Made by a program: the position numbers and the translations under genes | IMG/VR virus record: IMGVR_UViG_3300050821_001506 | Span: 1 to 29,893 of that record | Strand: one strand, 5' to 3' | DNA: 29,893 bases | Source of the DNA: a virus | Notes under the pieces: model-generated | Seen by the model: only the letters and a program-made list of their open reading frames with translations | What the model was told of the DNA's origin: nothing | The model's database searches: none | Shown here: positions 1 to 29,893 of the stretch, in pieces | Numbering within the stretch: the stretch's first letter is position 1 | How the letters are laid out: each line of letters starts with the position of its first letter

Positions 1-51
1 GGACATCACGGACTCGTTGTCCTCAACGTCAGTCTCAAACTCGTCGCCCAT
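1..51 (-). CDS. Partial CDS, acidic N-terminus, unknown head-region protein
   Basis: Only the first 17 codons lie inside the window; the gene runs off the left edge. It starts at an ATG (51-49) preceded by a good ribosome binding site (AGGAG about 6 nt upstream). The visible N-terminus, MGDEFETDVEDNESVMS, is strongly acidic. It is the next gene after the portal cluster in the leftward structural operon, where scaffolding or capsid assembly proteins are commonly found, and an acidic N-terminus would suit a scaffold. That is inference from position only; too little is visible to assign a function. Confidence 0.55.
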   Translation of the reverse strand, partial: MGDEFETDVEDNESVMS

Positions 52-63
52 GATATCTCCTTA

Positions 64-330
64 TCAGTACGTCGGACCGGAAGCCTGAGACTTCTCGGTG
101 GAATTGCCATCACTGTTCGGAACACCCGGAGCAGCGCTGCCTCCGATCGGAGCCGCACGATAACCACGGATCCTCAGATCCGTGACCTCATCAGGCGCCT
201 CAACGAAACCAGTGGCCGGAGCCTCGGAACCCATCGGCTGCTGCACGAAACGAGGACCCATGTTGCCCTGGTTCTCGGGAGTCGGCGGCTCAGCCTGACC
301 GAAGTCGATATTGCCAAGGAAAGCACCCAT
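64..330 (-). CDS. Hypothetical proline/glycine-rich small protein of the head operon
   Basis: An 88-residue protein starting at ATG 330-328, which overlaps the upstream gene's stop codon as TGATG. GGGAGG sits about 7 nt upstream. A GTG one codon earlier (333) is the alternative start. The sequence is rich in Pro, Gly, Ala and Ser with no predicted membrane segment and looks largely disordered. It lies directly downstream of the zinc-ribbon protein and portal, so a role in head assembly is possible, but I do not recognise a family. Codon-for-codon coupling to its neighbours supports that it is a real gene. Confidence 0.7.
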   Translation of the reverse strand: MGAFLGNIDFGQAEPPTPENQGNMGPRFVQQPMGSEAPATGFVEAPDEVTDLRIRGYRAAPIGGSAAPGVPNSDGNSTEKSQASGPTY

Positions 331-521
331 CACTTACCTCCCTCCGTGGTCTCGACAACAGGAGACTCCTGTGGAGTCTCGGGGGTCTTCTCGAACGGAT
401 CCTTGTGGCAACAGATCGTCAGAAGCTTCTCACCGAACTTGGCAAGAGTCTGGTTGGCCTCACCACAGAACTTACAAAGGAAGTTCTCCGGATCGTGGCC
501 ACAATTAATACATGCGGTCAT
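330..521 (-). CDS. Small zinc-ribbon protein
   Basis: A 63-residue protein just downstream of the portal stop codon. The N-terminus holds four cysteines spaced as C-x2-C-x8-C-x2-C (Cys4, Cys7, Cys16, Cys19), a typical zinc ribbon; Cys37-Cys38 follow. The C-terminal third is acidic and rich in Pro, Thr and Glu and is probably disordered. The stop codon overlaps the next start (TGATG), indicating translational coupling. Small zinc ribbons are frequent in actinophage structural operons but their role is usually unknown. It might bind nucleic acid or another head protein; no function is assigned. Confidence 0.75.
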   Translation of the reverse strand: MTACINCGHDPENFLCKFCGEANQTLAKFGEKLLTICCHKDPFEKTPETPQESPVVETTEGGK

Positions 522-522
522 G

Positions 523-2355
523 TTATGGTCCTACCGGTTGACGGCTCTGCAAGTTAGCTTGCAGATTGGGTTGTCCCTGACCAGTAAGGCCAGCGAGCAT
601 GTTCATTAGATCTGGCCTACCACCCGGAGCCATCTGACCCGGGGCCACACCAGGCTGTAGTGGGTTACCACCCATCATTGCCTGTTGGAGTTGCCCACCA
701 CCAGGACCACTCGGGGATTCGCTACCAGGCGGCTGTGCAGCCTGGGGGTTTTGCTGGGCGGTGGGTTGCTTAAAGGCGAATAGAACAGACTCTGTGAGAG
801 TCTTGCCCTTTTCACGTTGGTCAATAATCTTGGCGACCTGTTGTATGAGCTGAGTGGGGTCTTGGCCCTGTTGGGTCATGACACCGATTGCAGTCATCAT
901 GGAGAAGATACCCTGCTTAAGGGCATCCTCAAGTTTCTCGATATCGACTCTCTGAAGAGTCTGGAGAGTATCCAGATCGAAAGGCATCTGCTGGAGAACG
1001 AAGTCTCGGTCAACAAGATTGGCGGACATCATCTGGAGAAGGAACACAAGAGCGCGGTTGGGGTCCATTCCTGCGGCAAAGCCGTAGGTGACTTCCACTT
1101 CGTGGACTCCGGCGATATCCTTCGAAGGGATGTATGTCTCTTCAAACAGAGAGCCATTGACCATGACTCGTAGTTCCTTCTTGGCACTCTTCCAAAGGAT
1201 CTCATCCATGCGGAAGCACAGGCTGATTGCCTTCTTCAGGGCGAAACCAAGAAGCATCTGGTAAGTCATCGTCTGAGAGTCGAAACCACCTTCAAGGGCG
1301 TCCACACCCTGTCCAGTAACGATGGATCCAGGTGAAGCTCCTGCTCGGGTGCCAGGGTATCGGGAGCCGAGCATCAAGTCTTGTTCGTAATTCTGCATCA
1401 TCGCCTCAACCTGAGGCGGATACTCCATACCCACTCGCTTGATGCCCTGAGGGCTGTCTGTCTGGATTACAGCATCGGGGCCAAAGGAAAGCTTGCGCAC
1501 GTCCTTCGGGATTGCCAGAGGCGCCTGAATGGCCTTCTCAACGGCTTCCATGTTGAACAGGGCAAGTCGAGCCTTGGCGAGCTGAACCCAGATCACGTCA
1601 TCCATAGCACCACGAGTCTGCTCGTCGTACTTGGATCGCTGTGCCACAACCACAGGACAGTGGCCAAGAGGATTGGATGCCTGGTGGATTACCAAATTTG
1701 CACGCTCAGGAACGAAGACCAGCATCTGATCTGCATCCACATATCGCACTAGCGAGAGGATCTGTTCTGCGTTGCGGATGTGGTCACGAGGATCAACAGA
1801 CCCAAACAACTGGTTAGTGAACTGAGGATACTTGGCGGCTAGAACATGTGCAGGCTCTTCATGCACCTTGGCATATGCGATGCAGTTACCCATGATGTCA
1901 AATTCAGGGTAAGCATTCATGGGGTTCTCGAACCGCACTCGCGGAGTCTCGTGCTTGAAATCAGGCTCTACGATGGCAGGAACGAAGCCATAGGTGATAA
2001 GCCAGTCAGCAGCTTCCACAAGCTTGATAGGCAGATTGGACTCTGCTGCGTACTTGTGAGCAATCTTCGTACGCTTGACACTGAACTTCTTCTGAAGGTT
2101 CGAGACGTTCACAGCAGCAGTACAGGTGAGAGTCGGCACCTTACCAATCTGCTCAGATAGGTCTCGGGCCACCACATCAATCTGATTGGCGATGATGGGC
2201 TGCGGCCAGTAGTCCGGCTACGGGAAGAATCCAGGCAAGATCGACCGTACATCTCCGTTACGAACCTGCTGCACATTGCGCATTCGGTTGTCTCGGTCAT
2301 GGCTGACTCGCCTCAAAGACTCGACCTTATGGGCCACGTCGTCAGGACTCAACAC
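523..2355 (-). CDS. Portal protein with an in-frame amber codon at codon 46
   Basis: The portal forms the dodecameric ring at the capsid vertex through which DNA is packaged, and it lies immediately after the terminase as expected. The open part from codon 47 onward is about 564 residues with a portal-like body and a Gln/Pro/Gly-rich disordered tail. I place the start at GTG 2355-2353, because GGGAGGTG lies 7 nt upstream and the reading frame then runs into recognisable portal sequence. The 45 residues before the stop include NGDVRSILPGFFP, and those just after include PDYWPQPIIANQIDVVARDL, which together look like one continuous N-terminal domain. A TAG at 2220-2218 interrupts it. A downstream GTG at 2175 could restart translation but would remove about 60 conserved-looking residues. 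Sequencing error, a real amber mutation or readthrough are all possible. Confidence 0.85.
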
Positions 2356-2394
2356 TTGGCATCACCTCCCATCCTGCTCCGCAGGGTCTCTTGG

Positions 2395-2613
2395 TCACTG
2401 TGTGGCAAGGAAACTCTCCGTCTCTTGGATCAGAGTGTCAAAGTGGTTCTTGCCATGGAAGGCCATCATCTCTTCACTGGCTTCCCAGTCTATGATGATC
2501 TGCAATCCCATGGAGGGCGTCTTCCCCGCATGGCGAGGAACCTCGAAGCGTTCCTCGCAAACCTGGCACTCAAGCACAGGAAACTGCGGATATCCATCAT
2601 CCTGACTTACCAT
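2395..2613 (-). CDS. Hypothetical protein between terminase and portal
   Basis: A 72-residue protein whose ATG (2613-2611) lies inside the last codons of the terminase gene (overlap ATGGTAA). An AGGAGG sits about 12 nt upstream. Residues 16-19 form a C-x2-C pair (CQVC), and two histidines follow at about residues 27 and 53, so a small metal site is conceivable. The rest is mixed alpha/beta without a membrane segment. It ends about 40 nt before the portal start. Its position, sandwiched between terminase and portal, suggests a packaging or head-assembly accessory, but I do not recognise the family. Confidence 0.7.
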   Translation of the reverse strand: MVSQDDGYPQFPVLECQVCEERFEVPRHAGKTPSMGLQIIIDWEASEEMMAFHGKNHFDTLIQETESFLATQ

Positions 2614-4553
2614 CCCGGATCGGCCTCCTGATACTGTGCGGGGGTTGGGTGATTACCATAGACAGACCAGTCAGGCTCGATAGAGCCAAGAGAGGGCACC
2701 AAGGTCCTAGCAGCCCAGTCATCAATGTCTACAGTGAACATCTGCTCTTGCTGCATCTGAGTACGGTACTTGTCAATACCCCAGTGGGTAAGGATACCAC
2801 CCTCATTCATCAGTTCGCGGCATCGGATCTCAGCGAACCACAGGGCCATCACAATATCCGTCTTGCCCTTAGTCTCAGGGTGCCAGGTGATCAGCTGTTC
2901 TCGAAGAGCCTGAATTCCTGCATGGTTCTTAGAGGAAGGGAGATCGATGAGATTGCGCCCATCTTCGTATCCCTCGAACAGTGCAGCCATTGAGGCCACA
3001 CCAAAATCCGCATCCCATTTATTACCGTGGGTGAAGTGAGGTTGTACAACAACACCTCTCGAACGGAGAAAGTCGAGAAGGCCTTCATCTTGTGTGAGCC
3101 ACGCCTGAACATTGTTCTTCTCAATCCTCCACTCTTGTACGCCGTACTCTAAGGTCCATGCCTTGATCGTGGAGATGATCTGGTTGTAGTTTAGACTGGC
3201 CTGGTTGAATACGTCCAAGAGGAAACGTCTACCTGACTGGCGGTCCAGTCCGAGTGCAACCGCAGCAGTATTTCCGGCGGCAGCTGGGTCAAGGCCACAC
3301 ACAACCGTGAGTCCGTGCATTCCCGCAGGACGTAGAGGGCTTGGTGCCAATGGCCCAGGCCTACGAGTGCCAGAGCAACCGTTGACGGCTGCTGGGGTGA
3401 AGATGGCATCTCCGGCTACCTGCTCCTGCTGGTAGACCATAGACCAGTTCCGAGGAGACATGCCACGGCGCTTACGTGATAGCTGAGCTCCTCCCCACTT
3501 GGGAAAGAGTCCATCGTGGTCAGGTTCCAAGTTCTCAAAACTCTTACCGCGAGGACGTTGGTTGCTGCGCGGCCAGAGAGTAACCCAGGTGGCAGGGTCA
3601 GCATCGGGCATCTCCAATACGGCAGGTTGGCTTAGGTAAGTCCAAGGGACTTCTTCTCCATCATAGTACTGGGGCTTGACAAGCTCTCCGTACAAGTCCT
3701 GCGTAGCAAGACGTGTCCCCACAACCAGGATCTTACCGTCGTCTGCATCGATTCGGGACTGCAAGATATTCTGGATCCAGTCGATCTGGTTCTCGAAGTC
3801 ATGGGCGTTCGAATGATCAACCACGTCGTCGAGGATGATGAGGTCAGCACGAGCACCATAGATTTTCTTTCCGATACCCAGAGCCTGAACCGTAGGGTCT
3901 TTCTCACCGGTAGTCTCCTCATCTTCGGCCTGGTTGACATAGATCATGTCATTGCGCCAGATGGCGTTACCACCATCGAAACCTTCAACAGGAGCGAAGT
4001 CGTGCTTCAGCTCTCGGAAGGCACGAGTGGAGTCCAGGCGCATCTTGATACCGTACAAGAACTTGTTGGCATTAGTGGCGTTGGACGATACGATGAGAAT
4101 CTTGATGTCGGGATTCTGCACGATTCGCCAAGTTACATAGTTCATGGTGATGGTGGTAGACTTGGCGAAGCCAGGAGGAGTGTTGATGACTAAATGCTGG
4201 GGCGAAGCACCCTTCTCCCAACGCTGTGTGTAATGAAGCTTGGAAGGCTCTCGGCCTTCCAGCACATCGATCCACTGCTGCTGGTGCCAAAAGACTTTGG
4301 CACCGAGATACTTCTCAGAGAACTCTTCAAACCTAGGCACGCCCTTGCGTGCCTGTGCAACAACACCAGTATTCCTGAACTCGCGGATGTGATCCATCCG
4401 CTCCTTGAACTCTAGATCAGTACGACGGTAGTACTCATACGACTTCGGCGATATGCCGATGTCGTTACAGATGTCCTTGATAGTTCGCCCCTTGGCGAAC
4501 AACTCGATAATCTTTGCTTTCTTTGCCGAACTAGGAATGTCCCGCTCGCCCAT
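2607..4553 (-). CDS. terL: Terminase large subunit (packaging ATPase and nuclease)
   Basis: A 648-residue motor protein that pumps DNA into the prohead and cuts concatemers. The N-terminal 60 residues contain a helix-turn-helix-like segment (KGRTIKDICNDIGISPKS), which may substitute for or contact the small subunit, since no separate terS is visible. The Walker A-like motif is NTPPGFAKST (about 124-133), Walker B is LIILDDVV (about 238-245), and the coupling motif VVGTR follows at about 277. The RNase H-like nuclease domain begins with VVCGLDPAAAGN, with Asp422 as the first catalytic acidic residue. Length and domain order match a complete terminase. It is the first gene of the leftward late operon, and the large non-coding region upstream presumably carries its promoter. 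The ribosome binding site is weak. Confidence 0.95.
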   Translation of the reverse strand: MGERDIPSSAKKAKIIELFAKGRTIKDICNDIGISPKSYEYYRRTDLEFKERMDHIREFRNTGVVAQARKGVPRFEEFSEKYLGAKVFWHQQQWIDVLEGREPSKLHYTQRWEKGASPQHLVINTPPGFAKSTTITMNYVTWRIVQNPDIKILIVSSNATNANKFLYGIKMRLDSTRAFRELKHDFAPVEGFDGGNAIWRNDMIYVNQAEDEETTGEKDPTVQALGIGKKIYGARADLIILDDVVDHSNAHDFENQIDWIQNILQSRIDADDGKILVVGTRLATQDLYGELVKPQYYDGEEVPWTYLSQPAVLEMPDADPATWVTLWPRSNQRPRGKSFENLEPDHDGLFPKWGGAQLSRKRRGMSPRNWSMVYQQEQVAGDAIFTPAAVNGCSGTRRPGPLAPSPLRPAGMHGLTVVCGLDPAAAGNTAAVALGLDRQSGRRFLLDVFNQASLNYNQIISTIKAWTLEYGVQEWRIEKNNVQAWLTQDEGLLDFLRSRGVVVQPHFTHGNKWDADFGVASMAALFEGYEDGRNLIDLPSSKNHAGIQALREQLITWHPETKGKTDIVMALWFAEIRCRELMNEGGILTHWGIDKYRTQMQQEQMFTVDIDDWAARTLVPSLGSIEPDWSVYGNHPTPAQYQEADPGW

Positions 4554-4593
4554 GCTCGCCGTCCATCCGTTCGGCTAGAAAAAGTTTATCCTT

Positions 4594-4985
4594 TACTATC
4601 CCTCACTCGTTCGAGGTTCTGATCAACTCGGCCTAGCCGAGTTCCTCTCACTCGTTCGGGATAGTATCGTATTAGGCGGCCACCCTAGGGGCCGCCATAC
4701 TACTATATCCTTCGGCCTAGCCGAAGGTATTTAACTACTACTCACTGGCCTAGAGCCAGTGTTACTGTCGCGAGCCTTTTAGGGTCGGCTCGCTTATAAG
4801 GTCAAAAGATACTATGGCGACGGTAGGCCGTTTCTAGCGGCCTCCGTCTATATTGTTACCAAACTGTTACTGTATATTACTCTCCGTGGACGAAGTCCAC
4901 GAGGTTGGTATACAGAGCGTAGTGGAGTACTAGATCGCCTAATTGTACTTTAGCCGCGAGTTTTAGAGTGTATTACGTACTCGCG
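4594..4985. repeat. Array of nine or more GC-rich hairpins, many with CTAG/TTAG at the tip
   Basis: Perfect or near-perfect inverted repeats follow one another: 4625-4632/4636-4643 (AACTCGGC, loop CTA); 4675-4681/4690-4696 (GGCGGCC, tip CCTAGG); 4709-4716/4720-4727 (CCTTCGGC, loop CTA); 4743-4749/4755-4761 (CACTGGC, loop CTAGA); 4770-4776/4787-4793 (GCGAGCC, loop with TTTTAG); 4819-4830/4838-4848 (11 bp with one bulge, loop TTTCTAG); 4885-4891/4895-4901 (CGTGGAC, loop GAA), itself enclosed by CTGTATA/TATACAG (4870-4876/4909-4915); and 4955-4961/4979-4985 (CGCGAGT). The first is enclosed by a 9-bp stem, 4594-4602/4658-4666. Linkers are AT-rich. Stem sequences differ from one another, so this is a structural rather than a sequence repeat. 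Confidence 0.85.
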
Positions 4986-4989
4986 ATGC

Positions 4990-5110
4990 GCAACAATTTA
5001 AAACCCTGGGGTCAAACATATCAATTCTGATCGAATTCATCGTCAATTCAATTGCAATACACAGCTGTAACGTAATTAATTATAGTGTATATAACTATCA
5101 ACTCATCGAC
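4990..5110. other. AT-rich block, candidate duplex-unwinding or promoter region
   Basis: About 120 bp are markedly richer in A+T than the rest of the window, with runs such as CAATTTAAAA and TAATTAATTATAG and a TATAAT match on the minus strand at 5084-5079 that lacks a good -35 partner. Its position between the hairpin array and the palindrome cluster fits a DNA-unwinding element or the core of divergent promoters. Neither is demonstrated. Confidence 0.4.
5018..5046 (-). promoter_or_regulatory. Weak candidate promoter for the leftward packaging operon
   Basis: On the minus strand TTGACG (5046-5041) is followed after 17 nt by TGATAT (5023-5018), a poor -10. The spacer contains the dyad ATTC-GATCA-GAAT, similar in design to the three better promoters in this window. 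Transcription from here would read through the hairpin array before reaching the terminase gene, giving a leader of about 450 nt. Confidence 0.3.
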
Positions 5111-5159
5111 GACATTTATTCATACACACAAGCAATGTCACACGAGGTCAACCACATGA

Positions 5160-5320
5160 TCGGTACGTGTGTGATCACACGATGAATGCATATGTGGATC
5201 AGTGTGCTGTGAGCACACACAACAGGTGAACGAGATGTGCACATGCAGGTACCTGTGTACGCGCGTCCGCGCGTGAGAGCGATCGACTGCGTTCCCACCG
5301 ACGCCAGACAGAACGGTCTG
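5160..5320. repeat. Palindrome cluster
   Basis: Several short palindromes are packed together, including GTGTGATCACAC, GTGTGCT-GTG-AGCACAC, ATGTGCACAT, CAGGTACCTG, ACGCGCGTCCGCGCGT and CAGAC-AGAAC-GTCTG. They resemble operator half-sites or additional small hairpins. No gene is seen here. Their function is unknown; protein binding sites in the control region are the simplest reading. Confidence 0.6.
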
Positions 5321-5397
5321 ACAGCACCAAAGTTACATCACAGCAAGGTCTCAACCCATGCTGCGACCTGCAAGAACAGTCGTTACCTTTTCGAGAC

Positions 5398-5426
5398 TTG
5401 ACGACTGCTCGCCGAGCGAGGATAGT
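5398..5426 (+). promoter_or_regulatory. Candidate early rightward promoter with a dyad in the spacer
   Basis: TTGACG (5398-5403), a 17-nt spacer, then GATAGT (5421-5426). The spacer holds the inverted repeat CTCGC-CGA-GCGAG (5408-5420). It points at the early operon whose first gene starts near 5747, so the transcript would have a leader of over 300 nt containing the tRNA-like fold. Spacing and -35 are good; the -10 is an imperfect match. Confidence 0.55.
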
Positions 5427-5603
5427 TCTCGTTGTCAGGCCGCAACACACCGAACCGGAACCACCGCCCACGAACCTTGTGGGAGCTACGGCAGGCCGCT
5501 CACCGTGTTAGCCGTGCTGATCACAGGCAAGCGGCGGAGATTCCCGCTTGTGAGCGGAGCAACGATTACTACATGATCAGGTGCCGTGCCATATCGTCAA
5601 GAC

Positions 5604-5710
5604 GCCAGTGCACAGGGATGACGTGAGATGCAAGTGAGCGCTTAGCGCGAAGCTAACAGGTCTTCGGGCCTCGCCTGACCACGATTGCGGTTCGAGTCCG
5701 CACACTGGCA
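5604..5710 (+). ncRNA. tRNA-like structured RNA in the early leader
   Basis: GCCAGTG (5604-5610) pairs perfectly with CACTGGC (5703-5709). Directly inside it on the 3' side is a canonical T-arm: stem TGCGG/CCGCA around the loop TTCGAGT (5686-5702), followed by a single A like a discriminator base. This is exactly the 3' half geometry of a tRNA. The middle is about 73 nt, longer than in normal tRNAs, and contains TTAGC-GCGAA-GCTAA (5642-5656) and a UUCG-capped hairpin (5658-5671). I could not find a standard 7-nt anticodon loop with U33. It could be a degenerate tRNA, a tRNA mimic used in leader processing, or an attachment-site remnant. Confidence 0.45.
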
Positions 5711-5713
5711 CGA

Positions 5714-5734
5714 AGACACACACCTGGTGTGTCT
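5714..5734 (+). promoter_or_regulatory. 8-bp hairpin just upstream of the first early gene
   Basis: AGACACAC (5714-5721) pairs with GTGTGTCT (5727-5734) around a 5-nt loop, ending five bases before the GGAGA ribosome binding site. It could protect the mRNA 5' end after cleavage next to the tRNA-like element or control access to the ribosome binding site. It has no U-run, so it is not an ordinary terminator. Confidence 0.6.
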
Positions 5735-5746
5735 GAATGGAGAATG

Positions 5747-6016
5747 ATGTTGGTTGAGAATGGCTACACTGTGACGGAGCTCAACGCCATACAAACGCGT
5801 GAGCTCAATGAGCAGGGTGATCTGATCAACAGTGGTGATGAACTGCGGGAACTGCCCGTTGGCACCATCGTCACCACAGACAATGACGAACTGTGGAGGA
5901 TTTCCCCCGCAGGTCAGATCATGTCGTTGCAGGGGGAAGGTCAATTCGATATCGAAGATATCGAAGAGGATGAGGAGTTCTTCCCCATCCTGGTGATGTA
6001 CATTCCCCAGTACTGA
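5747..6016 (+). CDS. Hypothetical early protein with a small beta-rich domain
   Basis: An acidic protein of about 89 residues, first in the rightward early operon. Start choice is uncertain: ATG at 5744 or 5747 or TTG at 5750 could all use the GGAGA at 5739-5743, and a GTG at 5729 lies inside the hairpin. The middle reads LPVGTIVTTDNDELWRI, which resembles the pattern LPxGxxVxDxDGDxWxR seen in the protein ending at 18362 and, more loosely, in the one ending at 17925. The C-terminal part is very acidic (about ten Asp/Glu in a row broken by Ile). I do not know the function; the shared pattern suggests a small phage-specific fold used in both rightward operons. Confidence 0.7.
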   Translation: MLVENGYTVTELNAIQTRELNEQGDLINSGDELRELPVGTIVTTDNDELWRISPAGQIMSLQGEGQFDIEDIEEDEEFFPILVMYIPQY

Positions 6017-6027
6017 CAGGAGAGATC

Positions 6028-6231
6028 ATGCTTAAGCACTACCGTACCTACGTTCCTGCGTATGGGAATGTCTGCGAGGTGAACTTCGCTGGCACTACGT
6101 GCCAGACAGACCTTCCCGCAGTACACAACGTCAACGGTATTGACATGTGTGCTTACCACTCCCCATACGATGTGGAAGATGAAGTCATCGCCGATGACGA
6201 TGATGGTTACCTGATCCTCGCTGACGACTGA
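6028..6231 (+). CDS. Hypothetical small protein with three cysteines
   Basis: A 67-residue protein with a strong ribosome binding site (AGGAGAG, 5 nt before ATG 6028). Cys16, Cys25 and Cys41 with His44 could form a metal site: the middle contains VCEVNFAGTTC and later MCAYH. The C-terminus is an acidic tail (IADDDDG). It follows the preceding gene by 11 nt and is plainly in the same operon. Acidic tails are common in phage proteins that bind host nucleic-acid-binding proteins, but no function can be assigned here. Confidence 0.7.
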   Translation: MLKHYRTYVPAYGNVCEVNFAGTTCQTDLPAVHNVNGIDMCAYHSPYDVEDEVIADDDDGYLILADD

Positions 6232-6243
6232 AGTCAGCCGCCC

Positions 6244-6780
6244 ATGCGCTTTAGGCGTGGTCTCATAGGCCAACATGGCTACACGATCATTCGTGGGCTT
6301 GCGTACCAACTGACTGGTGAGGCATGGACCGAGATCGATGGTGAGGAAGAGGATGGCAAGGCGTGGTACCTGATGGCTGGTGACATTCCTACGGGAGCGT
6401 CAGTGGCCATGTTCGTACCTCGTGAAAACCCCACCCTCCACACGACCTACTCCGTGGAAGCTCCCAAAGAAGTGGCGAGCCTGTCGCTTCGCTGGCAGCG
6501 TCTGTTGGAGAGCGTCCCTCAGTGGCAGATTGTACCGATGAGTGACTGGGATGTGCCTCGCCAGATGATCCACAAGCAAGCTGGTTCCACGCCCATCGTG
6601 AGAATCGGAGACGCCAATGGTCAGCTTCGCCCCATGACGGCTATGGGAGCCAACCTGGCGCTGCGTGAGGCATCCGACGTGGATCTGCTCATTCGGCACT
6701 CACGAGACGCTGAGAGGCGTCTTCTAGCCCTCCGTCAGAAGCACCACGATGAGGGCATCATGTTTGGAATCAAGGCTTAG
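6244..6780 (+). CDS. Hypothetical early protein, 178 residues
   Basis: The longest gene of the first rightward operon. It starts at ATG 6244, 12 nt after the previous stop, with no clear ribosome binding site, so translation may be coupled to the gene upstream. The N-terminal half looks beta-rich (GYTIIRGLAYQLTGEAW, then IPTGASVAMFVP). The C-terminal half is probably helical and ends with basic, amphipathic sequence (RDAERRLLALRQKHHDEG). No membrane segment or catalytic motif is recognised. It ends in TAG just before a strongly structured intergenic region. Confidence 0.7.
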   Translation: MRFRRGLIGQHGYTIIRGLAYQLTGEAWTEIDGEEEDGKAWYLMAGDIPTGASVAMFVPRENPTLHTTYSVEAPKEVASLSLRWQRLLESVPQWQIVPMSDWDVPRQMIHKQAGSTPIVRIGDANGQLRPMTAMGANLALREASDVDLLIRHSRDAERRLLALRQKHHDEGIMFGIKA

Positions 6781-6789
6781 AGCCTTGTA

Positions 6790-6853
6790 GCTCCGGGGTG
6801 ATAGCGATATTGGCCAGCACTCAAAGTGCACCGGAGCACTCACACAAAGTGTG
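6790..6853 (+). promoter_or_regulatory. Tandem intergenic hairpins before a strong ribosome binding site
   Basis: GCTCCGG (6790-6796) pairs with CCGGAGC (6831-6837) and encloses GCACT-CAA-AGTGC (6817-6829). A second hairpin, CACAC-AAA-GTGTG (6841-6853), follows directly, and AGGAGG begins 5 nt later. No U-run is present. RNase III-type processing or translational control are plausible roles. Confidence 0.6.
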
Positions 6854-6868
6854 TGAAAGGAGGAAACT

Positions 6869-7186
6869 GTGGCACAAGTGTTGTCACAAACCAAGGGTGT
6901 ATACTGCAAGGTCCGTTCTGTGGCCTATGCAGGTGAAACCTGTCATATCCCGTTTGAGCCAGGGTGGGTTACTGAGCCACGCGGGATCAGAAAAGGCGAA
7001 TTGATCGAGCCGGACATGATGATGGAGATCACGTCCTTCTTCATTGACAACTCGGTCAGTGTGCCTGTCATGGATAACCTTGTGTTGGCCATTTGGTTTT
7101 CCACATGGTTGATGTACCTCGTTGTGACGTTCGGCATCATGTACACCGTATCCTGGTGTGTTTGTATGAGACAGACCAAGGTCTGA
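6869..7186 (+). CDS. Small membrane protein
   Basis: A 105-residue protein starting at GTG 6869 with AGGAGG 6 nt upstream. The first 65 residues are soluble, with two cysteines (YCK and TCHIPF) and the short motif FEPGW, which recurs in the genes at 13513 and 18625. From about residue 68 a hydrophobic stretch (LVLAIWFSTWLMYLVVTFGI) forms one long or two short membrane segments, ending in a Cys-containing basic tail (CVCMRQTKV). An N-out or N-in topology cannot be decided by eye. Early phage membrane proteins often alter the host envelope or exclude other phages; that is a guess here. Confidence 0.7.
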   Translation: MAQVLSQTKGVYCKVRSVAYAGETCHIPFEPGWVTEPRGIRKGELIEPDMMMEITSFFIDNSVSVPVMDNLVLAIWFSTWLMYLVVTFGIMYTVSWCVCMRQTKV

Positions 7187-7264
7187 TCAGAGATAGAGCG
7201 GAGCACATCCTCTGGGTGTGTTTCGTCCTGTTGCTGGCAAGCACAGGTCCTTATGGGAGATAGC

Positions 7265-7639
7265 ATGCGTACCGTTTACAGGTATGAAGACGCTGATGGT
7301 AGAGGTCCGTACAACTCGGATGAGTGGGTGAACCCCTCAGACCAACAGGACCTTTTGGCACAGCACAACAACGACGGGATTCATCGTCCCTGGTACACGT
7401 GGTTGTCGCAGTTATTGGAAGATAACGTGTTACCTGAGGATGAGTTTGACCCTAAAGAGGTCACTCACGAATATCGATCTGGCACTGATTCTCGTGAAGC
7501 ACTCGATGCCTGGTTCGATGGGTGGACCGATACCTTGGAGCGTAATGGCTTCAAGGTGGTGGAGTACGAAGTGCCTGATAACCAGGTGGTCATGGCCAAG
7601 TCTGGTCTCCAAGTGGCCTTTAAACCTGTTGGTGTTTGA
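7265..7639 (+). CDS. Hypothetical early protein of the RYED-GPY type
   Basis: A 124-residue acidic protein. I chose ATG 7265 because GGGAG lies 5 nt before it; a TTG at 7253 would add four residues. The N-terminus VYRYEDADGRGPYN is a recurrent opening in small actinophage proteins of unknown function. The C-terminal half (from about residue 75) has a predicted alpha/beta pattern, including DAWFDGWTDTLERNGFKVVEYEVP. The upstream intergenic region (7187-7264) contains a bulged hairpin, CCTG(T)TGCT-GGCA-AGCACAGG. No enzymatic motif is visible. Confidence 0.7.
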   Translation: MRTVYRYEDADGRGPYNSDEWVNPSDQQDLLAQHNNDGIHRPWYTWLSQLLEDNVLPEDEFDPKEVTHEYRSGTDSREALDAWFDGWTDTLERNGFKVVEYEVPDNQVVMAKSGLQVAFKPVGV

Positions 7640-7656
7640 GCCGCTTGCATCATGGG

Positions 7657-7669
7657 CAGTCTATGACTG
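7657..7669 (+). promoter_or_regulatory. Small triloop hairpin
   Basis: CAGTC-TAT-GACTG lies between the genes ending at 7639 and starting at 7712. A second possible fold around TGGCCA repeats (7680-7694) follows, then the AAGGAG ribosome binding site. It belongs to the series of intergenic hairpins of this operon. Confidence 0.45.
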
Positions 7670-7711
7670 TTCGTGGTGCTGGCCACTTGGCCACTGAGAG
7701 AAGGAGACAAC

Positions 7712-7864
7712 GTGTTTCAGATCACCCTGCATTGGGCATCCAAGACACGCGACCCGTTTGCCAAGACCACAGCGGTTTTGTGGGTGAAGTGCAAGCGTCA
7801 TCAGCTCAACGACAAGGCCGCAGGCCTTGTGAAGCTGTACGGTGCTGACAGCGTGTCGTACTAG
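7712..7864 (+). CDS. Hypothetical 50-residue protein
   Basis: A short gene starting at GTG 7712 with AAGGAG 5 nt upstream and ending in TAG. The product begins MFQITLHWASKTRDPFAK and is basic and compact, with one cysteine and no membrane segment. The ribosome binding site, position between two coupled genes and consistent orientation support it as real. Function unknown. Confidence 0.6.
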   Translation: MFQITLHWASKTRDPFAKTTAVLWVKCKRHQLNDKAAGLVKLYGADSVSY

Positions 7865-7875
7865 TGTGGAGCATG

Positions 7876-7918
7876 CAGCTCACTCTGTGAGCTGTGTGTC
7901 CTGTGCGCAGTGCGCAGG
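7876..7918 (+). promoter_or_regulatory. Two tandem intergenic hairpins
   Basis: CAGCTCAC (7876-7883) pairs with GTGAGCTG (7887-7894) around the loop TCT. CCTGTGCG (7900-7907) pairs, with two G-U pairs, with the segment ending at 7918. They end 18 nt before the next start codon and precede its GAGGAG ribosome binding site. Confidence 0.6.
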
Positions 7919-7935
7919 TATGAGTGAGGAGAATC

Positions 7936-8346
7936 ATGGTTACTGCGTCAGAGATCACTACGATCACTAACACGCTGTTCACCCATGAGACGGACGGCTA
8001 CTCGGTCAACCTTCGTGGTGACACGCCGTTTGAGGGTTACATGGTGGGAGGTGAAGTCGCTGCTCTTGTGCTGACCACTGATGACCAGTCGCTGTTTCCG
8101 ATGACGTACACTGACAGGTGGCTTGAGAAGAACAAGGCTTTGCTGAACAACCCCGAGTTCTACGCAGGCATCTGGACTGACCATGACACGGGCAAGGTGT
8201 ACGTTGACATCTCCAGGAACGTGACGGACCTCTACACGGCTCTTGCTATCGCGGAGAGTCGAGGTGAGCTGGCCATCTGGGACGTGACCAACGGCAAGGA
8301 AATCCGCACCGAGGTCAACCAAGGTGTTGTCACCGTAGCTGTCTGA
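7936..8346 (+). CDS. Hypothetical early protein, 136 residues
   Basis: Starts at ATG 7936 with GAGGAG 5 nt upstream. The protein is acidic and appears to be alpha/beta, with no cysteines and no membrane segment. Segments such as DTPFEGYMVGGEVAALVLTT and DHDTGKVYVDIS look like strands, and DLYTALAIAESRGELAIWD like a helix followed by a strand. The pattern of a short strand-rich domain with a helix that begins LYTALAIA is frequent in small actinophage proteins of unknown role. I assign no function. Confidence 0.7.
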   Translation: MVTASEITTITNTLFTHETDGYSVNLRGDTPFEGYMVGGEVAALVLTTDDQSLFPMTYTDRWLEKNKALLNNPEFYAGIWTDHDTGKVYVDISRNVTDLYTALAIAESRGELAIWDVTNGKEIRTEVNQGVVTVAV

Positions 8347-8359
8347 TCGTTGAGCATGG

Positions 8360-8378
8360 AGCCGGACTCGTTCCGGCT
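8360..8378 (+). promoter_or_regulatory. Intergenic hairpin
   Basis: AGCCGGA (8360-8366) pairs with TCCGGCT (8372-8378), followed by TTTGTG. A second weaker hairpin, CCTCCGC-TCAG-GCGAGG, follows at about 8385-8401. The first might act as a weak terminator; its place between coupled genes argues for an mRNA-processing or attenuation role instead. Confidence 0.5.
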
Positions 8379-8424
8379 TTGTGTCCTCCGCTCAGGCGAG
8401 GGTACCAAATACCAAAGGAGTATC

Positions 8425-8853
8425 ATGGTTGAAACGATGGAACGTCGTGATCTTCCGTGCGCAAACCCCAATCTCGTTGACGAGTACGTCGCGATTGACG
8501 AGATCTTGCAAGGTAGGAGTTCAGACTTCCCCACATGTCACATCTGTGGAATCGCTCTGTGCGAGCATGCACTGAACGAAAAGCGAGCGGATGAGTCGTA
8601 CAAAGTGCTGGTTCAGCACTTCCGTGATGGCGGGCCAGTCAATCAGCCATTGGCATACAAGCGTCGTGACAAGGAACAGTCCAATGGACACCACCGCCTT
8701 GTGGCAGCTCTTGATGCAGGCTTCACTCATGTCCCTGTGCGACACAGAGGATGGGGAGAGGATGCGGATTGGGCGGGTACTGACCTCAAGCGGTACGGTT
8801 TCCAGATGGACATCTGGGGAGATGGAGTCGAAGAGATCCCCGTGAACGATTGA
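8425..8853 (+). CDS. ParB/sulfiredoxin-like domain protein
   Basis: A 142-residue protein starting at ATG 8425 (AAGGAG 5 nt upstream). The centre holds NGHHRLVAALDAG, which matches the ParB N-terminal/sulfiredoxin fold signature (D/N)GHHR-x-A-A. In that family the motif contributes to nucleotide binding or DNA nicking. Upstream lies a C-x2-C...C-x2-H cluster (CHICGIALCEHA), a likely zinc site. The C-terminal part is Asp/Trp-rich. The motif is clear, but phage members of this superfamily have varied activities (partitioning, nuclease, CTPase or regulatory), so the activity is left open. A role in regulation or host takeover fits its early position. Confidence 0.7.
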   Translation: MVETMERRDLPCANPNLVDEYVAIDEILQGRSSDFPTCHICGIALCEHALNEKRADESYKVLVQHFRDGGPVNQPLAYKRRDKEQSNGHHRLVAALDAGFTHVPVRHRGWGEDADWAGTDLKRYGFQMDIWGDGVEEIPVND

Positions 8854-8875
8854 CCCCGATCACAGAGTGAGCATG

Positions 8876-8954
8876 GCACAGGTCTTGCACCTGTGCTGTG
8901 TCCAAACTGTGAATCACATCCTGTGATTCATCTGTGAGGGAATCAAAGATTCCC
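8876..8954 (+). promoter_or_regulatory. Three tandem intergenic hairpins
   Basis: GCACAGGT (8876-8883) pairs with ACCTGTGC (8889-8896); TGAATCAC (8910-8917) with GTGATTCA (8923-8930); GGGAATC (8938-8944) with GATTCCC (8948-8954) around AAA. The direct repeat ACTGTGAATC occurs at 8906 and 8956. The set ends about 36 nt before the next ATG. Confidence 0.7.
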
Positions 8955-8990
8955 CACTGTGAATCGGTTTGGTACTAGGAAGGTTCGACC

Positions 8991-9224
8991 ATGCAAAGAA
9001 TCTCGCATCCTGAGTATCGCTCAGACAATGACGTGCGAGCCACATGGGAGGGCAAGCGAGTCAACTACAACGGCGCCGACCAGTTTGGCACGGTCATCCG
9101 TGCCTGGTCTCAGGATGCCACTGGACGGCTTGTGAAGCTGTCTGTGGACTGGGATGTCCAGACGCTCTGGCTCGGCGCCCTGACAGACTCCGAGCACGTC
9201 ACGATCGTGAAGGAAGGTAAGTAA
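8991..9224 (+). CDS. Hypothetical small beta-rich protein
   Basis: A 77-residue protein starting at ATG 8991, with AGGAAGG about 8 nt upstream. The sequence suggests a small beta barrel: VNYNGADQFGTVIRAW, then LVKLSVDWDVQTLWLGAL and EHVTIVKEG. Such SH3- or KOW-like small proteins are common in phage early regions and often bind protein or nucleic acid; this is an impression from strand pattern only. The stop TAA overlaps the next start (TAATG), so the two genes are translationally coupled. Confidence 0.65.
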   Translation: MQRISHPEYRSDNDVRATWEGKRVNYNGADQFGTVIRAWSQDATGRLVKLSVDWDVQTLWLGALTDSEHVTIVKEGK

Positions 9225-9436
9225 TGACCGAGTGTGTCGTTGACGGTTGCTACGATGACGCCATGGAAGACGGCTTGCTCTGCGAGAGCCACGAAGTGGC
9301 TGAGTATGAGGATGTCTGGCCGGACTTCCACGATGAGGCGCCCGACGCGTGGGAAGACTACTCGGGGTTGGATGACTCCGACCTGTGGGATGAGCCCGTG
9401 GATCGCTGGGCATTCTCACAGGAAGCGCCGTTCTAA
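9224..9436 (+). CDS. Small acidic protein with a zinc-binding N-terminus
   Basis: A 70-residue protein. The N-terminus has Cys4, Cys9, Cys20 and His23 in the arrangement CVVDGC...GLLCESH. This C-x4-C-x10-C-x2-H pattern, with GLC-x2-H at the end, is a zinc finger seen in many small actinophage proteins. The remaining 45 residues are very acidic with five tryptophans. It overlaps the genes on both sides by one base or more. A DNA-mimic or protein-binding role is conceivable for the acidic part, without evidence. Confidence 0.7.
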   Translation: MTECVVDGCYDDAMEDGLLCESHEVAEYEDVWPDFHDEAPDAWEDYSGLDDSDLWDEPVDRWAFSQEAPF

Positions 9437-9507
9437 TGCTTGATATCGCCCTAGCAGGTTTCGTGTATCTGGTCTTTTCGATCGTGGGCAGTTTCCCTCA
9501 TAAGTAG
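9436..9507 (+). CDS. 23-residue single-span membrane peptide
   Basis: An ATG at 9436 overlaps the previous stop as TAATG and opens a 23-codon frame ending in TAG at 9507. The product begins MLDIALAGFVYLVFSIVGSF and ends with a basic tail (HK), so nearly all of it is one hydrophobic segment. The start-stop overlap is the same as elsewhere in the genome and the terminator follows 9 nt later, which supports it as the last gene of the operon. Very small, so moderate confidence. Confidence 0.5.
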   Translation: MLDIALAGFVYLVFSIVGSFPHK

Positions 9508-9515
9508 TACAAAGA

Positions 9516-9545
9516 AGCCCTCCACACCAAATGGTGTGGAGGGCT
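9516..9545. terminator. Bidirectional intrinsic terminator
   Basis: AGCCCTCCACACC (9516-9528) pairs over 13 bp with GGTGTGGAGGGCT (9533-9545) around AAAT, flanked by U-rich tracts in both directions. It separates the rightward early operon from the convergent leftward replication operon and probably stops both. Confidence 0.9.
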
Positions 9546-9553
9546 TTCTTGTT

Positions 9554-10156
9554 TCAGGGGACTTGCGGACGTTCGCCACCGAGGTGGCGTTGCACCTTCC
9601 GTACAACTCGGCCTAGCCGACTGTCAATGGCACTGACCGAGAGGCCTCGTTCCTCGGCCATCTCAGCCGCTGTGAGCCCTTCGTAGTAGTGCTCCCGTAG
9701 GAGACGCTGGTCTTCCAGTGACAGGAGCTTCACAGCCCCGCTCACGTCCGCCAGGGTGGTCACGTAGTTGTTACCCTCACTGATGGAGCGTGACTTCACC
9801 CGAGTCTGCTCAACTGGCGTAGGCGGACTGGTCCAAGCTTCCTCATCCCAGATGAGAGCCAGCACGTCTCTAATGAGTCCCAGCTCATAGTAGTAGTTGT
9901 CCTCTGGCCGATAGCCCAGGATGCGAGCCTTCTCAGCTTGACAGAACCGGATGCCACAGTTGCGCATAGCCTTCAAGAGCTTGTTGCGGCCGTGCTCTGT
10001 GCCATCCTGGTATTCGTCTACCTTCTCTGGCTTGGAATACACCCACACCCAGATCTCTTGGAGGATGTCATCTCGTTCCACCATGGGGTATGACTTCCGA
10101 AGGTAGTTGGCTATGTGAGCAGCATTCGCTGCGATATCAATGCCATCTTCATCCAT
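9554..10156 (-). CDS. Sigma factor-like DNA-binding protein (last gene of the replication operon)
   Basis: A 200-residue protein starting at ATG 10156, coupled to the upstream gene as TGATG with GGGAGGG before it. The N-terminal segment (about 15-75) resembles sigma region 2: a helical core with DDILQEIWVWVYSKP. The C-terminal 55 residues are a region 4 helix-turn-helix: LSLEDQRLLREHYYEGL, then TAAEMAEERGLSVSAIDSRL. Length suits a small sigma-70 family protein. It is the last gene before the terminator, so it would accumulate late within this operon and may direct host RNA polymerase to late promoters. A plain DNA-binding regulator is the alternative. Confidence 0.7.
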   Translation of the reverse strand: MDEDGIDIAANAAHIANYLRKSYPMVERDDILQEIWVWVYSKPEKVDEYQDGTEHGRNKLLKAMRNCGIRFCQAEKARILGYRPEDNYYYELGLIRDVLALIWDEEAWTSPPTPVEQTRVKSRSISEGNNYVTTLADVSGAVKLLSLEDQRLLREHYYEGLTAAEMAEERGLSVSAIDSRLGRVVRKVQRHLGGERPQVP

Positions 10157-10926
10157 CAGTACACCCTCCCTTCATATCGAAACCGTCCATCCTGAGCTAC
10201 CAACAACTCAGGCATTGTACGGTCGAGTGTCCTGTTCCATGTGAGCACACCACAACCATGACCCCACTCAGGAGACTTGTTGGTGATGTACTCGGCCGCA
10301 TCCATGCGCATGGAACAGCCAACGTTCATATAGAAGTTCGACTTCAAATCAAAGTTGTACCCAACAGCTGCGGTGGTCAGCAACGGCCGGTGAGTGTGCC
10401 CGGCAACCACAGATTTCCCTGTCTTGGCCACCACTTGTGTACCTTTCTGGTACTGGTTTGCCGAGGTCAATCCCCACTGGTGACCATGCCCAGCGATCAC
10501 ATCCGGGAAGACTTCGAAGATCTCCCGGCGGTACTTTATCTCAAGTTCATCGAGTCGAAAGAGATTCTCGATGGAGAGAGCCCGCAAGTGCCGAAACGCG
10601 GGCAACCTGGTTGTGATGGATTGAGAGAACCGAGCGAGATGGTTGCTGTAGGCCATTTCGTGGATTGCATCAGGAGTAGCCTCACGGAACCGCTTTTGCC
10701 AACCGTACGTGACGTCGAGTTGTTCTTGGAGATTGCCCTCAGCTTCTGCCGGTGAACCTTGGACCCAACGACCGATCGTTGTGGCGTCTGACTCATCACC
10801 AATCCACACCACCTTGTCTGGGCAGAGATCCTTGGCCAGCTGGAGTACCTTGTTCAGGTAGTTGTCATCCTGCAAATCGCACTGCATATCAGAAATGACA
10901 AGTGCCGTGCGAGTGCGCTTACTCAT
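10156..10926 (-). CDS. Calcineurin-like metallophosphoesterase
   Basis: A 256-residue enzyme of the two-metal phosphoesterase superfamily. I start it at ATG 10926, which overlaps the upstream stop (ATGA) and has GAGAGG upstream. Motifs in order: ISDMQCDL near residue 13 (the usual D-x-H appears as D-x-Q, an atypical first metal ligand set), WIGDESD (GDxxD), YSNHLARF (GN/SNH), GHGHQWGL and AGHTHRP (GHxH). The substrate may be a nucleotide, RNA end or phosphoprotein. Phage members occur in replication operons and may repair nucleic-acid ends or degrade signalling nucleotides. The fold is certain, the substrate is not. Confidence 0.85.
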   Translation of the reverse strand: MSKRTRTALVISDMQCDLQDDNYLNKVLQLAKDLCPDKVVWIGDESDATTIGRWVQGSPAEAEGNLQEQLDVTYGWQKRFREATPDAIHEMAYSNHLARFSQSITTRLPAFRHLRALSIENLFRLDELEIKYRREIFEVFPDVIAGHGHQWGLTSANQYQKGTQVVAKTGKSVVAGHTHRPLLTTAAVGYNFDLKSNFYMNVGCSMRMDAAEYITNKSPEWGHGCGVLTWNRTLDRTMPELLVAQDGRFRYEGRVY

Positions 10927-11105
10927 ACACGATCCTCTCGTGTGCAATAGAATGCGCGATGGTTTTCCACGCAATCACCTAGCACTTGAATGGACACCGT
11001 TTCATAGTGCCAATCTTCCACCTGTTCTCCGCAGGTAAGACACCACAAAACTAGATGGTCTTCACAACAAGCTTGAAGGGTGAACTTACTCAACCACTCA
11101 GGCAC
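10923..11105 (-). CDS. Small cysteine-rich protein
   Basis: A 60-residue product with two cysteine clusters: CC at about residues 13-14 and C-x2-C (WCLTCGEQ), then DCVENH and a final FYC. This suggests a zinc ribbon. The start is taken at GTG 11105, which overlaps the previous gene's stop; TTG 11093 is another option. Its stop overlaps the phosphoesterase start (ATGA), good evidence that it is translated. Function unknown. Confidence 0.6.
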   Translation of the reverse strand: MPEWLSKFTLQACCEDHLVLWCLTCGEQVEDWHYETVSIQVLGDCVENHRAFYCTREDRV

Positions 11106-11517
11106 TCCAGTTCACTGGACCCATATCGTTGCGGTCACTGTCCACTACCGGGATTGCGTCAGCAGGCAGGCCGACCCCAGTGGCAAGGGCTGAGCCCATG
11201 TTCCTCAGGCGCATCTCCTCTTCCTGAGCCGCCCTATCGGCGGCCTCAGCACCTACATTGTGTTCAATCGTGACCGTATTCCAATCCCGAGCATTCGGAG
11301 GAAAGAACAGTTGTGGGTTGATACCCATACCCACCGGATACTGAGGCATAGTTGGGGGGATAAGCGCCTCACGAGGTGCAATTGTGTCTACGATATCCAA
11401 CAAAGTGGACGCTTCCACGTCCGACCCATCCACAAACCAACTGATAGTCTTTCCTTCGTTGCTCCAAAGGAACTCAAACGTGTCACTTCCACGCACTTTC
11501 TTAATCGAAAGGCTCAC
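11098..11517 (-). CDS. Hypothetical protein, 139 residues
   Basis: I start it at GTG 11517, which overlaps the upstream gene's TGA as GTGA and has GAGAG upstream; an upstream TTG would extend it but lacks support. The N-terminal third is beta-rich (LSIKKVRGSDTFEFLW, then TISWFVDGSDV). The middle is proline-rich (IPPTMPQYPVGMG) and the C-terminal part contains a charged helix (EAADRAAQEEEMRLRNMG). No catalytic motif is seen. Proximity to nucleotide and replication genes suggests a nucleic-acid-related accessory. Function unknown. Confidence 0.65.
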   Translation of the reverse strand: MSLSIKKVRGSDTFEFLWSNEGKTISWFVDGSDVEASTLLDIVDTIAPREALIPPTMPQYPVGMGINPQLFFPPNARDWNTVTIEHNVGAEAADRAAQEEEMRLRNMGSALATGVGLPADAIPVVDSDRNDMGPVNWSA

Positions 11518-12158
11518 GATTCTCTCACAATCCTGGAGTAGCAAATCAGGTAACCGATCGCATCCACGATCGAGTCATAGTGCCCTCGGGTGCCCTTAAG
11601 GCGAGACATTTTCAGTGCAGTCATAGCCAGTGCAACATCCGCTGGATCCTGGCTAGTGCCAATCCCAAGGGATGCCCACTGATCAGCAGTACGGCGGAAG
11701 TCCTTCAACGGAGGGCCATAGATTGTCTCCCGCTCACCATTCCTCACGATGGAGCTGGCTTCCAGCTCCGGAGGAACGTTCTCATCGAGCATGCCCACCA
11801 CGTCGAAGACGTATTCGTCTGAGCCTTCCTTCTGAGCGAAGAAGACCAGATGCATGGTCAGTCCCAACATCTTAGCGATCAGGAACTCGACTCGACTTCC
11901 CTCACTGTTCTGCCAACCGGGCAGGAAAGCCACGTCAGTGGCTTCCAGAAGAGCGGGCAGGTCTTCCTTGAGGTAATCCACCAGAGGATGGTCCTGACGG
12001 CCTCCAAAGGCCTCGTGAGGGCTCCACACGTCGTTACCATAGGTGCGGATGTACTCAGCTGCCTTGCGAAACCGAGGGAAATTGAAATCAGTAACACCCC
12101 GCATAGGCCCCGAGATGTACCACTGCTGCGTCACATCGAGATCCTCGTTCTCAGCCAT
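11514..12158 (-). CDS. DUF4406-DUF6378 fusion, nucleoside deoxyribosyltransferase-like
   Basis: A 214-residue protein with two parts. The first (about 13-110) carries YISGPMRGV, FNFPRF, NDVWSPHE and a LEATDVAFLPGWQNSEGSRVE segment, the pattern of DUF4406, which belongs to the nucleoside 2-deoxyribosyltransferase/MazG-associated fold. The second (about 155-214) carries TADQWASLG, PADVALAMTALKMSRL and YDSIVDAIGYL, the signature I associate with DUF6378 of actinophages. Both parts are common phage proteins but usually separate genes. A role in nucleotide salvage or modification is likely for the first part. It starts at ATG 12158 with AAGGAAGG upstream and overlaps the primase gene by 28 nt. Confidence 0.8.
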   Translation of the reverse strand: MAENEDLDVTQQWYISGPMRGVTDFNFPRFRKAAEYIRTYGNDVWSPHEAFGGRQDHPLVDYLKEDLPALLEATDVAFLPGWQNSEGSRVEFLIAKMLGLTMHLVFFAQKEGSDEYVFDVVGMLDENVPPELEASSIVRNGERETIYGPPLKDFRRTADQWASLGIGTSQDPADVALAMTALKMSRLKGTRGHYDSIVDAIGYLICYSRIVRES

Positions 12159-12745
12159 TCTGGTCCTTCCTTGACCAACATTGAATTGACATCCTGCCCA
12201 TCGGGCATGTAAATCGGCCTAGCCCTGACTTCCCTAGCCAGAAATGAACCGAAATCTCGGCCCGGTTCGTCTCCGTCACAAAAGACATAGATGATCGGGT
12301 AATCGTCAAAACAACGACGATAAAACGGCTTCCACGCCTTAACCCCAGGGACGCCGATGCTAGGAAGACCGACAGAGGCCAATGAGAGTGCGTCAATCTC
12401 ACCTTCGGCCACACACATAAAGTCATGCGCTTCGAAAAAGCTCTGCACGTGATATAGATTGGTTTCGAATCCTGGAAGGTTGAGATATTTTGGTCCTGAG
12501 CCCTCATCAATGGATCGGAATTTAAGATTGACACAACCTGCTCGCGTGACATAGGGAATGCTGAGTCGACCACTGAATTGCTCTTGGCCAGGGAGAGGGT
12601 TTTCGACGTATCCAAGGTTCTCACCAAGTGCGAAGTCGAGAGAAAGACCTCGGCTTTCCAGATAGTCTGTTACCCTCCACAGGCTTTGATTGTACAGGTT
12701 CGCCGAAGTTTCGAGCAAGTTCCTCTGCTCGCTGCTTAGCAGCAT
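12131..12745 (-). CDS. DNA primase, TOPRIM (catalytic) part
   Basis: A 204-residue product with the TOPRIM fold: VAEGEIDALS (Glu114 as the conserved acid) and VFCDGDEPGRD (Asp157 and Asp159, the DxD metal site). TOPRIM primases synthesise RNA primers on the lagging strand. The zinc-binding domain is encoded by the preceding gene in another frame. The ATG at 12745 has only a weak ribosome binding site, and the first 20 residues are not obviously primase-like; sequence beginning with LWRVTDYLESRGL looks like genuine primase linker. The two genes may be separately translated with an overlap of 125 nt, or one protein may be made by frameshifting. Confidence 0.85.
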   Translation of the reverse strand: MLLSSEQRNLLETSANLYNQSLWRVTDYLESRGLSLDFALGENLGYVENPLPGQEQFSGRLSIPYVTRAGCVNLKFRSIDEGSGPKYLNLPGFETNLYHVQSFFEAHDFMCVAEGEIDALSLASVGLPSIGVPGVKAWKPFYRRCFDDYPIIYVFCDGDEPGRDFGSFLAREVRARPIYMPDGQDVNSMLVKEGPEWLRTRISM

Positions 12746-12950
12746 CGTAGTCCAAACCCTCCATCTCCATCACGAGCTCAATAGGAGTCCAGCCCCGGCC
12801 ACATACGTGGCAGACCATACGAGGATGATTTCCAAACACTATCACACCTGCACTAGCATGGTCATCGTCGTGAACGATGCAACGTACACGTTGCCACACA
12901 GGGCGATCGGCGACTACCACTCCATAGTGGTCAAGCACTGCTCGAATCAT
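12621..12950 (-). CDS. DNA primase, zinc-binding part
   Basis: A 109-residue product. ATG 12950 overlaps the previous stop (ATGA) and has GGGAGG 8 nt upstream. The CHC2-type zinc site is Cys24, His27, Cys47 and Cys50 (CIVHDDDH ... MVCHVCGRG), followed by helices ending QRAEELARNF. In DnaG-type primases this domain recognises template trinucleotides and is fused N-terminally to TOPRIM. Beyond about residue 85 the frame looks non-primase-like, while the adjacent frame continues with credible primase sequence. That points to a split gene, a programmed frameshift or an indel. Confidence 0.8.
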   Translation of the reverse strand: MIRAVLDHYGVVVADRPVWQRVRCIVHDDDHASAGVIVFGNHPRMVCHVCGRGWTPIELVMEMEGLDYDAAKQRAEELARNFGEPVQSKPVEGNRLSGKPRSFSRLRTW

Positions 12951-13360
12951 CCAAGCCACCTCCCAAGGCTGTTGAGGACGAGTGCATCCTCCCAAGAGGA
13001 GCCCTTGAACTTCACCACGAGCACACCGTTGGTGTGGTTCACAGGAAGGCCCCTGTGGGCCGCGTATGCGGCCTTCTGAGCGTCCAAGTCCTTAAGCCAG
13101 GCCTTCACCCTACCCGGGGTCAACGGACGCTCCTCACCGGCCGCTGTGCGGCCTGCAAAAGTCTTCAGTTGAACGATCGTGGGCCAGTCCAGGTAGTCAG
13201 AGCCATAGAGACCGGGGAAATAGGCGATGAGATCGCCCTCATCTTCCTTGCCTGTGAGATGCAGTCGCTCAACCTTCGCGCCCTTGGCCCTCAGGTGTTG
13301 GAGCAACTCGTTCTCGGCGTTGAACCCATACTTCTTGTTGTTGATCGCTGTGTTAGACAT
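12947..13360 (-). CDS. PD-(D/E)XK nuclease, Holliday-junction-resolvase-like
   Basis: A 137-residue protein started at ATG 13360 (MSNTAINNKKYG), which overlaps the upstream small gene by 8 nt. It shows an N-terminal helix with Glu (NAENELLQHLRAKG), then GKEDEGDLIAYFPG (catalytic Asp) and IVQLKTF (the Q-x-K of the PD-(D/E)XK core). This order is typical of small archaeal-type or phage Holliday junction resolvases and related restriction-like nucleases. A KGSSWEDALVL segment follows. In a replication operon a resolvase would debranch DNA before packaging. The fold is fairly clear; the junction specificity is inferred. Confidence 0.7.
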   Translation of the reverse strand: MSNTAINNKKYGFNAENELLQHLRAKGAKVERLHLTGKEDEGDLIAYFPGLYGSDYLDWPTIVQLKTFAGRTAAGEERPLTPGRVKAWLKDLDAQKAAYAAHRGLPVNHTNGVLVVKFKGSSWEDALVLNSLGRWLG

Positions 13361-13523
13361 GATTATCTCGAAAATGGTCGTAAGCCCATTCAAGGACTTC
13401 ACCGAGATTGGCGTTATCTACTGTCTTATACCATTTGCAATCTCGTTTGGTACAAGACATACGCTCAGCCAGTTCATCTGGATCGATATCAAACTCAAAA
13501 AAGTCCATCCAATTAGGAAACAT
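13353..13523 (-). CDS. Hypothetical 56-residue protein
   Basis: An ATG at 13523 with GAGGTG 4 nt upstream opens a 56-codon frame between two coupled genes, overlapping the upstream stop by 11 nt and the downstream start by 8 nt. The product begins MFPNWMDFFEFDIDPDEL and contains SCTKRDC and LGEVLEWAYDHF; it is acidic with one Cys pair. It fills what would otherwise be a 150-nt gap in a gap-free operon, which supports it. This arrangement, a short protein with DELA...C-x5-C, recurs in actinophage replication operons. Function unknown. Confidence 0.65.
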   Translation of the reverse strand: MFPNWMDFFEFDIDPDELAERMSCTKRDCKWYKTVDNANLGEVLEWAYDHFRDNHV

Positions 13524-13782
13524 CAGTCACCTCAACTCGCTTCCACGTCCAACCGAAATCATCGACGGCTTTTTGTGAGTCGAACCATCCTACTAGATGA
13601 TGGGGCTGGTCAAAACCATATTTGTACGAAATTGCCTTGAAATACCCCGGCTCAAACTCGGGCTTTTCACGAACCTCCCACTGTCGACTATTTGTCATAT
13701 CGGCGGCACAAAGAACGATATTTATCGAACGGTCAGCCCATTCGCCCCAAACGTCATTGTGCTTAACTCGAACCTGAAGCAT
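13513..13782 (-). CDS. Hypothetical protein, paralogue of the gene at 18625
   Basis: An 89-residue protein starting at ATG 13782 (TGATG coupling with the ATPase gene, GAGGAC upstream). It contains WEVREKPEFEPGYF, which matches YEIREKPAFEPGWY in the protein encoded at 18625-18900 on the other strand. The starts also align (MLQVRV against MTLQIR), as do a tryptophan-rich early segment and a W-x-W or W-x-L-V near the end. The two are probably distant duplicates of one small beta-rich domain. No catalytic motif is visible and the function is unknown. Confidence 0.7.
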   Translation of the reverse strand: MLQVRVKHNDVWGEWADRSINIVLCAADMTNSRQWEVREKPEFEPGYFKAISYKYGFDQPHHLVGWFDSQKAVDDFGWTWKRVEVTDVS

Positions 13783-14558
13783 CAGAAGTCCTCAAACCAG
13801 CATTGGGCGGGGTTAGCCCGCAGAGTGAAATAGTCTTTGCCAGAGGGATCCTGTTTACCATGCCGATTCTTCACGGCGCAGATAGCAAGGTCACCTGTCC
13901 AAGGTTGTGGTGCCACATTGAGAATGAGACTTGGCAATTGAGAGATCTTCTGCATGATCGCCGAACGAGGCGGAACAGGATTGCCCGGAACCGCCTCGCT
14001 TGCATGGTGCACAAGAATGACACACGCAGAATAGTCCCTGGCAATCCCTGTCAGGAAGTCTACAATGCGTGTGAATGAGCCATGGTCACTGTCTTCCATG
14101 TAATTGACTTTCATCAGAACATCCACCACTACGAGCTCAGGTGGCTGCCCGTATATCTCCATGAATGCTTGGAGTTCCTCTTCAATCTCTTGAAGAGAAG
14201 GATTCGGACTGAAGTTCCATTTGATGTGGTCAAGATTGGTCAACTGTGCACTGGCCCATTTTGGATCCTTGTGCATTTGTTCTTCGATTCGCTCTGTGTT
14301 CACCCGCATTCTGCGGGCGATCAGACGGCTGGCGACTGTAGTCTCATCACTGTCATTCGAGAAGTAGAGAGTAGGTCGCTTCCAGCCATCCGCCAGAGCA
14401 AGGGTGAGCTGGGTCTTGTATGACCCAGGCACACCCGCAATCATGCAGACGCCACCTCGCCGGAACTTGATGCCATTCTCTGTGAAGCGCTTGAACAGCT
14501 CAGGAAGGGCCTCTCCACGGTTTCCTTCCTGATTCAACGTCTTGGCGAGGGACAGCAT
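13782..14558 (-). CDS. RecA/DnaB-like ATPase, probable replicative helicase
   Basis: A 258-residue RecA-fold ATPase. Walker A is GVPGSYKT (residues 42-49) and Walker B is LVVVDV (about 142-147). A conserved downstream segment, VILVHHASEA, matches the sensor histidine strand of DnaB/RecA proteins, and AVKNRHGKQ resembles the arginine-finger/DNA-contact region of DnaB-family helicases. It is shorter than DnaB and lacks the N-terminal helical domain, resembling the single-domain ATPases (DnaB-like or RAD55/KaiC-like) of actinophages. Its place with primase and Cas4-like nuclease supports a replication helicase or recombinase. The start ATG 14558 is coupled as TGATG. Confidence 0.8.
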   Translation of the reverse strand: MLSLAKTLNQEGNRGEALPELFKRFTENGIKFRRGGVCMIAGVPGSYKTQLTLALADGWKRPTLYFSNDSDETTVASRLIARRMRVNTERIEEQMHKDPKWASAQLTNLDHIKWNFSPNPSLQEIEEELQAFMEIYGQPPELVVVDVLMKVNYMEDSDHGSFTRIVDFLTGIARDYSACVILVHHASEAVPGNPVPPRSAIMQKISQLPSLILNVAPQPWTGDLAICAVKNRHGKQDPSGKDYFTLRANPAQCWFEDF

Positions 14559-14785
14559 CAGTCCTCCGTAGTCGCCCTTGCACTCAGCCGATCGTACGCA
14601 GCCTTCACATCCGCCTCAGGCGGATGGAAGTTGTTAGCCAGTCGAGTAACCTGGTCACAAATAGCGTCCCAGTCGGCAAGACCAATCTCGGGCCAATCCT
14701 CCCACTCAGGAGGATCACTGATCGGAGCACCAGCAACGATCGCACGAGCGATCGTGTTGGTGTCAGCCACAACAGAGTTAGCCAT
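14558..14785 (-). CDS. Hypothetical acidic protein, 75 residues
   Basis: Started at ATG 14785 with GGAAG 6 nt upstream; the upstream stop lies 2 nt before it. The N-terminus (MANSVVADTNTIARAIV) is followed by a Trp-rich acidic centre (PPEWEDWPEIGLADW) and a helical C-terminus (DVKAAYDRLSARA). No membrane segment or metal site is seen. It sits between the helicase and a zinc-containing protein in the same operon, so it may be a loader or accessory factor, but nothing in the sequence proves it. Confidence 0.65.
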   Translation of the reverse strand: MANSVVADTNTIARAIVAGAPISDPPEWEDWPEIGLADWDAICDQVTRLANNFHPPEADVKAAYDRLSARATTED

Positions 14786-14787
14786 GA

Positions 14788-15138
14788 TCACTTCCACGGC
14801 TGACCGGTGACAGCATCAATGGGCTTGCACTGGTTGTTCCGATCCTTGCTCGGGCACATGTACGCCCTCCACTGACCGCGAGCACTGGCACCAGACTTCT
14901 CTACGCGCTGTCCGTGGGGGCAGGAAGGGATGTTGCTCTGCTGGACAGTCCCACCCGGAGCAGGGCTGTTATTCGAGCTGCCTGCACTCGGAAAGGTGGC
15001 GTTCAGGTCAGCCCAGGCCGCAAAGAGCTTGCTCTGCACCTCATCCCCAGACAGCTGGTCATACTCGTCACCATCGAACTTCACTTCAGCGTAGCTGTAC
15101 TGCTCGTTGCCGGGCAGACGAAAGATAACCTCGGCCAT
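14788..15138 (-). CDS. Hypothetical protein with a C-terminal zinc-like motif
   Basis: A 116-residue protein starting at ATG 15138, with AGGAGA 8 nt upstream. The N-terminal 45 residues look folded (MAEVIFRLPGNEQYSYAEVK), followed by a Ser/Asn/Pro/Gly-rich linker. The C-terminal part has Cys and His in the order CPHGQ ... MCPSKDRNNQC, a plausible zinc site (C-x-H...C-x8-C). That layout, folded N-part, flexible linker and C-terminal zinc knuckle, recalls actinophage proteins sometimes labelled as single-strand DNA-binding accessories. That identification is only a guess. Confidence 0.65.
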   Translation of the reverse strand: MAEVIFRLPGNEQYSYAEVKFDGDEYDQLSGDEVQSKLFAAWADLNATFPSAGSSNNSPAPGGTVQQSNIPSCPHGQRVEKSGASARGQWRAYMCPSKDRNNQCKPIDAVTGQPWK

Positions 15139-15311
15139 TGCTTGTTCTCCTGAAGATAGGCGTTACGTTCGGCAATGTACTCTGCAAAACTCATCGTGTG
15201 GCCTTCAATGCGCAAGTCCTGCCAATCGTTAAAACGATCAGCTCGCCAACGAAGGAAGGATTCCTTCTCGTATTGTTCCTGAGTGGAAACACCACGCGTA
15301 CCCCTAGGCAT
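15081..15311 (-). CDS. Hypothetical small basic protein
   Basis: A 76-residue protein. I start it at ATG 15311 because AGGAG lies 8 nt upstream and it overlaps the previous gene's stop; an upstream start would lack such a site. The sequence is rich in Arg and aromatic residues (MPRGTRGVSTQEQYEKESFL, then LRWRADRFNDWQDL), so it may bind nucleic acid. Its 3' end overlaps the next gene by 58 nt, unusually long for this genome. Function unknown. Confidence 0.55.
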   Translation of the reverse strand: MPRGTRGVSTQEQYEKESFLRWRADRFNDWQDLRIEGHTMSFAEYIAERNAYLQENKQWPRLSFVCPATSSTATLK

Positions 15312-15570
15312 CCAACACTCTCCTGTATTCCGCAAGGGCGTTAGCGCCACCCTGATTAAGTGCTACTAGTTCAAGGTCGTCATCCGCCCGCTCGACGCGA
15401 ATCAATCTAAGTACCGCCAAGCCGTTTATTTGACTGGTAACTGCACGACTAGGGTCATGGTCCATGCGCCAAGAATCCCATCTACCAGATGCATCTCTTG
15501 TACGACTTACACAAGACGATTCGGCTGACACTAGAACTTCTAGTTGTACCGTTGAAAGATGATCAGCCAT
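15304..15570 (-). CDS. Hypothetical protein, 88 residues
   Basis: It starts at ATG 15570, overlapping the Cas4-like gene's stop by 8 nt. The N-terminus MADHLSTVQLEVLVS and the centre INGLAVLRLIRVERADDD suggest a compact domain resembling a small winged helix (helix, then strands with a charged turn). It ends ALAEYRRVLDA. It could be a DNA-binding regulator, but no exact family is recognised. Coupling on both sides supports that it is a real gene. Confidence 0.6.
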   Translation of the reverse strand: MADHLSTVQLEVLVSAESSCVSRTRDASGRWDSWRMDHDPSRAVTSQINGLAVLRLIRVERADDDLELVALNQGGANALAEYRRVLDA

Positions 15571-16444
15571 TCAACACCTTCTCGATGGTATATAGATGGG
15601 CGTCTTCGCCACCAAAGGCGGCACAGCCAGCATTCACAGGACAATAGTTACACAGGGCCGACTTATGAGGGAGGAATATCTTGTTCTCTACTGCTCTCTT
15701 GAACTGCACACCCAATTGACCAATACTGTCAACTGTATAGTCGTCCAAGTCGTACATCTGGCTAATGCGATTCTGTCGGAGATTGTAGAACGCCCCATAC
15801 TTCGGGCGTTCACCATACTGCACTTCCATGCCAACTGCGTACAGGCCAAGCTGTAGATCTGAGTCTGGCATTCTACTACCAGTCTTCAGATCAATCACAA
15901 CGAGGTCCTGGCCATCGGCCGAATAGAACACTCGGTCAATAGAACCGCGCGCTTTCCAGTCTGCGATTTCAAACTCAAGCGCGAGCTCAATACCAGGTGA
16001 ATACTCAACCTCACCAGTGGAAGGATCAAAGCCAGATACCGCATCCTGCCAGAGCTCCATGGGAGATGAAGTCCGCCAGTCGATGTAGTTCTGAACAAAC
16101 TTCGGGCCAAGGTCCATCCATGCGAGGTAGTCCTCACCATCGGGATTCGCCTTCTTCTTGCCCGCAGTCTGCCACTTTGAAACATCCGTAAACCTGGTTT
16201 TCTGTGCTTCAACCTCTCGGTTGAAGATATCAGACCATAATTGGTCTAGACCACTTTCTTGGAATTTTTCCGGCGACCTGTCGTACAGCTCCGTCAATTC
16301 ATGCACAGCGGAACCACCAACGAACCACCAACTTGGCAGCTCCGGCACATGAGCGATCTTCTCAAGGAAGTACCGCTTACCACACTGCATGTAGCTCGAT
16401 AACGAACTATAACTGAAGTGTGGCGGAACGATGTTCTTAGACAC
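15563..16444 (-). CDS. Cas4/RecB-like PD-(D/E)XK exonuclease with Fe-S type cysteines
   Basis: A 293-residue nuclease. Cys21 lies in YMQCGKRYF (the N-terminal LSSYMQC-x3-YF start typical of the family), His48 in GSAVHEL, then GSIDRVFY (Asp170) and LVVIDLKTG (Asp185, Lys187), QLGLYA and a C-terminal CNYCPVNAGC (Cys265, Cys268, Cys274). Together with Cys21 these are the four cysteines that hold a 4Fe-4S cluster in Cas4/AddB-like nucleases. No CRISPR array or other cas gene is present, so it is a phage recombination/replication exonuclease rather than an adaptation module. It starts at GTG 16444, overlapping the sigma-like gene's stop. Confident family assignment. Confidence 0.9.
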   Translation of the reverse strand: MSKNIVPPHFSYSSLSSYMQCGKRYFLEKIAHVPELPSWWFVGGSAVHELTELYDRSPEKFQESGLDQLWSDIFNREVEAQKTRFTDVSKWQTAGKKKANPDGEDYLAWMDLGPKFVQNYIDWRTSSPMELWQDAVSGFDPSTGEVEYSPGIELALEFEIADWKARGSIDRVFYSADGQDLVVIDLKTGSRMPDSDLQLGLYAVGMEVQYGERPKYGAFYNLRQNRISQMYDLDDYTVDSIGQLGVQFKRAVENKIFLPHKSALCNYCPVNAGCAAFGGEDAHLYTIEKVLNG

Positions 16445-17048
16445 TCTGTGCCACCTTACGCTTGGGCTTCATCTCATCGCGTAGCTTCCTCATGCCCGCT
16501 GAGCGGGCTAGTGAAACCTGAGTCCGAGAGATGCCTAGGACGCAGGCGCTCTCAGCCACGCTGAGCTCTTCGTAGAACTGGTGGGTCAGGACCGTACGCT
16601 GAAGCTCTGGGAGGCGCTCCATGGCCTCTCTGAGAGCCACCTCGCGCTTGTTGGGGAGCGTTGCCATGTATGCATCTTCGGCAGAAGGCACGGTCTGCAT
16701 GATCCTTTCGTCAACGAGCATGCGATCATCATCCTCTTCATCTGTCTGGAAGAGACCCGCCAGGTTCGTGAGAGACTCTCCACGGGCCTGAGGAGACTGA
16801 GGCCTCTTGTCTCCATTATGATACCCCATTTTGCGCATGGCAACCGTGCGGGCGTTAAGCCGCACGCCACCAAGGAAGTACAGGTTGGGATCCCTTGACG
16901 CAGGAGCGTCCTTGTGGTACCGTAGGACACGGACGAGGGTGTCTTGCCAGATGTCCTCCCAGTCACGGTTGGGAATGTGCCACTTCTTGGCTTCACGGAA
17001 GGCTAGGCGACGAGCCTGCCTCCAGTTCCTTCGCAGTAGTTGCTCCAT
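16437..17048 (-). CDS. Sigma-70 family factor, first gene of the replication operon
   Basis: A 203-residue RNA polymerase sigma-like protein. Region 2 runs from about 5 to 70 (REAKKWHIPNRDWEDIWQDT, then LVRVLRYHKD), followed by an acidic linker (TDEEDDDRML). Region 4 is near the C-terminus: LPELQRTVLTHQFYEELS, then a helix-turn-helix VAESACVLGISRTQVSLARS and a basic end (KPKRK). The size fits a group 4-like factor. It is preceded by a near-consensus promoter whose -10 ends 6 nt before the ATG, so the mRNA would be leaderless. It may activate middle or late promoters, including the identical promoter facing the other way. Confidence 0.8.
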   Translation of the reverse strand: MEQLLRRNWRQARRLAFREAKKWHIPNRDWEDIWQDTLVRVLRYHKDAPASRDPNLYFLGGVRLNARTVAMRKMGYHNGDKRPQSPQARGESLTNLAGLFQTDEEDDDRMLVDERIMQTVPSAEDAYMATLPNKREVALREAMERLPELQRTVLTHQFYEELSVAESACVLGISRTQVSLARSAGMRKLRDEMKPKRKVAQSV

Positions 17049-17054
17049 GCTCTA

Positions 17055-17083
17055 ACCATAGCACGAGCAGGGGCTCGTGTCAA
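17055..17083 (-). promoter_or_regulatory. Leftward promoter, leaderless, with a dyad in the spacer
   Basis: On the minus strand TTGACA (17083-17078), a 17-nt spacer and TATGGT (17060-17055). The -10 ends 6 nt before the ATG of the sigma-like gene, so transcription should begin at or next to that ATG. The spacer is almost filled by CACGAGC/GCTCGTG (17062-17068 and 17073-17079, loop 4 nt). Hexamers are identical to those of the rightward promoter at 17430. Confidence 0.8.
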
Positions 17084-17429
17084 GTAGGTTTGAACCTGGA
17101 TCGGATGTGGTATCAACTCACATGCGGAACTAACCGTGGGCACCCGATGGGTGGGGCGAGAGTCCAGCAGCGACCTCAGTTGGATGACTTGAGGTGCTTG
17201 TCTACTTCACTGACCAGGGAGTATGTCTCTGACCTGGGATTTGAGGTAGGGAGCACTATTTCCTAGTTGGATCTTATAACCCGCACTGTGGTGCGGGGGA
17301 TGTTTACCCGTCCAAAGGACGGGGGATGTACCTGTCGTGCCGAGCCTGCGAACCGTACCGGTTCGTGAGCTAGGAGTCACATTGTGACTCCCGCCCAAGC
17401 GAGGCAGTAAAGAATCTTGATCCTAGGAC
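17084..17429. other. Gene-free region between divergent promoters, with a hairpin cluster
   Basis: About 345 bp lie between the two promoters and should not be transcribed by either. Four hairpins occupy 17280-17391: CCCGCAC/GTGCGGG (17280-17286, 17291-17297), CCCGTCC-AAA-GGACGGG (17307-17323), CGAACCG-TAC-CGGTTCG (17349-17365) and GGAGTCAC-ATT-GTGACTCC (17373-17391). The first two are followed by the same tail, GGATGT, making a direct repeat. The stretch 17084-17279 shows no gene or clear structure. Possible roles are operator DNA, an origin element or a separate small RNA. Confidence 0.7.
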
Positions 17430-17458
17430 TTGACAAGCCGCGCTAGCGGCGGTATGGT
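17430..17458 (+). promoter_or_regulatory. Rightward promoter, leaderless, with a dyad in the spacer
   Basis: TTGACA (17430-17435), a 17-nt spacer, then TATGGT (17453-17458). Six nt separate the -10 from ATG 17465, so the transcript should begin at the start codon. The spacer contains GCCGC-GCTA-GCGGC (17437-17450). It drives the second rightward operon, which carries the tRNA-like gene and DNA polymerase. Confidence 0.8.
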
Positions 17459-17464
17459 GGAGGT

Positions 17465-17590
17465 ATGAACTACTACTTGATCCGCCTGACTCGGCCAGGG
17501 AGCCGAGTCCATACCATCTTCGTGCCAAAGGCACGATACAGTGAGATCGTTGAAGAATACCGAATCCTTGGTTGGGATGTGTCGGAATGA
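17465..17590 (+). CDS. Hypothetical 41-residue protein, first gene of rightward operon II
   Basis: An ATG exactly 6 nt after the -10 hexamer opens a frame of 41 codons whose stop overlaps the next start (ATGA). A GGAGG lies just before the ATG but would hardly be transcribed if initiation is at the ATG. The product begins MNYYLIRLTRPGSRV and has an alternating hydrophobic pattern followed by a helix (YSEIVEEYRILGW). It has the form of a small beta-beta-alpha protein. Function unknown; position makes it one of the first proteins made from this promoter. Confidence 0.65.
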   Translation: MNYYLIRLTRPGSRVHTIFVPKARYSEIVEEYRILGWDVSE

Positions 17591-17925
17591 CTGGCTGGAA
17601 TAAGTATCACGCTGAGTTTGATTTTGAGTCGGCCTGCCTTCCATCTGAGTTGGTAGGTAACCTTGTTCGCATTCCTTCGGATGCGGTAATCACCGAGATC
17701 AAGCCGCCGATTAAGGTTGGTGATATCTTAGATTCTGTCAAGCTTCTGAACCAAGTGCCTACCTACTCAGTTATCTTGGATGGTGATGGTGACGCCTGGC
17801 AGAAGCGGGATGTGGGTCTTTGGTGTTTGGCTTCTAGGATCGAACGAGAGACTGATTCTTCTTACGATCTTATAACTAGCTATGGTCCTGTTACTGTCAT
17901 TCACATTCCAGAGGAGTCAGAGTGA
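17587..17925 (+). CDS. Hypothetical early protein with a DGDxW motif
   Basis: A 112-residue acidic protein. I chose ATG 17587 (overlapping the previous stop, ATGA) over an upstream TTG in the same frame. The centre contains YSVILDGDGDAWQKRDVGLW, matching the pattern xVxDxDGDxWxRxxxxW found in the next gene (IVDKDGDKWIRVGGRW) and more loosely in the first gene of operon I. This looks like a small beta-hairpin-rich fold shared between the two rightward operons. The preceding segment (HAEFDFESACLPSELVG) has one of two cysteines. No catalytic role is evident. Confidence 0.7.
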   Translation: MTGWNKYHAEFDFESACLPSELVGNLVRIPSDAVITEIKPPIKVGDILDSVKLLNQVPTYSVILDGDGDAWQKRDVGLWCLASRIERETDSSYDLITSYGPVTVIHIPEESE

Positions 17926-18362
17926 AGAAGTGGCGTGTTGAGGTTGAGGTCCTCGGATTTGACGAAGAGGATGCACTTGATCACCTGAATCTGCATCCTG
18001 GTGACGCCGTGGTTACTGAGCTGTCTTCAAAGCTGGAAGCCGGTTGGTATAACTACAATGGTGGTCACTATATCCGCTATTGGAGTAAACTGGAGTTGAA
18101 TGACATCGTTGATGATGACGATTTCCTGGAGACTCACACTCGATTCCATGAGCCGAAGCGGTATACCGAGTCTCTTTTCGAAGGTCGGGTTGGTACGTTC
18201 CTCACCGAGGATGAGTTTGACGCACTGCCTGATGGCAGTGCGATCGTCGACAAGGACGGTGATAAGTGGATTCGTGTGGGTGGCAGGTGGACTCATCCTG
18301 AATATGATTGGCTGCCGTATTACGGCGACTACCAGCCTTACACTGTGAGTTCGGTTGGCTGA
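17922..18362 (+). CDS. Hypothetical early protein with a DGDxW domain
   Basis: A 146-residue protein starting at GTG 17922 (GTGA overlap). The N-terminal half (MKKWRVEVEVLGFDEEDALD) may be one domain, with an aromatic-rich AGWYNYNGGHYIRYW segment. The C-terminal half contains LPDGSAIVDKDGDKWIRV, the clearest copy of the repeated DGD-W pattern. The protein is rich in Asp, Tyr and Trp and has no cysteine or membrane segment. It is tightly coupled to its neighbours. Function unknown. Confidence 0.7.
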   Translation: MKKWRVEVEVLGFDEEDALDHLNLHPGDAVVTELSSKLEAGWYNYNGGHYIRYWSKLELNDIVDDDDFLETHTRFHEPKRYTESLFEGRVGTFLTEDEFDALPDGSAIVDKDGDKWIRVGGRWTHPEYDWLPYYGDYQPYTVSSVG

Positions 18363-18628
18363 TGGGTTACCATCCCTCTCACTTCGCCCTAACTTTTTGG
18401 GCTGTGTGGTTTATTGCATGGTTCAGTACGTTCCTCACCTATGAGCTGTGGCAGATTGCCGCAGGCAAGCCTGAGAACACACTCTCTGCTGCTGTGTGGC
18501 ACATGCTCAGTGTGGTGAAAGGACAGCCTATCACACAGTGGTCGTTCTTCCACATGTTCTTTATTGGCCTGTTTGTGCTTACTATGGTTTGGCTCACTGG
18601 ACACTTCGGATGGATGGACTGGACGTGA
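18362..18628 (+). CDS. Small membrane protein with two predicted spans
   Basis: An 88-residue protein from ATG 18362, coupled as TGATG. Two hydrophobic segments are visible: residues about 8-27 (FALTFWAVWFIAWFSTFLTY) and about 62-80 (FFHMFFIGLFVLTMVWLTG). The loop between them is polar and could lie in the cytoplasm or outside. Together with the membrane protein in operon I (6869), this suggests the phage inserts several early proteins into the host membrane. No lysis context here. Function unknown; superinfection exclusion is one possibility. Confidence 0.7.
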   Translation: MGYHPSHFALTFWAVWFIAWFSTFLTYELWQIAAGKPENTLSAAVWHMLSVVKGQPITQWSFFHMFFIGLFVLTMVWLTGHFGWMDWT

Positions 18629-18900
18629 CTCTTCAAATACGTAGTTGTGGTTACCACGACACTGACCAGTGGTCTGATCTTAAGCCAGGCGTTAACTACC
18701 TCTCAGGTAAGTATGAGATCCGCGAGAAGCCTGCATTCGAGCCGGGATGGTACTATCTCGCTCACACAGGCGAGCATTTGGAGTTCCGGTTCTGTCGTAA
18801 TCATGAGCCTACGCACTTCCCTGGTGATTGGCATCTCGTTACTGAGGAGAAGCTAGAGCGTGTGTTTGGGTATGATGTCGAAGAGGGCTGGGATGACTAG
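18625..18900 (+). CDS. Hypothetical protein, paralogue of the gene at 13513
   Basis: A 91-residue protein. I place the start at GTG 18625, which overlaps the upstream TGA as GTGA and aligns with the start of the related protein encoded at 13513-13782; an ATG at 18611 in the same frame would add a few residues. The shared core is YEIREKPAFEPGWYYLA. Both copies have an early aromatic segment and a late acidic or Trp-containing helix (KLERVFGYDVEEGW here). Likely a small beta-rich module with conserved Arg, Glu and Pro. Function unknown. Confidence 0.7.
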   Translation: MTLQIRSCGYHDTDQWSDLKPGVNYLSGKYEIREKPAFEPGWYYLAHTGEHLEFRFCRNHEPTHFPGDWHLVTEEKLERVFGYDVEEGWDD

Positions 18901-19132
18901 GCCGAGAGTTTCAACACTGGTCGGTTGCCCTGATCCCGACATACGTGTCCGTAAGCTCATGGGGTACTGGACCGTTCAGCGTCGGATCATCGTGAACAAC
19001 CATGTTGTATGGAGCTATGTGGCTTCGTACAGTAGTTGGCCTATCGCTTACGCTGTGGCTACGGTTGAGGCCAGCCCCGATGAATGGCCGTTCCACAAGG
19101 ATTGGGACTATCACATGGAGGCGTGTTCGTGA
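18893..19132 (+). CDS. Hypothetical protein, 79 residues
   Basis: It starts at ATG 18893, overlapping the previous stop by 8 nt. The sequence (DIRVRKLMGYWTVQRRIIV, then NHVVWSYVASYSSWPIAYAV) shows alternating hydrophobic and charged residues consistent with a four-stranded sheet, then an EASPDEWPFHKDW tail. One cysteine lies near each end. No membrane segment reaches the required length. The stop overlaps the next GTG (GTGA). Function unknown. Confidence 0.65.
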   Translation: MTRPRVSTLVGCPDPDIRVRKLMGYWTVQRRIIVNNHVVWSYVASYSSWPIAYAVATVEASPDEWPFHKDWDYHMEACS

Positions 19133-19245
19133 GCGACAACAAGAAGCCGGACCCGAAGGTGGAAGAGGCCAAGGAAGTGCTTGAGGCCAACGTGAAGGTT
19201 ACCGAAGCCGCCGAGAAGGTCAACAACAAGGGAGGCAAGAAGTGA
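19129..19245 (+). CDS. Hypothetical 38-residue charged peptide
   Basis: GTG 19129 overlaps the previous TGA as GTGA and the stop at 19245 overlaps the next GTG the same way, so it is linked to genes on both sides. The product is highly charged and helical: it begins MSDNKKPDPKVEEAKEVLEA and ends with NNKGGKK. Lys/Glu-rich with a basic tail, it resembles the lysine-rich peptides after the polymerase gene. Probably real given the double overlap; function unknown. Confidence 0.6.
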   Translation: MSDNKKPDPKVEEAKEVLEANVKVTEAAEKVNNKGGKK

Positions 19246-19622
19246 GCAAGCTTGCTGAAGCCAAGCAGATCTTGGCTGAGCGGGGTCGTACCGCCGAGGG
19301 TGTCCTGGAAGACGGCAACGGTTGCCTGTGCCCCATCGGGGCGCTGTGTGTGGCCTACACGGGTAAGTCTGGCCAGGATCCTGAGGATAACACCTACGGT
19401 GAGTCGTATGACCCTACGGACCCTGAGCATCGAGCAGATCTCCGAGCTCTTGCACAGGTTGCCCATGACCGTCAGGTGAACCCTGTGGTTCGCAGTACAT
19501 GGAATCCTACCTCTACGGACCACAGTTGGATCTATCGATACAACGACAATGGTATCACTAAGGGTGGGCATAGTGATGATGAAGTCCTGAGCCTGTTCGA
19601 CGACGCTAAGGCGCTCGTCTAG
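19242..19622 (+). CDS. DUF6197-like protein
   Basis: A 126-residue protein from GTG 19242 with GGGAGG 7 nt upstream. It matches the pattern I associate with DUF6197 of actinophages: an N-terminal helix AKQILAERGRTAEGVLED, then GNGCLCPIGALCVAY with three cysteines, a variable acidic middle, a helix RADLRALAQVAHDR and a late WIYRYNDN segment. The biochemical role of that family is not known to me. The Cys cluster may bind a metal. It ends in TAG, about 80 nt before the tRNA-like gene. Confidence 0.75.
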   Translation: MSKLAEAKQILAERGRTAEGVLEDGNGCLCPIGALCVAYTGKSGQDPEDNTYGESYDPTDPEHRADLRALAQVAHDRQVNPVVRSTWNPTSTDHSWIYRYNDNGITKGGHSDDEVLSLFDDAKALV

Positions 19623-19633
19623 TAGTACGAGGT

Positions 19634-19688
19634 ACTCAAAGATTCCCGAGGAATATCGGGCTCGGAGAGCTAAGCAGCGACCTTGAGT
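19634..19688 (+). ncRNA. Candidate small structured RNA element upstream of the tRNA-like gene
   Basis: ACTCAA (19634-19639) can pair with TTGAGT (19683-19688), enclosing CCGA/TCGG (around 19646-19659) and CTC-GGA-GAG (19661-19669). This would form a three-way junction of about 55 nt just before the tRNA-like gene. It could assist tRNA maturation or be incidental. The stems are short, so confidence is low. Confidence 0.3.
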
Positions 19689-19701
19689 CGGGGCCTCACA
19701 A

Positions 19702-19775
19702 TGCGGGATAGACCGGAGGTGGTTCCGGCGCGGCCTCATAAGCCGACTACGAGGGTTCGACTCCCTCTCCCGCCA
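19702..19775 (+). tRNA. tRNA-Met (CAU anticodon), initiator-like
   Basis: A 74-nt cloverleaf-like sequence. The acceptor stem is TGCGGGA/TCCCGCC with six of seven pairs; only the 1:72 pair (U-C) is unpaired. The T-arm is perfect (GAGGG-TTCGACT-CCCTC, 19751-19767). The anticodon stem CGGC/GCCG closes the 7-nt loop CTCATAA, giving anticodon CAU with U33. An unpaired 1:72 position is a hallmark of bacterial initiator tRNA. The D-arm is odd: the best stem CCGG/CCGG is shifted two to three bases from its usual place. CCA is not encoded. It lies 23 nt before the polymerase start codon and is presumably co-transcribed. Confidence 0.7.
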
Positions 19776-19797
19776 CTTCCTAGCCAAGGGAGAGCTT

Positions 19798-21615
19798 ATG
19801 ATCATTGGTCCATACTTTAGTCCTGGTCTGCTGCCAAATCTTGCAGAGAACATCTTAGACCAGTCAGATCTACTAGGCCTAGACACAGAGTTCACTGGCC
19901 TCGATTACTGGGATCCTGATTGGCGGCTGCGAACGGTGCAGTTTGACAATGGCCAGTACACCTATGTCCTAGATGTACAGGATCCTTCCCAGGCAACTGT
20001 AGCTAGGACTGTTCTCGAACAGGGTAGGTTCATCAGCCATAATGATGCTGACTGCATCGCAGTCATGCAGCACTTTGGGATTGATATCACAGACCGGAAC
20101 GTGGACACCCTGACCATGGCTCAGCTACTGTGGCCCGGAGAGACCGTACCACACGGTTTGAAGGAGCTCGTGGGCCAGTATGTAGGGCCATACCTGGAAC
20201 AGGCCGAGGACCGCCTCCACGCCCGTTTCAAGGAGCTTCTGGGCAAGAAGCCAGAGAGCAAGTTGACCAAGGCTCAGATCGGTGAGGGCTTCAAGCTGAT
20301 CGACACGTATGATCCAGTGTTCGTGGAGTACGCCGCAGGTGACGCACGAGACGTGCGAAAGCTCCACATGGTCATGGAACCGATGATGTACCAGAAGGGG
20401 GTGCACAAGGCTTGGCCGAACGAGTGCAAGATCCGGGCGATCTCAACCCGCATGAGGATGCGGGGGATGCAGACTCGCCCTACTCGGTTGTCAGAGCTGC
20501 TCGACGAATGGGGTGGACGCCTCTCGTCTGCACGTGCCCTGTGGGAGGAAGCCTACGGATGTGTAGCGGGCTCACCGAAGCGAGCAGACGTGCTCATTTC
20601 GTCGGGTGTCAAGTTGACGAAGAGGACGAAGCCGAGCAAGAAGTTCCCAGACGGTCAGTGGCAGCTGACAGCAAAGGTGCTGGAGGAACTATCCGACCAG
20701 TATCCAGACAACGAACCTCTTACACTTCTGATGACAGTGGCCGAGAACTACAATGTAGCAACTTTCTTGACCACTCTGAGCGAGTTCGTAGACAGCTTGG
20801 GACTTGTACACCCCTCTATTTCTACTCTCGGAACAGTGACGGGTCGCTGGAGTGTAACTCAGCCAGCAGTGCAGACTGTGGCCAGCGGGAACCCAGCTAG
20901 GTCTGTCTTCATTCCTCGCCCGGGCCATGTACTCGTGTCGGCCGACCTCGGCCAGATCGAACCACGTGTTGCTGTTGGATTGGCGGAGGAGCGCAATCTC
21001 ATTCCCGACTTGCTCAACGGGTACGACGTGTACAGCTCAGCCGCTCTCATCGTGTTCGGCCCAAACTACACACCAGCTCAGCGTAAGAAGATTAAGCGAG
21101 TCATTCTGGGTACACTGTATGCAGCTGGTGTGCCCACTCTAGTGAAGCAGGCCAAATACCTTGACGGTTGGGCTGATGTCACAGACAAGGCTGTGACGGA
21201 GGTGAGAGGGCAGTGGAAGACAGCAGCACCCGCGATCGAAGAGTACAGCAAGTACTTGCAGACATTGCCGATTGTAACGCTGGAGTCTGGACGCTACGTC
21301 CCACAGGACGACGACCGCAGATACAAGGCGATCAACAGTGCCTGTCAAGGAACGGCTCGGGACGTTCTGATGGAACGTCTGATCAAGATCTCAGACCTGT
21401 ACGACGATTACCTGGTGATGACTTTCCACGACGAAATCCTGTTGGATGTACCTGTGACGGAACTTACGCAGGTTGTGTCAGATGTTCGCTCTATCATGGA
21501 GGCTGGATACAACGGTATTCCAACCCCAACGGACATAGAGATCTTCCCGGATTTCTGGTCTGGTGCAGGCATATCGATGGATGACTACGTGAAGGAGCGC
21601 CATGGCGAAGGATAA
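19798..21615 (+). CDS. polA: DNA polymerase I family (family A) with 3'-5' exonuclease
   Basis: A 605-residue replicative polymerase started at ATG 19798 (GGGAGAG 4 nt upstream). The N-terminal 3'-5' exonuclease domain has D29-x-E31 (LGLDTEFTGLDYW), ISHNDADCIAVM and EYAAGDARDVRKL. The polymerase domain has motif A VSADLGQIEPRVAVGL, motif B KKIKRVILGTLYAAG and motif C TFHDEILLDVP. There is no 5'-3' exonuclease domain; length and organisation are close to short T7-like phage polymerases. It works with the primase pieces and RecA-like helicase of the opposite operon. It is the main enzyme of rightward operon II and directly follows the tRNA. Confidence 0.95.
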   Translation: MIIGPYFSPGLLPNLAENILDQSDLLGLDTEFTGLDYWDPDWRLRTVQFDNGQYTYVLDVQDPSQATVARTVLEQGRFISHNDADCIAVMQHFGIDITDRNVDTLTMAQLLWPGETVPHGLKELVGQYVGPYLEQAEDRLHARFKELLGKKPESKLTKAQIGEGFKLIDTYDPVFVEYAAGDARDVRKLHMVMEPMMYQKGVHKAWPNECKIRAISTRMRMRGMQTRPTRLSELLDEWGGRLSSARALWEEAYGCVAGSPKRADVLISSGVKLTKRTKPSKKFPDGQWQLTAKVLEELSDQYPDNEPLTLLMTVAENYNVATFLTTLSEFVDSLGLVHPSISTLGTVTGRWSVTQPAVQTVASGNPARSVFIPRPGHVLVSADLGQIEPRVAVGLAEERNLIPDLLNGYDVYSSAALIVFGPNYTPAQRKKIKRVILGTLYAAGVPTLVKQAKYLDGWADVTDKAVTEVRGQWKTAAPAIEEYSKYLQTLPIVTLESGRYVPQDDDRRYKAINSACQGTARDVLMERLIKISDLYDDYLVMTFHDEILLDVPVTELTQVVSDVRSIMEAGYNGIPTPTDIEIFPDFWSGAGISMDDYVKERHGEG

Positions 21616-21730
21616 GCCCAAGGATAATGAATCGAAGATCCAGACTCCTTTGGAGTGGCTGAGGGATCGCCTTGACCATGAATATGTTCGTCACCAGCCC
21701 GAGCACAAGGCGACCAAGAAGGGAAAATGA
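21602..21730 (+). CDS. Lysine-rich 42-residue peptide
   Basis: ATG 21602 lies inside the last codons of the polymerase gene. The product starts MAKDKPKDNESKIQTPLEWL and is charged, with a helix LEWLRDRLDHEYVRH and a basic tail (KATKKGK). Its TGA overlaps the next start. The chain of overlaps supports translation. It may be a small nucleic-acid-binding or polymerase-associated peptide, but no family is recognised. Confidence 0.6.
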   Translation: MAKDKPKDNESKIQTPLEWLRDRLDHEYVRHQPEHKATKKGK

Positions 21731-21918
21731 TGGGTAAGAACCGTAAGGATAAGGACGAGGACAAGATCGACCCTGCTGAGGTGGCTAAGTTGCCCACCTA
21801 TGAGCCGAATAAAACCCCGTATGACAAGGCAACTGAGAAGGTTGCGCAAAACCCTGCACCCGATTACTACGACAAGCCGTTGAAGAATGGCCCTTGGGGA
21901 GGTCTGTACGATGAGTAA
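21730..21918 (+). CDS. Lysine-rich 62-residue protein
   Basis: I take ATG 21730, which overlaps the previous TGA as TGATG and has AAGGG about 7 nt upstream; ATG 21727 one codon earlier is possible. The sequence begins MGKNRKDKDEDKIDPAEVAK and has repeated Lys/Asp runs and a Pro/Tyr-rich end (PAPDYYDKPLKNGPWGG). It is probably disordered. The stop overlaps the next gene, whose product also begins with a Lys-rich segment. Function unknown. Confidence 0.65.
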   Translation: MGKNRKDKDEDKIDPAEVAKLPTYEPNKTPYDKATEKVAQNPAPDYYDKPLKNGPWGGLYDE

Positions 21919-22036
21919 GGACAAGTACGATCCGAAGCACAAGAAGGATAGCCCGGACAACATTGACACGGTGGAGCTGCCTCGTGTGATTCCTCCGCGT
22001 CCGGCACCCAAGCCGGACGACAACAAGAAGAAGTAG
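21911..22036 (+). CDS. Lysine-rich 41-residue protein, last gene of operon II
   Basis: ATG 21911 overlaps the end of the previous gene. The product starts MSKDKYDPKHKKDSPDN and ends KPDDNKKK, with a Pro-rich centre (RVIPPRPAPKP). Together with the two preceding genes it forms a set of three small lysine-rich proteins after the polymerase, possibly related by duplication of a short Lys/Asp motif. It ends in TAG 10 nt before a strong terminator. Confidence 0.65.
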   Translation: MSKDKYDPKHKKDSPDNIDTVELPRVIPPRPAPKPDDNKKK

Positions 22037-22046
22037 AAACAAGAAT

Positions 22047-22075
22047 AGCCCCTCTCGTCATTGACGAGAGGGGCT
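22047..22075. terminator. Bidirectional intrinsic terminator
   Basis: AGCCCCTCTCGTC (22047-22059) pairs over 13 bp with GACGAGAGGGGCT (22063-22075) around ATT, followed by TCTTTG on the plus strand and TTCTTGTTT on the minus strand. It closes both the rightward polymerase operon and the leftward tail/lysis operon. Its design closely mirrors the terminator at 9516-9545 (13-bp stem with AGCCC/GGGCT ends). Confidence 0.9.
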
Positions 22076-22101
22076 TCTTTGTGTCTTGTGCTAGATGGGA
22101 A

Positions 22102-22437
22102 TCAGAGCAGACCAGCGGTGGAGTTACCACCCCACCAGTTCGTACCATCACAGAAGACGTCGAACTGGCCAATCTTGCTCGCGGTAATGGCAATGCCAGT
22201 ACCACCAGCGGTACCATTGATCGTGCCACCAGCAGTCTTCAGCGTCGCCTGGCCAGCATTGCTGACCACCTGAACGAAGGTATAGTTGCGACCCTTAAGT
22301 GCGGCCGAGGCCGCAGGCAGAGTAAGCACATACGCGTTGGTGGGGTCATAGAAGATCACGTAGTCGTTGGCCGTGACCGTGTAGGCCGCAGTCAGTGTAC
22401 TCGTGGTCGTGAGGTTCGTGTCGTCAAGGCCGGACAT
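22102..22437 (-). CDS. Putative small tail/receptor-binding or fibre protein
   Basis: A 111-residue protein; ATG 22437 overlaps the upstream stop (TGATG) and has AAGGAGAAC before it. The sequence is Thr-, Ala- and Gly-rich and beta-structured. It contains TANDYVIFYDPTNAYVLTLP, a Gly-rich turn (GRNYTFVQV) and TGIAITASKIG, resembling the small tip domains of phage fibres (the DYVI...LTLPAAS pattern). It is the last gene of the leftward operon, after the lysis genes, an odd place for a structural gene. It may be a fibre tip, a depolymerase-associated cap or a phage decoration protein. Confidence 0.6.
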   Translation of the reverse strand: MSGLDDTNLTTTSTLTAAYTVTANDYVIFYDPTNAYVLTLPAASAALKGRNYTFVQVVSNAGQATLKTAGGTINGTAGGTGIAITASKIGQFDVFCDGTNWWGGNSTAGLL

Positions 22438-22748
22438 CAGTTCTCCTTCGAAGGGGTATTCTGTTGGGCCAGGGCTGCAAGTTCCTGGTCTTCTTTCTCC
22501 TCGATCCGAGAGGCGATAGCCTGTATCTCGGCGAGTATCTTGTCGCCCTGTTCCGTATCCTGTCGATTGGCATAGGCGAGAACGTTCTGAGTAACAGCAG
22601 AGAAGATGGTCAGCCACACCATCATCTGGAAGTGCTGGTCATCATGGATGAATCCAGTAGCCTCAGCCACATACCAGACCAACACGATGAGAGCAGTCTG
22701 CCAAACGCCAGAGGCGGAAGCAAACCAACGAGCGAACCGCCTTAGCAT
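22437..22748 (-). CDS. Membrane protein, candidate holin
   Basis: A 103-residue protein. I chose ATG 22748 (GAGGA upstream). Two hydrophobic segments are visible: TALIVLVWYVAEATGF (about 18-33) and MVWLTIFSAVTQNVLAY (about 42-59), followed by a long charged helix (GDKILAEIQAIASRIEEKE). This layout and the FARWFASASG and TQNVLAYANRQD segments resemble the small membrane family called low affinity iron permease. Next to a lysin and at this size, a holin is the likelier role. The iron permease likeness is from memory, so treat it as tentative. Confidence 0.65.
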   Translation of the reverse strand: MLRRFARWFASASGVWQTALIVLVWYVAEATGFIHDDQHFQMMVWLTIFSAVTQNVLAYANRQDTEQGDKILAEIQAIASRIEEKEDQELAALAQQNTPSKEN

Positions 22749-22755
22749 GGTATCC

Positions 22756-23667
22756 TCAGGAAGCGAAGGCGAAGTAGGGAGTGGTGTCTCCACCTTGGGC
22801 TTCCAGAATGACACCACTTGCATCTAGGTAGTTGGGGATCGGGTCAAGCAGGAGACGGCCGTTAACCCACGTAGACAGGCTGACAACCTCTGCGCCTGCA
22901 TTGTCGTACACGAAGACAGCACGGACAGTGGGAAGCGCCCCTAGGGCGCCATCAGCCACAAGCTGAAGTGCGTGCTTAGTGCCAGTGGACCATGACAGTC
23001 CAGCGACACCCTGAGCGTTGGAAGCTGCGGTCATGTCATCATCCTCTACAGGAGTTGGATTGGTGGGGGCAGAACTGGTAGCACCAATGGCCACGAGGTA
23101 CTCAGCCAGCGTACCCTTGTACGCGTTGAAGTCAATCAACATTCCGCCATAGGCGAAGTTGTCTGAGAACTGCCACTGGAAAGGAGTAACCCCTCCGTAG
23201 GCATCCCAGTTAGCAGCAGTGTCAGAGTAGCCAGCGTAGCCAGAAGCAATGAGCTTGAGTCCTGTCACAGACAGGCTAGGAGAGCCCTGGTTGGTCCAGT
23301 ACCACTTGGGGTAGTACATGACCTCACAGATGCCTCCCAAGGCCCTGTAGCGGGCTGTGAAAGCTTCCACGTCGACTGTGGTGGGGTAGCTGGTGCCAAC
23401 CTGCTCCACATCCACGAACAGAGGAACACCAGACCCCACAACAGCGAATGCATGGTCTGCCTGAGCTGAACCATTACCAGCATGCAGCACATGGTATGCA
23501 CCGAACTTGGCACCTACACTGGCAGCTTGAGTCTTGAAATTCTGGTAGGCGGTGTCAACTACAGTGGTGCCCTCAGTGGCCTTCGCCCAGACAAAGACAG
23601 TGTTGGGCTGGATAACCAGCCCTCGCTGGTAGTCTGACACATCCGGGAAGAAGATGGCGTCACTCAT
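22756..23667 (-). CDS. Endolysin, GH25 muramidase with a C-terminal cell-wall-binding-like domain
   Basis: A 303-residue lysin that degrades the bacterial cell wall at the end of infection. The N-terminal 190 residues match glycoside hydrolase family 25: FPDVSDYQ (residues 8-14), FVWAKATEG, then the catalytic pair in LFVDVEQV (Asp86, Glu88) and PFQWQFSDN near the end of the barrel. A linker (SSAPTNPTPVEDDD) follows. The C-terminal 90 residues (SWSTGTKHALQLVADG, then VRAVFVYDNAGAEVV) form a second beta-rich domain, probably cell-wall binding. There is no signal peptide, so release depends on a holin. GTG/ATG overlaps tie it to its neighbours. Confidence 0.9.
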   Translation of the reverse strand: MSDAIFFPDVSDYQRGLVIQPNTVFVWAKATEGTTVVDTAYQNFKTQAASVGAKFGAYHVLHAGNGSAQADHAFAVVGSGVPLFVDVEQVGTSYPTTVDVEAFTARYRALGGICEVMYYPKWYWTNQGSPSLSVTGLKLIASGYAGYSDTAANWDAYGGVTPFQWQFSDNFAYGGMLIDFNAYKGTLAEYLVAIGATSSAPTNPTPVEDDDMTAASNAQGVAGLSWSTGTKHALQLVADGALGALPTVRAVFVYDNAGAEVVSLSTWVNGRLLLDPIPNYLDASGVILEAQGGDTTPYFAFAS

Positions 23668-23927
23668 CCGTTCACATTCTTTCCTTCGCCGATTTCTGGC
23701 CCGCTTCGCCGGAAGCCTCGGCGATAGGCCCCGATACGGGATATGGACGGATGGCCCAACAGACTGTCTTCATGATCTAGGGTGAAGTTGAACCCATGAC
23801 CCTTAGCTTCGTCAAGAGACTCAGCTACAGTATTGTTGGTAACATAGAATGGCACGATAGGTCGTGCCTGACTTTTGGCAGGATCATGAGGATCCATAAA
23901 CCTAGACTCAGAACGAAACCTACTCAC
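23664..23927 (-). CDS. Hypothetical protein of the lysis region
   Basis: An 87-residue protein starting at GTG 23927, overlapping the upstream stop as GTGA, and ending in an ATGA overlap with the lysin. It begins with a basic segment (MSRFRSESRFMDPHDPAK), contains YVTNNTVAESLDEAKG and ends basic. No membrane segment is seen. It lies between a membrane protein and the lysin, but nothing indicates a lysis function by itself. Family not recognised. Confidence 0.65.
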   Translation of the reverse strand: MSRFRSESRFMDPHDPAKSQARPIVPFYVTNNTVAESLDEAKGHGFNFTLDHEDSLLGHPSISRIGAYRRGFRRSGPEIGEGKNVNG

Positions 23928-24259
23928 TTTCCAGACTCCGCAGTGACAGTTAGCTGCATGGCGGGGCTCAACATGAGCAACTTCTGGAGAGCTTCATTGT
24001 GCTTCAGCGTCTCATCCAGCTTGTTCTGTAGGCCAGTGATCTTATCTTCCAGATCTCCCACCTTGGTTTCCAATGCACCAACGTGTTTCTCATACATCTC
24101 AATGATGGCGTTGGCACTATCCACCACTTCCTTGATGGAGCGACCACGTACTAGCTTCGCTGAGTTCTTGCTCACCCACATAGTGAGGAGAGCAGTAACT
24201 ACAGTCGTGATGATACCCAACCCAAACAGAAAGAAGTTGGATAGAGTGTTTGAATCCAT
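23924..24259 (-). CDS. Single-span membrane protein with a coiled coil, lysis candidate
   Basis: A 111-residue protein. The N-terminus (residues about 7-31) is one membrane segment: FFLFGLGIITTVVTALLTMW. The rest is a long heptad-like coiled coil (ALETKVGDLEDKITGLQNKL, DETLKHNEALQKLL). An N-terminal anchor and soluble coiled coil next to a lysin gene is typical of a small holin, an antiholin or an i-spanin-like protein. The host group has no typical outer membrane, so a holin partner or structural bridge is more likely. Starts at ATG 24259. Confidence 0.7.
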   Translation of the reverse strand: MDSNTLSNFFLFGLGIITTVVTALLTMWVSKNSAKLVRGRSIKEVVDSANAIIEMYEKHVGALETKVGDLEDKITGLQNKLDETLKHNEALQKLLMLSPAMQLTVTAESGK

Positions 24260-24269
24260 GAGGTCCCCG

Positions 24270-26237
24270 TTACGGAATAGTTAGCAATGATACTGTCAGG
24301 TATCCGCCAATACCTTCACCTTGAGGCTGTGGCGGAGATAGCATTTCCAGTTCATAGTCATTGATGATAACGAGGAGATTCTCTCCAGTGTTTAGGTCCT
24401 GGAATAGGACCACATCACCAGCTGTGGCGAATGCCTCAAACTGTTGAAGCACAGTCCAAGAACTATCTCGTTGGCCAATCCTTTGGCCAAACTTATCCTT
24501 CACGTCATCAAACAATAGAAGAGGCACAGTAATGAGCCTCTGTCTGGTGGTGCCGGGATAACCCTTTACCTGCCAGGTATTCAGTGTGGGACCGGTGGTG
24601 GTCGTTCCCTGTTGAAGGGTGAAAGTTAGAGATATCCATTCCTGTGCAGTCAATGGATATCGCAATCCGATATTGCTCAGTGAGAATGTGTTCTGATTCA
24701 CTGTCGTAATAGTATTGGTGGCACCGGTTGGGTCAGTAACAGCAATACCGATTTGTCCAGCATATGCCGCAGGACAGCGGATGGACAGGAACTTGAACAG
24801 TTTTGGCTCTGTCGTATTGTATCGAATGCGAGAGGTGGTCATAGCACCAGTGGTTTCAAGTACCACAGGATCCTGCACATACACACCCTCACTGGCCACA
24901 GCCACAGCCATGAGTTGTGAGTTACCAAGACTTGCTGCTGAGGTCACAGTTCCTGTGATATGAGCAGAGATGTCTTTGGCGTAAGCAAAGCTGGAGTTCT
25001 CAGAGGTACCTGTTGTGGTAGTACCGAGATCCACACGAACCAAACCAGACTGCCCATTGATGTTGTTATTGGTACCAGTAAACAAGAACCTATCAAACGC
25101 AGCAATTCCATTACTGGGTCCAGGAAGATTAGGATCCGTACTCCACAACAGTTGATCGTAAGTCAATCCATTGGAAGTGTACTCACCGACACGGAATCCC
25201 TTGTTTGTTGCAATACCAACAAAGGTTTGAAGATATCCGTATATCTGATTAATGATCTCACCACGAGGCATTTCGGCAGCAACAGAACCTGCAATGAATG
25301 TAGGAACATTGCTCACCAAGGTGAGCTGCGAGATCCAGATCTGACTTAGAGCTCCAGCAAACCCAGCAAAGTATATACCCTGCGGGCCATCATCAATGCT
25401 GTTCCAAACCCATGCAGGGTTTGTGTGGCTAAAGGTCGCCGTTCCAGAACTTAAGGTGGTACCACTAGCCACACCAATGAATGCACTGTTATCCTGTGTG
25501 GTCACAAGTCTGCCCTTTACATAGGCAAGAGTCACATTAGAAGACCCATTGGTGGTATAGTACAAAGTTCCAGCCGCTGAGTTAGTCAATGGGCCAGAAT
25601 ACACACCACTCGTGGTGGCCACATAGTAGTTAGTACCATCATCTGTGATAGACGAGATCGTACCAGTCATACCTGTGACTGTGTACGTCAGGCTAGTGCC
25701 AGTACCTGTCAACCTTCGTAGGGTTGCCCCATCAGCGCATAGAATGTAGTCAGTTCCTGTCACGTTGATGCCACGAATCTTGATGTTGGCGTTGGTACTA
25801 GACAAGGCCTGATTGGTAGTGTTCAACAGTGTTAGCTGATTGATCGTCCAAGGATTTACCCCATAGCTATCATAGAACCGGACAGCCAAAGAAGTGTCAA
25901 TACCAGTGTCACTGTACAAGATACCAGCACCACCATGGAACGACATACCACTACGGAGCCACCAACCAGTGAATGACTGCTCTCCAACAAACTGCCCATT
26001 ATCAAACTGGGCCTTGGTGATCTGTTGAAGATCACGAGTATACCGACGACGGAAGTAACTGTTACGGTTCGACACGCCTGACAGGAAAGGAATTCCTGCC
26101 AGGGCGTAGTCATATGCCACAGTCGACTTGACAAAGGAAGATGTGGCCGAACTAGTCTCGCCTCCAAGGCGAGGAGGTCCGTTGAATGCCCCGCCAGATA
26201 GCGGGTTTACAATAAGCGGTCCAGGAATGTTGGCCAT
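24270..26237 (-). CDS. Large tail protein (minor tail/tail-tip)
   Basis: A 655-residue protein starting at ATG 26237 (AAGGATATC upstream). The N-terminal 150 residues contain LAGIPFLSG, AQFDNGQFVGEQSFTGWW and GMSFHGGAGILY, a segment I recognise from actinophage minor tail proteins of short-tailed and siphovirus-like phages. The rest is Thr/Ser/Gly-rich and strand-dominated (repeated short segments around SVTGTD-like turns), suggesting a beta-propeller or beta-sandwich. The end (GDVVLFQDLNTGENLL) resembles a tail baseplate domain. It follows the fibre gene and precedes the lysis genes. Function in host contact is inferred. Confidence 0.75.
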   Translation of the reverse strand: MANIPGPLIVNPLSGGAFNGPPRLGGETSSATSSFVKSTVAYDYALAGIPFLSGVSNRNSYFRRRYTRDLQQITKAQFDNGQFVGEQSFTGWWLRSGMSFHGGAGILYSDTGIDTSLAVRFYDSYGVNPWTINQLTLLNTTNQALSSTNANIKIRGINVTGTDYILCADGATLRRLTGTGTSLTYTVTGMTGTISSITDDGTNYYVATTSGVYSGPLTNSAAGTLYYTTNGSSNVTLAYVKGRLVTTQDNSAFIGVASGTTLSSGTATFSHTNPAWVWNSIDDGPQGIYFAGFAGALSQIWISQLTLVSNVPTFIAGSVAAEMPRGEIINQIYGYLQTFVGIATNKGFRVGEYTSNGLTYDQLLWSTDPNLPGPSNGIAAFDRFLFTGTNNNINGQSGLVRVDLGTTTTGTSENSSFAYAKDISAHITGTVTSAASLGNSQLMAVAVASEGVYVQDPVVLETTGAMTTSRIRYNTTEPKLFKFLSIRCPAAYAGQIGIAVTDPTGATNTITTVNQNTFSLSNIGLRYPLTAQEWISLTFTLQQGTTTTGPTLNTWQVKGYPGTTRQRLITVPLLLFDDVKDKFGQRIGQRDSSWTVLQQFEAFATAGDVVLFQDLNTGENLLVIINDYELEMLSPPQPQGEGIGGYLTVSLLTIP

Positions 26238-26246
26238 AAGATATCC

Positions 26247-27683
26247 TTACACGTTGCCGTCGTCTTCAACCCACAGCTTTCGCACTCCAGTCATCGTCCC
26301 ACCAAAGGTGGCAGGAGAAACGGGGGTGAATACACCAGTACCTGTGGATCGCTGGGCAAAGAACGCAAGGGTGTGAGTGCCAGAACTAGAGGCCACAAAA
26401 GTCTCAACCATAGGAATCGCAGAACGACCAGTAGTACCTGCGGCCATGGGAGTCCAAGCGTTGTCCACCACAGCAGGGCTTGCAGTAGTGGGAGTTGATG
26501 CACTTCCAGAGTCACGAATACGTACGGCAAACACATCGCCTGCGACACTTCCATTGCCAAACAAGTTCGCCATCACGACACGATACCGTCGACCCGTAAC
26601 TGCTGTAAACTGGTAGGTGCCAAGCACTGTGTCCATCGTGTCAGTGGTGCCAACCGTCGCAGTACCAGCCGAACCAGTGTTAATTGGAGAAGCAAGTATG
26701 TTGCCAAGACCAGCAGGTTGCCAGGTTCCAGGGGAACCAGATGTGGTACAGACCCACAGGGCAGGAGTCACATAGTCAACAGCATAGTTTCCTGCCTGCC
26801 AAGAACCAGAGTTAGGTGCTCCTCCTGTAGTTCCACCTATGATAGACACACCTGCCAGGTTGCCTGCAATAGTACCAGGCACTGCGATAAACTGTGTGCC
26901 CTGCATGGCAGCAGAAAGAGTCAGCGTGGCTGAACCAGTTGCTGCGCCTGTAAGGACTGGCGAAGCCAGAGTCTTATTACTGAGTGTCTGAGCGGTAGCA
27001 AGGTTAACAAGAGCTGCCCACGTTCCAGGGCTACCTGCAGTAGTACAGACAAGGATCAAACCATTGGTGTTGTCAACCACGTAGTCACCCTGGGCGAAGG
27101 TGCCTGAACCAGGAGCTCCACCTGAAGTGGCACCCACATACCGTGAAGCTGCCACAGCACCAGTTAGGCCAGTTGCCTTAAAGTCTGAAGCCGTGATTAG
27201 ACCAGAAGCGGTCATTGTACTGATGCTGACAGTACCTGTAATCGTAGGAGAACTGATCGTTGGCGAGTTGATTACAGGGCTTGTGAGCGTCTTGTTCGTG
27301 AGGGTCTGAGCATCGGTAGTACCCACCACTAGCGAGCCGCTAGAGAGGCCGTGTACGGCGTCGTAGGCACCTATGTGAGCTGAGGCGTCAGTCAGATCCT
27401 GCGCGTACATGACGTGGACCACGGGGGCGCCGTTGTTGTGAGACACGGCAGACGTTCCGCCAACACCACGAGTGACCGTGGCGTACGAAAGACCAGATAC
27501 ATTCTGAACGAGCATGAGCTCTTCAGATGAGGTGTTCTGGTCAACCGACACAATGAATGGAGTACCGGGCGCTCCCGTAGTGGAGAGCACGTTGAACGAG
27601 GTTGCACCTGAGGAAATGCCAGATGCCAGAGAAGTCTGAACGAATGTGCTGCTGTAGAACCGGGCCTGTCCAGGACCAGCCAT
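26247..27683 (-). CDS. Tail fibre-like protein with duplicated modules
   Basis: A 478-residue protein starting at ATG 27683 (AAGGAG 5 nt upstream). The N-terminus (about 1-95) has a strand-rich attachment domain with SVDQNTSSEELMLVQNV. A repeat unit then occurs twice: TLTNKTLTSPVINSPTIS near 130-147 and TLSNKTLASPVLTG near 237-250, and a second unit GGAPGSGTFAQGDYVVD ... CTTAGSPGTW matches GGAPNSGSWQAGNYAVD ... CTTSGSPGTW. The C-terminal 140 residues (YRVVMANLFG, SGTHTLAFFAQRSTG) look like a beta-sandwich receptor-binding head. Repeats of this type are typical of trimeric fibres. Confidence 0.8.
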   Translation of the reverse strand: MAGPGQARFYSSTFVQTSLASGISSGATSFNVLSTTGAPGTPFIVSVDQNTSSEELMLVQNVSGLSYATVTRGVGGTSAVSHNNGAPVVHVMYAQDLTDASAHIGAYDAVHGLSSGSLVVGTTDAQTLTNKTLTSPVINSPTISSPTITGTVSISTMTASGLITASDFKATGLTGAVAASRYVGATSGGAPGSGTFAQGDYVVDNTNGLILVCTTAGSPGTWAALVNLATAQTLSNKTLASPVLTGAATGSATLTLSAAMQGTQFIAVPGTIAGNLAGVSIIGGTTGGAPNSGSWQAGNYAVDYVTPALWVCTTSGSPGTWQPAGLGNILASPINTGSAGTATVGTTDTMDTVLGTYQFTAVTGRRYRVVMANLFGNGSVAGDVFAVRIRDSGSASTPTTASPAVVDNAWTPMAAGTTGRSAIPMVETFVASSSGTHTLAFFAQRSTGTGVFTPVSPATFGGTMTGVRKLWVEDDGNV

Positions 27684-27692
27684 GATCACTCC

Positions 27693-28598
27693 TTAGGAGA
27701 TCTGAGTCCCGTAGGTCGGGTAACGGTCACGAAGCTTCTTACCCTCTAGGTCCAGGCGCTCCTGATAGATGGCCATGAAGTACTTGCTCGTGTTTGAAGC
27801 ACTGGTAGGCTGAGTCAATGCAGACCTTTCGGCTGCTTCCACACTGTCCATCTGAAGTCGGGCCGCATCGTAAGCAACCATCAGCTTAGCAGCAGCACCA
27901 TACACGATAGCGTCTTTGGCAGTTTCAGGAAGGCCAGACACAGCAGCAAATCCATCAGTATCATTGACTAGTGGGGTCGGCTGCGACACACAAGTCACAC
28001 GAATCAGACGCCCAGGAGTAACCTCTTCCTGGAGGTTTATGCTCTTGCCAGAGCCAAACGTACCAGGCGAAGCATTGGGATCAAAGCGCCAACGGCGCAT
28101 AGATGGCCACGTCAGAGATGGGCCAATCACCTGGTAGTTCACCTGCAAAACATCGTCCACAGTGGAGGGCAACGGGTAGTTGTACTGCACTGCGTTCTTC
28201 GGAAACTCCGAAGTGGATATAGCGAACAAGGTCGGGTAGACCTCATTGATGATGTCATTGATTGACTCCTGCACCCGGATCTTCGGGAACTTGGAGTTGT
28301 TAATAACCGAGGCATTGGCTGCATGAGTGGCTGCCGTTGAGCCATAAAACCCTCGACCAAACGGAAAGATAGTGATTGTGTTGGTTGTGTTGTTGAACGC
28401 CTGCACGTTCATTAGTTCAGAGTCAATCTCAATCAGGCCACGGCTGATCTGAGAAGCATCGTTCACAGAGAACGTGAGATCGGTCGTGCCGATACTGTTG
28501 GTCAGGTAGGTGTACTGTTCCTGATCCCAAGTAATACCATATAGAAGTTGCTTGACTCTGTTCTGCAAGTCAAGGAAGGTGACCTGATTGAGAGACAT
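27693..28598 (-). CDS. Head-tail connector or tail tubular-type protein
   Basis: A 301-residue protein starting at ATG 28598. The N-terminal segment (VTFLDLQNRVKQLLYG) and the central Thr-rich domain (DSELMNVQAFNNTTNTITIF) are typical of connector and tail tubular proteins of phages. An insertion (PKIRVQESINDIINEVYPTL) and a C-terminal long helix (AAERSALTQPTS, KYFMAIYQERLDLEGKKLRD) follow. This helix-rich end recalls gp11-type tubular proteins of podoviruses. It precedes the fibre in an operon consistent with head-to-tail order. Family from pattern, not certain. Confidence 0.7.
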   Translation of the reverse strand: MSLNQVTFLDLQNRVKQLLYGITWDQEQYTYLTNSIGTTDLTFSVNDASQISRGLIEIDSELMNVQAFNNTTNTITIFPFGRGFYGSTAATHAANASVINNSKFPKIRVQESINDIINEVYPTLFAISTSEFPKNAVQYNYPLPSTVDDVLQVNYQVIGPSLTWPSMRRWRFDPNASPGTFGSGKSINLQEEVTPGRLIRVTCVSQPTPLVNDTDGFAAVSGLPETAKDAIVYGAAAKLMVAYDAARLQMDSVEAAERSALTQPTSASNTSKYFMAIYQERLDLEGKKLRDRYPTYGTQIS

Positions 28599-28601
28599 AA
28601 C

Positions 28602-28982
28602 TCAGTACCCCGAGATGATAGTGGAGACGGTACCGCCCACAACAGTGGTCGAGATACGGGCTCGTGCGTAACGAACAGCGATACCAGTAGGGCCAATACC
28701 AAAGAGTGCGTTAGTACTGGCGACCAGAGTGTACGGGTTGGCAGCTGTAACTGCGCTCAGTGAGACGATACTCGCTGTGGCAGGTGCAAACCAGTTCACA
28801 TTATCTTCGGAAATCTCCAAGGTGATAGCACCTGCGGACACACCAGCCGAAGCAAGAATCTCAAACTCTACCGTACTGACCGGTTCACCAAAGTCAACCC
28901 CAGTGGCACCAGTCGTGGCGTTGGACAGGGTAACGAAGGGGCCTTGCCCCTGTAGAGACTGCGGGTTGTTAGGAGTAGGCAT
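28602..28982 (-). CDS. Hypothetical virion protein, beta-rich
   Basis: A 126-residue protein starting at ATG 28982 (GGGAGATATC before it, TGATG coupling). The sequence is Ala/Thr/Val-rich with alternating strand pattern, including FVTLSNATTGATGVDFGEPV, VEFEILASAG, ITLEISEDNVNWF and RYARARISTTVVGG. This fits a beta-sandwich like those found in capsid decoration or tail-associated proteins. It resembles modules with a SxDxxNW signature in carbohydrate-binding contexts. It sits beside the connector, so a virion role is likely; the exact role is unknown. Confidence 0.65.
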   Translation of the reverse strand: MPTPNNPQSLQGQGPFVTLSNATTGATGVDFGEPVSTVEFEILASAGVSAGAITLEISEDNVNWFAPATASIVSLSAVTAANPYTLVASTNALFGIGPTGIAVRYARARISTTVVGGTVSTIISGY

Positions 28983-29284
28983 CAGATATCTCCCATCGGA
29001 GTGGCCACATTGAAGTCGTTGCCATAGGCGGCGCCAACCTCATTGGATAGGATCATGGCGTCTTCGACCTTCTGCTTCGTAGTGCCATCAGGCATGACAC
29101 CCTGGTTTACTGCGTCTCGGAAAGCACTCAGTTCCCGATCAGATCGGTTAAGATCGTCACGACCTTTACTGATCTTATAACCGATAGCACCGACACTCTT
29201 GGAGTTCAGGCATTCACCAAAGGTATAGTGATCCTTGGTGAGACAACCAGACGAGCAGTTGACACCCTTCTTACGACGGGGCAT
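28982..29284 (-). CDS. Hypothetical structural-region protein with a Cys-rich N-terminus
   Basis: A 100-residue protein starting at ATG 29284 (AAGGAGAGG upstream, TGATG coupling at both ends). The N-terminus has three cysteines with His in CSSGCLTKDHYTFGECLNSK, a possible metal site. The C-terminal half is helical (RDDLNRSDRELSAFRDAV, then KQKVEDAMILSNEVGAAY). This N-terminal Cys cluster and C-terminal helix layout appears in actinophage structural operons; the role is unknown. Confidence 0.65.
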   Translation of the reverse strand: MPRRKKGVNCSSGCLTKDHYTFGECLNSKSVGAIGYKISKGRDDLNRSDRELSAFRDAVNQGVMPDGTTKQKVEDAMILSNEVGAAYGNDFNVATPMGDI

Positions 29285-29664
29285 CAGATCCTCTCCTTGC
29301 CATTCTGTCCATCAATGGTCTGGCAGTCTTCAGCATAAGCAATCGGCACAGCCTGAACAGTAGACTCTGCGATCTTATACTCATCCCAACCAATTAGCGT
29401 GGTGTTGCCACCTTCATAGCCAAGATAGTTGCAGTATGGGTCATACTGGTTTGCAACCTGGACGTATCCCTTCGGGATACTACGATTGGCATCACTAGCG
29501 TCAGAATTGGATCGCCAGTCAGTGGTGTGGGTCTTGTCCACATAGAAGCCGTTAAGCTTATCCTGGAGCTTTGCAGGACCCATATCCGGGTTACCCCACT
29601 CGGGCTCCATGGGCACGAGAGGATTACCCTCGGCCTCGTACTTGCCGTTGTTGTCTCGTGCCAT
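29284..29664 (-). CDS. Hypothetical structural-region protein
   Basis: A 126-residue protein starting at ATG 29664, with GGGAA about 10 nt upstream. Sequence features: Asn/Asp/Gly-rich and Pro-rich start (KYEAEGNPLVPMEPEWGNPD), then KGYVQVANQYDPYCNYLGY with one cysteine, and AYAEDCQTIDG with a second. Composition suggests a mostly beta or extended protein, perhaps a virion component. The stop overlaps the next start. Function unknown. Confidence 0.65.
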   Translation of the reverse strand: MARDNNGKYEAEGNPLVPMEPEWGNPDMGPAKLQDKLNGFYVDKTHTTDWRSNSDASDANRSIPKGYVQVANQYDPYCNYLGYEGGNTTLIGWDEYKIAESTVQAVPIAYAEDCQTIDGQNGKERI

Positions 29665-29670
29665 GGTTTA

Positions 29671-29893
29671 TCAATTCCCTCTTGCAGAGTATGTGATCAT
29701 ATGCGAGCCAGTCTCAGGGTCATCGAAGTTGTTACTCTCCACAGACGTGTACTTCGAATCCTGACCAGCGACCTGAGGAATGGAGTCCGAATGGCGGATA
29801 GCCCCAGCATCGAAGTTGTCGCCAGTAAGATCTGGGGCGGCTCTCTTAGTCGAACTTCTGGTGGTGGCCACTGGCCTCACCCGTGGGCTTCGC
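29671..29893 (-). CDS. Partial CDS at the right edge, structural region
   Basis: The frame is open to the right edge, so the first part of the gene is outside. The visible 74 residues end ITYSARGN and include ATTRSSTKRAAPDLTG and DDPETGSHMITY. A GTG at 29880 could be a start but has no convincing ribosome binding site, and the frame reads on upstream of it. Its position upstream of the connector genes would suit a capsid or decoration protein C-terminus, but the sequence is not diagnostic. Confidence 0.5.
   Translation of the reverse strand, partial: RSPRVRPVATTRSSTKRAAPDLTGDNFDAGAIRHSDSIPQVAGQDSKYTSVESNNFDDPETGSHMITYSARGN

Follow-up and report, generated by a model that had tools for sequence, protein, structure and literature searches.

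Phages of three groups carry an array of short hairpins upstream of terL that may form part of a structured late-operon leader

The put element of phage HK022 consists of two hairpins of conserved sequence within an antitermination RNA, and 5'-terminal stem-loops of the ompA type stabilise bacterial mRNAs. For stems that act as DNA, the hairpin promoters of phage N4 and the processing of T7 concatemers offer analogues. Among larger molecules, GOLLD and ROOL are phage-associated RNAs. Together with OLE they are described, in the available part of the source, as large and strongly structured bacterial RNAs (PMC12286853).

The locus compared here with these systems lies upstream of the terminase large subunit gene terL in the window, the whole stretch of viral DNA that was analysed (29,893 nucleotides; IMG/VR record IMGVR_UViG_3300050821_001506). 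Its array of nine stems (4594–4985), read on the minus strand in the sense of terL, occupies an intergenic region with leftward late genes on one side and rightward genes from 5729 on the other. As in put, the hairpins would lie in a nascent leader where a long phage operon begins; unlike put, the array has several hairpins whose sequence changes freely. The likeness to ompA-type stem-loops lies in a first stem that, in the freshwater relatives described below, is a few nucleotides from the predicted start site, and in shape counting over sequence, whereas the array has many stems and a branched domain beside a Shine-Dalgarno-like sequence. Perfect short stems, 3-nt loops and placement in a control region recall the N4 promoters, but these are specific in stem sequence and polymerase and evidence of neither was seen here. 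The array is large and strongly structured like GOLLD, ROOL and OLE but, set against the available part of that description, has no Rfam match, has fewer conserved cores and continues into a coding gene (PMC12286853). It shares with the cabRNA of staphylococcal phages a structured RNA at the terminase locus, although cabRNA, in the part of the source available, derives from the terminase subunit genes and the array lies upstream of terL (PMC10686824).

Six perfect stems of at least 7 bp are present in the region 4554–4990, against a mean of 0.20 and a maximum of 2 in 300 first-order shuffles, and CTAG or TTAG occupies the tip of six hairpins (those beginning at 4625, 4675, 4709, 4743, 4770 and 4825). 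The earlier note had reported at least nine stems, six or more with these tips, in a region that is neither coding nor a CRISPR; both counts were reproduced, the region holds no coding sequence, and its short direct repeats occur in two copies only. A CRISPR array, with identical and regularly spaced repeats, was rejected on the same grounds, as were a tRNA array and an array of U-tract terminators, given that no tRNA and no intrinsic terminator (stem plus U tract) was found in the region. A search with 4,227 Rfam models, including known phage RNAs, returned chance miRNA matches only, far below gathering scores, and the open-access literature on terminase-leader RNAs held no description of the element, so that its novelty is provisional. 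The stems were confirmed, but they do not form the single uniform array first described: the array is a composite, with an outer part (4819–4985) and a putative leader part (4586–4793) on either side of a TATA-like box (Table 1). Nor is it unique in the genome, as a second region (17049–17571) is equally rich in hairpins.

Table 1. Features of the control region upstream of terL, listed from its outer edge towards the gene.
Feature	Position	Strand	Stem	Remarks
Conserved element TTTGACCCCAGGGTTTTAAA	4997–5016	−		about 40 bp inside terminal-repeat end in Streptomyces relatives
Outermost stem CGCGAGT/ACTCGCG	4955–4985 (4955–4961/4979–4985)	−	7 bp	includes predicted genome end near 4977/4978
Conserved block AAACTCGCGGCTAAAGTACAAT	4942–4963	−		core kept in 7/7 clade members
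Hairpin CGTGGAC-TTC-GTCCACG (terL sense)	4885–4901	−	7 bp, perfect	upstream of TATA-like box
GTAA-type direct repeat, period about 11	4850–4870	−		GTAAAG..GGTAAAG in relatives
Interrupted dyad GACGGaGGCCG..CGGCCTaCCGTC	4819–4848	−		stops a few bp short of TATA-like box
Hairpin within the dyad	4825–4843		6 bp, perfect	inner part of interrupted stem 4819–4848
TATA-like late promoter candidate CCATAGTATCTTTTGACC	4800–4817	−		from position and similarity to freshwater CCTAATAGTATA and Streptomyces GACGGGTATATATATAATGGGG
First putative leader hairpin	4770–4793	−	7 bp, perfect	10-nt loop
Putative leader hairpin, CTAG tip	4743–4761	−	7 bp, perfect	
Putative leader hairpin, TAG triloop	4709–4727	−	8 bp, perfect	
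Penultimate hairpin GGCGGCC-CCTAGGGT-GGCCGCC	4675–4696	−	7 bp, perfect	counterpart in all clade members
Branched 3' domain	4595–4665	−		P1 and inner hairpin
Long-range stem P1, ACTATCCC/GGGATAGT	4595–4602/4658–4665		8 bp	surrounds hairpin 4625–4643
Inner hairpin	4625–4643		8 bp, perfect	within P1
Shine-Dalgarno-like AAAGGATAA	4586–4594	−		conserved; abuts P1
terL	2607–4553	−		phrog_38, E 6.7e-70; leads leftward late operon

On balance, the array is likely to control the leftward late operon and to include a structured 5' leader RNA, a reading favoured by the position and order of the stems and the conserved Shine-Dalgarno-like end. That operon would begin with terminase and portal, followed by the structural genes, in a virus of the actinophage type with terminal repeats. 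From the outer edge inward, the region would comprise the terminal-repeat genome end, activator-like repeats with a dyad, and a TATA-like late promoter near 4806–4817; the GTAA-type repeat is a possible activator site. The promoter is proposed from sequence, and its −35 region shows no match to the sigma-70 consensus; two sigma-factor-like phage genes on the minus strand (9554–10156 and 16437–17048) encode proteins that could serve it. Most of the hairpins probably belong to the beginning of the late-gene mRNA, in a leader of about 200 nt where several short hairpins precede a branched domain; this domain, in which GAACGAGTGAG is duplicated with one copy on each side, abuts AAAGGATAA before terL. 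The hairpins would function through their shape, at the 5' end of a long late mRNA, most likely in mRNA protection and presentation of the ribosome site, or alternatively through modification of RNA polymerase. The near-absence of GU pairs implies that departures from Watson-Crick pairing are eliminated, whether through selection or through template-switch repair as the DNA replicates. Of the four options raised at the outset, a terminase mRNA with a long structured leader fits best, for 4594–4793.

The outer edge was compared with the Streptomyces phages WRightOn and Percastrophe, each of which has a direct terminal repeat of 264 bp. In both, the repeat ends at GAGTG, right behind the element and just past GACCC..TTGTTAA. 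By alignment at the junction of GAGTG and AGTCCC, the genome end of the window virus is predicted near 4977/4978; the aligned site is the repeat end in the two relatives, and no repeats stand at the ends of the window record. A packaging signal, another of the proposed functions, may apply to the edge at 4955–5016, which aligns with the Streptomyces repeat end. The proposal of a replication origin found no support in the GC skew, whose extremes fall near 9.5 and 16.5 kb and not at 4.6–5.0 kb.

A terL search of viral contigs yielded seven distinct upstream regions, window included (W, L001, L002/L006, L003, L004/L005, L007 and L010), with terL 80–89% identical. Arrays are found at the same place in all seven, with differing stem sequences. 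For P1, an alignment-free comparison was used that paired every 5' window with every 3' window, within and between phages. The stems formed by a phage's own pair measured 8, 11, 9, 11, 6, 10 and 11 bp, against a cross-pair mean of 4.4, and the sum over own pairs (66) was reached by the identity permutation only, of 5,040. When the 3' domain was aligned by sequence alone with MAFFT, covariation was 0.353 against 0.182 in shuffled data (0/500 shuffles); the number of paired cells was likewise matched in 0/500, and the pair statistics also exceeded all slid versions. The penultimate hairpin (helix 1) had 93.9% of cells paired in the clade alignment. Between the close pair L003 and L004, paired substitutions occur in two of the putative leader hairpins while the 16-nt linker between them, GGGTAGAATACAATAG, is identical; linkers and the P1 sequence are conserved. 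Searches with the exact pattern AAACTCGCGGMTAAA gave 100 matches, mostly chance, of which known relatives alone passed the context filter, and those with AGTAGTACTAGGTAAA gave chance matches besides known relatives. In three of the regions (L001, L004/L005 and L007), an ORF resembling an HNH endonuclease by eye lies between the array and terL, and in L004 it begins just past a AAAGGATAA-like sequence. A further contig, L009 (44,251 bases), has an assembly break within terL, and the array and adjacent terminus region are missing from it.

The element TTTGACCCCAGGGTTTTAAA alone retrieved distant relatives with the same terL-side position, namely a freshwater clade and the group L228/L330–L331. 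'Freshwater' serves as a working label, chosen from the general appearance of the contigs and not from sampling-site records; 598 loci were found and 80 kept. The freshwater layout, a simpler version of the array, runs from the element through a dyad (TGTCC..GGACA), the TATA-like CCTAATAGTATA, two hairpins, P1, AAAGGATAA and a further hairpin to terL, and the dyad, GTGTCC..GGACAC, is the counterpart at the same place of that at 4819–4848. The first hairpin, with a 7-bp arm and usually a 12-nt loop, begins 1–5 nt past the TATA motif, and a short-loop hairpin then precedes P1 (CCTAACC/GGTTAGG). For two helices in an alignment of 46 freshwater sequences, 143 cells were changed on both sides and 0 on a single side, a result seen in 0/500 shuffles. 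Pairing conserved through compensatory changes, as expected of a structured leader, was therefore found: the earlier claim that structure is conserved while sequence diverges is borne out by P1, the 3' domain and the freshwater clade, the stems being present in relatives and their changes compensatory. Nine isolated Streptomyces phages carry the element, a conserved TATA box GGTATATATATAAT (in variant form in Percastrophe) and hairpins tipped with CTAAA or CTCAA before terL. In the seven window-clade members, the freshwater clade and these nine isolates alike, the array is directly upstream of terL on the same strand, a layout common to three phage groups. Between the 5' hairpin and P1, the freshwater clade has a single hairpin and the window at least three; the hairpins retain their order, position and loop sizes across clades while stem sequences change.

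Covariance models reached less far. Beyond the window clade from which it was built, model R1 at first gave nothing significant apart from marginal matches; it later matched the equivalent site ahead of terL in the distant L331 (E 0.005) and, weakly, freshwater L258 and L250 (E 0.11 and 0.52), where E-values, like the p-values given below, partly ignore the relatedness of the sequences. The 3' domain model did not find the Streptomyces phages, and homology across groups thus rests on position and short motifs. Upstream of terL in L228, L330 and L331, CGAACG(A/T)AGTGAG flanks the inner hairpin on both sides, matching the arrangement in the window. In Streptomyces relatives (L029, L031 and L371–L377) a conserved stretch upstream of terL, CTCGGGATCATTCCTCCG, could, as read by eye, code for LGIIPP, a short leader peptide. 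The public contig L226 ends at its 3' end in Illumina adapter sequence.

Changes of the kind C-G to U-A ordinarily go by way of GU. Of the Watson-Crick and GU pairs counted in a per-hairpin search, which favours Watson-Crick pairs, GU made up 1 of about 996 in the putative leader hairpins of the freshwater clade (about 0.1%) and 7 of 299 in the window clade (about 2%); for comparison, a set of 27 distinct tRNAs taken from these contigs had 45 of 571 (7.9%). Helices 1 and 4 of the alignment-based freshwater count likewise had zero GU. GU is thus not used here as in RNA stems, for which such use is usual but not strictly required. Given that GU showed no excess over AC mismatches, both being equally rare, the pairing gives no pointer to the transcribed strand. 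The near-absence of GU fits strict Watson-Crick selection, a function at the DNA level, or template-switch repair.

A DNA-level function, in which the stems would act as hairpins or cruciforms by the terminus in repeat duplication, packaging or promoter opening, is consistent with the equal scarcity of GU and AC and with an array adjoining the predicted terminus, but appears unlikely: the majority of stems stand between the TATA box and terL, in a fixed order down to the Shine-Dalgarno-like sequence, and the second hairpin-rich region is far from the terminus. Loop-closing C-G outnumbered G-C by 128 to 13 in the putative leader hairpins, against 82 to 55 in hairpins of the terL coding sequence, a bias that suggests the hairpins really fold; it is symmetric between strands, and C-G closing pairs would suit DNA hairpins too. 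Loop composition (first C 63 versus last G 34 in terL sense, p 0.004, with related sequences not independent) weakly favours the sense of terL. The motif C(C)TNARG is over-represented at the tips (42/333 versus 9/477, p 1e-9). YUNAR tips as an RNA-specific loop were rejected, since the class is its own reverse complement and hence blind to strand.

Template switching during replication is argued, for RNA genes, to make perfect stems together with multibase compensatory changes (PMC8794818). That the hairpins are largely its by-product, with no function for each, is improbable, even though double changes without GU intermediates, G-C to C-G flips included, are its expected trace and other intergenic regions are also rich in hairpins. 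Against it stand the order, position and loop sizes kept across clades as stems change, the conserved linkers and P1 sequence, and the enriched tips, although template switching and selection could act together. Least probable is a standalone noncoding RNA, GOLLD/ROOL-like or cabRNA-like, in place of a leader: a strongly paired region of about 400 nt beside the terminase and without an Rfam match would suit it, as would the structured RNA from terminase genes reported, in the available part of the source, for staphylococcal phages (PMC10686824), but no terminator follows the domain, structure continues into the Shine-Dalgarno-like sequence, and the number of hairpins from the 5' hairpin to P1 varies (one versus three or more).

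If the leader is real, a control element of the late operon that has not been described before is common to one phage lineage, among whose members are cultured Streptomyces phages. A broader proposal, tentative and rather doubtful, is a modular hairpin leader in a large terminal-repeat phage lineage, with hairpin number and sequence free but exact Watson-Crick pairing enforced, through a DNA function or through template switching that rewrites both arms. Compensated pairs without GU intermediates offer a good natural test of two-sided stem change, an open question (PMC8794818).

Elsewhere in the window, the region 17049–17571, which lies upstream of a leftward operon led by a sigma factor, contains seven short perfect hairpins and forms another divergent control region; it shows by eye a promoter-like TTGACA-N17-TATGGT with a palindromic spacer. 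A promoter-like TTGACG-N17-GATAGT for the rightward genes (5398–5426, plus strand), also present in relatives, likewise has a palindrome in its spacer. Perfect hairpins of 13–14 bp between convergent genes, at 9515–9546 and 22047–22075, are probably bidirectional terminators.
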